From the NCBI RefSeq assembly GCF_000754095.2, contig NZ_JQSG02000006.1:181693-243163 (forward strand): a stretch of DNA of 61,471 nucleotides, given 5' to 3'. The notes under the pieces were generated by a model. That model did not search any database. It was not told the DNA's origin and saw only the letters and a list, made by a program, of their open reading frames with translations. Position numbers and translations under genes: made by a program. Below, piece by piece: positions 1-61,471 of the stretch (position 1 is its first letter; every line of letters starts with the position of its first letter). The DNA comes from Acidihalobacter prosperus. Its GTDB lineage: Bacteria > Pseudomonadota > Gammaproteobacteria > DSM-5130 > Acidihalobacteraceae.

Positions 1-455
1 TCGAAGCCCACGCTGCCGTTGTACTTGCCGCTGATCAGGTTGCGGCTGTCGCCGATCTGATCGCCGAACAGGTCGACCGCGCGGCCCAGGCTCTTCATCG
101 GCGTGTCGTGACGACCGGCGATCACCGTGCCGAAGCCGCCGGCGATGCCGACGAAGGTATTGCGGTTGCCCAGTTGCGGTTTGGCGTTGCTTGAAATCGA
201 GCTCTCGACCTGGAACAGGGCGCGCAGACCGTCGCCCAGATCCTCCGAGCCCTTGATGCCCCAGCGCGAGCTGTTCAGGGAGAACCCGGAGATGCTCTTG
301 CTGGTGGAGCTGCCGTTGGTCACACCATTGGTGGTGTTGGTGTTGAGGTAGTCGAGGGAGGCCTCGAACTTGCCGTACAGGGTCACATCCGCCTGCGCAA
401 TGGCAGGGGCCGCAATTACCGCGCCCACCGCGGCAGCGATCAGGGTTTTCTTCAT
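1..455 (-). CDS. Gram-negative porin, partial (C-terminus outside window)
   Basis: Only the first 151 residues are in the window. The start MKKTLIAAAVGAVIAAPAIA is a typical Sec signal peptide, followed by DVTLYGKFEASLDYL, the usual first beta strand of trimeric general porins of the beta/gammaproteobacterial type. Further motifs of the family are SRWGIKGSEDLGDGLRALFQ and NTFVGIAGGFGTVIAGRHDT. Such porins form passive diffusion channels in the outer membrane. ATG at 453-455. The gene is preceded by an AT-rich intergenic region with small palindromes. Family assignment is firm; substrate cannot be told. Confidence 0.9.
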   Translation of the reverse strand, partial: MKKTLIAAAVGAVIAAPAIAQADVTLYGKFEASLDYLNTNTTNGVTNGSSTSKSISGFSLNSSRWGIKGSEDLGDGLRALFQVESSISSNAKPQLGNRNTFVGIAGGFGTVIAGRHDTPMKSLGRAVDLFGDQIGDSRNLISGKYNGSVGF

Positions 456-477
456 GAGTCATGACTCCTTGCGAATT

Positions 478-572
478 TTGTTGTCAACAAGCCCTGTGTT
501 GCAGGACTGGGCCTTTATACGCGGCGAACGACACACAAGCAAGGATTTTTTTGCGAAAAACACACATATGTG
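478..572 (-). promoter_or_regulatory. AT-rich upstream region of the porin with two palindromes
   Basis: The 250 bases between the porin start and the tRNA hold no gene. They contain an inverted repeat TTGTTG-T-CAACAA (478-490) and the perfect palindrome CACATATGTG (563-572) in an otherwise AT-rich stretch that differs from the surrounding GC-rich DNA. This is where the porin promoter and an operator would be expected. No specific regulator is recognised. Confidence 0.35.
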
Positions 573-674
573 CACTCATGTAACAAAAATGCAACATAAG
601 TGAGCCCGGCGCGCGCCGCCGGCGTCTCCGCACGGCGACGCCGGCTCCCCAAAAGCCTTTCCGCCGGGCAATAA

Positions 675-699
675 AAAGGCCCCGCGGAACGGGGCCTTT
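675..699 (-). terminator. Rho-independent terminator of tRNA-Gln
   Basis: Nine-base stem AAAGGCCCC/GGGGCCTTT (675-683 with 691-699) and a 7-base loop. Read on the minus strand it is followed by a run of Us (complement of ATAAAAA at 671-677). It lies 5 bases beyond the CCA end of the tRNA. Confidence 0.85.
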
Positions 700-703
700 G
701 CGT

Positions 704-777
704 TGGCTGGGGGACTAGGATTCGAACCTAGGTTGACGGAGTCAGAGTCCGTAGTCCTGCCGCTAGACGATCCCCCA
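704..777 (-). tRNA. tRNA-Gln (anticodon CUG)
   Basis: Minus-strand cloverleaf: acceptor stem TGGGGGA/TCCCCCA, anticodon arm ACGGA-CTCTGAC-TCCGT with anticodon CTG, T arm with GGTTCGAATCC, discriminator G, and an encoded CCA end (complement at 704-706). The 71-base body plus CCA is normal for tRNA-Gln. It is followed directly by its own terminator. Confidence 0.95.
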
Positions 778-800
778 AATAACAGGTCGATCGGTCAGGA

Positions 801-1193
801 TCAGCGCTTGGAGAACTGGGTCGCGCGACGCGCCTTGCGCAGGCCGACCTTCTTGCGCTCCACCTCGCGCGCATCGCGCGTCAGGTAGCCATGGCGGCGC
901 AGCTCTGCGCGCAGGGTCTCGTCGTAGACCTGCAGCGCGCGTGCGATACCGAGACGAATGGCGCCGGCCTGGCCGCTGGAACCACCACCCTCGACCGTGA
1001 CCTTGACGTCGAACTTGTCGCTCAGCTGGACCGCCTCCAGCGGCTGGCGCGCGATCATGCGCGCGGTCTCGCGCCCGAAGTATTCGTCGATGGGCTTGGT
1101 ATTGATCGTGATCGAACCCGAGCCGGGACGTAGAAAAACACGCGCCGCGGAGCTCTTGCGACGACCGGTACCGTAATACTGAGTCAGTGCCAT
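801..1193 (-). CDS. rpsI: 30S ribosomal protein S9
   Basis: 130 residues, the usual length of S9. Recognised by the N-terminal [19 protein letters not shown] and the basic C-terminal tail ending RRATQFSKR, which reaches into the ribosomal P site near the anticodon loop. It lies 17 bases after rplM, the standard bacterial rplM-rpsI pair, and is transcribed from the promoter ahead of rplM. Confidence 0.97.
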
Positions 1194-1210
1194 GAATCTT
1201 TCCTGATACG

Positions 1211-1639
1211 TTAGAGTTCGAGCGGCGCGGGCTGCTGCGCCACATGGCGGTGCTCGGCACCGGCGTAAACCTTGAGCTTCTTCTGCATGGCGCGGCCCAG
1301 CGGGTTCTTGGGCAGCATGCCCTTGACCGCGAGCTCAAGCACCTTGGTGGGATCCTTCTGCATCATCTTTTCGAAGCTCGCCGACTTCATGTTGCCGATG
1401 TAGCCGGTGTGCCGGTAGTACATCTTGTCGCTCGTCTTGGCGCCGGTCACCCGGATCTGGCCTGCGTTGACCACCACGATGTAGTCGCCGGTATCGACAT
1501 GCGGCGTGTATTCGGGCTTGTGCTTGCCGCGCAGACGGCGCGCAATCTCGGTGGCAAGGCGGCCCAGGGTCTTGTCCTTGGCATCCACCAGATACCAGTC
1601 GCGCCGCACTTCGGCCGGTTTTGCGCTAAAGGTCTTCAT
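1211..1639 (-). CDS. rplM: 50S ribosomal protein L13
   Basis: 142 residues, matching the E. coli length when started at the ATG giving [20 protein letters not shown] longer in-frame ATG 20 codons upstream has no support, and a GGAG stands ahead of the chosen start. Family motifs: [45 protein letters not shown] and [13 protein letters not shown]13 is an early assembly protein of the large subunit. First gene of the rplM-rpsI operon. Confidence 0.97.
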
Positions 1640-1713
1640 CGTGTCTCGCTGCTCCGAATGTGGTCTTACGCGGCGCGGCGCACACGCTCCGCCGCCCAAC
1701 AGAAAGGGGGCGA

Positions 1714-1742
1714 ATATTAACCGACGCCGGACGCGCGCGCAA
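1714..1742 (-). promoter_or_regulatory. Sigma-70 type promoter of rplM-rpsI
   Basis: On the minus strand TTGCGC (-35, complement of 1737-1742) and TAATAT (-10, complement of 1714-1719) are separated by exactly 17 bases, about 75 bases before the rplM ATG. The terminator at 1765-1785 sits just upstream and insulates the operon from the previous one. Confidence 0.6.
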
Positions 1743-1764
1743 GCGCAGTAGCCCGCATAAAAAA

Positions 1765-1785
1765 AGGCGCGGACAAACCGCGCCT
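1765..1785 (-). terminator. Rho-independent terminator (minus strand)
   Basis: Stem AGGCGCGG/CCGCGCCT (1765-1772 with 1778-1785) with a 5-base loop. On the minus strand it is followed by a U run (complement of AAAAAAA at 1759-1765). Second of two tandem terminators between the ferredoxin gene and rplM. Confidence 0.8.
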
Positions 1786-1910
1786 CAAAACTTCAAGAAC
1801 GAATCAGGGGAGATACCGACGCGGACGCTGGGTCCACATCAGTGACTCCATATATAACTGTATTCTGATTTAACGGTCAAGCCCCGCACAGGAAGGCCCG
1901 TCACGCGGAC

Positions 1911-1939
1911 ATAAAAAAAGCGCGGCCATCGGCCGCGCT
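1911..1939 (-). terminator. Rho-independent terminator (minus strand)
   Basis: Nine-base stem AGCGCGGCC/GGCCGCGCT (1919-1927 with 1931-1939), loop of three bases, and a U run on the minus strand (complement of ATAAAAAAA). It closes the transcript of the 2Fe-2S ferredoxin gene at 2046-2354. The 400 bases between that gene and rplM hold this terminator, a second one, an AT-rich stretch with the palindrome AGAATATTCT near 2020-2030, and the rplM promoter, but no convincing gene. Confidence 0.8.
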
Positions 1940-2045
1940 CAATACCACCAAAGGAGGATGGGATGCTAAGCCAAGCCGTCGCCGGCGCAGATTCACATCA
2001 CACGCTAAAATTACAATATTAGAATATTCTTGTCAATCATTGCGC

Positions 2046-2354
2046 TCATATTCTCAAGGCCTCGACCACGCGTCCGTGGCACAGGTGCTCCTCGATGATC
2101 TCATCGATATCGGCCTTGTCCTCGTACGTGTACCAGACACCCTCGGGATAGATCGCCAGCACCGGGCCTTCCTCGCAACGCCCCATGCAGCCTGCGATGT
2201 TGACCCTGACCCGGCCGGCGCCGGCGATGTTCAGCGCCTTGGTGCGCTCCTTGGCATAGGCGCGAAGATCGGCGGCGTCATGGTCGCCGCAGCTGGCCTT
2301 GCCGTTGTCACGCTGATTGGTGCAGAAGAATACATGCCGCTCGTAGTAACTCAT
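2046..2354 (-). CDS. Thioredoxin-like 2Fe-2S ferredoxin
   Basis: 102 residues. Begins MSYYERHVFFCTNQRDNGKA with the first Cys, followed by SCG and then GCMGRCEEGP with two more, the cysteine pattern of (2Fe-2S) thioredoxin-like ferredoxins. VWYTYEDKADIDEIIEEHL at the C-terminus is the typical last part of the fold. Cytosolic electron carrier; partner unknown. Monocistronic: a terminator follows and the next gene upstream ends 33 bases away on the same strand. Confidence 0.85.
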   Translation of the reverse strand: MSYYERHVFFCTNQRDNGKASCGDHDAADLRAYAKERTKALNIAGAGRVRVNIAGCMGRCEEGPVLAIYPEGVWYTYEDKADIDEIIEEHLCHGRVVEALRI

Positions 2355-2387
2355 CTCGGACTCCGAACTCGGGGAAAAGGTAAGAAG

Positions 2388-3104
2388 CTAGAAATCGTAT
2401 TCCAGCGTGACCGAAGAGATTGTATCGGTCTTGCGCGTACCCGCCGGGACATTGCTATTGTGGCTGATCGTATAACTCAGGTTCGCACTCAGGGCGCCAT
2501 AGATACTCATCTTGAGCGCGCTGACGGCCTTGACGAAGGTGTTGTTCACGCCGATTTCGCTGGAAACATGCTGGGTGAACGAGGAATGGGCCGTGATATC
2601 GAACTCGTAGCCCAGACCCAGACGACCGATACCTACGCTGCGCGCACCGCCTTCCGTCAACCGACTCTGTCGCGCACCCGCACCGATCTCGACATCCAGC
2701 GTCTGCCGAGCGCTATCGTACAAACGCCGGCCAAGGCCCGCCACCTCGGACACCTGGTAGTCGTAGCCGCTGAACCGCACCGCCTGCGCATTGATCAGGC
2801 CAAACAGGTAATTATGCTTGCTGAAGGAATAACGGGTCTGATTCGACCCCTCCCAGCTCTGGGCGTTGGTGGTGCCGTCGCTCGAGGCGTACAGGCCGCT
2901 GAAGCGCAGCGTATTCTGCCAGGGCGCGCGCAGATAGTTGAGCTTGAACTTGCCGTTGGCCGTACTCGATTGCGTATTGCCCGTCGTCTGCACGCCGCCC
3001 AGCTGGATGTTGCCCGACCAGCCCGTCGGCGGCGACGCGGCAAACGCCGGGGCGCAGCACGCGCACAGGGCACACGAGGCGGTAACATAGGCAAACAAAC
3101 GCAT
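2388..3104 (-). CDS. DUF481 family outer-membrane beta-barrel protein
   Basis: 238 residues from the ATG giving MRLFAYVTASCALCACCAPAFAASPP, a signal peptide; GGAGG stands 6-9 bases upstream, whereas the longer reading frame upstream lacks a signal peptide. The mature part starts WSGNIQLGGVQTTGNTQSS, the DUF481/YdiY signature, and ends SVTLEYDF with a C-terminal Phe as usual for barrel proteins. Members are described as salt-induced outer-membrane proteins of unknown function. Divergent from the Fe-S protein gene, with only 23 bases between the two starts. Confidence 0.8.
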   Translation of the reverse strand: MRLFAYVTASCALCACCAPAFAASPPTGWSGNIQLGGVQTTGNTQSSTANGKFKLNYLRAPWQNTLRFSGLYASSDGTTNAQSWEGSNQTRYSFSKHNYLFGLINAQAVRFSGYDYQVSEVAGLGRRLYDSARQTLDVEIGAGARQSRLTEGGARSVGIGRLGLGYEFDITAHSSFTQHVSSEIGVNNTFVKAVSALKMSIYGALSANLSYTISHNSNVPAGTRKTDTISSVTLEYDF

Positions 3105-3127
3105 GAAGAACCTCCGGTGAGTTGACG

Positions 3128-4426
3128 ATGAATGTCCCCAAGGCCCGCGCTGCGGCAAATCCCGAACGGTTCGCGGCGACGGACAGCTGTGTGCAGTGCG
3201 GCCTGTGTCTCCCGCATTGCCCCACCTATCTGCAGACGCGCGACGAGGGTGATTCGCCCCGTGGCCGGATCGCCTTGATACAGGCGATGGCACGCGGCGA
3301 ACTCGCCGCCGACGCGCGTATGGTCGCGCACTTGGACGGCTGCCTGACATGCCGTGCGTGCGAGGCCATGTGCCCCTCCCATGTGCCCTACGCAAGCCTG
3401 CTCGATGCCGCCCGGAGCGAGCTCGCAGCACGCGGCGATGCCCCGAAAACCAGACCGCTCGAAGCCTGGCTCCTGCAGCGCTTCACCCACAGCCGCGGCT
3501 TCCGCAACATTGCGCATGGTCTCCTGCGGGCCTGGCAGCTCGGCGGCGCCGGGCGTCTGCGCGGGCTTTCCGGCAACGGCCGCCTTGCAGGCGCGGGCAG
3601 GCTACACAGCCTGCTCCCGCCCATGCAAAAGACCACACTCCTCGAAATGGATCAATCGTCGCCCGACGATGCGCCGGGCGACGCCGATGTGCAGCTGTTT
3701 ACCGGCTGCGCCGGCGAACTGTTCGACCGGCAAACGCTGGCCGCAGCCAAACAGGTTCTCGAACGCCTCGGCTACCGCGTACGCATCCCCGCCGCGCAGA
3801 CCTGTTGCGGCGCGCTGCATCTGCACGCCGGCGACGCGGCCGCCGCACGCGCGCTGCAGCGCGCCAACCAGGCCGCCTTCCGCGACGACCTGCCCATTCT
3901 GACCACCGCGAGCGGCTGCGGTGCGACGCTGCAGGACGCCGTCTCCTGGTACGGCGAGGACGCGCGCGGGATGGCGCGCGCCACCGAGGACATCAGCGGC
4001 TTTCTGCTGCGCGCCGACTGGTCAGGCATCGCCTACACGGACGATCCGCTCCGCGTCGCGCTGCACACGCCCTGCTCCCTGAAACACGCCATGCACGGCG
4101 AGGCTGCGGTACACGCCCTGCTCGCCCGCCTGCCCGGCGTCGAGCTGATCGAATTGACGCATGAGGGCCGTTGCTGTGGCGCGGCCGGACGCCACATGAT
4201 CGATCACCCCAAGATGGCCGACGCCCTGGCGGATGAGCGGATATCCGAACTGACGTCGCAACCGCCCGACCTGCTGGTGAGCTCGAACATCGGTTGCGCC
4301 CTGCATCTGCGCGCCGCCCTGCGCCGCGCCGACGTGACCGTCGACATCGTGCATCCGGTCAGCCTGATTGCCAGGCGCATCGCCGGTCCCGACGCGCCTC
4401 TTGCGGCATCCGGAAGCGTCGCTTAG
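3128..4426 (+). CDS. glcF: Glycolate-oxidase-type iron-sulfur subunit (GlcF-like)
   Basis: About 432 residues from ATG 3128; an in-frame TTG at 3122 is also possible. Two 4Fe-4S motifs, CVQCGLCLPHCP and CLTCRACEAMCP, lie in the first 85 residues. Two CCG domains follow (TGCAGELFD, QTCCGALHLHAGD; TPCSLKHAM, GRCCGAAGRHM). This is the layout of GlcF, the electron-transfer subunit of glycolate dehydrogenase. In a Rubisco-dependent organism glycolate comes from phosphoglycolate, whose phosphatase is also in this window. The flavin subunits GlcD/GlcE are not in the window, so a related CCG protein such as LutA cannot be excluded. The coq7 start is 9 bases downstream. Confidence 0.75.
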   Translation: MNVPKARAAANPERFAATDSCVQCGLCLPHCPTYLQTRDEGDSPRGRIALIQAMARGELAADARMVAHLDGCLTCRACEAMCPSHVPYASLLDAARSELAARGDAPKTRPLEAWLLQRFTHSRGFRNIAHGLLRAWQLGGAGRLRGLSGNGRLAGAGRLHSLLPPMQKTTLLEMDQSSPDDAPGDADVQLFTGCAGELFDRQTLAAAKQVLERLGYRVRIPAAQTCCGALHLHAGDAAAARALQRANQAAFRDDLPILTTASGCGATLQDAVSWYGEDARGMARATEDISGFLLRADWSGIAYTDDPLRVALHTPCSLKHAMHGEAAVHALLARLPGVELIELTHEGRCCGAAGRHMIDHPKMADALADERISELTSQPPDLLVSSNIGCALHLRAALRRADVTVDIVHPVSLIARRIAGPDAPLAASGSVA

Positions 4427-4435
4427 GCTAACGCC

Positions 4436-5074
4436 ATGCGACAACTCAGCCCGCTAGACCGGTTCATAGGCGCGATCGACCAATCCCTGCGCACGGTCTA
4501 TGCCACGCCGCCGACCACCGGACGACCCAACCCGGCCGCGGGGCTGCCCGAGGCCGACCTCGACGAGGCCGGGCGCCGGCTTGCCGGCCGCCTGCTGCGC
4601 GTCGACCACGCCGGCGAGGTCGCCGCGCAAGGCCTCTACCAGGGGCAGGCCATCACCGCCCGCGATGCCGGCATCCGCGAACAGATGCAGCGGTCCGCCG
4701 ACGAGGAAAACGATCACCTCGCCTGGTGCGAATCGCGCCTCGAAGCACTGGAAGCGCACAAAAGCTACCTCAACCCGTTCTGGTACTGGGGCAGTTTCGG
4801 TATCGGCGCCCTGGCGGGACTCGCCGGCGACCGCTGGAGCCTGGGATTCGTCGACGAAACGGAACAGCAGGTGGTGCGGCATATCGACGAGCACCTGCAG
4901 AAGCTGCCGCAGGACGACCAGCGCAGCCGGGCGGTCCTCGCGCAGATGCGCGAGGACGAGGCGCACCACGCCTACAAGGCGCGCACGGCCGGCGCGGCCA
5001 AGCTGCCCGCTCCCGTACGCGGCATGATGCGCATCGTGTCCAAGGTCATGACGACGACGGCCGAAGGCCTGTAG
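4436..5074 (+). CDS. coq7: Demethoxyubiquinone hydroxylase Coq7
   Basis: 212 residues. Di-iron carboxylate protein that performs the C6 hydroxylation step of ubiquinone synthesis at the membrane. Seen: LLRVDHAGEVAAQGLYQGQ with the first Glu ligand, SADEENDHLAWCESRL with an ExxH, SFGIGALAGLAGD as membrane-binding helix, VRHIDEHL and MREDEAHHAYKA with the second ExxH. Coq7 replaces the flavin enzyme UbiF in many non-enteric proteobacteria. Ubiquinone use fits aerobic respiration. Confidence 0.93.
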   Translation: MRQLSPLDRFIGAIDQSLRTVYATPPTTGRPNPAAGLPEADLDEAGRRLAGRLLRVDHAGEVAAQGLYQGQAITARDAGIREQMQRSADEENDHLAWCESRLEALEAHKSYLNPFWYWGSFGIGALAGLAGDRWSLGFVDETEQQVVRHIDEHLQKLPQDDQRSRAVLAQMREDEAHHAYKARTAGAAKLPAPVRGMMRIVSKVMTTTAEGL

Positions 5075-5079
5075 TCAGC

Positions 5080-5892
5080 TCAGCGGGCGCGCACCATGTT
5101 GCGGCCGTAGAAGATTTCCGACATCTCCCGCTTCAGGCGGCGCTCGATCTTCTTGAGCTCGGCGGCCGTATAGTCGCCCCGCCCCATGCCAAACAGGTAA
5201 TTGTCGATATCGAAATTCTTGAGCAGCATCTTGGTATGGAAGATGTGCTCCTGATAGACGTTGACGTCGATCATCTGATAGCTCTCGCGGGTATCGCTGG
5301 CGAGGAAGTTCTGGATCGAGTTGATCTTGTGGTCGATGTAGTGCTTCTTGCCGCGGATGTCGCGGGTGAAGCCGCGCACGCGGTAATCCACGGTCACGAT
5401 GTCGGATTCGAAGCTGTGGATCAGATAGTTCAACGCGCGCAGCGGCGAGATGCGCCCGCAGGTGGACACATCGATATCGGCGCGAAAGGTGCTGATGCCA
5501 CCCTGCGGGTGACTCTCGGGATAGGTGTGCACCGTAATGTGGCTCTTGTCCAGATGCGCGAGCACCGTCTCCGGCAGCGGCCCCGGCTCCTCGACGTTTT
5601 CGACCTGCTCGGAAACGACCGGCTCCTCCGAAATCAGCATCACCACGCTGGCGCCCTGCGGCTCGTAGTCCTGCTGGGAAACATCGAGGATGTTGGCACC
5701 GATGATGTCCGCCACCTCGGTGATGATCTGCGTCAGTCGCGTGGCATTGTAGACCTCGTCGATATACGCGATGTACTCGGCCCGGTGCTCCTCGGTCTGC
5801 GCGTAGCAGATGTCGTAGATATTGAAGCTCAGGCTCTTGGTCAGATTGTTGAAACCATGGAGCTTGATCTTGCGCTGCTTGGCCTTGGGCAC
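5080..5892 (-). CDS. speD: S-adenosylmethionine decarboxylase proenzyme
   Basis: 270 residues, close to the 264 of E. coli SpeD (class 1A). It supplies decarboxylated SAM for spermidine synthesis. The proenzyme cleaves itself to form a pyruvoyl group; the expected site is Lys116-Ser117 in [16 protein letters not shown]. The family motif [20 protein letters not shown] contains the catalytic Cys. Convergent with coq7, with 5 bases between the stops. No spermidine synthase gene is adjacent. Confidence 0.95.
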
Positions 5893-5923
5893 CCGCTGCG
5901 TCCTCCTGGAAGTAATGCTCGAT

Positions 5924-6328
5924 TCAGCCGCAGGCGGCGGCGACGGGCGGATGATAGATCATTTGCACCCGGTTGCCATCCGGGTCGAAGCAATAGAAGC
6001 TGCGCGCGCCGTCACGATGGGTTCGCGGCGGCTTGTCGATCGGCACGTCATGCGCCTGCAGGAACTCGAACCAGGCGTCTACATCTTCCGGCTTGCGCAG
6101 GATGAAACCCAGATGATCCAGGCGCTGCCCGGATTCCGCGTGCGCGGAATCGAGTGCACGATGCAGGGCGAGATTGTCGCAGCCCGAGCACAAATAGAGG
6201 TTGTCCGGGTCGGGGCGCCATTCCACCGCCATGCCGAGCAGATCGACGTAGAATCGCTCGGCGGCTTCCAGATTGATGACGTTCAACGCCAGATGGCGCA
6301 TCCCGCCCGTCGCAGGTGGACGTTGCAT
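5924..6328 (-). CDS. VOC (glyoxalase/dioxygenase) superfamily protein
   Basis: 134 residues in two babbb modules: [26 protein letters not shown] with a conserved His near the start, [21 protein letters not shown], and the closing [21 protein letters not shown] proteins use a divalent metal for isomerase, lyase or dioxygenase chemistry. The last metal position, usually Glu, reads Gln-Met here, so the metal site may differ. Substrate unknown. Followed by the OsmC gene reading the same way. Confidence 0.75.
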
Positions 6329-6358
6329 GTCAGTCTCCCGATATCCCCGAGCCGCGTG

Positions 6359-6775
6359 TCAGGTCGACACGATCTCGAAGTCGTGTGTGATGTCGGCGGT
6401 CTGGCCGAGCATGATCGACGCTGAGCAGTACTTCTCCGCCGACAGCTGCACCGCCTGAGCGACGCGTTTCTCGCTGAGCTCATGGCCGCTGACCACGAAA
6501 TGCGCGTGTATGCGGGTAAACACCTTCGGCTCCTCGCTGGCGCGTTCGGCTTCAAGATGCACCTCGCAGCCGGTGATCGCCTGCCGACCACGCCTGAGGA
6601 TATTGACCACGTCGAAGGAGGAGCAGCCGCCCATGCCGAGCAGCAGCATCTCCATGGGACGCACGCCGAGATTGCGGCCGCCGAACTCCGGCGCACCGTC
6701 CATGACCACGGAGTGGCCGCTTTCGGACTCGCCGACGAAGCTCATGTGATCCAACCATTTGACACGGGCCTTCAT
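6359..6775 (-). CDS. OsmC/YhfA-type organic hydroperoxide-handling protein
   Basis: 138 residues. Contains MLLLGMGGCSSFDVVNILRR and, near the C-terminus, QLSAEKYCSASIML; the two cysteines sit where the peroxidatic and resolving cysteines of OsmC-type proteins lie. MKARVKWLDHMSFVGESESGH is the usual start. Likely thiol-dependent reduction of organic peroxides in the cytosol. It sits 35 bases downstream of trpC, so it may be read through from the trp operon. Confidence 0.82.
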   Translation of the reverse strand: MKARVKWLDHMSFVGESESGHSVVMDGAPEFGGRNLGVRPMEMLLLGMGGCSSFDVVNILRRGRQAITGCEVHLEAERASEEPKVFTRIHAHFVVSGHELSEKRVAQAVQLSAEKYCSASIMLGQTADITHDFEIVST

Positions 6776-6810
6776 CTTCGTTCACCTCCAGCGCGCATGT
6801 CGGCGCGGCA

Positions 6811-7611
6811 TCAGTCGAACAGCGCGGCGAGCTGCGCGCCGGGATCATCCGCGCGCATGAAGGCTTCGCCGACCAGAAATGCGTGCACGCCAGCCGCCCG
6901 CATGCGCGCGACATCAGCCGGCGCGTGAATGCCGCTTTCGGTCACCACGCGACGCGACGCAGGCAGGCGCGACAATAGATCCAGGGTGGTCTCCAGACGC
7001 GTCTCGAAGGTGCGCAGGTTGCGATTGTTGATGCCGAGCAGACCGCCGGGCAGCGCCAGGGCGCGCGCCAGTTCGTCGGCGTCGTGCACCTCGATCAGCG
7101 CATCCATCCCCAACTCTCGGGACAGTGCGAGGCAATCGGCCAGCATCGCATCGTCGAGCGCCGCGACGATAAGCAGTATGCAGTCCGCACCCAGCACACG
7201 CGCCTCATAGACCTGATACGGGTCGATCACGAAATCCTTGCGCAGCACGGGCAGCTTGCAGGCCTGGCGCGCCGCCTGCAGAAAGGTGTCGTCGCCCTGA
7301 AAGAAATCGCGGTCGGTCAGCACCGACAGACAGCTGGCGCCGCCGGCGGCGTAGCTGCGGGCGATCGCGGGAGGATCGAAATGCTCGCGGATCAGCCCCT
7401 TGCTGGGCGAAGCGCGCTTGATTTCGGCGATCACGGCCGCCCTTCCGGCGGCGATACTGGTCTCGAGCGCGACCGCGAAGGGGCGAACGGGCGGCGCCTG
7501 ATCGAGGCGCGCGCGCAGTCCGGCAAGCGGCAGCCGCACACGGCGCTCAGCGAGCTCTTCCGCCTTGCGGGCCAGAATGGTCCGCAGGATGTCGTGCGCA
7601 GGCGCATTCAT
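6811..7611 (-). CDS. trpC: Indole-3-glycerol phosphate synthase
   Basis: 266 residues, the normal length of a stand-alone TrpC. Catalyses ring closure of CdRP to indole-3-glycerol phosphate. Motifs of the TIM barrel: [16 protein letters not shown] (catalytic Glu and Lys), [43 protein letters not shown] and [12 protein letters not shown]. Not fused to TrpF, unlike E. coli. Overlaps the trpD stop by ATGA, which indicates translational coupling. Last gene of trpEGDC. Confidence 0.97.
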
Positions 7612-8642
7612 TCCGCCGTCGCCTCCGCCAGCTGCTGCGTGAAGCGCGCGAGCGCGTCGAGCCGCCTGCGTGCCTCGCCGCTGTCGATCGCGGCGGAGGC
7701 CTGGGCGACGCCCTCGGACACGCTCGCGGCACGCCCTGACACATAAAGCGCCGCACCGGCGTTCAGCAACACGATGTCACGCGCGGCGCCCGCCTCGCCG
7801 GCCAGCACGCCCGCCATCATCGCCTGGCTGGCCGCCGGGTCCTCGACCCGGATCTCGTCCAGGGATGCGCTCGTCAGGCCGCAGTCTTCCGGCGTCAGGC
7901 GGTAACTCGAAATCCTGCCGTCGCGCAATTCGGCCACGCGCGTGGGCGCGGCGATGCTGATCTCATCGAGCCCGTCCTCGGCATGCACCACCATCACATG
8001 CCGGCTACCGAGTCGCTGCAGCACCTCGGCCAGTGGCTCCAGCCATCGCGAGCTGTAGACGCCCAGGACCTGATTGTGCACGCCGGCCGGGTTGGTCAGC
8101 GGGCCGAGCACGTTGAAGATCGTGCGCACGCCCATCTCGCGACGCGGGCCGATGGCGTGCTTCATGGCGGCATGGTGCATGGGCGCGAACATGAAGCCGA
8201 CGCCAACCTGCTCGACACAGCGTGCGATCTGTTCCGGCTTCAGGTCCAGGCGCACGCCGATGGCCTCGAGCACATCCGCGGAACCCGACGAACTCGAGAC
8301 CGAACGGTTGCCGTGCTTGGCCACGCGGCCGCCGGCGGCCGCGACCACGACGCTCGCGGTGGTCGACACGTTGAACGTGCGCGCGCCGTCGCCGCCGGTA
8401 CCGACGATGTCCACCACGCCTTCGATATCGATGCTCACCGGCGTGGCCAGGCTGCGCATCACATGCGCTGCCGCCGCCACCTCGGTGACGGTTTCGCCCT
8501 TCATCGCGAGCCCCATGAGGAAGGCCCCTATCTGCGCCGGCGTCGCCTCGCCCCCCATGATCAGACCCATGACATCGGTCATTTCGGCGGTACCCAGATC
8601 CTCGCGCGCAAGCAGTCGCGCAATGGCTTCTGCGAGGGTCAT
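7608..8642 (-). CDS. trpD: Anthranilate phosphoribosyltransferase
   Basis: 344 residues from the ATG giving [16 protein letters not shown]; the much longer open frame upstream is only the shadow of trpG. Transfers the phosphoribosyl group of PRPP to anthranilate. Motifs: [18 protein letters not shown] (glycine-rich PRPP loop), [20 protein letters not shown]-like anthranilate/PRPP segment, and [10 protein letters not shown]. Start overlaps the trpG stop by four bases (ATGA); end overlaps trpC the same way. Confidence 0.97.
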
Positions 8643-9241
8643 GCGGCGGCCCTCCGCGGCGAGTCGACCCGCAAGAAATTGGCCAGCAGCGCATGCCCTT
8701 CCGGGGTGAGAATGGATTCCGGGTGGAACTGCACGCCTTCCACCGCCAGCTCGCGATGACGCAGCCCCATGATCTCGTCGAAGCCGCCCGCCTCGTTTTC
8801 GGTCCAGGCGGTGATCTCCAACGCATCGGGCAACCCGTCGCGCGCCACCACCAGCGAGTGGTAGCGCGTCGCCTGCATCGGCTCCGGCAAACCGGCAAAC
8901 ACGCCGCGGTCGGCGTGATGAATCGGCGAGGTCTTGCCGTGCATGATCTCGCGCGCATGCACCACGCGACCGCCGTACACCTGACCGATGCACTGATGCC
9001 CCAGGCAGACGCCGAGGATGGGGATGCGCCCCGCGAAACGCTCGATCACGGCCAGCGAAATGCCCGCCTCGTTGGGCGTGCAGGGCCCCGGCGATATGAC
9101 GATGTGCGAAGGCGCGAGCGCCTCGATGTCTTCGGGCGCGAGCGCATCGTTGCGGCGGACCGTCACCTCAGCCCCCAGTTCGCCGAGGTATTGCACCAAG
9201 TTGTAGGTGAAGGAATCGTAGTTGTCGATCATCAGCAGCAT
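8639..9241 (-). CDS. trpG: Anthranilate synthase component II (glutamine amidotransferase)
   Basis: 200 residues. Class I amidotransferase that passes ammonia from glutamine to TrpE. Nucleophile in [15 protein letters not shown]; His-Glu of the triad in [10 protein letters not shown]. The start [20 protein letters not shown] is the family signature. In many bacteria the same subunit also serves aminodeoxychorismate synthase (PabA); no pabB is nearby. It begins 13 bases after trpE. Confidence 0.95.
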
Positions 9242-9254
9242 GGTATGGCCTCCC

Positions 9255-10748
9255 TCACCGGTGCGAGCCGTCGAGCCCGGCTTCGGCCAGGGTGACGGCG
9301 CGGAACATGGCGCGACGCTTGTTCAGCGTCTCCTCCCACTCGGTGGCAGGCACCGAATCGTAGACGATGCCGCCGCCGGCCTGGATGTGCAGCGTGCCGT
9401 CCTTGATCACGGCCGTGCGGATGGCGATGGCGGTATCCATGTTGCCGTTCCAGGCGAGATAGCCGACCGCACCCGAATAGACCCCGCGGCGCACAGGTTC
9501 CAGCTCGTCGATGATCTCCATCGCGCGTATCTTGGGCGCTCCACTGACGGTCCCTGCCGGGAAGGTGGCGCGCAGCACGTCCATCGCGCCCAAACCGGGG
9601 CGCAGATGGCCGGTCACGTGCGAAACGATGTGCATCACGTGCGAATAGCGCTCGATGCCCATCTGTTCGGTGACCTCGACCGATCCCACCTCGCTGACGC
9701 GGCCGACGTCGTTGCGACCGAGGTCGATCAGCATCAGGTGCTCGGCGATTTCCTTGGGGTCAGCCAGCAGCTCCGCCTCCAGCGCCTGATCGCCGGCCTC
9801 ATCGCGCCCGCGCGGCCGCGTACCCGCGATCGGACGCACGGTGACCAGGTCGTCCTCCAGCCGCGCCAGAATCTCCGGCGACGAGCCGACGATGTGGAAA
9901 TCCTCAAGGTTCAGGCAGTACATGTACGGAGAGGGATTGAGCTGGCGCAACGCACGGTAGAGGTCGAGCGGGCGCGCCGAAAACGGGATCGACATGCGCT
10001 GCGACGGCACCACCTGCATGACGTCGCCCTCGACGATGTACTCGCGAATCCGTCGCACCGCGTCCTCGTAGCCCGCCTGCGAGAAACTGGACTCGAAATC
10101 GGATTCGTCCACACGCTTGGCCGCACGGTGCGCGCGGTAGCCAGCATTCGCCTCGCGCAGCCGGTACGCAAGCGCGGCGAGGCGTTCCTCAGCACGCTGG
10201 TGCGCGCCCGCCTCGTCGGGATCGACGTGCACGATGCAGGACAGCTTGCCGCTCAGATTGTCGAAAACCACCACCTCTTCGGACACCATGAGCAGAATGT
10301 CCGGACAACCGATGGGATCCGGTTTGCCTTCGGCGCCGCGGGCGAGCCGCGGCTCGATGTAGCGGATGGTGTCATAGCCGAAGTAGCCGACCAGTCCGCC
10401 GGTGAAGCGCGGCAGACCGTCGCGCTCGGCCACGCGGTAGCGCGCCTGGAAGGTCTCGATCCAGGCCAGCGGATCGTCCACCTGCTCGCGCAGGATCACC
10501 TGCCCGGCCGCTTCAAGCGTCACCTCGTGGCCGTGCACGCGCACGACCTCTCGCGCGGGCAGGCCGATGATGGAATAGCGCCCCCATTTCTCGCCGCCTT
10601 GCACCGACTCGAACAGGTAGGTATAGGGGGCGTCGGCAAGCTTGAGGTAGGCGGACAGGGGCGTGTCGAGATCCGCAAGTACCTCGCGGACGACAGGAAT
10701 GCGATTGAACCCGCGCTTGGCGAGTTGGGCGAACTGTTCAGGGCTCAT
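9255..10748 (-). CDS. trpE: Anthranilate synthase component I
   Basis: 497 residues. Converts chorismate and ammonia to anthranilate. Chorismate-binding core: [58 protein letters not shown] and [20 protein letters not shown]. The N-terminal [16 protein letters not shown] resembles the segment that binds feedback-inhibiting tryptophan. First structural gene of trpEGDC and preceded by a leader peptide rich in Trp codons. Confidence 0.97.
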
Positions 10749-10799
10749 GGCGGTCTTCCGAGTCTTGGCTTGCGGGCGTGCGATTGGGGCGAAGCTGGA

Positions 10800-10853
10800 T
10801 CAGCGCCACCATCGCATCGTGCACCACATCGCTTTGACTCGAAAATTGCCCAT
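10800..10853 (-). CDS. trpL: trp operon leader peptide (TrpL-like)
   Basis: A 17-codon frame, MGNFRVKAMWCTMRWWR and stop, ends 51 bases before the trpE ATG. Three of its codons are TGG, two in tandem, a pattern expected in an attenuation leader and very unlikely by chance at this spot. The Trp-codon segment TGCGATGG can pair (one bulge) with CCAATCGCA just downstream of the stop, so ribosome stalling would alter the fold before trpE. No U-run terminator follows, so control may act on translation or through a less canonical terminator. The ribosome site before its ATG is weak. Confidence 0.7.
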   Translation of the reverse strand: MGNFRVKAMWCTMRWWR

Positions 10854-10875
10854 GCCCGTTTCTTTCGAAGAGGTT

Positions 10876-10906
10876 CTGCGGCAACGCTTGCCGCAGCCCG
10901 ATTATA
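10876..10906 (-). promoter_or_regulatory. Probable trp promoter -10 box and 5' leader hairpin
   Basis: On the minus strand a perfect TATAAT (complement of 10901-10906) stands about 50 bases before the leader peptide; no good -35 is visible. Directly after it the transcript can form the stem CTGCGGCAA/TTGCCGCAG (10876-10884 with 10888-10896) with a 3-base loop, which would sit at the very 5' end of the mRNA. The gph stop is 46 bases upstream. Confidence 0.45.
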
Positions 10907-10951
10907 AACACAGGCGCTGCGCGCTTGGCTAGTGGCTGCGCATGCGCCGGA

Positions 10952-11635
10952 TCAGCCGGCGGCCTGCGGCTCGAACAGCGCCGGAATCTCGTTCATGGCG
11001 TCGACCACCGCATCCGGCTGTTCCTCGCGTATGTCGATGCCATGGTTGTAGCCGTAGCTCATGCAGACAATCTGGAAACCTGCCGCGCGAGCGGCTGCGA
11101 CATCACTGCGGGAATCGCCAATCATGGTGGAATCGCCCGGCGCGACCCTGAAATGCTCGGCCGCATACAGCAGAGGCCGCGGCGAGGGCTTGCGTTCCGG
11201 CAACTGGTCGCCGCTGACCACCAGCCCGAAGCGCCCCAGTATGCCCAGCTGCTCCAGCAGCGGAAGGGTGAAGCGTTCCGCCTTGTTCGTCACGCAGCCC
11301 AGATGACAGCCCATCGCCGCGAACGCGTCCAGTCCCGCCTCGACGCCGGGGTACAAACGGCTGCGCTTGGCGGTATGTTCGGCATACAGCTCGTAGAAGA
11401 TGGGCAGCGCGCGCGCGCGCAGATCGGCTTCCGGCATCCCGTCGATATCGTTGACCAGCGCGCGTTCGACCAGCCGGTCGACGCCATTGCCCACCCACTG
11501 ACGTATCGCCGATTCGGGGTGCCGCGCCATGCCGAGTCGATCCAGCGTTTCGTTCACGCACCACGCCAGATCGGGCACGCTGTCGACCAGGGTGCCGTCG
11601 AGATCGATGAGAATCAGCTTCGGACGCTGCAACAT
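10952..11635 (-). CDS. gph: Phosphoglycolate phosphatase (HAD family)
   Basis: 227 residues from the ATG giving MLQRPKLILIDLDGTLVDSV; a longer frame upstream lies inside rpe. HAD motifs: LIDLDGTLVDS with the Asp nucleophile, TNKAERF, KPSPRPLLYAAEH with Lys, and TMIGDSRSDVAAARAAG with the Mg-binding Asp pair. It removes phosphate from 2-phosphoglycolate made by Rubisco oxygenation. Starts 4 bases beyond the rpe stop, so the two are co-transcribed; rpe itself is a Calvin-cycle enzyme. Confidence 0.93.
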   Translation of the reverse strand: MLQRPKLILIDLDGTLVDSVPDLAWCVNETLDRLGMARHPESAIRQWVGNGVDRLVERALVNDIDGMPEADLRARALPIFYELYAEHTAKRSRLYPGVEAGLDAFAAMGCHLGCVTNKAERFTLPLLEQLGILGRFGLVVSGDQLPERKPSPRPLLYAAEHFRVAPGDSTMIGDSRSDVAAARAAGFQIVCMSYGYNHGIDIREEQPDAVVDAMNEIPALFEPQAAG

Positions 11636-11639
11636 GTCA

Positions 11640-12332
11640 TCAGCCTGCCTTGGCAAGCTCGTCGCGCATGGCCGCGATGACGCTGTCGTAACGATTGGCA
11701 TCCTCGTCGCGACCGGCGCCGAAAATCGCCGAGCCGGCGACGAAGGTGTCGGCACCCGCTTCCTTGATCTGGCGAATGTTGTCCACCTTTACACCGCCGT
11801 CGATCTCTAGACGGATCGGCAGCCCGGACTCGTCTATCAGGCGGCGTGCCTGACGCAGCTTGTCGAGGGTCGCCGGGATGAATTTCTGGCCGCCGAACCC
11901 CGGGTTCACCGACATCAGCAATACCATGTCGACCTTGTCCATCACGTACTCGAGGTAGGACAGCGGCGTGGCCGGATTGAATACCAGGCCGGACTTGCAG
12001 CCGCTGTCGCGGATCAGCTGCAGGCTGCGGTCGACGTGGTCGCTGGCCTCGGGGTGGAAGGTGATGTAGGTGGCGCCGGCCGCGGCGAAATCGGGAATGA
12101 TGCGATCGACTGGCTTTACCATCAGGTGCACATCGATGGGCGCAGTCACGCCGTGCTTGCGCAGCGCCTCGCAGACCAGCGGGCCGATGGTCAGGTTCGG
12201 CACGTAATGATTGTCCATGACATCGAAGTGGACGATGTCGGCACCGGCCGCCAGCACGTGGTTGACCTCCTCGCCCAGACGCGCAAAGTCCGCCGAAAGG
12301 ATGGAAGGTGCAATCAGGTTGTCGTTAGCCAT
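11640..12332 (-). CDS. rpe: Ribulose-phosphate 3-epimerase
   Basis: 230 residues. Interconverts ribulose 5-phosphate and xylulose 5-phosphate in the Calvin and pentose phosphate pathways. Signatures: [35 protein letters not shown] with metal-binding His and Asp, [15 protein letters not shown], and [15 protein letters not shown]. Head of the rpe-gph pair. Confidence 0.97.
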
Positions 12333-12496
12333 GACGGACGCCTACCTCTGTGTCGGTTCCAAGGACGCGCACTCTAACCCATCGGATAAGGATTTACAGC
12401 CCTCGGCCAGCGACCGGTTGTCCGGCGGTCGTACGTTGAAGCACAATGCCCGCGCCGTCCCGGCTTCGCGGGGCGCCGATACGTCGAGGAACCGCC

Positions 12497-12952
12497 ATGC
12501 TGATGCTGCTGATCACCCTGCACCTGCTGTCCGCCGTCGTCTGGGTCGGCGGCATGTTCTTCGCCTATATGGCCTTGCGTCCGGCCGCCGTCGCCGTGCT
12601 CGAACCGCCACCGCGGCTGCGCCTGTGGGAGGCGACCTTCGCGCGCTTCTTTCCGTGGGTATGGCTCGCGGTGCTGCTGCTGCTCGGCACCGGCCTTTGG
12701 ATGATGTTCGCCTACCTGGGCGGCATGAAGAGCGCGCCCTACATCCATGCCATGTTCGGTATCGGGCTGGTGATGATGGCCCTCTACGCGCACATCTTCT
12801 TTGCGCCCTTCAAGCGCATGCGCCGCGCGATCGTGGCCGAGGACTTCGCGGAAGCCGGGCGCCGGCTCGGCCAGATCCGTCAGCTCATCGGCGTCAATCT
12901 GGTTCTGGGACTGATCGTCGTCGTGATCGCAGGCAGCGGCCCGCTGTTCTGA
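12497..12952 (+). CDS. CopD-like four-helix membrane protein
   Basis: 151 residues from the ATG giving MLMLLITLHLLSAVVWVGGM, with GAGGA ahead of it; a frame extending 17 codons upstream adds a basic, unlikely leader. About four membrane helices; His in the first helix (TLHLLSAVVWVGGMFF) and another in YIHAMFGIGLVMMALYAH recall CopD-domain and related haem- or copper-binding membrane proteins. Exact role unknown. Convergent with the cytochrome c gene that follows. Confidence 0.65.
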   Translation: MLMLLITLHLLSAVVWVGGMFFAYMALRPAAVAVLEPPPRLRLWEATFARFFPWVWLAVLLLLGTGLWMMFAYLGGMKSAPYIHAMFGIGLVMMALYAHIFFAPFKRMRRAIVAEDFAEAGRRLGQIRQLIGVNLVLGLIVVVIAGSGPLF

Positions 12953-13001
12953 TGCCGAGCCCGGATGGCGCGCACGCCATCCGGAGCCAGGCGCCCCGCG
13001 G

Positions 13002-13337
13002 CTACTTGCAGTTGCCCGGTTTCAGGCTGCTGAAGTAGGCGGCAAGGTTGTCGATGTCCTTGTCGCTGAGCGACGCGACCATCGCGTTCATCGTCGCGTT
13101 CTTGCGCGTGCCATCCTTGAACTCGTGCAGCGCCTTGACCAGGTAGGCTTCCTTCTGGCCGGCCAGATTCGGATAGGTCGGCACCGCGCTGATGCCCTGG
13201 GCGCCATGACAGCTCATGCACATCGCCGCCTTCGCCCGTCCCGCGGCGATGTCGCCCGCAGCCATCGCCGCGCTGCCGCTCAGCAGCAACAAGGCTGCCA
13301 CGCCACCGACCACCATACGTTTTCCACTCAATACCAT
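13002..13337 (-). CDS. Small periplasmic c-type cytochrome (class I, monohaem)
   Basis: 111 residues from the ATG giving [20 protein letters not shown], a signal peptide ending around AMAA. One haem site CMSCH; a C-terminal Met in [20 protein letters not shown] is the probable sixth ligand, and [12 protein letters not shown] is the usual last helix. It resembles the short cytochromes c of sulfur-oxidising proteobacteria and probably carries electrons in the periplasm towards a terminal oxidase. Confidence 0.85.
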
Positions 13338-13436
13338 GGCCTTCTCCCTTTTCAGTCGCAGATGTTGTCTTACATGCGCCGCCACGCTCACGACGCGGCG
13401 ATCCCCTTGAATCTTAGCCAAATCCGCAACGTACGG

Positions 13437-14105
13437 CTATTTGCCATGCAAATAGCGCGCGTCGCTGTAGGTGGAAAGCCAATCGGGCCGCAGCACGACC
13501 AGCGCGGTAAGCAGCATGCCGTTGAGCAGACCCTCCGGCAACGCCAGCAGAGGCAGGTACATCAAGTAGTCGTGCATCAGCCGCTGCGGCGGGTAGAGAC
13601 CACCCAGCCCCAGCAGGCCCGCCACGGCGACGGTGCTAACCAGCATGCTGAGCAAACCGCCGAGGAATCCGCAGAGGTAGAGATACACGAACAGGTGTGC
13701 GGGCAGGTAGCGCGTGACCAGGCGATAGAGCCCCCAGCATACCGCCACCGGCAGCACCGCGACCGCGAACAGCTCCAGCGGCAGCGATGCAAGCGGCGCG
13801 CCCCAGACCAGGGCGCCGCCGAGCACGGCCAGCGCGGCAGCCATGAGCGCCAACGCCCAGCCGAACATGAGGGTCAGCGTGGCGATTCCCAGAAAATGCA
13901 GGGCCAGTTCGGGCGCGGTGCCCACCCGCAGGCGCCAAAGCGCCGCGAGACACAGCACCGCGACGACAAAAAGATGGATCAGTGCAGGCTCGGCGATGAA
14001 TCTGCGCCAGGGCGCCCGGCGCACCGCCAGCACGGCCATCCAGGCGCAGACCATGCCGACACCCAGCGCGAGCCCGGCAGGCAACCCGTGAAACGTCACG
14101 CCCAT
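13437..14105 (-). CDS. CbiM-like energy-coupling factor permease domain protein
   Basis: 222 residues, about six to seven membrane helices. The start MGVTFHGLPAGLALGVGMVC and the LPEGLLNGMLLTALVVLRPDWL end match the CbiM/COG3235 type of integral membrane protein, related to cobalt/nickel ECF transport permeases. No ATPase or CbiN/CbiQ partner is adjacent, and the metal-binding N-terminal MHIxxG motif is not intact, so metal transport is not established. Confidence 0.6.
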   Translation of the reverse strand: MGVTFHGLPAGLALGVGMVCAWMAVLAVRRAPWRRFIAEPALIHLFVVAVLCLAALWRLRVGTAPELALHFLGIATLTLMFGWALALMAAALAVLGGALVWGAPLASLPLELFAVAVLPVAVCWGLYRLVTRYLPAHLFVYLYLCGFLGGLLSMLVSTVAVAGLLGLGGLYPPQRLMHDYLMYLPLLALPEGLLNGMLLTALVVLRPDWLSTYSDARYLHGK

Positions 14106-14156
14106 ACCGCACCTCCTGCCGCCGCCGACGGCACCGCGCCGAATCCGGGCAGCGGG

Positions 14157-14978
14157 CTAGAAGTTATAGCTCATCGTAAGACTGAACGCGGTCTGCTGGG
14201 TCTCGCTGTCCGGCTCGGAGGTCGTGTAGACATAAGGCGGTATCGTCACCGTGTAGGTCGCCGACCGGCCGTACTTGAACCGCGTATAACTCAGCTTCAG
14301 GCCGATATGAAGATGCTGATAGGCTGCATAATCCACACCGAGCCCCACCCGCGCCCAAGGCTGGTTACCCAGGTAGTAGGTCAATCCGGGCACGCTGTCG
14401 TTCGTCATGGTCGGATTCAGCGTCGTGCCGTAGGCGCCGGACAGGCTCAGCACCGTGCTCTGGCTCAGGGCGAACTGCCCCTCCAGGGTAGCCGCCATGT
14501 ACTGGTTGCCATAACGCTCCTGATAGCCCGGCGAGGCACCGTTGTTGATGTTGCGCTCCCAACTGTGCTCGCCGTATTCAAGGCCCGGGATGAGCGCGAA
14601 GGAGCCGAAGCCGAAGGCATAGCCCAGGCCGACATGGGCGTCGAGGATATGATTGCCGGTATTGCTGTCGTAGGGCGTGCCGTTCTGCAGGCTGCCGATG
14701 TAATGGGTGCTGCCGCTGGCGTAGCTGGCGCCCAGCGTGAAGCGGAAAGGATATTCCAGCCCCAGCAGCGAATACGCCACGCCGATACGAGGGATGAAAC
14801 CCTGTTCCTTGTCCGGCACCGTCCCGTTCATGGTTTCCCGATAGTTCTGCTGCAACCCCCCGACCTCGACCGAAAGATAACGATCGGCGTTGACGATGGC
14901 GGTATTGACCTCGCCCGCCCAGGCCGTACCCCCAGACGCCAGCAGCACACCGGCAGTCACCACAGTCCATCTGCTCAT
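14157..14978 (-). CDS. Outer-membrane beta-barrel protein of unknown function
   Basis: 273 residues from the ATG giving MSRWTVVTAGVLLASGGTAW, a signal peptide ending at AWA; AGGAG stands 8 bases upstream. The mature part is rich in alternating Gly/Tyr strands (SRIGVAYSLLGLEYPFRFTL-type) and ends FSLTMSYNF, the C-terminal aromatic of barrel proteins. It resembles autotransporter-domain-like or OmpW/OprF-like barrels only in a general way. No specific function is proposed. Confidence 0.65.
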   Translation of the reverse strand: MSRWTVVTAGVLLASGGTAWAGEVNTAIVNADRYLSVEVGGLQQNYRETMNGTVPDKEQGFIPRIGVAYSLLGLEYPFRFTLGASYASGSTHYIGSLQNGTPYDSNTGNHILDAHVGLGYAFGFGSFALIPGLEYGEHSWERNINNGASPGYQERYGNQYMAATLEGQFALSQSTVLSLSGAYGTTLNPTMTNDSVPGLTYYLGNQPWARVGLGVDYAAYQHLHIGLKLSYTRFKYGRSATYTVTIPPYVYTTSEPDSETQQTAFSLTMSYNF

Positions 14979-15425
14979 GCAATTATCTCCTGTTCTTATC
15001 GAGTTGGTCCGGATCGTCATCGATATCGCAGAGCCGCCCTCAGGCGCTCGAATCCACCCGCATCATACCGCTTTCCACACGCAACGCGCAGCCATCGTCC
15101 GCCAGGCAGACCGGCACGCATCGAGGCGCCACGCCATACCCCGCGCGCATGTCCCGGACGCCAAGGCCGTCAACTACCCGACTTCCCCAGGGCTTGCATC
15201 CATGCGTCGATTTCAGATTAAATCCATCTATAATTTATCGTGTTTCCATAACACAATTTGATGGCTCGCATAAGCCTGCGTTAGGCATGTCCCGCGTCGG
15301 CAGGCGCCACCCGGACGGCAGCGCGCCATGGCCACACGGCGCCGGAACCGCTATAGAGAGGAACGCGGACGCGCACCCGGTCGCCGGCAGGCGGTCGACC
15401 GGTAGACAATAAGGACGGGAGACCG
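14979..15425. promoter_or_regulatory. Divergent intergenic region between barrel protein and DAB operon
   Basis: 447 bases without a convincing gene. It should carry the DAB operon promoter on the plus strand and the barrel-protein promoter on the minus strand. A perfect TATAAT lies at 15229-15234, framed by a short inverted repeat TAAAT/ATTTA (15219-15223 and 15233-15237) in a local AT-rich patch, but no matching -35 is clear. About 190 bases separate it from the dabB start. Confidence 0.3.
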
Positions 15426-17090
15426 ATGGACGTACTGCTCTTGCTGCTCACCTGCCTGCCGCTGGTTTCGGCGCTAGCCGTGAGGCTCGCGCCGGCCGGC
15501 ACGCCTCTGCGCGCGGGCCGGATCAGCGCGACCTTCAGCGTGCTCACGTTGCTGGCGGCGCTGGTGCTGTTCGCCGGACAGCTGCTGTCGCCGCACCACT
15601 CCACCGCTCAAAGCGGCCAGCCCCTGCTGCTGCTCGACCCCCTGGGCACGCTGATGGCCCTGGTCATCGCCGCGATCAGCCTGGTGGTGCATCTCTACTC
15701 CCTGCGCTACATGGCCGAAGAGCCCCGCTACGCGCATTTCTTCATGCTGCTCGACTTGATGACGGCCTCGCTGATATTGATGGTCACGGCGGGCAATCTG
15801 ATTCTGCTGCTGGTCGCATGGCATCTGATCGGTGTACTGCTGTATTTCCTGCTCGGTTTCGAGACGCGCAGCCGCAGCGCCCAGCGCTATGCGCTCTGGA
15901 CCCTGCTGACCTACCGCCTCGGCGACCTGCCCATCGTGATCGCCGCCGTGCTGCTGTATCACGCCTACGGCACTCTGTATCTGCCCCACCTGTTCGAACT
16001 GGTGCGCGACAATCCCTCGGTTACGGCCGCGGGCATCCCGGTGGTCATGAGTGCCGCTGCGCTGATTGTGCTGTCGGCCTTCGCCCGCTCGGCGCAGTTC
16101 CTGCTGCATACCTGGCTGCCCTACACCATGGAAGGACCGACGCCGGTCTCGGCGCTGATGCACGCCGGCATCGTGAATGCGGGCGCCTTCGTCATCAACC
16201 GCTTTGCGCCGCTCTTCATCGACGCAGGCCCGGTATTGCACTGGGCCTTCCTGGTCGGGCTGCTGACCGCCATCATCGGCTCGATGCTGATGCTCATTCA
16301 GAACGACATCAAGAAATCGCTGGGTTATTCGACCATGGGGCAGATGGGCTTCATGATCATGGAGTGCGGCCTGGGCGCATTCTCCCTGGCCATTTTTCAT
16401 CTCATCGCCCACGGGCTGTTCAAGGGCACGCTGTTCCTGAGCTCCGGCGGCGTCATCGGCAGTGCCCGCCATAGCGACAACGTGCCGAAGAACAGCGTCT
16501 ACACCTTCGTGGTCGAACGACAGCCGAGCGCGAGCAAGCCCTCATGGCTGGCCATGGCGCTGCTCACGGTCGCGGTGCCGGCGCTGCTGCTGGGCTTCGC
16601 GCACTGGTTCGTGAGCAACGATATCTTCCAGGAGCAGGGTGCGGTGATTCTGCTGTTCTTCGGCTGGATGACCGGCGCACAGCTGTTGTACTCGATCCAT
16701 CGCATGGAAACCCCCGACCCCTGGCGCATGATCGCGCTGGCCATCTTTTCCCTGCTGATCATCGTGGTCGGATACACCCTTATCAGCTACGCCTTCGGCG
16801 TACTCCTGTATCCGGATGAAGACATGCGCCTCGCCATCTATCACGCGGCCGGCATCACCCAGCCCTGGTTCTACGCCCTGGTAGGCGTGATCACGCTGTT
16901 CATCTTCGCGGGCTGGCTGCTGGTCTACCGCTCAGACCGGCGCGGCGGCGACCGGCGCGAAGGCGTGATATGGCTTGCCGCCTACACGCACCTTTCGCGC
17001 GAACTTTATATCAGCGATTTCTACTCTCTGTTCGGTCGCGTGCTGTTCCGTGCGTCCGCCCGACTCAACCGCTGGCTGAGGTGGCTGTGA
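15426..17090 (+). CDS. dabB: DAB inorganic carbon pump, membrane subunit DabB (NuoL/MrpA-like)
   Basis: 554 residues, about 14 membrane helices. Cation-antiporter/complex I subunit family, shown by FLLHTWLPYTMEGPTPVSAL-MHAGIVNAGAFV and DIKKSLGYSTMGQMGFM. In DAB complexes DabB is thought to couple ion flow to CO2 hydration by DabA. Here the gene is followed at once by a half-length partner and dabA, which fixes the assignment over a plain NADH dehydrogenase subunit. Its stop TGA overlaps the next ATG by one base. Confidence 0.9.
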   Translation: MDVLLLLLTCLPLVSALAVRLAPAGTPLRAGRISATFSVLTLLAALVLFAGQLLSPHHSTAQSGQPLLLLDPLGTLMALVIAAISLVVHLYSLRYMAEEPRYAHFFMLLDLMTASLILMVTAGNLILLLVAWHLIGVLLYFLLGFETRSRSAQRYALWTLLTYRLGDLPIVIAAVLLYHAYGTLYLPHLFELVRDNPSVTAAGIPVVMSAAALIVLSAFARSAQFLLHTWLPYTMEGPTPVSALMHAGIVNAGAFVINRFAPLFIDAGPVLHWAFLVGLLTAIIGSMLMLIQNDIKKSLGYSTMGQMGFMIMECGLGAFSLAIFHLIAHGLFKGTLFLSSGGVIGSARHSDNVPKNSVYTFVVERQPSASKPSWLAMALLTVAVPALLLGFAHWFVSNDIFQEQGAVILLFFGWMTGAQLLYSIHRMETPDPWRMIALAIFSLLIIVVGYTLISYAFGVLLYPDEDMRLAIYHAAGITQPWFYALVGVITLFIFAGWLLVYRSDRRGGDRREGVIWLAAYTHLSRELYISDFYSLFGRVLFRASARLNRWLRWL

Positions 17091-17848
17091 TGACCGAACT
17101 GACGCCGCGACTCGTGGTAGCCCTGCTGTTCCTGCCAGTGTTCCCCTTCAGCGCGCTGTTCGTGCAGTTGCTAGGCCGCCGGATCAAGTCAGCGCCGATC
17201 CGCGCCGCACTGTTCCTGCTGTGGCCGCTGGTCGGCGTGATGCTGCTGGGTAGCGACCCCGCCCTGCCGCACTGGCTGCGCGTGTGGGTGCTGTTGAGCG
17301 CACTGCTGTACGCCGTAAGGCTGCTGGCCACGCGCGATCTGCGCCTGTGGACCGCCTACCTGGGCGCCTCGACCTACGCGATGCTCTGGCTCCTGCACCC
17401 GGATTCCATTTCGGGTTGGCTGTCCGCGTTCGGTCTCGGCGCGCCGCTGGCCCTGATGGCACTGGTGGGCGGCGCGCTCGAACGACGTTTCGGCGCCGCC
17501 TACGGCGGTCTCTACGGCGGACTTCACCTGCACCAGCCCCGCCTCGCGGGCGGCCTCACGCTGGCTACGCTGGCGGCCGTGGCCAGCCCGGTGTTCCCCG
17601 GTTTTTTCGTACTCACGGGCATCGCCCTGCATAGCGACCCGACCATCGCCGCCGCCATCATGGCGGTCTGGATCCTGTGGACCTGGGCGGCCGTGGTGCT
17701 GATGCAAAGCTTCATGTTCGGCAAACCGCAGTCGCTGCCCGCCGTCGAAGACTTGGCCAAGCCGCAACTCCATGTGCTCGTGGCCGCCCTGGCCGCACTG
17801 CTGCTCGCCAGCGTGGCGCTCCTCACAACCCTGCTGCAGGGAGGCTGA
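17090..17848 (+). CDS. Half-length antiporter-like membrane subunit of the DAB operon
   Basis: 252 residues, seven to eight hydrophobic helices. The start codon shares one base with the dabB stop, and dabA starts 1 base after the stop, so all three are translationally linked. The C-terminal half, from LHQPRLAGGLTLATLAAVAS to PVFPGFFVLTGIA, resembles helices of NuoM/MrpD-type antiporter subunits (PRL..LA..AS.G.PG..GF), but the polar Lys/Glu residues of a full antiporter channel are not evident. It may be a third pump subunit. No established name is known to me. Confidence 0.6.
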   Translation: MTELTPRLVVALLFLPVFPFSALFVQLLGRRIKSAPIRAALFLLWPLVGVMLLGSDPALPHWLRVWVLLSALLYAVRLLATRDLRLWTAYLGASTYAMLWLLHPDSISGWLSAFGLGAPLALMALVGGALERRFGAAYGGLYGGLHLHQPRLAGGLTLATLAAVASPVFPGFFVLTGIALHSDPTIAAAIMAVWILWTWAAVVLMQSFMFGKPQSLPAVEDLAKPQLHVLVAALAALLLASVALLTTLLQGG

Positions 17849-17849
17849 G

Positions 17850-20800
17850 ATGACCCTGCCCCTGTCCCGTGCGCTCAAGATTCGCTCGATGGTCTATATC
17901 GCGGGCGAAGCCATCCCCAATTTCTGGCCGATGCGCAGCTTCATCCACCACAACCCGCTGCATGGACTCGAACACCTGCGCTTCGAACAGGCCATCGCGC
18001 ACGGCGAAGCGCTGTTCCATGCGCGCGGCTTCCTGTCGCGCGGGGAATATCAGCGCTATCTCGCCGAGGGCGGTATCAGCGCCGACGCGCTGACGGCGCA
18101 GATCGACGCTTTCAGCCGCCGGCAGGCGCTGCCGCAGGGACTGGACGGCCGGAAGCTGTTTCTGCACCTCGCCACCCGCATTGCAACGCCGGTGACCCGC
18201 CGCAACAAACTCTCGACCCCGCGCGACGTCGCCTGCCGGCTGCACGGCAAAGACGCAGAGGCCGCGACGCGCGACATCGAGGCCAGCCTGCGGACCCTGC
18301 TGCATGCGACCCTGGGCGAAAGCCGCCCGGTCTACGAATCCGTCGATGCCCTGCTGGCCACCGACATCGGCACGACCCTGGACGAACTGCTGGTCAAGAG
18401 CTGCCTGGACTTCTTCGACGAAGGACAGTCCGCCTGGGGCATGCCGGATCGGGAGCAGGGGCTGTATCGCGCCTGGCGCCAGCTCGCGCTGCGCAATCTG
18501 CGCTTCAAGCTGCGCGGATTGGACATGAAGCAACTACTGACTCGCGCACAGCAGCCGGAAACCATGATCGCGCTGGTCATGGAGGCGCTGCAGATTCCGG
18601 AAACAGCCTGGGTGGACTACTTCACCCGTGAACTCACGCGCCTGCATGGCTGGTCAGGCTTCATCCGCTGGCGCTCGCATGCCAAGCAGTACCACTGGCA
18701 GAAGACCCATCCGGCCGATCTCGTCGACCTGCTCGCCCTGCGCCTGTCGCTCAGCCTGGCCCTGCTGCAGGAGCACGCACGCCACCTGCCCTGGCGCAGC
18801 ATCGACGCGCCGGCCATGCATGCCTACCTCGAGCGCGACACCCACCGCGCCTTCCTCCAGCACGAACTACACAGCGGCGAAATCCTGCCCGCCTTCGCGC
18901 TAGAGGTCGAGGAGGCACTGCTGTGCAACGACGCCAAGGCCACGCGTGCGCTCTGCACGCGCTATGTCGAGGCTCTGCTCACCCAGGAAAGCGCACAGCA
19001 GGCCACCCGCGTGCGGACGCTCGCCCAAGGCGCAGGCGTCGCGCTCGAACGCCTTTCCGAGGACGAACTGGAAGCGTTGCTGCGCGTGCTCGGCGAGTTC
19101 GAGCGCGCCGAAGGCATGCTGTGGCTGCGCGCCATGGAGGCCACGGCCACGCAATCGCTGCTGCGCGACCTGTGCATGCAACCGCCCGAAACGGCAGACA
19201 AGCGCCCCTTCGCACAGGCGCTTTTCTGTATCGACACCCGTTCGGAACCGCTACGTCGCCAGCTTGAGTCCATCGGCGACTACCAGACCTTCGGCATCGC
19301 CGGCTTCTTCGGCGTACCGATGAGCTTCATCGAACTCGGCAAGGGCAGCGAAGCCCACCTCTGCCCGGCGGTGGCCACCCCGCGCAACCTGACCCTGGAA
19401 ATGAGTATCGACCAGCAGGCCGGCGAGCCGGCCGCGATCAGCGCCCTCGAACATGCCCTGCACGAACTCAAGGAATCCGTCGTCGCGCCGTTCGCCACGG
19501 TGGAGGCCGTGGGCCTGCTGTTCGGCTTCGACATGTTCGGCAAGACGCTCGCGCCGACCCTCTACAACCGCTGGCGCGAGCGCCTGATGCCGCATAAGCC
19601 GGCCACTCGACTGCTGCTGGACAAACTCACCAGCGAGCAGGCCGATTCGATCGTGCGCGCCGTTCAACGCGCGCTGATCATGATCGCTCTCAGGCAGGAA
19701 CTCGGACGGCCGGACGAGGCCATCCCCGACGACGTGGTGCGAGAACTGCGCGAGGTCGCGCTCGAGCACCAGCCCGTCGGCGACGGACTGCTGGAGCGGC
19801 TGGACATCGACCGGTCGCGGCTCGACGCCCTGCTGACGCGCCTGCGCGCACATTACCGCGTCAACCGCGACGAGGCCGCGCGCCAGATGGAGCAGCTGGC
19901 CAGGATCGGTTTCTCGCTGCGCGAACAGGTGCTCTTCGTGACCCAGGCCCTGAGCTCCATCGGCCTCACGCGCAATTTCTCGCGTTTCGTTCTGCTGGTC
20001 GGGCACGGTAGCCTGTCGCAGAACAATCCCTACGAATCCGCACTCGACTGCGGCGCCTGCGGCGGCAACCTCGGCCTCAACAATGCGCGTGCGCTGGCCT
20101 ACATGGCCAACAAGCCCGAGGTGCGCAGCCGTCTGCGCAAACAGGGCATCGACATCCCCGACGACACCTGGTTCATCCCCGCGCTGCACAACACCACGAC
20201 CGACGAGGTCGTGCCACACGACCTCGAACTGCTGCCAGCCGGCCATCTGCTGTACATCGACCGGCTGCGCAAGGGACTGCATGCCGCCTCGCGCCTGTCC
20301 GCGCTGGAACGCGCTCCCAAGCTTGCGCCGGTATCCGCCCGCCGCCTCGACCCCGACCATGCGGAACGGCTGGTGCATCGCAACGCCTTGGACTGGTCTC
20401 AGGTCCGCCCCGAATGGGGGCTATCGCGCAACGCCTATTTCATCATCGGCCGGCGCGGCATGACCCAGGGCCACTCACTGGACGGACGCGCCTTCCTGCA
20501 CTCATACGACTGGCGCCTCGACCCACGCCGCCGCCTGCTCGAGAACATCCTGACCGGCCCGCTGGTGGTCGGCCAGTGGATCAACATGGAGCATTATTTT
20601 TCCGCCGTCGACAACGAGCACTACGGCAGCGGCAGCAAGGTGTATCACAACGTCGCCGGCCGCTTCGCGGTCATGAGCGGCAACATCGGCGACCTGCGCA
20701 CCGGCCTGCCGGCACAGACCGTGCTCAAGGACGGCCGCCCCTACCACGACCCGTTGCGGCTGATCACCGTCATCGAAGCGCCATTCGCGCACGCCTGCGA

Positions 20801-20957
20801 CGCGCTCAATGCGGTCGCCCCCGTCAAATCGCTGGTCCATAACGGCTGGGTCAGGCTGGTGGTGGTCGACCCCGAAAGCGGACAGATCCATCTCTTCGAC
20901 GACGAACGGCGCGAGTGGTCGGAGCCGCTCGCCGCACCGCTCGCCTCCACCCATTGA
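17850..20957 (+). CDS. dabA: DAB inorganic carbon pump, carbonic-anhydrase-like subunit DabA
   Basis: 1035 residues from the ATG giving MTLPLSRALKIRSMVYIAGE; DUF2309 family. DabA is a beta-carbonic-anhydrase-like zinc protein that, with DabB, makes CO2 uptake and hydration unidirectional so bicarbonate accumulates in the cytosol. The proposed Zn ligands are all present: Cys460 and Asp462 in FCIDTRSEPLRRQLE, His719 in LVGHGSLSQNNP, and Cys734 in ALDCGACGGN. The C-D spacing (2) and H-C spacing (15) equal those of the characterised Halothiobacillus protein. Located between the half-length membrane subunit and the PII-like gene. Confidence 0.95.
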   Translation: MTLPLSRALKIRSMVYIAGEAIPNFWPMRSFIHHNPLHGLEHLRFEQAIAHGEALFHARGFLSRGEYQRYLAEGGISADALTAQIDAFSRRQALPQGLDGRKLFLHLATRIATPVTRRNKLSTPRDVACRLHGKDAEAATRDIEASLRTLLHATLGESRPVYESVDALLATDIGTTLDELLVKSCLDFFDEGQSAWGMPDREQGLYRAWRQLALRNLRFKLRGLDMKQLLTRAQQPETMIALVMEALQIPETAWVDYFTRELTRLHGWSGFIRWRSHAKQYHWQKTHPADLVDLLALRLSLSLALLQEHARHLPWRSIDAPAMHAYLERDTHRAFLQHELHSGEILPAFALEVEEALLCNDAKATRALCTRYVEALLTQESAQQATRVRTLAQGAGVALERLSEDELEALLRVLGEFERAEGMLWLRAMEATATQSLLRDLCMQPPETADKRPFAQALFCIDTRSEPLRRQLESIGDYQTFGIAGFFGVPMSFIELGKGSEAHLCPAVATPRNLTLEMSIDQQAGEPAAISALEHALHELKESVVAPFATVEAVGLLFGFDMFGKTLAPTLYNRWRERLMPHKPATRLLLDKLTSEQADSIVRAVQRALIMIALRQELGRPDEAIPDDVVRELREVALEHQPVGDGLLERLDIDRSRLDALLTRLRAHYRVNRDEAARQMEQLARIGFSLREQVLFVTQALSSIGLTRNFSRFVLLVGHGSLSQNNPYESALDCGACGGNLGLNNARALAYMANKPEVRSRLRKQGIDIPDDTWFIPALHNTTTDEVVPHDLELLPAGHLLYIDRLRKGLHAASRLSALERAPKLAPVSARRLDPDHAERLVHRNALDWSQVRPEWGLSRNAYFIIGRRGMTQGHSLDGRAFLHSYDWRLDPRRRLLENILTGPLVVGQWINMEHYFSAVDNEHYGSGSKVYHNVAGRFAVMSGNIGDLRTGLPAQTVLKDGRPYHDPLRLITVIEAPFAHACDALNAVAPVKSLVHNGWVRLVVVDPESGQIHLFDDERREWSEPLAAPLASTH

Positions 20958-20972
20958 TCAGAGAGTAGCGCG

Positions 20973-21299
20973 ATGCAAAACCTGAAGCTCAATCCGCTGA
21001 AAAAACTGGAAATCATCCTCGAAGGCGAGCATATGGAGTTCGCCACGGACCTGCTCGACCGTGCCGGCGTCAAGGGCTACACCATCGTCAACCAGCTATC
21101 CGGAAAGGGCAGCCACGGCTTCTACGAAGGGCACGTGATGTTCAACGAGGACGACGTGCTGATCATGATCATCACCGCCGTGCCGGAAGCGCTGGTGGAA
21201 CCGATCGTCGAAGGCTTCACGCCGTTCTTCAACAAGCATTCGGGCGTGATCTTCATTTCCGACATCCAGGTCAGCCGGCTGGTGAAGTTCACCAATTGA
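20973..21299 (+). CDS. PII-like carbon-signalling protein of the DAB operon
   Basis: 108 residues. PII fold: LKKLEIILEGEHMEFATDLL, GVKGYTIVNQLSGKGSHGFYE and a C-terminal SGVIFISDIQVSRLVKF. The T-loop is short, without the uridylylated Tyr of GlnB, and there is no C-terminal CGxxC as in CPII proteins. PII-like genes beside bicarbonate transporters or DAB pumps probably sense adenylates or bicarbonate and gate the pump. Starts 15 bases after dabA; converges on the carboxysome operon, with 24 bases between stops. Confidence 0.85.
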   Translation: MQNLKLNPLKKLEIILEGEHMEFATDLLDRAGVKGYTIVNQLSGKGSHGFYEGHVMFNEDDVLIMIITAVPEALVEPIVEGFTPFFNKHSGVIFISDIQVSRLVKFTN

Positions 21300-21323
21300 G
21301 GCGGCGTACCGTGCGCCGGGCGC

Positions 21324-22151
21324 TTACTCGCGCCAGCGCCGGCAATACTCCTCGATCAGCCCGACCACTGCCTGGGACTTGATGACCAGGCCGAGGTCGA
21401 TCATCTCCGACTGGCGCACCGTGGCGCCGCCTTGACTGGCCGGAACAGGCCCTGGCACCAATTGGTTCTCCTCCTCGCGGAAGAACACCGCCGCGATCAC
21501 GCCCAGAAAATACAGTGGTGCGCGCGCAGCGCCGGCCTGTGCCGTGCCCTCGCCTCGGTACAGGAATACCGGGCTGCCGCTGGAGCCAGGATAGACGGCC
21601 GCATCGATGAGAAACTCGGCCTGCCCCTCGAAATCCATGCCTATGGGCGTCGCCGTCGTACCTCGGCGCATGATCGGCAACAGGTTCACGTGATCCCATA
21701 CGCCGTTGGGATAGCCCACGAAGAGGATTTCCTCGAGCGCATCGAAACCGTTAACGGTGGCCGCATCGGGCACCAGGGCGGTGTCTATGTCATGATAGTA
21801 GAGCTGCACGCCCTGATCGCGCGCGGCGCGTTCCAGCGGCGCCATCGGCACGATCGCAAGATCCATTTCCGGGTCGGGATGCAGGAACCACGCATGCGGA
21901 AATTCCTCGATCTCAAGCTCGAAACGGGTGCCGATCAACGGCTGGCCGTCGCGTCCCTGCGTGAACACCAGACCGCCGCTGCGCACGCCTTCCACCAGAT
22001 GGCGGTTGGTGACGATGAAGCGGCGAAGCCCGTGCGGACCCTGGTGCGCAACCACGAATCCCGTCCCGGACCCCTCGGTGCCGTCTTCCAGTACCGTATC
22101 CACGCGCACGGTGTTGAACATCAGGCGCTTGGCCAAGGTGTCGATGCGCAT
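21324..22151 (-). CDS. Cytosolic trypsin-like serine protease at the end of the carboxysome operon
   Basis: 275 residues from the ATG giving MRIDTLAKRLMFNTVRVDTV; longer frames upstream lie inside csoS1D. Complete chymotrypsin-type triad by position: His51 in FIVTNRHLVEG, Asp97 in PEMDLAIVPM, Ser190 in YPGSSGSPVFLY. No signal peptide or membrane segment, no PDZ domain, so it is not a DegP/DegQ type and should act in the cytosol. It starts 2 bases after the csoS1D stop and is the last gene of the operon. Function in carboxysome biology is unknown; possible targets are Rubisco, CsoS2 or shell proteins. Confidence 0.8.
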   Translation of the reverse strand: MRIDTLAKRLMFNTVRVDTVLEDGTEGSGTGFVVAHQGPHGLRRFIVTNRHLVEGVRSGGLVFTQGRDGQPLIGTRFELEIEEFPHAWFLHPDPEMDLAIVPMAPLERAARDQGVQLYYHDIDTALVPDAATVNGFDALEEILFVGYPNGVWDHVNLLPIMRRGTTATPIGMDFEGQAEFLIDAAVYPGSSGSPVFLYRGEGTAQAGAARAPLYFLGVIAAVFFREEENQLVPGPVPASQGGATVRQSEMIDLGLVIKSQAVVGLIEEYCRRWRE

Positions 22152-22153
22152 GT

Positions 22154-22804
22154 TCAGTCCGCCTGTACGACGGCTCTCGCCCGCCGGTTGATCGATTCGA
22201 CCGCACGACGCGCCGCTTCGGCCGCCTGCTCGACCTCGGCATCGTTGCCCATCATGGTCAGACGGCCGAAGTTGCCGAACGGCTTGACGTCGACCAATGT
22301 CACGTTGGCGGCCTTCTCCGCCTCGTTGGCGGCGTGAATGACGTAGCCGGCCGGCTGCGTTTCCATGATGAACAGGCACTTCCCCGGCAGGATCATCGAG
22401 CCGTAGCGCTGCTGGCGGTTGATCAGGGTGGCGTGATCGGGGGTGATCGCGCGGATGATTTCCAGCCAGGGGATGCTGCAGCCCATACGCTGCTCGACCG
22501 ACACGTCCAGCTGGTCGAGAATCGCGTCGCCCGCCGCCTTGACCTCGCTCTGGTTACGGAAGTGGATTTCCATCGAACCGAAGGAACGCTCCACCACCTG
22601 CTGCCCCATGCGCACATTCGTCGACTTGAGCGCAAGATCGGACAGGCGATGGACCGCCATGCCGGGCGCGACCTCGACCCACAGACAGGCATCGCCCGGA
22701 ATCGGCAGGAACCCCTGCGAGGAGGTGGCGAGATAAGACGCGAGCTGCGGCTGCAACGCGTCGATGAAGACGAAGGTACGCAGCTCGATGTTCATCGGGT
22801 TCAT
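22154..22804 (-). CDS. csoS1D: Tandem-BMC-domain shell protein CsoS1D
   Basis: 216 residues with two BMC-type modules: [20 protein letters not shown] to about 100, and [14 protein letters not shown] to the end including [20 protein letters not shown]-like strands. Forms stacked pseudohexameric trimers with a large gated pore, thought to pass larger metabolites such as RuBP and 3-PGA through the carboxysome shell. Compared with the CsoS1D of picocyanobacteria it lacks the extra N-terminal region. Its ATG overlaps the cbbO stop (ATGA). Confidence 0.85.
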
Positions 22805-25146
22805 CGCGTCAGTCCCATGTAAAGCGTCGACAGCTTCTCCGGCAGACGCTCGACGTGGTCGACCACCGCATACCGCCCGATACCGAAAATCTGCGAGACA
22901 TACTGGTCGGCATAGGGGTCCAGACTCAATCCGTAGGTCACTATCCCGGCCCGACGCAATTCGTCCACGGCATAGCGCGCGTCGTAACGCAGGTACTGCG
23001 GATCGCGCACGTCGACATCGGCGGGCTCGCCGTCGGTGATCACCAACAACAGCTTCTTCTGTTGCGGCAGATGGCGCAGGAAACCGCCGGCGTGGCGCAG
23101 CGCGGTACCCAGGCGAGTCGAATAGCCGGCAGTCATGCCGGCAAGGCGCGCCTTGCCGGTGTCGTCGTAGGGCTGGTTGAAATCCTTGATGCGCTGGTAT
23201 CGGACATCGTGGCGTCCATCGGAGGAAAAGGCGTGCAGCGCGAACGGGTCGCCGATCTTCTCCAACGCCTCGGCGAGCACCAGGCAGGCCTTGCGCGTCA
23301 GCGAGAGAATGGTTTCGTCGCCGCCCGGCACGGCGTCGTTGGCCGATTCCGACACATCCAACAGCATCAGCACGCCGACATCGCGGTTGTGCAGGCGATT
23401 GCGCATCATCACCCGAGGATCAGGCTGGCGGCCGGAACGCAGGTCGATCATCGCCCGCACGGCGGCGTCGATGTCCAGGTCGTCGCCGTCTTCCAGGTGG
23501 CGGATCCGCTGCATGCCCTGCGGCACCAGCGCCTCGATCTTGTGCCTGAGCCGCGAAACGGTCGGCTTGAGCGTATCGAGCGTGCGTTCGATCTCGTCGA
23601 GGTCGCCCATCGCCGGGCGCCGCTCGATCACCGTGGCCCACTCCGGTCGTTCCAGCTGAATCTGATAGTCCCACTCGTGGTAGTGCACCGGCATGCTCGT
23701 CGCCTGGCCGCCTTCCAGTTCGTTGAGCGAGGTACCGTCGTCGAGCATGAATTCGGTACCGAGCACCCAGATCTCCTGGGCATCATCGCCGGCGAATTCG
23801 ACGTCGACCGCGTTGACCATTTCCATCACGTTGACGTCGCGTCGCTGCTGCTTGGGTTCCCAGGTCGCCATCAAGGCTTCGTCGGTATCGTAATCGCCGC
23901 CGCTCCAGATGAAACGGTTGTCGTCGCGGTAGATCGCCCGTTGACGGTCGCGCTCGGCATGGTAGGGCGGCAGACCGAATTCGGCGAGGGCGGCAGCCAG
24001 CTGCACGCCGAGCGTCAGGCTCTGCCCCCCCGCCTCAAGCGTCGGCCAGGCGCGAAAACGCGCAAGCGCGTCGGCAACCCAGGCATGCGAATCCTCGTAG
24101 CCGGGATCGAGCAAGCCATAGGCCAGCCGGTGCAACAGCTCGCCCGGCGTTTGCGGCTCGTGGGCGACCGGTGCCGGATGCAGCGCCAGCCAGGCGTTGC
24201 GCATGTTCGGATAGCGCGCGCAGGCGAGCGCCTCCACCCGCGCATCCTCGATCAGCTCGCAGACGGCGCGCTCCAGCGCGCTGAGCCCGTCGGACGGCAT
24301 CGGTTCGCGCGTGAACACGAGATGGGCGGCGCAGTGGTTGGCCGCCGCACGATAGATGTCCACGCCACTCACGATCCCGGCCTGTGCGTCCTCGCCGATC
24401 TTGTAATCGTCGTAGGCGTCGGCGATGTGAATGACGTAGCGCTCGATGTAGGGTCGCAGGCCCTCGCGGTTTTCATAATCGCCGGCGGTCGGGCGCATGA
24501 AGAAGTCGCGGCCCCAGATCGCGCGCAGATACATGTTGAGTCGCCGCTGCACATCGATGAAAACCGTACCCTTGCGTTCGCGCTGCAATACGCTGAGCGC
24601 ATCGGGACTTTGCAGCGAGAAATAGCGGTGCTGCCCCTCTATGTCGTTGGCGTAGGTTTTCAGTCCCCACTGCACCCAGCGGCGCAGGCCGCCCAGGGTC
24701 AGCTGGCCGAACAGCCGATCGAGATGCTCGAGCAGCGGGCGCATGCCGCGCGGCGCAGTCGCGGCAACATGCGACATCAGATCGAGAAACTGTGTGAAGA
24801 CCTCGATATCGCCGAGACGCGCGGCCGCGCCCGGCGCCGCGTCCACCAACAGGCCAAGCACTTCCCCGGAGGTCTTGGACGCCATCGCCAGGATGAATTC
24901 GATCAGTAGCGGGACGCAGTCCTCGCCCACGGCGCGCGCCAGCTGCGGTGCCTTTTCGATGTAGCTCAGCAGCAGGTTCTCGTTGCGGCCGAGGTCGTTG
25001 AACGCTTCGACGCCGCGCAGGTAGTTGCGCAGGCCGGCGCCCGAGAACGTCCGCGTCGCTTCGGACCAGTTGTCGCGCAGCAGCGAAGCGGCGTGCTCAG
25101 GCAGCGCGTCGAGCAGCGCGCTTTGCTCTTCCAGACGGATGCTCAT
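22801..25146 (-). CDS. cbbO: Rubisco activase adaptor CbbO (von Willebrand A domain)
   Basis: 781 residues, the usual CbbO size. The C-terminal vWA domain has the MIDAS motif [10 protein letters not shown], then [17 protein letters not shown] and [14 protein letters not shown]. The long helical N-terminus belongs to the NorD/CbbO family. CbbO binds the CbbQ hexamer and contacts inhibited Rubisco through its vWA domain. It starts 24 bases after the cbbQ stop; its stop overlaps csoS1D. Confidence 0.95.
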
Positions 25147-25170
25147 GCAGGGATGCGGTCGTCGCGGCGC

Positions 25171-26079
25171 CTAGAAATAGGTCGTCACCGCGGCATCCAG
25201 GGCGTCGCGCATGTCCAGGTCATCCGTGATCGGGCGCACCAGCGCCACGCGGCAGGCCTTCAGCGGGTCGATACCCCTCGCGATCAACGATCCGGCATAG
25301 GCCAGCATACGGGTCGACAGGCCTTCATCGAGACCATGTCCCTTGAGGTTCCGCGCACGCTCGGCGATATGCACGAGCTTGGATGCTGTGTCCGCATCGA
25401 CGCCGGACTCATGCGCCACGATCTCAACCTCGACATCATGTTCGGGGTAATCGAAATCGAGGGCGGCAAAGCGCTGCTTGGTCGACTGTTTCAGATCCTT
25501 CATCACCGACTGGTAGCCGGGATTGTAGGAAACCACGAGCTGGAAGTCGGGATGCGCCTTGACCACTTCGCCCTTCTTCTCCAGCGGCAGGATACGGCGT
25601 GCATCGGTGAGCGGGTGGATGGCGACGGTAGTGTCCTGACGCGCCTCGACCACTTCGTCCAGATAGCAAAGCGCCCCATGGCGCGCGGCCAGCGTCAGCG
25701 GCCCGTCCTGCCAGCGCGTACCGTTGGCGTCGAGCAGGTAGCGTCCGATCAGGTCCGATGCGGTCATGTCTTCGTTGCAGGACACCGTGATCAGCGGCTT
25801 GCCGAGCTTCCAGGCCATGTATTCGACGAAGCGGGTCTTGCCGCAGCCCGTCGGGCCCTTGAGCATCATCGGCATGCGGATTTCGTAGGCGGCCTCGTAC
25901 AGCTCGATCTCGTCGCCAACGGCCCGGTAGTAGGGCTCTTGAGTCACACGATACTCGGCCAACGGCTCTCCGGCACCGGTCTGGGTGACGGTCTCTGCGG
26001 CGGGTGCCTGTTCGGCGGTCGGCCTCACGCCCTGGCGGCGGTGCTGGGCCTGGAGTTGCTTGGGTGTCAGTCTGCGCAT
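25171..26079 (-). CDS. cbbQ: Rubisco activase AAA+ motor CbbQ
   Basis: 302 residues. MoxR-class AAA+ ATPase: Walker A GPTGCGKTRFVEYMAW, NEDMTASDLIGRYLLD, Walker B GALCYLDEVVEAR, sensor VVSYNPGYQSVMKDL. Works with CbbO to strip inhibitory sugar phosphates from form I Rubisco and is associated with carboxysomes. The N-terminus (MRRLTPKQLQAQHRRQGVRP) is about 35 residues longer than most CbbQ proteins and no clear ribosome site precedes the ATG, so the true start could lie further in. Confidence 0.93.
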   Translation of the reverse strand: MRRLTPKQLQAQHRRQGVRPTAEQAPAAETVTQTGAGEPLAEYRVTQEPYYRAVGDEIELYEAAYEIRMPMMLKGPTGCGKTRFVEYMAWKLGKPLITVSCNEDMTASDLIGRYLLDANGTRWQDGPLTLAARHGALCYLDEVVEARQDTTVAIHPLTDARRILPLEKKGEVVKAHPDFQLVVSYNPGYQSVMKDLKQSTKQRFAALDFDYPEHDVEVEIVAHESGVDADTASKLVHIAERARNLKGHGLDEGLSTRMLAYAGSLIARGIDPLKACRVALVRPITDDLDMRDALDAAVTTYF

Positions 26080-26124
26080 GATAGGGTCCGGTCCACTGTG
26101 TCCGTGTGCGGGTTGACGCGACGC

Positions 26125-26394
26125 CTAGTCGGGCCAGACCCGGCTCGGGAAAAGCTCGTCGTGGCTGTCCTGGGGCGCGGCTTGGGCGCGTTCGACGGTC
26201 GCGGTCGACCGGGCTGCGGCCGCCGATCGAGTCGCGCGACCGCTGGCGCGCGCTGCGCTGCTGCGGCTGGCAGCCGGCTTGCGCGGCGGCTTGCTCGCGG
26301 CGGCCTTCGCTTCGGACTCGGCCTTGGCTTCCTCGGCGCCCTGCGCCTTGGCCTTGCGTATGCTGGCACTCAGCTTGTCGCTCATACTGGTCAT
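26125..26394 (-). CDS. mcdB: Carboxysome positioning adaptor McdB (alpha type)
   Basis: 89 residues, low complexity: rich in Ala, Arg, Ser and Lys ([20 protein letters not shown]), followed by an acidic-aromatic tail ending [11 protein letters not shown]. Alpha-carboxysome McdB proteins are small disordered proteins with a conserved C-terminal Trp, and lie next to mcdA, exactly as here. It would link carboxysomes to McdA and condense. ATG overlaps the mcdA stop by four bases. Sequence similarity alone would be too weak; the call rests on position and tail. Confidence 0.75.
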
Positions 26395-27017
26395 GTCCGC
26401 ACCTCGTCTATGATCGCGTTGAATTCGGCACGCGCCGGCGCGCCGTTGGTGCCTACCTGAAACACGGTCAGGCCTTCCATTGCGCTGCTGCGGTAGACCG
26501 CCCGGCGGCGTACCGCGGTCGGCAGCGAGGGGATCGAAAACTCGCGCAGCGCCCCTTCCATCGCGCTGGACAACGCACTGCGCGGCTCGAGCTGATTGAT
26601 CAACAAGCTCGCCTGCAGCTTGCGATTATCGCGCTGCGCCGCCTCCACCGCTTCGGCCAGCCTCAGACTGGACCACAGGTCAAGCGGCGACGGCAGGACC
26701 GGGATCAATACCCGATCGACCGATCTCAGCACGCGCACCACCGTATCGCTGTCGAGCGTCGGCGGACAATCGAGTATGACCACCTCGGGGCGTTCGCCGT
26801 CCGCCAGCGGCCGCTCGGCATCGAAACCACCGGCCGCGTGTCGGACCTGCATCGGCAGTGGCTGGCTGGCCAGCGAGGCCCATGCACTCGCGGTCCCCTG
26901 CGGGTCGAGATCGACCAGGAGGGTCGGCATACGCTGTGCGAAACCTGCGGCAAGATTGACCGAAATGGTGGTCTTGCCCACGCCGCCCTTCTGATTGATC
27001 ACCGCTATGTAATGCAT
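26391..27017 (-). CDS. mcdA: Carboxysome positioning ATPase McdA (ParA family)
   Basis: 208 residues. Deviant Walker [21 protein letters not shown] at residues 8-27, [32 protein letters not shown] and a C-terminal [19 protein letters not shown]. ParA-type proteins in alpha-carboxysome operons spread carboxysomes over the nucleoid by a Brownian-ratchet mechanism with McdB. Starts 10 bases after acRAF. Confidence 0.9.
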
Positions 27018-27027
27018 GGCAGCCCCT

Positions 27028-27297
27028 TCAGCCCTGTTCGGACAGGCGATCCAGGCGCTGCGCGAAATCTCCCTGGCGGGAATCGTGGCCGGTCTCGGCC
27101 GGGGCCTCCAGGGTCACGTTCACATAATCCCGCCCGAATCCGATATTGTCGGGATGCACTCCCGTCTCTTCCGCCAGCGCCGCCAGGTCGTCTAGAAAAC
27201 GGCGCAGTCGGGCGTAGTCGGAGAATTCGAAGCGCTTGAACCAGGCGGCCGTGCCGGTATTGCTCGCGGCCCAACCCTCGGGTGGTGTCATGCTCAT
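27028..27297 (-). CDS. Rubisco assembly factor acRAF (pterin dehydratase-like)
   Basis: 89 residues from the upstream of two ATGs (MSMTPPEGW), which overlaps the stop of the ferritin-like gene by ATGA. The fold is that of pterin-4a-carbinolamine dehydratase: [40 protein letters not shown]. The His-His-His catalytic triad of true dehydratases is not intact (one His in GVHPD). In alpha-carboxysome operons this degenerate form acts as a form IA Rubisco chaperone. Confidence 0.87.
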
Positions 27298-27740
27298 GCC
27301 TCGCCTCCCCTGGCAGCGCCATCGAAACGGTCCAGTGCCTCTACGTGCTCGGCTTCCTCGACCAGCAGCTGCGCGAACAACTGCTCGCCGGCCTGATCGC
27401 GCACGCGGCGAGCGTGCGCCAACGCCATTTCGTACAGGGCGACGGCATCGGTTTCCAGCGCTCGGTCCACGTCCAGCAATGCTGCGGCCTCGCGCCCGAG
27501 TCGGGCGGGCGGGAGCGTGCCGGCACTCGGCGCCACTCCCTCCAGAATCAGGCGTTCCATCAGTCGCGCGGCATGGTCGAGTTCCTCCATGCTTTCCTTG
27601 CGCAAACGGTCGGCCAGCGCCGCGTCGCCCCACAATCTCGCGAGCACGCTTTGGGCCAGATATTGCTGGACGGCGCCCATCTCATGATTGAGCGCGCGAT
27701 TCAGCCATCCCAACGTGCGCGGATCGACTCGCGGATTCAT
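27294..27740 (-). CDS. Bacterioferritin-like protein of the carboxysome operon
   Basis: 148 residues, four-helix ferritin-like bundle: LNRALNHEMGAVQQYLAQ, MEELDHAARLMERLI with ExxH-type ligands, ALYEMALAHARRV and VEEAEHVEALDRF. Such genes lie in nearly all alpha-carboxysome operons directly after csoS1; the function (iron storage, peroxide removal, or structural) is not settled. Starts 12 bases after csoS1 and overlaps acRAF by four bases. Confidence 0.85.
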   Translation of the reverse strand: MNPRVDPRTLGWLNRALNHEMGAVQQYLAQSVLARLWGDAALADRLRKESMEELDHAARLMERLILEGVAPSAGTLPPARLGREAAALLDVDRALETDAVALYEMALAHARRVRDQAGEQLFAQLLVEEAEHVEALDRFDGAARGGEA

Positions 27741-27752
27741 GCCGCCCGGCCC

Positions 27753-28091
27753 TTAGCTGAGCGCCGGCGCGATCTCGCTGTCGCGGCCGCCGCCGGAGGC
27801 GTCGGGCGCCTTGGGCAGGATGCCCTCGACCTCGTTGTGCACGCGCGCAATGATGTGCGCCGCCACCAGACCGTCGCCCACGCGCTCGCAGGCATCGGCA
27901 CCGGCGCGAACCGCCGCGTTCACCGCGCCCGTCTCGCCGCGCACCAGCACGGTCACGTAACCGCCGCCCACGAACTGACGCCCGATCAGGCGCACTTCGG
28001 CCGCCTTGGTCATCGCGTCCGCCGCCTCGATCGCCGGCACCAGACCACGGGTTTCGATCATGCCCAACGCTACACCGCTGTAATCCGCCAT
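27753..28091 (-). CDS. csoS1: Major hexameric shell protein CsoS1
   Basis: 112 residues, a single BMC domain: GMIETRGLVPAIEAADAMTK, GRQFVGGGYVTVLVRGETGA with the pore loop, GAVNAAVRAGADACERVGDG, plus a C-terminal extension PKAPDASGGGRDSEIAPALS like that of CsoS1B. Halothiobacillus has three paralogues here, but this locus has only one copy. It makes up most of the shell facets. AGGAG precedes the ATG, and an 86-base gap separates it from csoS4B. Confidence 0.95.
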   Translation of the reverse strand: MADYSGVALGMIETRGLVPAIEAADAMTKAAEVRLIGRQFVGGGYVTVLVRGETGAVNAAVRAGADACERVGDGLVAAHIIARVHNEVEGILPKAPDASGGGRDSEIAPALS

Positions 28092-28176
28092 TTGTCAATC
28101 TCCTCTCATGTCAACATTGATTCAGTAAAACCAAGCATGCGTTTCAAGCCAGCCGGCTCGCCACGCCTCCATCACT

Positions 28177-28437
28177 TCATGCCGCAGGCTGTGGTGCCTC
28201 CCAGTGGTCGATGATTCCGCAGATCGTCAGATCGGTCAGAATCCTCGGGTCCGGCAGCGCATAGCGTGCCGCGCTGCCACTGGTCGTGAAGACCCAGCTA
28301 CCGGCCGGCGCGCCCACGGGGTCCACGGCGACCGAAAGCGCGCCGCTCAACGATTCCAGCACCCGCAGGTCCTCGCTGCCGAGCCCCGCTGCGCGCCGCG
28401 TGCAAACCAAGTCATCCATTACGCGCATGATTTCCAT
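28177..28437 (-). CDS. csoS4B: Pentameric vertex protein CsoS4B
   Basis: 86 residues, EutN/CcmL (BMV) family: MEIMRVMDDLVCTRRAAGLG, VAVDPVGAPAGSWVFTTSG, and ILTDLTICGIIDHWEAPQ. BMV pentamers close the twelve vertices of the shell. The second of two paralogues in a row, 9 bases after csoS4A. Confidence 0.93.
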   Translation of the reverse strand: MEIMRVMDDLVCTRRAAGLGSEDLRVLESLSGALSVAVDPVGAPAGSWVFTTSGSAARYALPDPRILTDLTICGIIDHWEAPQPAA

Positions 28438-28446
28438 GGCGTTCCC

Positions 28447-28695
28447 CTACGGATTCCAATGGTCGATGATGCCGACGATCGTCAGATCCGACGGAAAATC
28501 CTTGGCCCCCGCCGCGTCGCGCGCAGCCGAGGAGCCGACGCAGATCACCCAATCGCCGGGCACACATCCGATGGCATCGATCGCCACGCTCGGCGTACCG
28601 CCCTCCTTTTCCTGAACGACCAGCAGTGGCCGATGCCCCATGCTGTCGATCCGATTGGTGGACACCAGGGTCTGCACCACCCGCATGATCTTCAT
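28447..28695 (-). CDS. csoS4A: Pentameric vertex protein CsoS4A
   Basis: 82 residues from the ATG giving MKIMRVVQTLVSTNRIDSMG, which overlaps the csoSCA stop (ATGA); the longer frame upstream is inside csoSCA. BMV motifs: SVAIDAIGCVPGDWVICVGS, SDLTIVGIIDHWNP. Same family and role as CsoS4B, with which it shares the GIIDHW ending. Confidence 0.93.
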   Translation of the reverse strand: MKIMRVVQTLVSTNRIDSMGHRPLLVVQEKEGGTPSVAIDAIGCVPGDWVICVGSSAARDAAGAKDFPSDLTIVGIIDHWNP

Positions 28696-30257
28696 GAATC
28701 CATTCCTTCGCCATGTGCGACCTTGGCAACCGTGCCGCATTCGCGCACCAGGGCCAGGCGCTCCGTGCCGGTGGCATCACTCACGCAGAGCGCGAATTTG
28801 AGCATGCCTGCGGGGATGCGCTCGCGGTAGCGCGACTGGATCGCAGCCAGTACCCGCTCGCCGCGCTCGATCGCCCGCTCGCGCGCGCCAGGAACGACTG
28901 AGGCATAGCTGAAATGCACGATGACCGGCATCGGAAAGCCCCGCGACAGGTTGAGCTTTTCGAAAATATGCACGCCCACGTCGACACAGGCTGCGCCCTC
29001 CTCCAGCGTATCGAGGTGCGCGAAATAATAAAGATTGCGCATCTGAAGGTCGTCGATCGGGTCGCCGACACAGACGAAGCGCTCGCCATGGCCTAGGCTT
29101 TCATAGCGGCCTTCGTGATGCTGTATGACGAACTCGATCTGCGACAGATTGGCTTCGATCAATCGTGCGACCAGGGTTTTCATGCCTGCGGAAGCCGTAC
29201 TGCGCAATTGCCCAGCCGCCGCATCGACGGCCGCCGCGATGTGCGCACGGGCCTGCTCCGCAGGCATGGCCAGCGTTTCGCGGTAAAGACGTGCCGCGTC
29301 GACGGTCGGCGCCGACGTCGGCTCGCCTTTCGCGTCGGGCAAGTGCACCCGGATCGCGTCGAGATCGGTATCCACACCCAGCAGCAGCAGGTCCGGCCCC
29401 AAGCCTTCGCCGAAGGCTTGGGCGATCCCGCCGCGCAATTGTTTCAGGCGATCGATCGCGGCGTCTCTTGCGGCAAGCTCGTCGCTGCCGTGCGCCGCGC
29501 AGCCTTCGCTCGAGGGCTTGGAACTGCTGTAGTGGTAAACCGCCATCTTCAGATAGCGGGCATCGCGCCGGCCGCCCAGTCGTTGCGCCAGCTCGCGCTG
29601 GGTCCAGTCCGCCATGTCCAGCTCGACATCGAACAGCGCCCCGGCATAGGCCTTGAGCACCACCGCATCGCTGGTCGGCGCAATGCGCAGCACGAACGGC
29701 AGCACGCCTTGGAGCCGGCCGTCCGCGCAAGGCGTGACATCCAGCGTGTGATAGCCGCATCCGGTGATAAAGTCGTCGTCGATCGCCATGCCTTTCAGCC
29801 AGCCACGCTGTTCGTCGCGCGCCTGCGCCACGCTACGGCGGCACATCTCGAACAGACAGTGGGCGTACAGGGCGGGCATATCCAGGCCGGCGATCCACGG
29901 CTGCTCCAACATCGACGTCGGCAGTTCGCAACCCAAACGGCTACGCGCCAACTGTTGCGCCTGTGCGACGAAACCTCGCTCGCGCGGCAAGGCCGCGACC
30001 GCCTGAAGGGTATCGGCGACGCCGTCGAAGCGCGCCTGCAGCATGGCTTCGTAGCCGTAAAGTGCCTTATTCAACTCCCGGTCGACCAGGGCATGCTCGC
30101 AATGCTGGTTCTCGCCAAGATTGCAGGCCGGGTTGGCCAACGTGACGCGGGCGGCGACCCACGCATCGGCGCCGGCTACCAGCGTACCGCCGGGCAGCGT
30201 CGACGCCGGGCGGCGGATGCGCCGGGCTGGTTGACGTTGTTGGGTACGCGTACGCAT
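28692..30257 (-). CDS. csoSCA: Carboxysomal beta-class carbonic anhydrase CsoSCA
   Basis: 521 residues, usual length. Converts imported bicarbonate to CO2 inside the carboxysome. Catalytic set seen by position: Cys177, Asp179 and Arg181 in TPCADGRLQG, His242 and Cys253 in VYHYSSSKPSSEGCAAHG; the H-C spacing equals that of the Halothiobacillus enzyme. The third domain lacks a second zinc site as in the family. A basic disordered N-terminus (MRTRTQQRQPARRIRRPAS) precedes the catalytic part and resembles the segment that binds Rubisco. Four bases after csoS2. Confidence 0.96.
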   Translation of the reverse strand: MRTRTQQRQPARRIRRPASTLPGGTLVAGADAWVAARVTLANPACNLGENQHCEHALVDRELNKALYGYEAMLQARFDGVADTLQAVAALPRERGFVAQAQQLARSRLGCELPTSMLEQPWIAGLDMPALYAHCLFEMCRRSVAQARDEQRGWLKGMAIDDDFITGCGYHTLDVTPCADGRLQGVLPFVLRIAPTSDAVVLKAYAGALFDVELDMADWTQRELAQRLGGRRDARYLKMAVYHYSSSKPSSEGCAAHGSDELAARDAAIDRLKQLRGGIAQAFGEGLGPDLLLLGVDTDLDAIRVHLPDAKGEPTSAPTVDAARLYRETLAMPAEQARAHIAAAVDAAAGQLRSTASAGMKTLVARLIEANLSQIEFVIQHHEGRYESLGHGERFVCVGDPIDDLQMRNLYYFAHLDTLEEGAACVDVGVHIFEKLNLSRGFPMPVIVHFSYASVVPGARERAIERGERVLAAIQSRYRERIPAGMLKFALCVSDATGTERLALVRECGTVAKVAHGEGMDS

Positions 30258-30261
30258 GGCC

Positions 30262-32952
30262 TTACCCGCGCGCGCCTCCGGACACCGTCACGACCGCGCC
30301 ACGCTTGGTGGCACCGGCCGAACCCGTAACCGGGCTGTCCGGCACATCCGGACGCTCAAGATCGCGATAACCCTGCGCATTGCGGCCTGCGCCGCGCGGA
30401 TTGCCGCGCTGCGTCACGTTACGCACCACCGAGAAGTGACCCTCGGTGCCGGTCACGCGCTGCTGTTCGCCCCAGGCATCGCCGGTAATCTGCGCGGTTC
30501 GCGGGCTCGCCTCTCCGGTCAAACGCTGGCGGACGGCATCTTGCGCAGCCTCGGCCTGAGCCATGCGGCCGCCGCTGTCGCGGTGGCGAAACTCGGGCGT
30601 ACCCGTGATCAGGCCCTGCGCGCGATTGGCGCTGCCGGTGATGCGGTCGCTGTTGATCTGCGCGCCTGTCACACCCTGACCACGCCGCGCCTCGTAGGCC
30701 TGCCGCGCAGGCGGCACAATGCTGAAATCCCGCGGTGCGGGCGGACGCGGCGGCTCAGCATCCTGTCGGCGCGAACCGACGAAACGGCCGCTACCGGCGC
30801 CGTCGATGGCGCATGCCGCAGACAGATTGTCCAGGCCGACATAAGGCGTGCCGGTGACCGGCTCGCAAGCACCGCGTTCGTCGCCGGTCATCACGGAACC
30901 GCCGGCGCCTGGGCGATCACCGGTGATCTCGGCGGCCGATACGACACCGCGCGTCGGCACGCGGGCCAACTGCTCTTCGCTATCGCGCGGCTCGCAGAAC
31001 TGCGCGTACTGACCCTGGCCGATATAAGGCGTCCCGCTGATGGGCGCGCAACCGCCGTATTCGTCGCCGGTCACGCTGGCGCTACGGCCCACGGCCGCGC
31101 CGGTGATCGTCTCGCCCTGCCAGGTACGGTCGACCGCCACCTTGGCCACGGCCTGGTCCGGCGGGGTGCTGTCGACGCAGACGGCACGCAGGTCCTGCGC
31201 GCCGACGTAGTCGGTTCCGGTGACGAGGCTGCACCGCCCTTCCTCGTCACCCGTCATTTTTGGGTTGGAACGCACCTCCGTGCCGGACACCTGGGTACCG
31301 GCACGCGTCGCAGCCGCACCCACCTTGGTCGGACCCTCGATCGCGCAGGCATCGCCGAAGTCGCGACTGTTGAAGTACGGCGTACCGGTGATGGCGCGGC
31401 ACGAACCGGGTTCGCTACCCGTCACCTTCTTATCGCGGGCAACCGAGGTACCCGTCACCGGCTGATCTGCCGGCGTCGACATGATGCTGACCTTCCGTGG
31501 CGGCCGGGGAGGTGTGCTCTCGCAGAATCCCGCATATTGTTCAGAACTCAGGTATTCGGTGCCGCTCACCACGCGACACGCACCGGGTTCGTCGCCCGTC
31601 ACGCGCTGCGAACGCCCGACCGAGGTGCCGGTGACCTGGCTGCCGCTGGCCGTATGCGTGACCGCAACCTTGTCAGCGACCGGCTTCGGAGCCTCGGCGC
31701 GCGCATAACGCGTGCCCGTGATGTCACGAGCCGCACCCGCTTCGCCCCCGGTCACGCGGTTTTCCGAGATCACCATCGTGCCGGTCAGCGTCTGGCCTTT
31801 TTGCGTGCGCGTCATGCCGATCTTGTTCGCCGGCGGCTGCGGACGGGTCGGGCAAAAACGCTCGAAATGGTCGGCAGACAGATACTGCGTGCCGGTCACC
31901 TCGCGACAGGCGCCGTGCTCCGCGCCCGTCATCGCATCGTCGGGCGCCACCTCGGTACCCGACACGGAACGCCCGTGCAGCGTCCGGCTCAGGGTGACCT
32001 TGGCGGGATTCGCCTCCGGACGCGTCCCGCAGAACGCGTCGAACTGCTCCAGACCGATATATTCGGTCCCGGTGACGGAGCGGCAGGAACCCGGCTCGTT
32101 GCCGGTGACCTGTCGCGTACGCTCCACCATCGTGCCGGTGACTTCATGTCCCGACAGCGTGTGCCCCTGTTCGACCTTCGGCGGCGCCGTCAGGGCGCGC
32201 GCCGAGCGGCGTGCGGCAGGCTTGCGGCTTTCGCCGGACGTGTGACCGCCCGCTTCGCCGCGGCCGGTGAGCGCCCTCACCTTGCGATGCTGCATGGCCA
32301 CCTGACGCCCGGTCACGCCCTTGGCGATGGCGATGCGCCAGTCCTTCTCGGGCAGATACTTGGCGATCTTGGTCGCCTGCGCCGCGCGCTTGAGTCCAGC
32401 CTTGCCTTCCTGACCCAGGGCCTTGCGGCGAGCCAGGGCAATATCGCGGCCGCTGCCATGCACGTGGTTCTTCACCAGTCGCGCAGCGATTTCCTTGGGC
32501 GTGAGCGACACTGCCGTGTTCGCCATGGCGGCGCGGCGATCCGCCGAAGGGCCGTTATCGACGGCCGGCGCCTCGCCGCATGCACCCTTGCCCTTGCAGC
32601 CGCAGCCGCAGTCTTCGGCGCGATTCTTCGCGGCGGCGGACTCGCTCCGGACCGCACGCACAGGCCTCGCACCCGACTGCGCCTTCGGCAGCGCAGCCTT
32701 GCCGTTGCGCGCCATTGCTTCGCGACGGCTCCGGGCAAGCATGCGCCCGGTCGGCTCGGCGGCGGCAACCGCGGAGGCGTTGCGCGTCGCCGGCGACTGT
32801 CCGCCGGACACGCTCGCCGCGCGAGCGGCGACCTGGCGCGCAGGCTTGACCGCACGCTTGCCCTGGGAAGCCATCGCCTTGCGACGCTGGCGTGCCAGTT
32901 CGCGGCCCGAGAGCCGCACATCGGCATGAGTTTCAGGCTGAATATGCGTCAT
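30262..32952 (-). CDS. csoS2: Carboxysome assembly scaffold CsoS2 (two isoforms predicted)
   Basis: 896 residues, intrinsically disordered. N-terminal domain with four Rubisco-binding repeats (SGRELARQRRKAMASQGK, TGRMLARSRREAMARNGK, SGRDIALARRKALGQEGK, TGRQVAMQHRKVRALTG). Middle region with about seven M repeats (for example HTLSGHEVTGTMVE, VTGNEPGSCRSVTGTEYIG) with paired Cys and VTG/ITG motifs that bind the shell. C-terminal domain anchored in the shell, ending VVTVSGGARG. A -1 frameshift signal at codons 564-565 predicts a short form of 568 residues. Follows cbbS after 91 bases. Confidence 0.96.
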   Translation of the reverse strand: MTHIQPETHADVRLSGRELARQRRKAMASQGKRAVKPARQVAARAASVSGGQSPATRNASAVAAAEPTGRMLARSRREAMARNGKAALPKAQSGARPVRAVRSESAAAKNRAEDCGCGCKGKGACGEAPAVDNGPSADRRAAMANTAVSLTPKEIAARLVKNHVHGSGRDIALARRKALGQEGKAGLKRAAQATKIAKYLPEKDWRIAIAKGVTGRQVAMQHRKVRALTGRGEAGGHTSGESRKPAARRSARALTAPPKVEQGHTLSGHEVTGTMVERTRQVTGNEPGSCRSVTGTEYIGLEQFDAFCGTRPEANPAKVTLSRTLHGRSVSGTEVAPDDAMTGAEHGACREVTGTQYLSADHFERFCPTRPQPPANKIGMTRTQKGQTLTGTMVISENRVTGGEAGAARDITGTRYARAEAPKPVADKVAVTHTASGSQVTGTSVGRSQRVTGDEPGACRVVSGTEYLSSEQYAGFCESTPPRPPRKVSIMSTPADQPVTGTSVARDKKVTGSEPGSCRAITGTPYFNSRDFGDACAIEGPTKVGAAATRAGTQVSGTEVRSNPKMTGDEEGRCSLVTGTDYVGAQDLRAVCVDSTPPDQAVAKVAVDRTWQGETITGAAVGRSASVTGDEYGGCAPISGTPYIGQGQYAQFCEPRDSEEQLARVPTRGVVSAAEITGDRPGAGGSVMTGDERGACEPVTGTPYVGLDNLSAACAIDGAGSGRFVGSRRQDAEPPRPPAPRDFSIVPPARQAYEARRGQGVTGAQINSDRITGSANRAQGLITGTPEFRHRDSGGRMAQAEAAQDAVRQRLTGEASPRTAQITGDAWGEQQRVTGTEGHFSVVRNVTQRGNPRGAGRNAQGYRDLERPDVPDSPVTGSAGATKRGAVVTVSGGARG
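31219..31264 (-). promoter_or_regulatory. Programmed -1 ribosomal frameshift signal in csoS2
   Basis: Slippery heptamer C CCA AAA in the reading frame (complement of 31258-31264; codons Pro564-Lys565), a 6-base spacer, and a perfect 10-base-pair stem GGTGACGAGG/CCTCGTCACC (31242-31251 with 31219-31228) with a 13-base loop. After a -1 slip the ribosome reads Asn-Asp-Gly and a TGA (31247-31249), giving a 568-residue CsoS2A. Same kind of signal is known for Halothiobacillus csoS2. Confidence 0.85.
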
Positions 32953-33043
32953 AACGTTTACCTTCTTTCACCAACACGGGCCGCCGCAGGTCAATCGGCC
33001 CTGCAGCGGGCCTTCCGTCACCGAACAAGGGTCAGGCGCTTGG

Positions 33044-33370
33044 CTATCCGCGATGGACCACGAAGGCCAGACCCTGGCTCTGGGTGTAGTTGTCATACGC
33101 CACGAAGCGCACCACATAGCTCGGGAAGGCGCGGTGGCACGCTTCGATCTCGCTCAGCACGACATCGACCGAGTCCTCGCCGAACATCGGCAGACCCCAC
33201 ATGTGCCAATAGTGGTCGGCCTGATCGTCCGGATGCGCATACTCGACCGCCGGGTTCCAGCCCTGGGAAATGGCGTAGGCGATCTGATTTCGCACCTGCT
33301 CGGGCGTAAACGCCGGCAGGTAGGAGAACGTCTCGTAACGCTTGCTCGAAATGTACGGGTTCACAGCCAT
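33044..33370 (-). CDS. cbbS: Rubisco small subunit, form IA
   Basis: 108 residues. Family motifs: [60 protein letters not shown], and [20 protein letters not shown]. Caps the L8S8 enzyme. AGGAG precedes the ATG. Separated from cbbL by 81 bases that hold two overlapping stem-loops. Confidence 0.98.
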
Positions 33371-33426
33371 TGCAATACTCCTGTTCTTTCTGCGCCGTGG
33401 CGCGCTTGGATAGGCTTGATCTCTAA

Positions 33427-33463
33427 CCGCATGCGTGATGCGGCCACAAGGTTACTTGTGGCC
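33427..33463 (-). other. Stem-loops at the cbbL stop codon and cbbL-cbbS spacer
   Basis: The mRNA can form GGCCACAAG/CTTGTGGCC (33455-33463 with 33442-33450), a perfect 9-pair stem whose 4-base loop carries the cbbL TAA stop. A second perfect stem CCGCAT/ATGCGG (33427-33432 and 33438-33443) follows and shares two bases with it, so the two exclude each other at the base. No U run, so it is not a classic terminator. Probably an mRNA processing or stability element setting cbbL:cbbS ratio. Confidence 0.6.
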
Positions 33464-34873
33464 CACATCCAGCTTGTCGACGGTATCGAACTCAAATTTG
33501 ATTTCCTTCCAAGTTTCCATGGCAACCTTGAGTTCGGGGGAGTGCTGAGCGGCTGCGGTCATGATTTCCTTGCTTTCGCGCTCAAGCTCGCGACCCTGAT
33601 TGCGCGCCTCGACGCAGGCCTCGACCGCCACGCGGTTGGCATGCGCACCCGCGGCGTTGCCCCAGGGGTGACCCAGCGTGCCGCCGCCGAACTGCAGCAC
33701 GGAATCGTCGCCGAAGATGCTGACCAGCGCCGGCATGTGCCACACATGGATACCGCCGGAAGCCACGGCGAAGGCACCGGGCATGGAACCCCAGTCCTGA
33801 TCGAAGAAGATGCCGCGCGAGCGGTCTTCCGGCACGAAGGATTCGCGCAGCAGGTCGATCCAGCCCAGCGTCGCGGCGCGGTCGCCCTCAAGCTTGCCGA
33901 CCACGGTGCCGGTGTGCAGGTGGTCGCCACCGGACAGGCGCAGGATCTTGGTCAGTACACGGAAGTGGATGCCGTGGTGCGGATTGCGGTCGAGCACCGC
34001 GTGCATCGCGCGGTGGATGTGCAGCAGCACGCCGTTGTCGCGGCACCAGTTGGCCAGACCCGTATTGGCGCAGAAACCGCCGGTGATGTAGTCATGCATG
34101 ATGATCGGGGCGCCGATTTCCTTGGCGAACTCCGCACGCTTGTACATCTCCTCGGGGGTCGGGGCGGTGACGTTCAGGTAGTGACCCTTGCGCTCGCCGG
34201 TTTCCTGCTCGGCCTTGAGGATGGCTTCCATGACGAACTCGAAACGGTCGCGCCAGCGCATGAACGGCTGCGAGTTGACGTTCTCATCGTCCTTGGTGAA
34301 GTCCAGACCGCCGCGCAGGGCTTCGTAGACCGCGCGGCCGTAGTTCTTGGCCGACAGGCCGAGCTTGGGCTTGATGGTGCAGCCGAGCATCGGGCGGCCG
34401 TACTTGTTGAGCTTGTCGCGCTCGACCTGGATGCCGCTCGGCGGGCCGCCGCAGGTCTTGACGTAGGCGATCGGGAAGCGCACGTCCTCGAGGCGCAGCG
34501 CGCGGATGGCCTTGAAGCCGAACACGTTGCCGACCAGCGAGGTGAACACGTTGACCACCGATCCCTCTTCGAACAGGTCGATCGGGTAGGCAATGAAAGC
34601 GTAGAAGCAAGTGTCGTCGCCCGGCACGTCCTCGATGCGGTAGGCGCGACCCTTGTAGTAATCCATGTCGGTCAGCAGGTCGGTCCACACCGTGGTCCAG
34701 GTACCGGTCGAAGACTCGGCGGCCACCGCAGCGGCCGCTTCCTCGCGGTCGATGCCGGCCTGGGGCGTGATCTTGAAGCACGCCAGAAGGTCGGTATCCA
34801 GCGGCACGTACTCCGGCTGCCAGTAAGTCTGCCGATAGTCTTTAACACCGGCACTGTATTTTTTTTCGGCCAT
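33452..34873 (-). CDS. cbbL: Rubisco large subunit, form IA
   Basis: 473 residues. Carboxylates RuBP inside the carboxysome. Motifs: [40 protein letters not shown] with the carbamylated Lys and metal-binding Asp-Glu, [33 protein letters not shown] (loop 6). Carboxysomal form IA is shown by linkage to cbbS-csoS2-csoSCA. AGGAG stands before the ATG. First gene of the operon and divergent from cbbR. Confidence 0.99.
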
Positions 34874-34985
34874 ATTTGTCTCCTCAGATCAGAAAGCAGC
34901 TCTTGATTCGATCCAGATATCTGGGGCCCGCGTGGTCGTAGGACACCCACCCTATTCCCGGTCCGGCAAGCTTAGTCCGAACGCT

Positions 34986-35017
34986 AGCATAAAGAACAAT
35001 CAATTTTAATGATTGTT
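34986..35017. promoter_or_regulatory. Candidate CbbR operator and cbbL promoter -10
   Basis: Perfect inverted repeat AACAATCA-N7-TGATTGTT (34995-35002 and 35010-35017) in the AT-rich cbbL-cbbR intergenic region. Dyads of this size with an AT-rich centre are typical LysR-type recognition sites, and CbbR of autotrophs binds between cbbR and cbbL. On the minus strand TATGCT (complement of 34986-34991) just downstream is a possible -10 for cbbL, with a poor -35 covered by the repeat, as expected of an activator-dependent promoter. The cbbL ATG lies about 110 bases away. Confidence 0.55.
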
Positions 35018-35143
35018 TTGATCAGATAAAACTTATATATTGACCCGCGTCAAACGAATCCTGCACCCGCCACATGACGCCACCGCCCATGGAGGGTAGA
35101 CGTCCCGCGCGCGGCGCGCTCGCCCCACTTCGAGGAGGGCATC

Positions 35144-36076
35144 ATGAATTTCACCTTCCGCCAACTCAAGACCTTCGAGGCCGTGGCACGGCAGTTGAGT
35201 TTCACCCGCGCGGCCGAGGAGCTGTTCCTGACCCAGCCGGCCGTCTCGATGCAGGTACGGCAGCTCGAAGAGAACATCGGCCTCCCCCTGTTCGAGCACC
35301 TCGGGCGGCGTATCGATCTCACCGATGCCGGACGCGTGCTGCACGGTTTCGTGCAGCGCATCAACGAAGTCGTCGCCGAGGCCGACGAGGTGCTCGAAGG
35401 CATGAAGGGCCTGCGCCGGGGACAACTGCGCATCTCGGTCGCCTCCACGGCCAATCATTTCACCACCCGACTGCTGGCCGACTTCTCGCGACAGTACCCC
35501 GACGTCGCCATCAGCCTGGATGTCACCAATCGCGAAACCCTGCTAAAGCAGCTCGCCAACAACGAAACCGACGTCGTGATCATGGGCGAACCGCCCAGCG
35601 ACATGGACCTGGAGGCGGAGGCCTTCATGGAAAATCCGCTGGTGGCGATCGCCGCGCCCGAACATCCGCTGGTAGGCGAAACTTCGATACCGCTGGCACG
35701 CCTGGCGAAAGAGCGCTTCGTTCTGCGCGAACAGGGGTCGGGTACACGCGGCGCGATCGCGAGATTCTTCGAGCAGCACGGCCAGACGCTGCGCACCGGC
35801 ATGGAGATGAGTTCCAACGAAGCCATCAAGCATGCGGTGGAGGCCGGTCTCGGCCTCGGCATCGTGTCACTGCACACGCTGGAGCTCGAACTGGAGGCCG
35901 AGCGCATCGCCGTGCTCAAGGCTGACGACTTCCCCATCATGCGCAACTGGTACATGGTGCATCGCCGTGGCAAGCGCAACACGCCGGTGACCCAGGCCTT
36001 TCACGACTACGTGCTGGCCGAAGCCGCCCGACACGTACGCTTGCCGCGCACGCACAGCGGCGCGGCAAGCGCCTAG
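35144..36076 (+). CDS. cbbR: LysR-type regulator of CO2 fixation CbbR
   Basis: 310 residues. N-terminal winged helix FRQLKTFEAVARQLSFTRAA-EELFLTQPAVSMQVRQLEE is characteristic of CbbR/RbcR, followed by the effector-binding domain (LRISVASTANHFTTRLLADF). Usually activates cbb operons in response to metabolites such as RuBP, PGA or NADPH. Divergent from cbbL, the classic arrangement. Its own promoter lies in the same 270-base region. Good GAGG ribosome site (CGAGGAGGGCATC) before the ATG. Confidence 0.93.
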   Translation: MNFTFRQLKTFEAVARQLSFTRAAEELFLTQPAVSMQVRQLEENIGLPLFEHLGRRIDLTDAGRVLHGFVQRINEVVAEADEVLEGMKGLRRGQLRISVASTANHFTTRLLADFSRQYPDVAISLDVTNRETLLKQLANNETDVVIMGEPPSDMDLEAEAFMENPLVAIAAPEHPLVGETSIPLARLAKERFVLREQGSGTRGAIARFFEQHGQTLRTGMEMSSNEAIKHAVEAGLGLGIVSLHTLELELEAERIAVLKADDFPIMRNWYMVHRRGKRNTPVTQAFHDYVLAEAARHVRLPRTHSGAASA

Positions 36077-37221
36077 CCGGCATCGTCCGTGGCCGGCGAC
36101 AGCGCGGCATCGAGCTGCAGCGCGGCATCGAGCGCCGCCTGCCGCGTCGCGGCCAGCACGCACAAGTGTCCCATCTTCCGCCCCGGCCTCGCCTCGCGCT
36201 TGCCGTAAAGGTGCAGGCGTGCGCCGTGCATCGCATAGAGCGACTGCCAGCGCGGGCCGTCAGGACGCAGCCAGCGGTCGCCCAGCAGGTTGACCATCGC
36301 AACCGGGCTGAGCAGGCGGGTGTCGCCCAGCGGCAGTCCGCAAAGCGCACGCAGCTGCTGCTCGAACTGCGAGCAGACGCAGGCATCGACGGTGTAGTGC
36401 CCGCTGTTGTGCGGGCGCGGCGCGATTTCGTTCACCAGCAGGCGCCCGTCCCGGGTCACGAAGAACTCCACCGCCAGCACGCCACGGTAATCCAGCCCCC
36501 CGGCGATCCGACCGGCCATCTCGATCGCCTGCGCCGCCAACCCGTCGTCGATCCGCGCCGGCACGCTGGAGATCGCCAGGATACCGTCGCGGTGTTCGTT
36601 TTCCGCCAGCGGATAGCTGGCGATTTCGCCGTCGCCGGCGCGCGCCAGCACCACCGACACCTCGCAGGCCAGCTCGACACGCTGCTCCAGGACGCATTCG
36701 ACCCCGCCCAGCGCATCGAATGCATCGGCAAGCCCCTCGGGCGCATCCAGACGAATCTGACCCTTGCCGTCGTAACCGAAACTGGCGCGCTTGAGTATCG
36801 CCGGGAATCGCACCGCAGCAGCCGCGGCCGCCAGATCCTGCGGTCCCCGCACGGCGGCGAAAGGCGCGGTCGCCAAGCCCATAGCCTGCAGGAAACGCTT
36901 CTCGCGCAGGCGGTCCTGCGTCGTGGCCACCGCTTCCGCCGCAGGGTGCACGGGCACGTGCTGCGCCAGCATACGCAGGGATTCGGCCGGCACGTTCTCG
37001 AACTCGGTGGTCACGGCCGCGCATTCGGCGGCAAGACGCCCCAGGGCCTCGGCATCGTCGTAGCGCGCGCGCAGATGGCCGTCTGCCGCCCTGGCCGCCG
37101 GACTGTCCGCATCCGGATCTAGCACGATCACACGATAGCCCGACTCGTGGGCGGCCAGCACGAACAGGCGGCCGAGCTGGCCGCCGCCCAGCAGACCGAG
37201 CGTGGCGCCGGGCAGGATCAT
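36073..37221 (-). CDS. purK: N5-carboxyaminoimidazole ribonucleotide synthase
   Basis: 382 residues from the ATG giving [20 protein letters not shown], which overlaps the purE stop (ATGA); the long frame upstream is a purE shadow. ATP-grasp enzyme that carboxylates AIR with bicarbonate and ATP in purine synthesis. Motifs: [46 protein letters not shown], and [18 protein letters not shown]. Convergent with cbbR: the two stop codons overlap by four bases. Confidence 0.95.
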
Positions 37222-37715
37222 CCCTGCGGCGGCAAGGTCATGGCGGCCGCCTTGCGCGCCTGCTCCTCGCGGAATGACGTCAGACGCCCGGCCAGCGCCG
37301 CGTCCTCGCCGGCCAGCAACGCCACCGCAAACAGCGCCGCATTGACCGCGCCTGCCTCGCCGATGGCAAACGTGGCCACCGGCACGCCCTTCGGCATCTG
37401 CACGATGGACAACAGCGAATCCATGCCTTTGAGATGACGCGAGGGGACTGGCACGCCCAGCACGGGCAGCGTGGTCTTGCTCGCCAGCATGCCGGGCAGG
37501 TGCGCGGCACCGCCCGCGCCGGCGATGATGCAGGCCAGCCCGCGCGACCGCGCGGTGGACGCATATTCGAAGAGCAGGTCCGGCGTGCGATGCGCCGAAA
37601 CCACCCGCGTTTCGTGCGGCACATCGAACGTCGTCAGACACTCGGCCGCGCAGGCCATCACCGGCCAATCGCTGTCGCTGCCCATGACAATGCCGACCAA
37701 CGGCGCATCCTGCAT
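37218..37715 (-). CDS. purE: N5-carboxyaminoimidazole ribonucleotide mutase
   Basis: 165 residues. Class I PurE moving the carboxyl group of N5-CAIR to C4. Motifs: [35 protein letters not shown] with the catalytic His, and [20 protein letters not shown]. First gene of purEK, divergent from purC with 115 bases between. Confidence 0.96.
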
Positions 37716-37830
37716 CGCTCACCCCGATATTGTGTATCGAAAAACCGTTGATTCTCGCCCAGGCCGACGTCGATGCCAAGCGCGGCGCGCGAAAGCATAC
37801 AATAGCCTTTTGCCCACGGAGCCGTCCGGA

Positions 37831-38718
37831 ATGACCGACACCCTCTTCCAGGCCGAGATCAGCAGCCTGCCGCTTCTTCACCGCGGCAAGGTACGGGACA
37901 TTTTCGCCGTCGACGACCGGCATCTGCTTATAGTCGCCACCGATCGCCTATCGGCATTCGATGTGATCCTGCCAGACCCCATCCCCGGCAAGGGGCGAAT
38001 GCTCACCGAAATCTCCCGTTTCTGGTTCGGGCGACTGGCGCACCTGTGCCCCAACCATCTCGCCCCGCTGCGCATCGAGGACGTCATCACGGACCGCGCC
38101 GAGCGCACGCCGCTGGTCGGCCGCTCGATGATCGTGCGTCGCCTGGAGGCTCTTCCGGTGGAGGCCATCGTGCGCGGCTACCTGATCGGATCGGGCTGGA
38201 AGGATTACCAGCGCAGCGGCGGCGTCTGCGGCATTGCACTGCCGCCCGGTCTGCCGCTTGCGGGACGGCTGCCGGAGGCCATCTTCACACCCTCGACCAA
38301 GGCCGCGGTCGGCGACCACGACGAAAACGTCGACTTCGCCCGCCTGTGCGACACCATCGGCCACGAACAGGCGACCCGTGTCCGCGCACTGAGTCTTGCG
38401 CTCTACCGCGAAGCCGCGCGCTATGCGCTCGAACGCGGCATCATCATTGCCGACACCAAGTTCGAATTCGGCCGCGACCCCGAGACGGGCGAGCTGATAC
38501 TGATCGACGAGGCGCTAACGCCCGACTCCTCGCGTTTCTGGCCAGCCGACGCCTACCGCCCCGGCACCAGCCCGCCGTCTTTCGACAAGCAGTTCGTGCG
38601 CGACTATCTGGAAACGCTCGACTGGGACAAGAAGGCGCCGGGACCGCGCCTGCCGCCGGAAATCGTCACCGAAACCGCGGCAAAATACGCCGAGGCTCTG
38701 CAGCGCCTCACCGGATGA
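37831..38718 (+). CDS. purC: SAICAR synthase
   Basis: 295 residues from the ATG giving [20 protein letters not shown]; it is the longer form of PurC found in many non-enteric bacteria. Joins aspartate to CAIR. Motifs: [57 protein letters not shown], and [11 protein letters not shown]. Divergent from purEK, giving three linked steps of one pathway. Convergent with the VpsR-like regulator gene. Confidence 0.96.
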
Positions 38719-38740
38719 CCGGTCGGCGGCCCTCGCGTCG

Positions 38741-40177
38741 TCAACCGCTGGAATATTCCGTGGGCGCCAGGCCGAGGCGCTGCAGCAGGCGGTAGAGCGT
38801 GGCCCGGGACACGCCGAGCAGCTTGGCTGCTTCCGACACGTTGTTGCCGGTTTGCGAAAGAGCCAGATGCACCGCCTCGCGCTCGGCCTTCTCGCGCGCG
38901 TCGTCCAGCGTGGGCACGCTGCCGGATATGCGTGCGCGCAAACCCATATCCGCGGGGCGGATCAGCTTGTGATCGCACATGACCACGGCGCGATGCACGC
39001 GATTGATCAGCTCGCGCACGTTGCCAGGCCAGTCGTGCTGATCCAGGGCCTGCAGCGCATCCTCGCTGAACCCCTGGATCTGCCGCCTCGATTCATGCCT
39101 GAACCGCTGCAGGAAATAGCGTGCCAGCAACGCGGGATCGCCAGGCCGCTCGCGCAGCGGCGGCACATATAGCGGAATCACGTTCAGGCGGAACATCAGG
39201 TCCTGCCGAAAACGCCCCTCCGCCACGGCCTGCTCCAGATCGACGTGAGTGGCCGCAATGATGCGCACATCGGCGGACACCGTCTGCGTGCCGCCTACCC
39301 GCGTGAACTGCCCTTCCTGGAGGAAACGCAGCAGATGAACCTGCAGACCCACCGGCAGGTCGCCGATTTCGTCAAGAAACAGCGAACCACCCGCCGCGGT
39401 CTCGATCAGACCCTGTTTGCGCTGATGCGCGCCGGTGAACGCGCCTTTTTCGTGCCCGAACAATTCGGACTGGATCAATTCAGGCGGCAGGGCACCGCAA
39501 TTGATCGCCACGAAGGGGCCGTTGGCTCTGCTTGAATGCGCATGCAATGCCAATGCGCACAATTCCTTGCCGGTTCCCGTTTCCCCCCGCACCAGCACCG
39601 AGCAGTCGGTATGCGAGATTTTGCGGATGTCGCCGAACAGTTGGAGCATCGGCGCACTCATGCCCACCATGTCACGCTCGGACATCAGCTCGACTTCGGT
39701 CTCGGGACCATGAATATGCGTCAGCACGCCCATGCCCCAGGCATGGCCCAGGGTATGAAGCAAACGCTCCGCGTCGACCGGCATGCGATGGAAATCGTGG
39801 CAGTACTGCCCCACCAGGCCGAGCAGCTCCGGGTCGGATTCCTGTTCGTCGAGCAGCGCGACCCAGCGCATCTGGGCGGCCAGCTCGCCCATGACCTGCC
39901 GCACCAGGCGGGTGGGCGCGCATTGCGCGAAATCGACGATCCCGATCACCGCCTCGCTCGCCCGCAGGGCTTCGATACCGGCATCGGGCGCAATATGGCG
40001 CACCGACCAGCCGGCATCGCGCAATGCATCGAACAGCGGCGCAAGCGCCGTTACCGGATCGCCCAGATAGGCGACCACGCGGCGTTCCTGGCGATCGGGA
40101 TCGACCGCCGTCCACGGTCCCGACGAAGCCGTATAGGGCATGACGTCCAAATAGCCATCGGCCTTGTATTCGATCAT
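38741..40177 (-). CDS. VpsR-like sigma-54 dependent activator of the amyloid/EPS locus
   Basis: 478 residues. Receiver-like domain (about 33-145) with Asp82 in IGIVDFAQC, then an AAA+ domain: Walker A GETGTGKE (198-205), the sigma-54 contact loop GAFTGA (245-250), Walker B GGSLFLDEIGDLP, and a Fis-type helix-turn-helix NVSEAAKLLGVSRATLYRLL. Domain order and the first domain resemble VpsR, the c-di-GMP-responsive regulator of Vibrio polysaccharide. Unlike a sigma-70 activator it retains the full GAFTGA. Last gene of the 12.6-kb locus it probably controls; the FapF-like gene ends 39 bases upstream. Confidence 0.8.
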   Translation of the reverse strand: MIEYKADGYLDVMPYTASSGPWTAVDPDRQERRVVAYLGDPVTALAPLFDALRDAGWSVRHIAPDAGIEALRASEAVIGIVDFAQCAPTRLVRQVMGELAAQMRWVALLDEQESDPELLGLVGQYCHDFHRMPVDAERLLHTLGHAWGMGVLTHIHGPETEVELMSERDMVGMSAPMLQLFGDIRKISHTDCSVLVRGETGTGKELCALALHAHSSRANGPFVAINCGALPPELIQSELFGHEKGAFTGAHQRKQGLIETAAGGSLFLDEIGDLPVGLQVHLLRFLQEGQFTRVGGTQTVSADVRIIAATHVDLEQAVAEGRFRQDLMFRLNVIPLYVPPLRERPGDPALLARYFLQRFRHESRRQIQGFSEDALQALDQHDWPGNVRELINRVHRAVVMCDHKLIRPADMGLRARISGSVPTLDDAREKAEREAVHLALSQTGNNVSEAAKLLGVSRATLYRLLQRLGLAPTEYSSG

Positions 40178-40216
40178 TCCACACCCTTTCCTTTCTGCGA
40201 CGTCCGGGAACGCCGT

Positions 40217-41260
40217 TCAGAACGCATAGGGGACCTTCAGACTCACCTGCAGATTGGGGGCATCCTTGGTAAGTCCCACCATGACATTGGTCACGAATGT
40301 CGTGTGGCTATTCAACGCGTAGGAGACCCCCAGCGCAAGCGCGGCGGCATTGGCGTTGCTGCCGACGACATTCTGCCACGCGCCGCCATCCGGCCGCAGA
40401 CGGGTTTCTTGCGAAATGGCGTCGTTATAGGCGAATGTGAGACTCATCTTGTCGTTGACTGCAAAGGCGGTGCCGAAACCAATGCCGATCAGGTTGCCCG
40501 CCAGCACGTCGCCGCCGGCGGACGGTGGCTGGCTGTTGATATTGGGCACGTGACGTTCGAAGTTATAGGTATAGCTCAGGCTGCCGAACAATATGGCCGG
40601 ACTCGTGGTCTGTATGAAGCTCAAGCCGGTCGTATAGGACCATACGCCGCTGCCGGTCGCAAGCGAGGACGGAAAGCTCAGGTTGTTGTTTTGCGGCTGC
40701 GTCTGCAGCTGTATTCCGTACGGGCTGCGCCCTGTCGGCGACTTGAGCTGATTGTTCCAGATGATCGCCGGATATGCGTGCCCCTGACCTATCAATTCGT
40801 AGTTGAGCAGCATCGCGATATCGCCAATCTGCCCCCCGTTCCTGACGGTCTGCTCGCTCGCCTGGGTGGTCGATCCCTGCACGCCGACCGATTCGTAGGT
40901 ACTCTGGCGCATCAGATAGGGCACAGCGACGCCCAGCTGCAATCGATCGGTCGGCGAATAAGTGGCCTGCAGGCTGAAGGTCTCGATATTGCTCGTGACC
41001 TTGCTGACATTGATATTGCCGAGAAATATTGCGCCCAGCGCCAGAAAACCGTTGAGCGTGAGCGCATTGCTGTCCGAATAGGCGTAGGTAAAACCCGGCT
41101 CGAGCGTGAACTGTCCCGGCACGAACAGCGCATTCTGCTGCTGATATACGCTGGCGACACTGCCTTCTTCCGGCGGCTTGCTGCCAACCGCCGCCCTGGC
41201 GCACAAAGGCGCCGCAAAAAGCACCGCGCACAACACCAAAGGTATCGCATTTCGTTGCAT
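40217..41260 (-). CDS. FapF-like outer-membrane channel protein (phenol MetA family)
   Basis: 347 residues with signal peptide MQRNAIPLVLCAVLFAAPLCARA. A beta-barrel of the MetA-pathway-of-phenol-degradation family (VYQQQNALFVPGQFTLEPGF, TDRLQLGVAVPYLM), ending VSLKVPYAF with a terminal Phe. FapF, the amyloid export channel of Pseudomonas, belongs to this broad family. Here a FapF role is inferred from the C39 protease and repeat protein upstream in the same gene run. The N-terminal coiled-coil plug domain of FapF is not obvious, so another barrel role, e.g. polysaccharide export, remains possible. Confidence 0.55.
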   Translation of the reverse strand: MQRNAIPLVLCAVLFAAPLCARAAVGSKPPEEGSVASVYQQQNALFVPGQFTLEPGFTYAYSDSNALTLNGFLALGAIFLGNINVSKVTSNIETFSLQATYSPTDRLQLGVAVPYLMRQSTYESVGVQGSTTQASEQTVRNGGQIGDIAMLLNYELIGQGHAYPAIIWNNQLKSPTGRSPYGIQLQTQPQNNNLSFPSSLATGSGVWSYTTGLSFIQTTSPAILFGSLSYTYNFERHVPNINSQPPSAGGDVLAGNLIGIGFGTAFAVNDKMSLTFAYNDAISQETRLRPDGGAWQNVVGSNANAAALALGVSYALNSHTTFVTNVMVGLTKDAPNLQVSLKVPYAF

Positions 41261-41316
41261 AAATTCCTCTTCTTATTCGCATTTATTGACAGGCACGCAA
41301 CCGGCAGGATCAAGCT

Positions 41317-42300
41317 TCACTCGGCCACCACATGACCTGAGTCACGAGCCTGTACCGAACCGCAGACGGTGACGCCCGCATGAATTTCTATCCGGTGCGC
41401 GGTCACCGAGGCCTGCACGTCGGGATCGCCGATCAGGCACCCGGGTGCGACGGTCAACAGGCCATCCGCGACCACCGGCCCCTTGATGCGGCAGCCAGGA
41501 CCGATCACCACATCGCCACGGCAGACCACCGCACCCTCCACCACCGTGTCGCGTCCCAGCACCAGCCGCTTGTGAGCCTTCACGCTGCCCCGGCAATGTG
41601 TGCCGGCCGGAAGCAACAGGGAAGATTTCGCAATCATGTCCGCGCGCCGCCCGCGACCGCCGCCTGACTGTCTGATCCAGCGCTCGGGTGGCGTGTCCGG
41701 CACGTCGCCGGCGACGATCCACGGGGCGATCAGGAACTCGAAGGCGCATCCGCTGCCGATCCTGATGATCTCCCCGGCCGAGGTATGCCCAAAAAGCCGA
41801 CAGTCCGCACCGGCCTCAAGATGGCGTTCGGCATGGGACCAGCGCAGCACCGTCGTGGCGACACCCAATCGCATGTCGCCATCCGCAAGCAGGGCACGAT
41901 AGAGGCCACCGCTACCGGCAACGAGATCGCCCCGCGCCCAGATTTCGCGCAACCACCGCGTATTCGCCGGCACGAAAAGCCCGCCCTGGGCCAGCACCAC
42001 CCGCCCCTTGTCGGGATCGACGGGATCCAGGGTCGCGGGATGCCCCCGCGTCGCCGGCACGACCAGCACATCCTCGCCGGATTCGAGCGGGTGATGCAGC
42101 ACGCCTTCGCCGGCCAGGGCAAGGCCAGTACCGATGGCGCCGAACTTGGCGGCAAAACGCCTGGCAAGATAATCGGGACGGTAGCCGTCCTCCGACAGGG
42201 CCAAAGGGGCGGCCTCTTTGCCGGTCAGCCATACCATCAAGGCCGAAACGAGCGGCAGGACCGCGAGCACCAACGTCAGGATAATGAGTCCGAGCAACAT
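41317..42300 (-). CDS. Membrane-anchored bactofilin-like (polymer-forming) protein
   Basis: 327 residues. One N-terminal membrane helix (MLLGLIILTLVLAVLPLVSA), a middle domain, and a C-terminal stretch of repeating beta-helix rungs (HCRGSVKAHKRLVLGRDTVV, EGAVVCRGDVVIGPGCRIKG, GPVVADGLLTVAPGCLIG, HRIEIHAGVTVCGSVQARD), the pattern of the bactofilin/DUF583 fold. GGAGG lies before the ATG. It follows the glycosyltransferase by 3 bases. Possibly a scaffold for a cell-envelope synthase. Confidence 0.7.
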   Translation of the reverse strand: MLLGLIILTLVLAVLPLVSALMVWLTGKEAAPLALSEDGYRPDYLARRFAAKFGAIGTGLALAGEGVLHHPLESGEDVLVVPATRGHPATLDPVDPDKGRVVLAQGGLFVPANTRWLREIWARGDLVAGSGGLYRALLADGDMRLGVATTVLRWSHAERHLEAGADCRLFGHTSAGEIIRIGSGCAFEFLIAPWIVAGDVPDTPPERWIRQSGGGRGRRADMIAKSSLLLPAGTHCRGSVKAHKRLVLGRDTVVEGAVVCRGDVVIGPGCRIKGPVVADGLLTVAPGCLIGDPDVQASVTAHRIEIHAGVTVCGSVQARDSGHVVAE

Positions 42301-42303
42301 GCC

Positions 42304-43698
42304 TCACCCCTCCTTGGGATCGATCGGCACTTCGCCATGACCGGCACCGGGTGCGCGGAATCGCTCGGTCTTCTGCCAGTGCACGTGCCGGCGCCGGAAC
42401 ACGGCCAGCAACTCCAGGATCAGCCCCGAAGTCACGGCATAGGTCGACACGAGATAACCCAGTATCGCCAGCGGTACGAGCCGGCCTTTGGCGGGCGTAC
42501 CATCCAGGTGCGCCGCGCTGGCCAGCTGGTAGAAACTCGCGGCATTGCCGAAGGTGCCATAACTGACGACCGCCAGCATGATGAAAAACCCGGGATGGTT
42601 GTCGCCCAGAAGCCAGAGCAGGTAGATGATCAGCCAGCCGAGCATCAGGATCGGCGCCATCACATAGATGCCCAGCAGGGCGACGCCATCCAGTTTCTCG
42701 CGCATGCTGACGACGCGCGAAGCGAGCAGCGGCACGATATAACGCATCAGCACACGGTTATGGCCGCGCGACCAACGCCTGAGTTGGCGGAAGCGCGCGG
42801 GCCAGTTCTCGACCACCTCCTCGTAGCATTCGGCACGGTTCTGGTAAACCGTCTTCCAGCCGTTCAACAACAGCCGGAAGGTCATTTCGGTATCCTCCGC
42901 CAGCGAATAGACATCCCAGCCGCCCACCTCGCGCAGGGCGCTCAGACGCACGCCGCCAACGGTGCCGCCGTACTGCGGAACCAGCCCGAGATTCATACGC
43001 GCCTGCTGGTCGACCTGGTATCCGCCGGCCCGCTCCAGATCCTGCAGACGGGTCAGCAGATTGCACGCACTGTTGTGCGGTACCACGCGCCCCATCACAG
43101 CGCCCACCTCAGGATCGAAAAACGGCGAGACCAGCTGTTTGATCAAACGCGGTCCCGGCAGGTAGTCCGCATCGAAGACCAGCACGATCTCCGCCTCCAG
43201 TTCGCCGGTGACGGACGCCAGCGCCGCCGCCTTGCCGCTCAGACCCTCGCTGCGGTGTCGGGGATGAATCAGATCGCAATGCCGTGCCGCATAGTCGTCG
43301 AGAATGCGGCCTGTCGCATCTTCCGAACGATCGTCGATGGGCACGATACGCAGACGCTCGCGCGGATAGTCTGCCTCCAGCAAGGCATCGAGAACATGCG
43401 CGATGACGGCCGCTTCGTTATGGGCCGGAATCAGGACGGCGACATGCGGCCAGTCCGCTTCGACGATATCCAGATAGGGATGGTGCTGACGAGCCAGCAG
43501 GCGGTTCAGGGTGAACACCAGATGCCTGATGGTATAAAGCGCAAGCAGCGCGATGATGAAAACGGCCAGCGGCTCCAGCACGACGATCAGCGCGCCATGC
43601 GCGGCGCCTCCGGCAATCGCCGCCCGCGCTGGCGGGCCGTCCTGCAGCAGGGCGGGGCCGGCGGCGACTGCGGTGACCGGCAGGACCTCATGATACAT
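42304..43698 (-). CDS. Processive family 2 glycosyltransferase (membrane)
   Basis: 464 residues. N-terminal membrane segment, then the GT-A domain: VAVLIPAHNEAAVIAHVLDA, VPIDDRSEDATGRIL, VLVFDADYLPGPRLI (DxD), LAEDTEMTFRLLLNG (catalytic Asp) and RFRQLRRWSRGHNR (Q..RW). The last part has three to four membrane helices. This set marks processive synthases such as cellulose, hyaluronan or poly-GlcNAc synthases. It likely makes and exports the exopolysaccharide of the locus; a WecB-type epimerase nearby suggests ManNAc/GlcNAc. Overlaps the upstream membrane protein by 11 bases. Confidence 0.85.
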   Translation of the reverse strand: MYHEVLPVTAVAAGPALLQDGPPARAAIAGGAAHGALIVVLEPLAVFIIALLALYTIRHLVFTLNRLLARQHHPYLDIVEADWPHVAVLIPAHNEAAVIAHVLDALLEADYPRERLRIVPIDDRSEDATGRILDDYAARHCDLIHPRHRSEGLSGKAAALASVTGELEAEIVLVFDADYLPGPRLIKQLVSPFFDPEVGAVMGRVVPHNSACNLLTRLQDLERAGGYQVDQQARMNLGLVPQYGGTVGGVRLSALREVGGWDVYSLAEDTEMTFRLLLNGWKTVYQNRAECYEEVVENWPARFRQLRRWSRGHNRVLMRYIVPLLASRVVSMREKLDGVALLGIYVMAPILMLGWLIIYLLWLLGDNHPGFFIMLAVVSYGTFGNAASFYQLASAAHLDGTPAKGRLVPLAILGYLVSTYAVTSGLILELLAVFRRRHVHWQKTERFRAPGAGHGEVPIDPKEG

Positions 43699-44488
43699 GT
43701 CGAGTCCTCCAACTCATGGCCCAGGTATACAGGCCGACGATACCCGCGATATCGAGCATCAAACCGGCGAACAGGAACAGCGGCGCCATGGCCAGCAAGG
43801 ACAAATGCCGGATCAGCCATGCATGCAGCAGATACTGCATGGGTATGAAGATCACAAGCCAAAGCTGCGTCAGCCAGGTCAGCAGGAGCTGGCGCCCCAG
43901 CGAGAAGTCCAGCGGATAGTAGATCAGCGCGTACAACAGCGGTACCAGGCACACCAGGATCAGCCCTGCGATCAGCAGCGATTCGAGATAGCCGTCCAGA
44001 TCGTACGGGAAAGGCCCGAGCACCGGCGTAAAGCTCAGCAGCGCGATCGCCAGTGCGAGCGCGCCGCTGGCCGCGAAAAGACGCAACGGGAGCCAACGGC
44101 GCGGCATCAGCCACGCCAGCAGCACCCCCGCCAACACCAACAGCGCGCCCCACCACCACTGCAGGCTGCTCGGCGGCGGCGCGCCCAGCGCCGGCAGCGG
44201 CAACGCCAGCGCATAAGGTCCGAACAGCGGGTAGGTGCTCTCCATCACGCACTCGCCCCCGGTCATGCCGGCACACCACAAGGATTCGATCTGGAACCAC
44301 AGGGGCAGTATCAACAGGGGCACCGCACCGATCGTCAGCGCACACAACAACCCGCCGAGCGCGGCCGGTCTCCAGGCCAGTCCGCTCGTGACCTGCAGCA
44401 CACGCAAGCCGCGATGCAGTGGGATATCGCCGCCCCGCCAGCCTTGATGGCGCTGGCGCTGGATGTCGTCAAAAGGCGTAGAAGACAC
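43688..44488 (-). CDS. Polytopic membrane protein of the EPS locus
   Basis: 266 residues if started at GTG 44488, which has GGAGG eight bases ahead; the ATG at 44536 would give 282 residues but overlaps the YaiO-like gene by 68 bases. About seven hydrophobic helices, including a block resembling those in cellulose-synthase partner proteins (PLDFSLGRQLLLTWLTQLWL, YAWLIRHL-type). No known family is recognised with certainty. It lies directly before the glycosyltransferase and is likely its partner in the membrane. Confidence 0.6.
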   Translation of the reverse strand: MSSTPFDDIQRQRHQGWRGGDIPLHRGLRVLQVTSGLAWRPAALGGLLCALTIGAVPLLILPLWFQIESLWCAGMTGGECVMESTYPLFGPYALALPLPALGAPPPSSLQWWWGALLVLAGVLLAWLMPRRWLPLRLFAASGALALAIALLSFTPVLGPFPYDLDGYLESLLIAGLILVCLVPLLYALIYYPLDFSLGRQLLLTWLTQLWLVIFIPMQYLLHAWLIRHLSLLAMAPLFLFAGLMLDIAGIVGLYTWAMSWRTRHVS

Positions 44489-45248
44489 CGATCCGGCCTC
44501 CGGTTCGTCGATAGTAGGGGTTGCTGTAATCTTCAAGATAAAGCGAAAACCCCCAGTCCGGCGTCACCCACTGCCGCCAGTTCAGCGAGATATCGCGACT
44601 CTGATAATTCACATTCAGCGCATTCGCCCCGAGCACGAGGTAGGCCTCGCCGCCCCAGCCGTAACGCAAGGTCAGGTAGTGTCGTCCCGCACGCCCCTGC
44701 GTGACGGCCACGAAACTGCGGCCGGCAAAAGCAGCGCCCGGATCGCTGCGCGCCCAGTCGTGCCCCCCCTGCAATACCCAGTCGGCGGGCAGATAGGCCA
44801 CCAGGCCTGCATTGAGCGCCGAGGTTTTGTGCCCGTCACGGAATTCGATGCGGCTCGCGCCGACCGAGGTGATCAGCCAGCCGCCCCCCAGCCACTTGCG
44901 CGCAAGACTGGCGTCGAAGCGGCGCGATGGCATGATGTCGCCGGCATTGCTGCCGCCCAGGCTCAGGCTCGTATACCAGCGTGGCGACAACGTCTGGGTC
45001 AGGCCGATCACGCCGTAGCTCGCGCGCTGCCCGAACTCGCGGTTGTGGTCGAGCTCCCAGTTCCACACAGTGCCGCTGCCCACGCCCCACACACCCGCCG
45101 CATAAAGGCCCTGCCAGCTGCCATAACCCTGGGTCAGGCGGTAATTCATCGCGCCTCCCTCCACGTAGCCCGATGCCCGCGCCGTCGACGCGCAGACCGG
45201 CGGCAACAACACGCCCAGGACGCAGGCGCAACGCATCAGGCGGTGCAT
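44469..45248 (-). CDS. YaiO-like outer-membrane beta-barrel protein
   Basis: 259 residues from the ATG giving MHRLMRCACVLGVLLPPVCA, a signal peptide ending at ARA; it overlaps the wecB stop by 13 bases and the longer frame upstream is a wecB shadow. Strand-rich sequence with NWELDHNREFGQRASYGVIG, LSLGGSNAGDIMPSRR, and an end GGRIGVFYAF with a terminal Phe. This matches the YaiO family of barrels found beside polysaccharide genes. Possible export of the polysaccharide. Confidence 0.72.
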   Translation of the reverse strand: MHRLMRCACVLGVLLPPVCASTARASGYVEGGAMNYRLTQGYGSWQGLYAAGVWGVGSGTVWNWELDHNREFGQRASYGVIGLTQTLSPRWYTSLSLGGSNAGDIMPSRRFDASLARKWLGGGWLITSVGASRIEFRDGHKTSALNAGLVAYLPADWVLQGGHDWARSDPGAAFAGRSFVAVTQGRAGRHYLTLRYGWGGEAYLVLGANALNVNYQSRDISLNWRQWVTPDWGFSLYLEDYSNPYYRRTGGRIGVFYAF

Positions 45249-46477
45249 CGGGCGGCCTCGTTGCGGGTGGACAAATGCTGCATGATCCTGCCCGCGATCC
45301 GCTCCGACGCGCAGCCGTCTCCGAATGGATTCACGTGTGCGCGCATCGCCGCCCAATCCTCGGGATGGCGGTGCAACCATTCGACCGCAGTCAATATCTC
45401 CTCCTCGCAGGTACCGACCAGACGACCGGCACCGCACTCGATCACCTCCGGCCGCTCGGTCTGCCGTCGCGCGATCAGTACCGGCACGCGCGCGCAGACC
45501 GCCTCCTCCTGAATGCCGCCGGAATCCGTGATCACCAGCCAGGCACGCGAAAGCAACTGCAGCATGGCCTGGTAAGGCAATGCCTCGACCAGACTGCAGC
45601 GCGAGCTCGATTCGGCGGGGGCGGCATCGACGACGCACCTGACGGCTCGCTGCACCTCGGGATTCGGGTGCAATGGCCAGATCACGCGCATGTCCGGGTA
45701 ACGCGCAAGCAAGGCCATCACCGCGCGCGCCAGCCGGGTCAGGCCATCGCCCCAGTTTTCGCGGCGATGCGCCGTCACCAGCAGCAACCGCTCCCTCTCA
45801 TCCCTCCCCTCCTGGGCGGCACCGATACGCCCAAGGCCCCAGGCCACAGCATCCACCACGGTATTGCCGGTTACCTGAACGCTATGGCGCGCGACGCCTT
45901 CGGCGAGCAGATTTTCGGCCGCGCGCACCGTGGGCGCGAAGTGCCACGTGGCCAGACGCGAGATCAGCTGGCGGTTGATCTCCTCCGGGAAAGGCTCCTC
46001 GGGGTCGCCCGAGCGCAGCCCGGCCTCTACGTGGCCCACCGGCAGGCGCAGGTAAAAGGCCGCCAGCGCGCCGACAAAGGCGCTGGTGGTATCGCCCTGC
46101 ACCAACACGGCATCAGGCGCCAGCCTGCGCAGCGTTTCCGAAATCCGCGACAGCAACCGTTCCGTCAGATGCGACAGTCCCGGCTCGCGGCGATTCAACA
46201 GCAGGCTGACCGTGGGCGCCATGTCGAAAAACTCGTACAGCGGATGGGTCACCGCTTCGTGCTGACCGCTATGAATCACCAGCGACGCAACGCCCGCCGC
46301 CTCCAAGGCACGATGGACCGGCGCCATCTTGATCACCTCCGGTCGCGTGCCGATGAACAGCGCGACGCGGGGACGACGAACGTCGCACGCCGCATCCCCG
46401 ACATCGAACAGCGACATCCGGCAGGCATTCAGGCCCGCCCCATCTCCGGCTTCTCCCATATCCTGGAAATTACTCAC
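45236..46477 (-). CDS. wecB: UDP-N-acetylglucosamine 2-epimerase
   Basis: 413 residues from a GTG start preceded by AAGGAG. Non-hydrolysing epimerase making UDP-ManNAc from UDP-GlcNAc. Motifs: LFIGTRPEVIKMAPVHRALE, VIHSGQHEAVTHPLYEFF, VLVQGDTTSAFVGALAAFYL, VGHVEAGLRSGDPEEPFPEE, RRENWGDGL, ITDSGGIQEEAVC. It points to a ManNAc-containing polymer made by the locus. An N-terminal 35 residues precede the usual start, without signal-peptide character. Confidence 0.92.
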   Translation of the reverse strand: MSNFQDMGEAGDGAGLNACRMSLFDVGDAACDVRRPRVALFIGTRPEVIKMAPVHRALEAAGVASLVIHSGQHEAVTHPLYEFFDMAPTVSLLLNRREPGLSHLTERLLSRISETLRRLAPDAVLVQGDTTSAFVGALAAFYLRLPVGHVEAGLRSGDPEEPFPEEINRQLISRLATWHFAPTVRAAENLLAEGVARHSVQVTGNTVVDAVAWGLGRIGAAQEGRDERERLLLVTAHRRENWGDGLTRLARAVMALLARYPDMRVIWPLHPNPEVQRAVRCVVDAAPAESSSRCSLVEALPYQAMLQLLSRAWLVITDSGGIQEEAVCARVPVLIARRQTERPEVIECGAGRLVGTCEEEILTAVEWLHRHPEDWAAMRAHVNPFGDGCASERIAGRIMQHLSTRNEAARCTA

Positions 46478-46497
46478 CCTCGCTCCTTTTCATGTCG

Positions 46498-47316
46498 TCA
46501 TTGCGCAAGGGCGCCGATACCCTGCAGCAGCAATCCCATGCGCTGCGCGATCATCGGCGTGCCGGTTGTCGTGCCGACCCGCATCAACAGCTGGTTCGTC
46601 ACCTGGTTCGCGTTTGACACCACCTGGGCGTTCTGACTGATCCCACCGACGCCCAATTGCTGGTTCACGGAGCCGAATCCCGGCAGCGTAATGCCGAGCG
46701 ACACACCATTGCCGCCCACGCTGACCGTACCGACCGCGCCGCCCTTGACCACCACCAGATTGGGTTCGATCACGCCAGGCCCCGAGGCGGCGAGCGGCGT
46801 GATCGCGCCTGACGGTCCCACCTGCACGTCCGCCTGATTGCTCACCTGATTGCCGTCTCCCGCCACCTGTATGCCCTGCGTGACGCCCTGGCCATGACCC
46901 GCGAGACTCCCCGACGCCGTACGGTTGCCTGGCTGCGTCGCCGACTCGAAACCGCCACGCTCCTTAGACCAACTCGCAAACGTGACCGACGGGCGGCCCT
47001 GAACCGTGCCGATACCGATATCGGTCCCGACAGTCATGCTGTCGCCCTGTCCGGTCTGCCAGCTGCTCACCATCTGCAAACCGAAATACACGACGTTGGC
47101 TCCATCGACGTATTTGCCACGGATGCCAGCCAGACCCGCGGACGTGAGCACGGGATAACGAGCGGTCATGCCCAGCGCGCCGGCAGCCCCGTCCAAGGAC
47201 GTCACGGGCATCGCCATCACAGGGCCGGACACCAGCATCAGCGCGCCCGCACCCAGGCCGACACGCAGGCCGAATCTCATCCAGTCGGATTTCACCCTGA
47301 AAATCATCCGGTTCAT
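46498..47316 (-). CDS. Secreted protein of the amyloid locus, FapE/FapA-like position
   Basis: 272 residues from ATG 47316, which has GGAG ahead; a GTG three codons upstream is too close to its Shine-Dalgarno. Signal peptide to about VMAMPV. The body is Gly/Ser/Gln-rich; two related segments, GVTQGIQVAGDGNQVSNQADVQVG (in part) and ISQNAQVVSNANQVTNQLLM, share the pattern Q.V....NQV.NQ. No Pfam family is recognised. Its place right after the C39 protease matches fapE in Pseudomonas, but the identity is only positional. One of the least-known genes here. Confidence 0.5.
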   Translation of the reverse strand: MNRMIFRVKSDWMRFGLRVGLGAGALMLVSGPVMAMPVTSLDGAAGALGMTARYPVLTSAGLAGIRGKYVDGANVVYFGLQMVSSWQTGQGDSMTVGTDIGIGTVQGRPSVTFASWSKERGGFESATQPGNRTASGSLAGHGQGVTQGIQVAGDGNQVSNQADVQVGPSGAITPLAASGPGVIEPNLVVVKGGAVGTVSVGGNGVSLGITLPGFGSVNQQLGVGGISQNAQVVSNANQVTNQLLMRVGTTTGTPMIAQRMGLLLQGIGALAQ

Positions 47317-47332
47317 CTCCTGCACCTCTCCT

Positions 47333-48034
47333 TCAGAACTGATTGATTGGCGTCACGCCAAAATGTCCTATCGGGGCGCCCAGGATCTCGTGCACGAGCG
47401 GCATGACCGCGCGCACGCGCGTGACGCCGCCTTTTCGCAATGGCGTGGACCGGTCGTAGTCACGGCCGACGATCGCGAAAATCACCCCATTCCAGTCGCG
47501 CACGAATTCGGGCAGGCGAATCTCCCGGTTACCCAGGCGCGGATCCGCCACAAAGGCATACCCGTCATCGACGCGTTTGAGCACGACGAAATGCTCGTAC
47601 CCATGCAAACTCAGCAGCACGATCACCGGCATCTTGAGCGTCGACAGCACCGTGGGCGGGACGTGATAACCGATGCCTCTGTAACCCAGACGCTCGACAT
47701 ACCGTTGCATGTCCAACATCGAAAACCCGCGTTTTCTCACTTCCTGGGCATCACTCGCCGCCAGCATGCCGCGCAGCACTTCCTGGCCATCCACGGGTCT
47801 GCCGTATGCGTATCGCAGGATGGTCGCCACCGCCGCGGAACCACAGCTGTAATCCGTGCCCTGCGGGACGACATCCTTGAATTTGAGCGCCTGGATACTG
47901 TCCACATGAAGCCTCGTCCCCGCGAGAAGCCCGGGGACCACGAGGCCCATGCTCCATCCGGGCCCCGCACCCAATAGACCGGCGACCAGAATGAACGCAC
48001 CGATCCGGCGACCTTGGGTCACGGCTTTCGACAT
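47333..48034 (-). CDS. C39-family cysteine protease (FapD-like)
   Basis: 233 residues from the ATG giving MSKAVTQGRRIGAFILVAGL, a signal peptide ending near WSMG; GAGGTG stands upstream. Papain-like C39 domain: the Cys in TDYSCGSAAVATILRYAYG, KMPVIVLLSLHGYEHFVVL with the His, and YAFVADPRLGNREIRLPEF with the Asp/Asn. No ABC-transporter domains, so it is not a bacteriocin exporter. In the Pseudomonas fap operon FapD is a stand-alone C39 protease acting in the periplasm on amyloid export. Placed between the amyloid gene and the 272-residue secreted protein. Confidence 0.8.
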   Translation of the reverse strand: MSKAVTQGRRIGAFILVAGLLGAGPGWSMGLVVPGLLAGTRLHVDSIQALKFKDVVPQGTDYSCGSAAVATILRYAYGRPVDGQEVLRGMLAASDAQEVRKRGFSMLDMQRYVERLGYRGIGYHVPPTVLSTLKMPVIVLLSLHGYEHFVVLKRVDDGYAFVADPRLGNREIRLPEFVRDWNGVIFAIVGRDYDRSTPLRKGGVTRVRAVMPLVHEILGAPIGHFGVTPINQF

Positions 48035-48073
48035 GGAGCACCTCGTGGCAACCGTGAAAGAAGCGGGAAGAAG

Positions 48074-48101
48074 GGGAGGCCCGGCAAACACCGGACCTCC
48101 C
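48074..48101 (-). other. Intra-operon hairpin after the amyloid gene
   Basis: The minus-strand RNA GGGAGGTCCGG/CCGGGCCTCCC (48091-48101 with 48074-48084) forms an 11-pair stem with one G-U and a 6-base loop, 12 bases after the amyloid stop. A pyrimidine-rich but not U-only stretch follows. It probably lowers read-through or protects the upstream mRNA so the structural protein is made in excess of the protease. Confidence 0.55.
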
Positions 48102-48113
48102 AGGGAACGGACC

Positions 48114-50372
48114 TCAATCCGCGTCGCTGATGGTCAGCGTGTTGCGCTGCAGATTGCCGGCACCCGCCGCCACATTCAGGCCGATATCGCCGGAAGCATT
48201 CTGCAGAACGTGGCCCGTGACCGACGCCGTGTTGACCGGTATCATGCCGTCGCCGTCGTAATCACCATCCCCCTTGGGCAGAGTGGCGCTCAGCTGGCCC
48301 AGCGAGACCTGCGAAACCTGGGTCACCGCAACGCCGTTGCGGCCGCCGCGATTGTAGGCATACGCAAGATCGTTGCCCTGGATGTTCTGGGCACCCGCAG
48401 CGACGTTCACGCCGATGTGGCCACTGGCGTTCTGCAGGGCATACTGAGACACGCTGGCGTCGTTGTGCGTGCCCACCGACAACGTACCGGCCAGGCCGCC
48501 GGCGGTCTGGCTGCCGAAGACCATCGCGGCGGCATCGCCGCCAAGCTTGGTGCCCCAGGCGGTCGCAATGGCGGTGTTGTTACCCTGCATGTTCTGCACG
48601 CCGGAAGCCACGTTCGCGCCGATATTGCCGGTCGCGTCCTGCAGCACGTTGCCATTGATGAACGCGTTGTTGCTGGTCTGGGAAAGCAGCGCCACGCTGG
48701 GTGCGTACATCCAGCGGCACAGCGTCATGCCGTTATTGCCGGACTGCGCATCCCAGATCGATGCCAGGCTGCTGGTCGTGCTGCCCGTCGTTCCGGCGGC
48801 ATTGGAGACCACGGTGGCATTGCTCTGCATGTTCTGCGTGCCTGCCGCCACGTTGACGCCGATGTTGCCACTGGCATGCTGCATGACCTCGCCGCTCAGG
48901 CTCGCTGTGTTCTGCCCGCCGAACCACCAGCCGTAACCCTGGTTCGCGGCGAACTGAGCAACGCTCGCCTGATCATTGCCGATCATCGAAATGGCGCGCT
49001 TGCCGGCATTGTTGTACGCCACCGACAGGGAGTTACCCTGCAGGTTCTGCGCACCCGCGGCATCGTTGACGCCGATGTTGCCGCTGGCATCCTGCAGCAC
49101 CTGATCGCCCAGGCCTGCCTGGTTGTAGCTGTAACGGCTGCCACCGAAGGCAAACGGACCGGAGCTCTGACGGTTTTCCGCGCTGCCTGCCGCGACACCG
49201 TTCGACTTCGTGCCCCAGCTCACGGCAATCGCGCTGTTGTTGGCCTGCATGTTCTGCGTACCGGCCGCCACGTTCACGCCGATGTTGCCGGAGGCGTGCT
49301 GCAGCACCTGGTTGCTAACACTCGCGCTGTTATTGCCGCCGGTATTTTCCGAGGCGTTGAGCACGTTCGCCATCTGACCGTTGTAGACGCTCGCCGAGCT
49401 ACTGCTCTTGGTGGCGACGGGCGAACTCGGATAGCCCGCACCCGCAGTCGATACGGCCAGATTGTTGCCCTGCAGATTCTGCAGACCGGCCGCCGCGTTG
49501 ACGCCGATGTTGCCGCCGGCATACTGCAGCACCTGATCGTTGAGATAGGCCGTGTTCAGGGCGTACTGACTCCAGGCCTGCAGCATGCCGCTGATCTGCT
49601 GGCTGTCGATGCCTGCCGTGGCGTACAAGCCATTGGTGTCGAGCGCCAGCGCCATGTTGTTCGCGCCCATGTTCTCGGCACCCGCCGCCACGTTCACACC
49701 GATGTTGCCGCTGGCATGCTGCAGCACCTGATCGCTCAGACTGGCCTGATTCGAGCCATACTGCTGCGCCGCGTCCCCGTCGCCCCAGAAGAAGAACAGT
49801 CCGGAATCCTGCAGGTTGCCGATGCTCGACTCGGCCTCGCCAAAGGCCTGCGAACCGACGCCGACGGCAATGCCCGTATTGTTGGCCTGCATGTTCTGAT
49901 CGCCGGCGGCCACGTTGAGGCCGATATTGCCACTGGCGTTCTGCATCACCTGATTCGAAACCGTCGCACTGTTGGAACCACCGTACCACCACCATGGGGA
50001 GAGGCTCATGGAGAAGCTGTCGATGTTGCCGACCTGGGCATTGCCCACCGAGGCCTCGGCACTGGTGCGCGTCAGCAGCGAACCTGCCGCGATCCCGAGC
50101 GTGGCATTGTTGGCCTGCATGTTCTCACTGCCGGCAGCCACGTTGAGGCCGATGTTGCCGCTGGCATTCTGCAGCACCTTATGATTGGCCTTGGCCTGAT
50201 TGCTGGCATCCATCGACACGGAACCGATACCCATGCTCGCCTGGTCGCTGGACAGGTTCGCGACCGCCGAACTCGTCGTACCGTGCTCGCCGCCGCTCGC
50301 ATAGGCCGCAGGTGCCGCCATGGCGGCCCCGATCGCCACCGCCAGCGCACCGAGCTTAAATTGCTTATTCAT
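48114..50372 (-). CDS. Repeat-rich secreted protein, Fap-like functional amyloid (major subunit candidate)
   Basis: 752 residues from the ATG giving MNKQFKLGALAVAIGAAMAA with AAGGAG ahead; an ATG nine codons upstream lacks a signal peptide. Ten copies of a 24-residue motif of the type VLQ.ASGNIGVNVAAG.QN start at residues 66, 142, 216, 281, 356, 424, 496, 576, 645, 722, every 65-80 residues. The motif (GNIGVNVAAG..N.Q.N) resembles FapB/FapC repeats. Linkers vary and include aromatic clusters PWWWY, LFFFW, GWWF. Single Cys552. The fold is probably a cross-beta solenoid or amyloid fibre on the cell surface. Confidence 0.65.
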   Translation of the reverse strand: MNKQFKLGALAVAIGAAMAAPAAYASGGEHGTTSSAVANLSSDQASMGIGSVSMDASNQAKANHKVLQNASGNIGLNVAAGSENMQANNATLGIAAGSLLTRTSAEASVGNAQVGNIDSFSMSLSPWWWYGGSNSATVSNQVMQNASGNIGLNVAAGDQNMQANNTGIAVGVGSQAFGEAESSIGNLQDSGLFFFWGDGDAAQQYGSNQASLSDQVLQHASGNIGVNVAAGAENMGANNMALALDTNGLYATAGIDSQQISGMLQAWSQYALNTAYLNDQVLQYAGGNIGVNAAAGLQNLQGNNLAVSTAGAGYPSSPVATKSSSSASVYNGQMANVLNASENTGGNNSASVSNQVLQHASGNIGVNVAAGTQNMQANNSAIAVSWGTKSNGVAAGSAENRQSSGPFAFGGSRYSYNQAGLGDQVLQDASGNIGVNDAAGAQNLQGNSLSVAYNNAGKRAISMIGNDQASVAQFAANQGYGWWFGGQNTASLSGEVMQHASGNIGVNVAAGTQNMQSNATVVSNAAGTTGSTTSSLASIWDAQSGNNGMTLCRWMYAPSVALLSQTSNNAFINGNVLQDATGNIGANVASGVQNMQGNNTAIATAWGTKLGGDAAAMVFGSQTAGGLAGTLSVGTHNDASVSQYALQNASGHIGVNVAAGAQNIQGNDLAYAYNRGGRNGVAVTQVSQVSLGQLSATLPKGDGDYDGDGMIPVNTASVTGHVLQNASGDIGLNVAAGAGNLQRNTLTISDAD

Positions 50373-50440
50373 TTCGCTCTCCTTACACTTCAAGTGCATC
50401 CATAAAAATGCGGTAATGACCGTTACCGCGAACCACCCCG

Positions 50441-51037
50441 TCAGGGGACTGCTCCCTCAACCTGCAGGGAGAAACCGTTGGCCAGGCGGTTGTCGTTACC
50501 AGCCGCCTGGCTTACTTGTAAAACGCCGTGCGCGCGATCAAATGCCTGAGCCGAAATGCTCGCCGTTCTTGATCCGCCATCCGCATTCCCTGACTTGCCC
50601 GCGCCATTCGGCACTGCGGCCAGTTGCTGCCCAAGGCCGCCCGCCGTCAGCGCATGAACCGACCCCAACCCGATGGCGGCGCTATTTGCCTCTTCGTTGC
50701 TGCTGCCACTGGCCTGATTCGCCTGCAATAGACCGCTGGCGCCGGCAAATACCTGACCCGTGATCGTCGCCCCCAACTGACCGCCGGCCGACGACGACAC
50801 CGCGCTCTGCGACAGTCGCGCCTCCGATCCTGCAAGCGAGCCCACGGCAAGACTGCCGAGATTGGCCTGCACGTTGCCGTTACCCGCCGCGATATTCAGC
50901 CCCAGCGCCCCACTCGCACCCTGCAGGGCCTGGCCGCCGATCAGACTCTGACTGCCACCCTCAGCGTGTGCCGACATGCCCGCCGCGAAGCCGAAACACC
51001 CGACAAGCGCGAGAACAGAGACATAAAGCGTTTTCAT
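50441..51037 (-). CDS. Short three-repeat partner of the amyloid protein (FapB/minor-subunit candidate)
   Basis: 198 residues, signal peptide MKTLYVSVLALVGCFGFAAG-MSAHA. Three degenerate copies of the same repeat begin near residues 37, 96 and 165 (ALQGASGALGLNIAAGNGN, VFAGASGLLQANQASGSSN, AFDRAHGVLQVSQAAGNDN). It lies directly before the ten-repeat gene. In Pseudomonas a shorter Fap protein (FapB) seeds FapC; the same relation is inferred here. GAGGGG precedes the ATG. Confidence 0.6.
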   Translation of the reverse strand: MKTLYVSVLALVGCFGFAAGMSAHAEGGSQSLIGGQALQGASGALGLNIAAGNGNVQANLGSLAVGSLAGSEARLSQSAVSSSAGGQLGATITGQVFAGASGLLQANQASGSSNEEANSAAIGLGSVHALTAGGLGQQLAAVPNGAGKSGNADGGSRTASISAQAFDRAHGVLQVSQAAGNDNRLANGFSLQVEGAVP

Positions 51038-51046
51038 ATCGACCCC

Positions 51047-51346
51047 TCACCTCACCACGGGAACCAGCACGTTTAATTTGGTTGCCTGCGTATTGCCGAG
51101 GCCGCTGCGGAGATTGATATTTCCGGATTGCGGGCGAGTATTCGACGAATCCCACAACCTGACCCTGGTACGCACGCGAATTCGGACGCTGGGGCCGGCC
51201 GTCGGCAGACCCTTGCCATAGACTTCCGCCAGGTGCGACTCGCTCAACGGGGCGAAACCGGATAGCCGGGTATCGGCGGCGGTCGCCCACGTAGCGCTCG
51301 ACAGGACACTGGCGACGAGCAGACTGATGACTAGAAGCGGCTTCAT
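51047..51346 (-). CDS. Small secreted protein, first gene of the amyloid locus
   Basis: 99 residues from the ATG giving MKPLLVISLLVASVLSSATW, signal peptide to about TAA; GAGGA precedes it. The mature 75 residues contain LSESHLAEVYGKGLPT and a C-terminal NINLRSGLGNTQATKLNVLV without the repeat. No family recognised; the first gene of Pseudomonas fap operons, fapA, is also a small secreted protein. Follows a sigma-54 type promoter by about 34 bases. Confidence 0.6.
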   Translation of the reverse strand: MKPLLVISLLVASVLSSATWATAADTRLSGFAPLSESHLAEVYGKGLPTAGPSVRIRVRTRVRLWDSSNTRPQSGNINLRSGLGNTQATKLNVLVPVVR

Positions 51347-51379
51347 GGCGATCCTCGATACGCATTCTCCCCCTGCCAT

Positions 51380-51395
51380 ATCAATCTTCGTGCCA
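51380..51395 (-). promoter_or_regulatory. Candidate sigma-54 (-24/-12) promoter of the amyloid/EPS operon
   Basis: Minus strand TGGCAC-GAAGA-TTGAT (complement of 51380-51395): a perfect -24 box and correct 5-base spacing, with TTGAT in place of TTGCA at -12. It lies 34 bases before the first ATG of a gene run whose last gene is a sigma-54 activator with GAFTGA. The remainder of the region to bioD (51396-51675) holds an AT-rich stretch, possible upstream activator sites, and no other gene. Confidence 0.55.
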
Positions 51396-51675
51396 TCGAT
51401 TCAAGCCATTGAATAAATGAAAAAAATTATCAAAAAATCCGCGCAATCCAAATTTGAATACATTCCACAGGCTCAATATCTGCGAATCGTCTCAGCGCTG
51501 CGACAGGCAGGTATGATGCGACCGTGGAAAAACCCGCTTTCGCTGGCTCTTAGCCTCACCGTTTCGTCTCTAAAATGAGACGCCCATGGGGCAAATTCTC
51601 AAATGATTGTTATGAAAGGTTTTTTTAGCAAACATCTGTCTTAAACCTTGGACGCGCATGAAATAAGGAGGTGTT

Positions 51676-52368
51676 ATGAACCACGCTTGGACGCCGACCG
51701 GCCTCTTCGTGACGGCAACCGATACCGGTACGGGCAAGACCACGCTGGCCAGCCAGCTCGCCGCAGCCCTCCACGCACGCGGCAGCTGCGTCAGAGTCCG
51801 CAAACCGGTCGAATCAGGGTGCGCGCACGACGAGGACGGGAACCTGCTGCCGGCCGATGCCTTGGCATTGCAACGTGCCGCAGGTGAGCGGGAATCGCTT
51901 GAAGCGGTCGCCCCCTACCGCCTCAGCGCCGCGCTGTCACCGGCCAGAGCCGCTGCGCTGGAGGGTATTTCACTGACGCTCGACAAACTCGAACGGGCAT
52001 GTTTGGTGGGGGGAAGGCAGGGCGATTTCCTGCTGGTGGAAGGTGCCGGCGGCTTTTACTCGCCGCTGGCAAGCGATGGCCTCAATGCCGATCTCGCCAG
52101 CCGACTGCGCCTGCCCTTGCTGATACTGGCACCCGACCGTCTGGGCGTGATCGGACATGTGTTGCTGACCCTCGAAGCGGCCGCCCGCCGCGGTCTCGAC
52201 GTGGCGGGCGTGGTGCTCAACCGCCTGCCTGACCCCGAGAGACCTGCGCAACTCGACAATGCGACCGAGCTGTCGGCGCTGACCCCGGACACGCCGCTCT
52301 ATAGCGTTGCCGACACCGACGGAATGGCGCCGCTGGCGGCGGCACTGGCAGAACACCTGATCCGTTGA
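51676..52368 (+). CDS. bioD: Dethiobiotin synthetase
   Basis: 230 residues. Forms the ureido ring of dethiobiotin from DAPA, CO2 and ATP. P-loop FVTATDTGTGKTTLASQLAA, RVRKPVESGC with the catalytic Lys, LLVEGAGGFYSPL, LLILAPDRLGVIGHVLLTLE. AAGGAGG precedes the ATG. Other bio genes are not in the window. A terminator-type hairpin lies 45 bases downstream. Confidence 0.93.
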   Translation: MNHAWTPTGLFVTATDTGTGKTTLASQLAAALHARGSCVRVRKPVESGCAHDEDGNLLPADALALQRAAGERESLEAVAPYRLSAALSPARAAALEGISLTLDKLERACLVGGRQGDFLLVEGAGGFYSPLASDGLNADLASRLRLPLLILAPDRLGVIGHVLLTLEAAARRGLDVAGVVLNRLPDPERPAQLDNATELSALTPDTPLYSVADTDGMAPLAAALAEHLIR

Positions 52369-52410
52369 ATGCCCGTTTACCTCCATCGCGCAATGATTCG
52401 CAGCCAATAA

Positions 52411-52436
52411 AAAAGGGCGGCCTCTCGGCCGCCCTT
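52411..52436 (-). terminator. Terminator shared by bioD and fba, strong for the minus strand
   Basis: Ten-pair stem AAGGGCGGCC/GGCCGCCCTT (52413-52422 with 52427-52436) and a 4-base loop. Read on the minus strand it ends in a U run (complement of AATAAAAAA), so it terminates the fba transcript. On the plus strand the stretch that follows is only pyrimidine-rich. Confidence 0.8.
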
Positions 52437-52462
52437 CTCGTCTTGCGTCGCTTGCGACTCGC

Positions 52463-53527
52463 TCAGTTGATCTTGGGATCCAACTCGCCGCTCTGATAAC
52501 GCTTGGTCATCGCCTCAAGGCCGAGGGCCTTGATCTTGGACGCCTGACCGGCCGAACCGAAGGCTTCGAAACGGGCCTGGCAGATGTCCTTCATCGCCTT
52601 GGTGGAAGCCTTGAGCCACTTGCGCGGATCGAAATCCTTGGGGTTCTCGGCCAGGAACTTGCGCACCGCGCCGGTACTGGCCATGCGCAGGTCGGTATCG
52701 ATGTTGACCTTGCGCACGCCGTGCTTGATGCCCTCGACGATCTCTTCGACCGGCACGCCATAGGTCTGCCCCATGTCGCCGCCGTAGTTGTTGATGATCT
52801 GCAGCCATTCCTGCGGCACCGACGAGGAACCGTGCATCACCAGATGAGTGTTGGGGATGCGCGCGTGGATTTCCTTGACGCGCTGAATGGCCAGGATGTC
52901 GCCGGTCGGCGGGCGGGTGAACTTGTAGGCGCCATGGCTGGTGCCGATGGCGATGGCCAGCGCGTCGACGCCGGTCTTCTTGACGAAGTCGGCGGCCTCT
53001 TCCGGATCGGTCAGCAGCTGGCTGTGGTCGAGCACGCCCTCGGCGCCGCTACCGTCTTCCTCGCCCGCCATGCCGGTCTCGAGCGAGCCCAGGCAGCCCA
53101 ACTCGCCCTCGACGGAAACGCCGAGCGCGTGCGCCAGTTCGACGACCTTGCGCGTGACCTCGACGTTGTACTCGTAGGTCGACGGCGTCTTCATGTCGGC
53201 CTGCAGCGAACCGTCCATCATCACCGAGGTGAAGCCGGACTGGATCGAGCGGAAGCACACCGCCGGTTCGGCGCCGTGATCCTGATGCAGTACGATCGGG
53301 ATGTCAGGATACTGCTCGGCGGCCGCCACGATCAGGTGGCGCAGGAAGGGCTCGCCGGCATACTTGCGCGCACCGGCGGAGGCCTGGATGATCACCGGGC
53401 TGTCGACCGCGGTGGCGGCATCCATGATGGCATGCACCTGCTCCATGTTGTTGGCGTTGAAGGCCGGCATGCCGTAACCCTGTTCGGCGGCATGATCCAG
53501 CAACTGACGTAACGAAATGAGGGCCAT
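52463..53527 (-). CDS. fba: Class II fructose-bisphosphate aldolase, Calvin-cycle type
   Basis: 354 residues. Zn-dependent enzyme condensing DHAP with GAP or erythrose 4-phosphate. Motifs: [83 protein letters not shown] and [20 protein letters not shown]. The long C-terminus [20 protein letters not shown] is typical of the CbbA subtype. Last gene of tkt-gap-pgk-pyk-fba. Confidence 0.96.
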
Positions 53528-53632
53528 GTTGACCTCCTTAGGTATCGTGGTGGAATTGTAGGTACTGCATGAATTCGGTTTTCGAACGCACCTCGGCCCG
53601 GCATCAGGCTAGGCGCAGGCCCATCGCCTGCA

Positions 53633-55078
<1,446 letters not shown>

Positions 55079-55204
55079 GCTCTGTGGACTCCTTTGAGCC
55101 GTGTGTGCCTGCGTAATACGCCGCAGGCGACGCGTCCGGTTGACTTCCGGCACCCTAAACCGCGCAGATGGCCGGGACGTGACAATCGGTCCCGATCGCC
55201 GTCG

Positions 55205-56383
55205 TCAATCCCGCGCGCGCGCCTCCAACATGGCGACCGCGGGCAATTGCTTGCCTTCGAGGAACTCGAGAAAGGCGCCGCCACCGGTGGAGATGTAGGA
55301 CACCCGGTCCGCAATGCCGTATTTATCCACGGCGGCCAGCGTGTCGCCGCCACCCGCGATCGAGAAGGCGTCGGATTCGGCGATCGCCTCGGCCAGCGCC
55401 TTGGTACCCTCGCCGAACTGGTCGAATTCGAACACGCCGACCGGGCCGTTCCAGACGATGGTGCCGGCACTCTTGAGGATTTCGGCGAAGCGCGCCGAGG
55501 TCTGCGGACCGACGTCGAAGATCATGTCGTCGTCGGCAACTTCGTCGGTCGACTTGAGTGCCGCGACGGCCGACTCGGAAAATTCCTTGCCGCAAACCAC
55601 GTCGGCCGGCACCGGAATATCGGCGCCGTGCGACTGCGCGTCGGCGGTCAACTGACGGCAGGTATCGATCAGGTCGGCTTCGTACAGGGACTTGCCGACC
55701 GGCTTGCCGGCTGCCGCGATGAAGGTGTTGGCGATACCGCCGCCGACGATCAACTGATCGACGATCTTGGACAGCGACTCCAGCACCGTCAGCTTGGTCG
55801 AGACCTTGGAGCCGCCGACAATGGCGACCATCGGCCGCGCGGGATTGTCCAGCGCCTTGCCCAAGGCCTCCAGTTCGCCGGCCAGCAGCGGGCCGGCACA
55901 GGCCACCGGCGCAAACCGGCCCACACCATGGGTGGAAGCCTGAGCGCGGTGCGCGGTACCGAAGGCATCCATCACGAACACGTCGCACAGCGACGCATAA
56001 CGCCTGGCCAGGGTTTCGTCGTCCTTCTTCTCGCCCTTGTTGAAGCGTACGTTTTCGAGAATGGCCAGCTCGCCGGCGGCGAGCGTCACGCCGTCCAGGT
56101 AATCCTTCACCAGGCGCACCGGGCGCCCAAGCAGGGCGCCCAGATGATCGGCCACCGGCGCGAGCGAATACTGCTCGTCGTAGACACCCTCCTCGGGGCG
56201 GCCGAGATGCGACATCACCATGACCCGCGCCCCGGCAGCCAGCGCATGCTCGATGGTCGGCAGAGAGGCGCGGATACGCTGATCGGAACTGACCTTGCCG
56301 TCCTTGAGCGGCACATTGAGGTCGGCGCGAATCAGTACGCGTTTGTCGGCGAGATCGAGGTCGGTCAGCTTGATGAAGGACAT
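55205..56383 (-). CDS. pgk: Phosphoglycerate kinase
   Basis: 392 residues. Phosphorylates 3-PGA in carbon fixation. Motifs: [90 protein letters not shown]-like (seen as [17 protein letters not shown]) and [16 protein letters not shown]. Between gap and pyk. Confidence 0.97.
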
Positions 56384-56458
56384 ACCTGGCGCTCCTGGGT
56401 TCGAAAGATTTTGGGTAATGGGATGTAGAGGATTACCGAAAATCTCTCCATCGTCGAA

Positions 56459-56485
56459 ATCTGGGGCGCCAGCGGCGCCCCAGAT
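56459..56485 (-). other. Hairpin between gap and pgk
   Basis: Perfect 12-pair stem ATCTGGGGCGCC/GGCGCCCCAGAT (56459-56470 with 56474-56485) with a 3-base loop, 12 bases after the gap stop and 75 bases before pgk. On the minus strand only UUU follows, so it should terminate only partly or act as an mRNA stabiliser. It would let gap be made in excess of pgk. Confidence 0.6.
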
Positions 56486-56497
56486 GGGTCACAACGA

Positions 56498-57571
<1,074 letters not shown>

Positions 57572-59566
57572 TCAGAGCACTCCTTCCACCGCCTCGACCA
57601 CATGCTCGACGGTGAAGCCGAAGTACTTGAAAAGCTCGCCGGCGGGCGCGGACTCGCCAAAGCGGTCGATACCGACCACGGCTCCGTCCATGCCCACGTA
57701 CTTGCCCCAGAAATGGGTCACGCCCGCCTCGACGGCGACCCGCGCGCGCACCGCGCGCGGCAACACCGCCTCGCGATAGGCTTCGTCCTGCGCCTCGAAC
57801 GCCTCGACCGACGGCATGGAGACCACACGCACCCTGCGCCCTTTGGCTTCCAGCTGTGCCGCCGCATCCATGGCCAGCGCGACCTCGGAGCCCGTGGCGA
57901 TCAGGATCGCCTCGGGCGTGCCCTGGCAATCCTTGAGGACATAGCCGCCGCGGGCGATGGATGCAAGCTGCTCCTCGCTGCGCGCCTGGTGCGGCAGATT
58001 CTGACGCGACAGAATCAGTGCCGTGGGGCCGTCCTGACGCTCGATCGAGCGCTTCCAGGCCACCGCGGTCTCGACCGCGTCGCAGGGACGCCAGACATCC
58101 AGGTTCGGGATCAGGCGCAGGCTGGCCACCTGCTCGATCGGCTGATGGGTGGGGCCGTCCTCGCCGAGGCCGATGGAATCATGGGTGTAGACCAGCACCA
58201 CCCTCTGCTTCATCAGCGCCGCCATGCGGATCGCATTGCGCGCATAGTCGGAGAACATCAGGAAGGTGCCGCCGTAGGGGATGAAGCCGCCGTGCAGGGC
58301 GATACCGTTCATGATCGCCGTCATGGCGAACTCGCGCACGCCATAGAACATGTAGTTGCCGTCGGCATCGGCGTGGCTGACGCCCTTGGAACCCGACCAC
58401 ATCGTGAGATTCGAACCGGCCAGGTCGGCCGAGCCGCCAAGCAGTTCGGGCAGCGCCGGCGCGTAGCCGCCGATGGCGTTCTGCGAGGCCTTGCGCGAGG
58501 CGATGGTCTCGCCCTTCTCGATCACCTGGCGCAGATAGGCCTGGGATTTCTCCTGCCAGTCGGCCGGCAGCTCGCCGCTCATGCGGCGTTCGAATTCGGC
58601 CGCGAGTTCCGGGTGAGCCGCCTGATAGGCCGCGAAGCGCTCGTGCCAGGCCGCCTCCAGGGTGTCGCCGCGCTCACGCGCGCTCCAGCCCTCGTAGATC
58701 TCCTCGGGCACCTCGAAGGGCGGGTGATTCCAGCCCAGGGTCTTGCGCACCAGGGCGACCTCTTCCTCGCCCAGCGCGGCGCCGTGGCATTCTTCCTTGC
58801 CCTGCTTGTTGGGCGAACCCCAGCCAATGATGGTCTTGCACTGGATCATGGTCGGCTTGTCCGTGACGGCGCGCGCGGCCTCGATGGCCGCCTTGACCGC
58901 GCCGGCGTCGTGACCGTCGACGTCGCGCACCACATGCCAGCCGTAGGCCTCGAAGCGGGCCGGAGTGTCGTCGGTAAACCAGCCCTCGACCTCGCCGTCG
59001 ATGGAAATGCCGTTGTCGTCGTAGAAGGCGATCAGCTTGCCCAGCCCCAAGGTGCCGGCAAGCGAGCAGGCCTCGTGGGAGATGCCTTCCATCATGCAGC
59101 CGTCGCCGAGGAAGACATAGGTGTGATGGTCGACGACCTCATGACCGGGGCGATTGAAGTGCGCCGCCAGCGCCTTCTCCGCGATGGCCATGCCGACCGC
59201 GTTGGTGATGCCCTGACCCAGCGGTCCCGTCGTGGTTTCAACACCGGGCGTGTAGCCGTACTCGGGGTGCCCAGGGGTTTTGGAATGCAGCTGGCGGAAG
59301 CGCTTGAGCTCATCCATCGGCAGGTCGTAGCCCGTCAGATGGAGCAGCGAGTAGACCAGCATGGAGCCATGACCGTTGGACATGACGAAGCGATCACGGT
59401 TGACCCAACCGGGATTGCCGGGGTTATGCTGCATGTAGTCGTTCCACAGCACCTCGGCGATATCGGCCATACCCATGGGTGCACCCGGGTGGCCGGACTT
59501 GGCCTTCTGTACCGCATCCATGCTGAGCACACGGATGGCGTTTGCAAGCTCTCTACGCGAAGGCAT
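57572..59566 (-). CDS. tkt: Transketolase
   Basis: 664 residues from the ATG giving [20 protein letters not shown]; the 61-codon extension upstream has no family support. Moves C2 units in the Calvin cycle. Thiamine site [56 protein letters not shown], and [20 protein letters not shown]. Head of tkt-gap-pgk-pyk-fba and divergent from metK. Confidence 0.97.
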
Positions 59567-59958
59567 AGCTAAGATCTCCCTATAGACTGGACGAATCCGT
59601 TGGGCCCGTGTCGGCGCCGGGTCCACGTCGGGGATGCGCGACGAGGCAAACCCGGCACCAGCCGCTAGGCGCGCCCGAGGCGTTGCGCGGGCAACCGCCG
59701 CACACGCCCGCCCCGGACTCAAAAAGATTGCCATTGTTACCCGACTCATCGTACGGGAGCAATAGCGACACTTTCTTATATGTGACCGAGAGATCGACTT
59801 ATGACTGCCCGCCTAGCAGGCGCCTGCCGGCCCCGAGGCGATACCCCGACGGCATAATGGGTGAAATGTCACGACGGGCTCGGTTACACTTGCAGGCTTG
59901 AAGAATCCCCACCGACAACACCGCGCCACCGGCGCCTCGCATTGAGGTCCACGCATCC
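59567..59958. promoter_or_regulatory. Divergent tkt/metK intergenic region with structured metK leader
   Basis: 392 bases with no convincing gene. A weak tkt promoter can be drawn on the minus strand (TTGCTC, 17 bases, TAACAA, complement near 59732-59765). On the metK side, about 140 bases before its ATG, a perfect palindrome GCAGGCGCCTGC (59816-59827) and flanking arms CGCCT/AGGCG can fold into hairpins. No known SAM riboswitch class is recognised. Confidence 0.3.
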
Positions 59959-61143
<1,185 letters not shown>

Positions 61144-61180
61144 CGCCGTCCTCGCCCACCACGGGCAGACACCGCGCCGC

Positions 61181-61256
61181 CGGGGAGCGTTGCAACAGGG
61201 CATATCCCCTGCCAGGCCTGGCGGCGCGGCCATTCATCCATTGCAACGGCGCTCGC
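61181..61256 (+). ncRNA. S-adenosylhomocysteine (SAH) riboswitch upstream of ahcY
   Basis: The stretch begins GGGGAGCGTTGCAAC, continues with hairpin CAGGG/CCCTG (61196-61200 with 61207-61211) and CCAGGCCTGGCGG, and closes with TTGCAACGGCGCTCGC. Outer stem GAGCG/CGCTC (61185-61189 with 61250-61254). The conserved GAGCGYUGC...AGGC...CAACGGCGCUC frame is that of the SAH riboswitch class, which switches on ahcY when SAH builds up. It ends 21 bases before the ahcY ATG. Confidence 0.78.
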
Positions 61257-61277
61257 GAACGGACGTGGAGAACACCC

Positions 61278-61471
61278 ATGAACGCCATCGTGAACGATTC
61301 CACACACGACCACCTCGTGAAAGACCTCGCCCTCGCCGACTGGGGGCGCAAGGAAATCGCCATCGCCGAGACCGAAATGCCGGGCCTCATGGCACTGCGC
61401 GAGAAATACGCCGCCAGCCAACCGCTCAAGGGCGCCCGCATCGCCGGCAGCCTGCACATGACCATCCAGAC
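61278..61471 (+). CDS. ahcY: Adenosylhomocysteinase, partial (C-terminus outside window)
   Basis: First 64 residues only. Starts [20 protein letters not shown], then [20 protein letters not shown] and [14 protein letters not shown], the SAH hydrolase N-terminal signature. Cleaves SAH to adenosine and homocysteine, recycling the product of SAM-dependent methylation. GTGGAG precedes the ATG. Placed after metK and the SAH-riboswitch-like RNA. Confidence 0.95.

Follow-up and report, generated by a model that had tools for sequence, protein, structure and literature searches.

A −1 frameshift cassette predicted in repeat 6 of csoS2 from Acidihalobacter prosperus, and a candidate second cassette at repeat 4 of related genes

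The csoS2 gene and its repeat-6 cassette

The window, that is, the whole 61,471-nt stretch of A. prosperus DNA analysed here, carries an ordinary cso operon in which csoS2 sits between csoSCA and cbbS/cbbL, as assigned by Pfam. Both the Pfam CsoS2_M match and this operon context place the gene in the CsoS2 family.

33452-34873, minus strand: cbbL, Rubisco, upstream in the operon (Pfam)
33044-33370, minus strand: cbbS, Rubisco, upstream in the operon (Pfam; cbbL and cbbS together span 33044..34873)
30262..32952, minus strand: csoS2, full-length CsoS2B of 896 aa (PF12288, E 4.3e-165; open reading frame and translation)
28692..30257, minus strand: csoSCA, carbonic anhydrase, next gene of the cso operon (Pfam CsoSCA domains)

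Within csoS2, exactly one in-frame heptamer of the form XXXYYYZ, with any letters allowed, is found over the whole 896-aa reading frame. This heptamer, C_CCA_AAA, lies inside repeat 6 and is followed by the other parts of a candidate −1 frameshift cassette.

31264-31258, minus strand: slippery heptamer C_CCA_AAA, zero-frame codons CCA AAA
31257-31252, minus strand: 6-nt spacer ATGACG
31219..31251, minus strand: predicted 3' stimulatory hairpin, with third codon positions fixed in relatives
31249-31247, minus strand: −1 frame stop TGA after Asn-Asp-Gly
31250..32952, minus strand: predicted coding extent of a short form, CsoS2A, of 568 aa

The stem is formed by GGTGACGAGG (31251-31242) and CCTCGTCACC (31228-31219), giving 10 unbroken pairs around a 13-nt loop, while the −1 codons read AAT GAC GGG TGA, and so the predicted product has 565 + 3 = 568 residues against 896 at full length. 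The original prediction had given the heptamer, the 6-nt spacer, the 10-bp stem, the Asn-Asp-Gly-stop tail and the 568 residues, and every one of these figures was reproduced when the reading frame was recomputed. It had also stated that the short form would lose the last M repeat and the C-terminal domain; the loss of the C-terminal domain holds, while the loss of only one repeat does not, since a slip inside repeat 6 would remove the second half of repeat 6, the whole of repeat 7 and the C-terminal domain.

Correspondence with the Halothiobacillus neapolitanus site

Programmed −1 frameshifting in csoS2 of H. neapolitanus was reportedly described by Chaijarasphong et al. in 2016 (J Mol Biol 428:153), and the short isoform is said to be lost when either the heptamer or the stem is mutated. 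In a phmmer alignment, P564-K565|M566 of A. prosperus falls on P566-K567|M568 of PDB 9ly8, the 869-aa CsoS2B of H. neapolitanus. According to the available part of the corresponding paper, CsoS2A of that species has 570 aa, its last three residues are read in the −1 frame, the efficiency is about 50%, and frameshifting was predicted for 79 of 162 species having csoS2 (PMC5009743). The site has been placed in repeat 6 in the sections available of three further papers (PMC12918739, PMC11365436 and PMC11481516, taken as a group). Both species thus share the same gene, the same residue (PK|M in repeat 6), a 3' hairpin and three −1 codons, and the short forms are of 568 and 570 aa, respectively. 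Because the alignment is residue for residue and the geometry of the short form matches, the A. prosperus signal is, by homology, the orthologue of the known repeat-6 csoS2 frameshift signal: it has the heptamer at Pro-Lys, a constrained hairpin at frameshift spacing, and a predicted product with a three-residue tail and no C-terminal domain. The two differ in the heptamer, which is CCCAAAA in A. prosperus and CCCAAAG in 12 Halothiobacillus-like genes, and in an upstream GGAGG, which A. prosperus has 10 nt 5' of the heptamer, whereas H. neapolitanus csoS2 appears to lack one according to the available part of a review. Since the lack of a 5' Shine-Dalgarno (SD) stimulator is a trait of the studied member and does not define membership, A. 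prosperus is a variant of this signal.

As for function in H. neapolitanus, the same three papers, taken as a group, report the long form to be essential, the short form to be dispensable and the shells to be larger when both forms are made. In the available part of PMC11365436 the short form is likewise called non-essential, and with csoS2 placed at a neutral site of the genome the long form was the only one detected. In that of PMC11481516, the A and B forms affected shell size and Rubisco packing; both isoforms are also noted, in a source available in part, to be found in purified carboxysomes.

Selection on the repeat-6 signal

The genes compared came from Pfam searches covering the A. prosperus genome with its order (4 of 5 genomes), samples of the class (72 of 369) and of the phylum (2 of 398), and the orders or the family to which positive genomes belong. 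To these were added 3 related loci; the related-locus search gave these 3 bacterial loci and no viral one. The set favours families with positives. Removal of identical cores reduced 264 reading frames to 207, some of them partial. Sites were then kept if CCCAAAA or CCCAAAG preceded x[TSH]G[DN] with a following [VIT][TS]G, a filter at which L025 was dropped. The cassette was found in 89 of the 207, and in 89/89 of these GGTGA begins 6 nt after the heptamer and TGA follows after exactly three −1 codons. At other Pro-Lys pairs of the cassette genes, CCCAAAR is used in only 4 of 227 cases.

Clear signs of selection come from synonymous codons, which were counted in 88 of the 89 genes and which played no part in selecting them. 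GGT is used in 88/88 genes at repeat 6 versus 133/441 in other repeats of the same genes, GTC in 88/88 versus 93/281, ACC in 87/88 versus 294/441, and GAC in 85/88 versus 137/221; these gene counts are not independent, because the sequences are related. The loop codon is likewise GGG in 70/72 against a background of 0.13, and 3' of the hairpin the constraint fades over roughly one codon. A blind synonymous-constraint scan of the whole alignment, which took 88 of the 89 genes, gave its top peak at PKMTGDEEGRCSLVT (PKMTGDE..VT) with an excess of 0.77, the next being 0.28.

At least 7 unbroken pairs beginning 6 nt past the heptamer are found in 89/89 genes; 81 have 7 pairs and then a mismatch, and 6 (A. 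prosperus, its three kin, L058 and L139) have 10. Of 73 distinct genes, 61 have a stem that surpasses its synonymous versions in stability (P<=0.05), while among other repeats 35 of 315 do so. The paired columns are nearly invariant, so that covariation lends the stem hardly any support (RNAalifold covariation term about 0.2). An extension of the stem by pairing codon 3 with codon 15 was considered and rejected, as these positions associate A-A and T-T, against pairing.

For A. prosperus csoS2 alone, 20,000 synonymous versions were generated with the protein fixed and codons drawn from the gene's own usage. CCCAAAA or CCCAAAG appeared in 3.9% of them, an equally stable stem in 2.4%, and heptamer and stem together in 0.11%; the stem test gave P 0.024 at repeat 6 versus 0.29-0.58 at four other repeats of the gene. 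The comparative evidence for the signal is far stronger than this single-gene chance test.

Upstream Shine-Dalgarno-like element

A further part of the site, overlooked in the original prediction, lies 5' of the heptamer.

31279-31275, minus strand: Shine-Dalgarno-like GGAGG within codons ACG GAG GTG, 10 nt 5' of the heptamer

When measured in the same way, the gap in E. coli dnaX is also 10 nt, and the available part of a review gives a range of 9-14 nt for −1 stimulators. The A. prosperus site resembles dnaX in having an SD element at this gap (AGGGAG in dnaX, GGAGG in A. prosperus), a heptamer, a 3' hairpin and an early −1 stop giving a shorter protein. It differs in that the heptamer is A_AAA_AAG in dnaX and C_CCA_AAA in A. 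prosperus, and the genes and hairpins are unrelated and not homologous. With an SD-like element inside the 9-14 nt range and without the A_AAA_AAG heptamer, the A. prosperus cassette would work like the dnaX type while not being a member of it, the role of its SD element being suggested by this analogy.

Codon usage among the cassette genes favours the element. Thr-Glu-Val/Ala is written ACGGAGG at 21 of 31 repeat-6 sites versus 6 of 72 in other repeats of the same genes, and of the Thr-Gly-Val/Met/Ile variants 28/28 use GGG or GGA for Gly. A phylogenetic tree was built by a quick search from 86 genes, with 3 of the 89 dropped as short reading frames and the repeat-6 residues cut out; it carries a long-branch warning for L058. 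On this tree, 29 genes have an SD core of at least 5 nt, 10 a core of 4 nt, 14 a G-run and 33 none, and presence versus absence of the element needs at least 4 changes. The element is found in 31 of 32 genes on the A. prosperus side of one branch, while a separate group of 6 genes writes it as ACA GGA GTN at 10 nt and a third group of 2 genes as GGGAGG at about 12 nt. It is found in 0 of the 12 Halothiobacillus-like genes (family f158) on the tree, a label which rests on L096, a gene that lacks the SD element and shares its repeat-6 peptide with 9ly8. No clean pattern of a trade-off between the heptamer (AAA or AAG) and SD presence was seen among the tree genes. The whole genome contains the string GGAGG-N8-12-CCCAAAR 3 times and a reversed control pattern just as often, so that the string by itself is unremarkable. 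In the csoS2 literature examined, available in part and with the original 2016 description aside, an SD element is not mentioned for any csoS2.

Proposed mechanism

The preferred explanation, to which we assign a probability of about 0.9 from sequence comparison, is that repeat 6 of A. prosperus csoS2 carries a working −1 programmed frameshift signal, orthologous to that of H. neapolitanus and supplemented by a third, dnaX-like element. As the geometry suggests, a ribosome positioned on CCA AAA, with tRNA-Pro in the P site and tRNA-Lys in the A site, would be stalled by the hairpin 6 nt downstream, while 16S rRNA, by analogy with dnaX, might pair with GGAGG 10 nt upstream and help the slip. 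Both tRNAs could then slip back from CCA AAA to CCC AAA, as the sequence allows, after which Asn-Asp-Gly would be added and TGA would end the chain. One gene would thereby yield both CsoS2B (896 aa) and CsoS2A (568 aa), the latter comprising the Rubisco-binding N-domain and about five and a half M repeats, with no C-domain. Such a short form would keep most of the shell-facet repeats and lack the C-domain that anchors near the vertices. By analogy with H. neapolitanus, slipping probably occurs in A. prosperus as well, and the short form may link or pack Rubisco and enlarge the shell. The A. prosperus heptamer ends in AAA, which was counted against this explanation, as was the failure to detect the short form in one expression setting even in H. 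neapolitanus; in the available part of a review, C_CCA_AAG is named as highly shift-prone in E. coli, and C_CCA_AAA is not named there.

Alternative explanations

The heptamer and hairpin might instead be by-products of the repeated motif PK-x-TGDE..C..VTG and of codon bias, with no frameshift at all. GGTGAC/GTCACC is indeed codon-compatible with Gly-Asp ... Val-Thr in every repeat, and other repeats of A. prosperus csoS2 fold as well, at −11.5 to −16.1 kcal/mol. However, the third positions are fixed at repeat 6 only, the stem surpasses its synonymous versions in most genes there and in few of the other repeats, and the blind scan peaks at this very site, so that this very unlikely explanation is close to refuted; the frameshift reading of the original prediction is supported by the site reported in H. 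neapolitanus, which is exactly homologous, together with strong synonymous constraint over 89 genes. It is scarcely credible that slippage during transcription, or proteolysis, is the main source of the A and B forms in A. prosperus. The site does contain a run of five A, and other bacterial genes are known to undergo transcriptional slippage; nevertheless, five A are short for RNA-polymerase slippage, and a conserved hairpin, spacer and −1 stop would be needless in either case.

As for the GGAGG, it is conceivable, though rather doubtful, that the Thr-Glu-Val peptide simply forces this string, which would then be no stimulator. A synonymous test of the SD-like match gave P 0.16 in A. prosperus, with P<0.05 in 4 and <0.2 in 36 of 80 distinct genes, and the Thiomonas gene (L009) and all 12 Halothiobacillus-like tree genes keep the cassette without the element. 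Against this stand the preference for ACGGAGG where the same peptide is encoded at repeat 6 rather than elsewhere, the uniform GGG/GGA in the TG[VMI] variants, and the two other clades that build the element with different codons. Alternatively, GGAGG could serve as the ribosome-binding site for an internal start at the ATG at 31257-31255, giving a C-terminal fragment. That in-frame ATG does follow the heptamer in A. prosperus, and Met is found there in 14 of 39 SD-core genes; the remaining 25 have Val, Leu, Ser or Ala instead, and 17 nt separate GGAGG from the ATG, which is too far for initiation, making this use of the element highly improbable.

A candidate second cassette at repeat 4

Genes of csoS2 without the repeat-6 site, mostly of about 600-700 aa, share CCA AAA AAG at the start of repeat 4, which holds an in-frame A_AAA_AAG heptamer; the three such genes tested are csoS2 by Pfam. 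The PKKV of the f195 genes was considered as the N/M junction and rejected, since translation places it at the start of repeat 4. Among 11 representatives, comparisons of positions with the same residue give the identical codon in 797 of 846 cases over codons 0-19 from the site, versus 14,238 of 24,431 over the remainder of the gene, and a synonymous scan of the repeat-4 genes peaks at the site (0.72, next 0.41). After a 6-nt spacer, GTGGAA in most, comes a helix of 12 bp, by which a branched structure is closed. Of the 207 reading frames, 27 combine the heptamer with 10 or more of these 12 pairs and with a −1 frame that stops after exactly 26 codons; the repeat-6 cassette is found in none of the 27, and 0/207 carry both; 26 other A_AAA_AAR sites tested give at most 8 helix pairs. 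In the comparison gene L231/L276, which has CCG AAA AAR, no helix, stop or constraint was found. SD-like matches lie 7-10 nt upstream in 32 of 33 repeat-4 sites, as a raw, uncontrolled count.

A covariance model built from 24 of the 27 genes was run on 399 genomes of the order and matched 12: 3 were carriers already known, 3 were weak matches (G570, G910 and G990) from genomes with a csoS2 free of this cassette, and 6 were new carriers from four other families (L270-L275), of which 6/6 have A_AAA_AAR and the 26-codon tail. In an alignment of 20 sequences (14 of the model's 24 and the 6 new ones), 92.6% of cells pair in the structure, compared with 32-38% for slid structures, the structure having been drawn from the same 20 sequences, which biases the pairing figures in its favour. 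Five pairs change on both sides, a number reached by 8 of 500 shuffles, and the 14 double-changed cells are reached by 0 of 500.

Between L273-L275 and ten others, identity is 271/780 in frame 0 and 411/780 in the frame −1 tail, the repeat-4 protein having diverged further than the tail. Differences by codon position, taken over 30 related pairs, are 0.353, 0.390 and 0.271 in the block and 0.345, 0.289 and 0.597 elsewhere; the free position has moved to the third base of the −1 frame. As judged from these comparisons, the 26-residue −1 tail evolves as coding sequence; it would be under protein-level selection and therefore an alternative functional C-terminus, not a mere truncation. We infer a second, independent short form, which in L203 would have about 330 aa (304 + 26) and consist of the N-domain, three M repeats and the 26-residue −1 peptide. 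Judged on sequence, the short isoform has thus very probably evolved at least twice via unrelated −1 cassettes, one at repeat 6 and one, with a functional tail, at repeat 4. In the csoS2 literature examined, again available in part and with the original 2016 description aside, no mention of the repeat-4 site was found; the repeat-6 signal is of a known kind.

Implications for carboxysome scaffolds

The short form of CcmM arises by internal initiation, not by frameshifting. CsoS2 would be like CcmM in that two scaffold lengths come from one gene, although the CcmM protein is unrelated. For CcmM in beta-carboxysomes, the two lengths from one gene are covered in the available part of a 2025 review, which calls it unclear why two CsoS2 forms are required in some alpha-carboxysomes and a single one in others (PMC12312397). 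If working, the repeat-4 cassette may shift genes without the repeat-6 site into the two-isoform group, and it would mean that selection had favoured the making of a scaffold lacking the shell-anchoring end on more than one occasion; it would also give a precise tail peptide for mass spectrometry. A. prosperus, in turn, adds a natural tripartite variant of the repeat-6 signal, whose upstream element can be altered by synonymous change.

Search for further cassettes

Neither cassette is found in 91 of the 207 reading frames, and 74 of these were scanned for further cassettes. A_AAA_AAR at the repeat-1 PKKV of the Halothiobacillus-like genes was considered as a second site and rejected, there being no synonymous constraint around it. 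A second cluster of 54 genes gave no comparable peak, the top excess being 0.29, or 0.33 among the 21 shorter genes of the cluster. When 20 genes with neither cassette were scanned in a mixed set of 22 with L200 and L221, in which the repeat-4 site is present, a peak of 0.62 appeared in a gappy N-terminal stretch, over 64 pairs.

A second predicted frameshift cassette in csoS2

A second -1 frameshift cassette, non-homologous to the repeat-6 site (C_CCA_AAA heptamer, spacer, hairpin and -1 stop), is predicted at repeat 4 of some csoS2 genes, all of them without the repeat-6 site.

L203 2341-2494, + strand: predicted repeat-4 -1 frameshift cassette of csoS2 (cassette alignments A1 and A3; also in L270-L275)

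The aligned sequences point to selection at the protein level on its 26-residue -1 tail. Among Halothiobacillus-like genes, the PKKV of repeat 1 carries an in-frame A_AAA_AA[A/G] heptamer (L094-L099, L103-L106 and L052-L054), and the -1 frame reaches a stop 1 or 10 codons downstream; no synonymous constraint was found around this heptamer in these genes.

Codon constraint at the repeat-6 site

31229-31241: loop of the window hairpin

In the repeat-6 genes (the window's and 88 others), the GGG loop codon ahead of TGC, at 70/72 against a background of 0.13, is under synonymous constraint equal to that of the stem. A simple stem would not account for this constraint, and the window itself has CGG TGC in place of GGG TGC. 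Directly 3' of the stem, the Gly following VT (codon 15 of the site; 81 distinct genes) is mostly GGT or GGA, and GGC, the most frequent Gly codon of the genes examined there, is avoided. Pairing with codon 3 was rejected as the cause of this GGT/GGA choice.

Other observations

The scan of 22 genes (20 with neither cassette, plus L200 and L221) gave a synonymous-constraint peak (excess 0.62) from L041 position 39 onward, in an N-terminal, gappy alignment stretch represented by only 64 pairs. Three assemblies (G345, G944 and G968) each possess two csoS2 genes, located on separate contigs.
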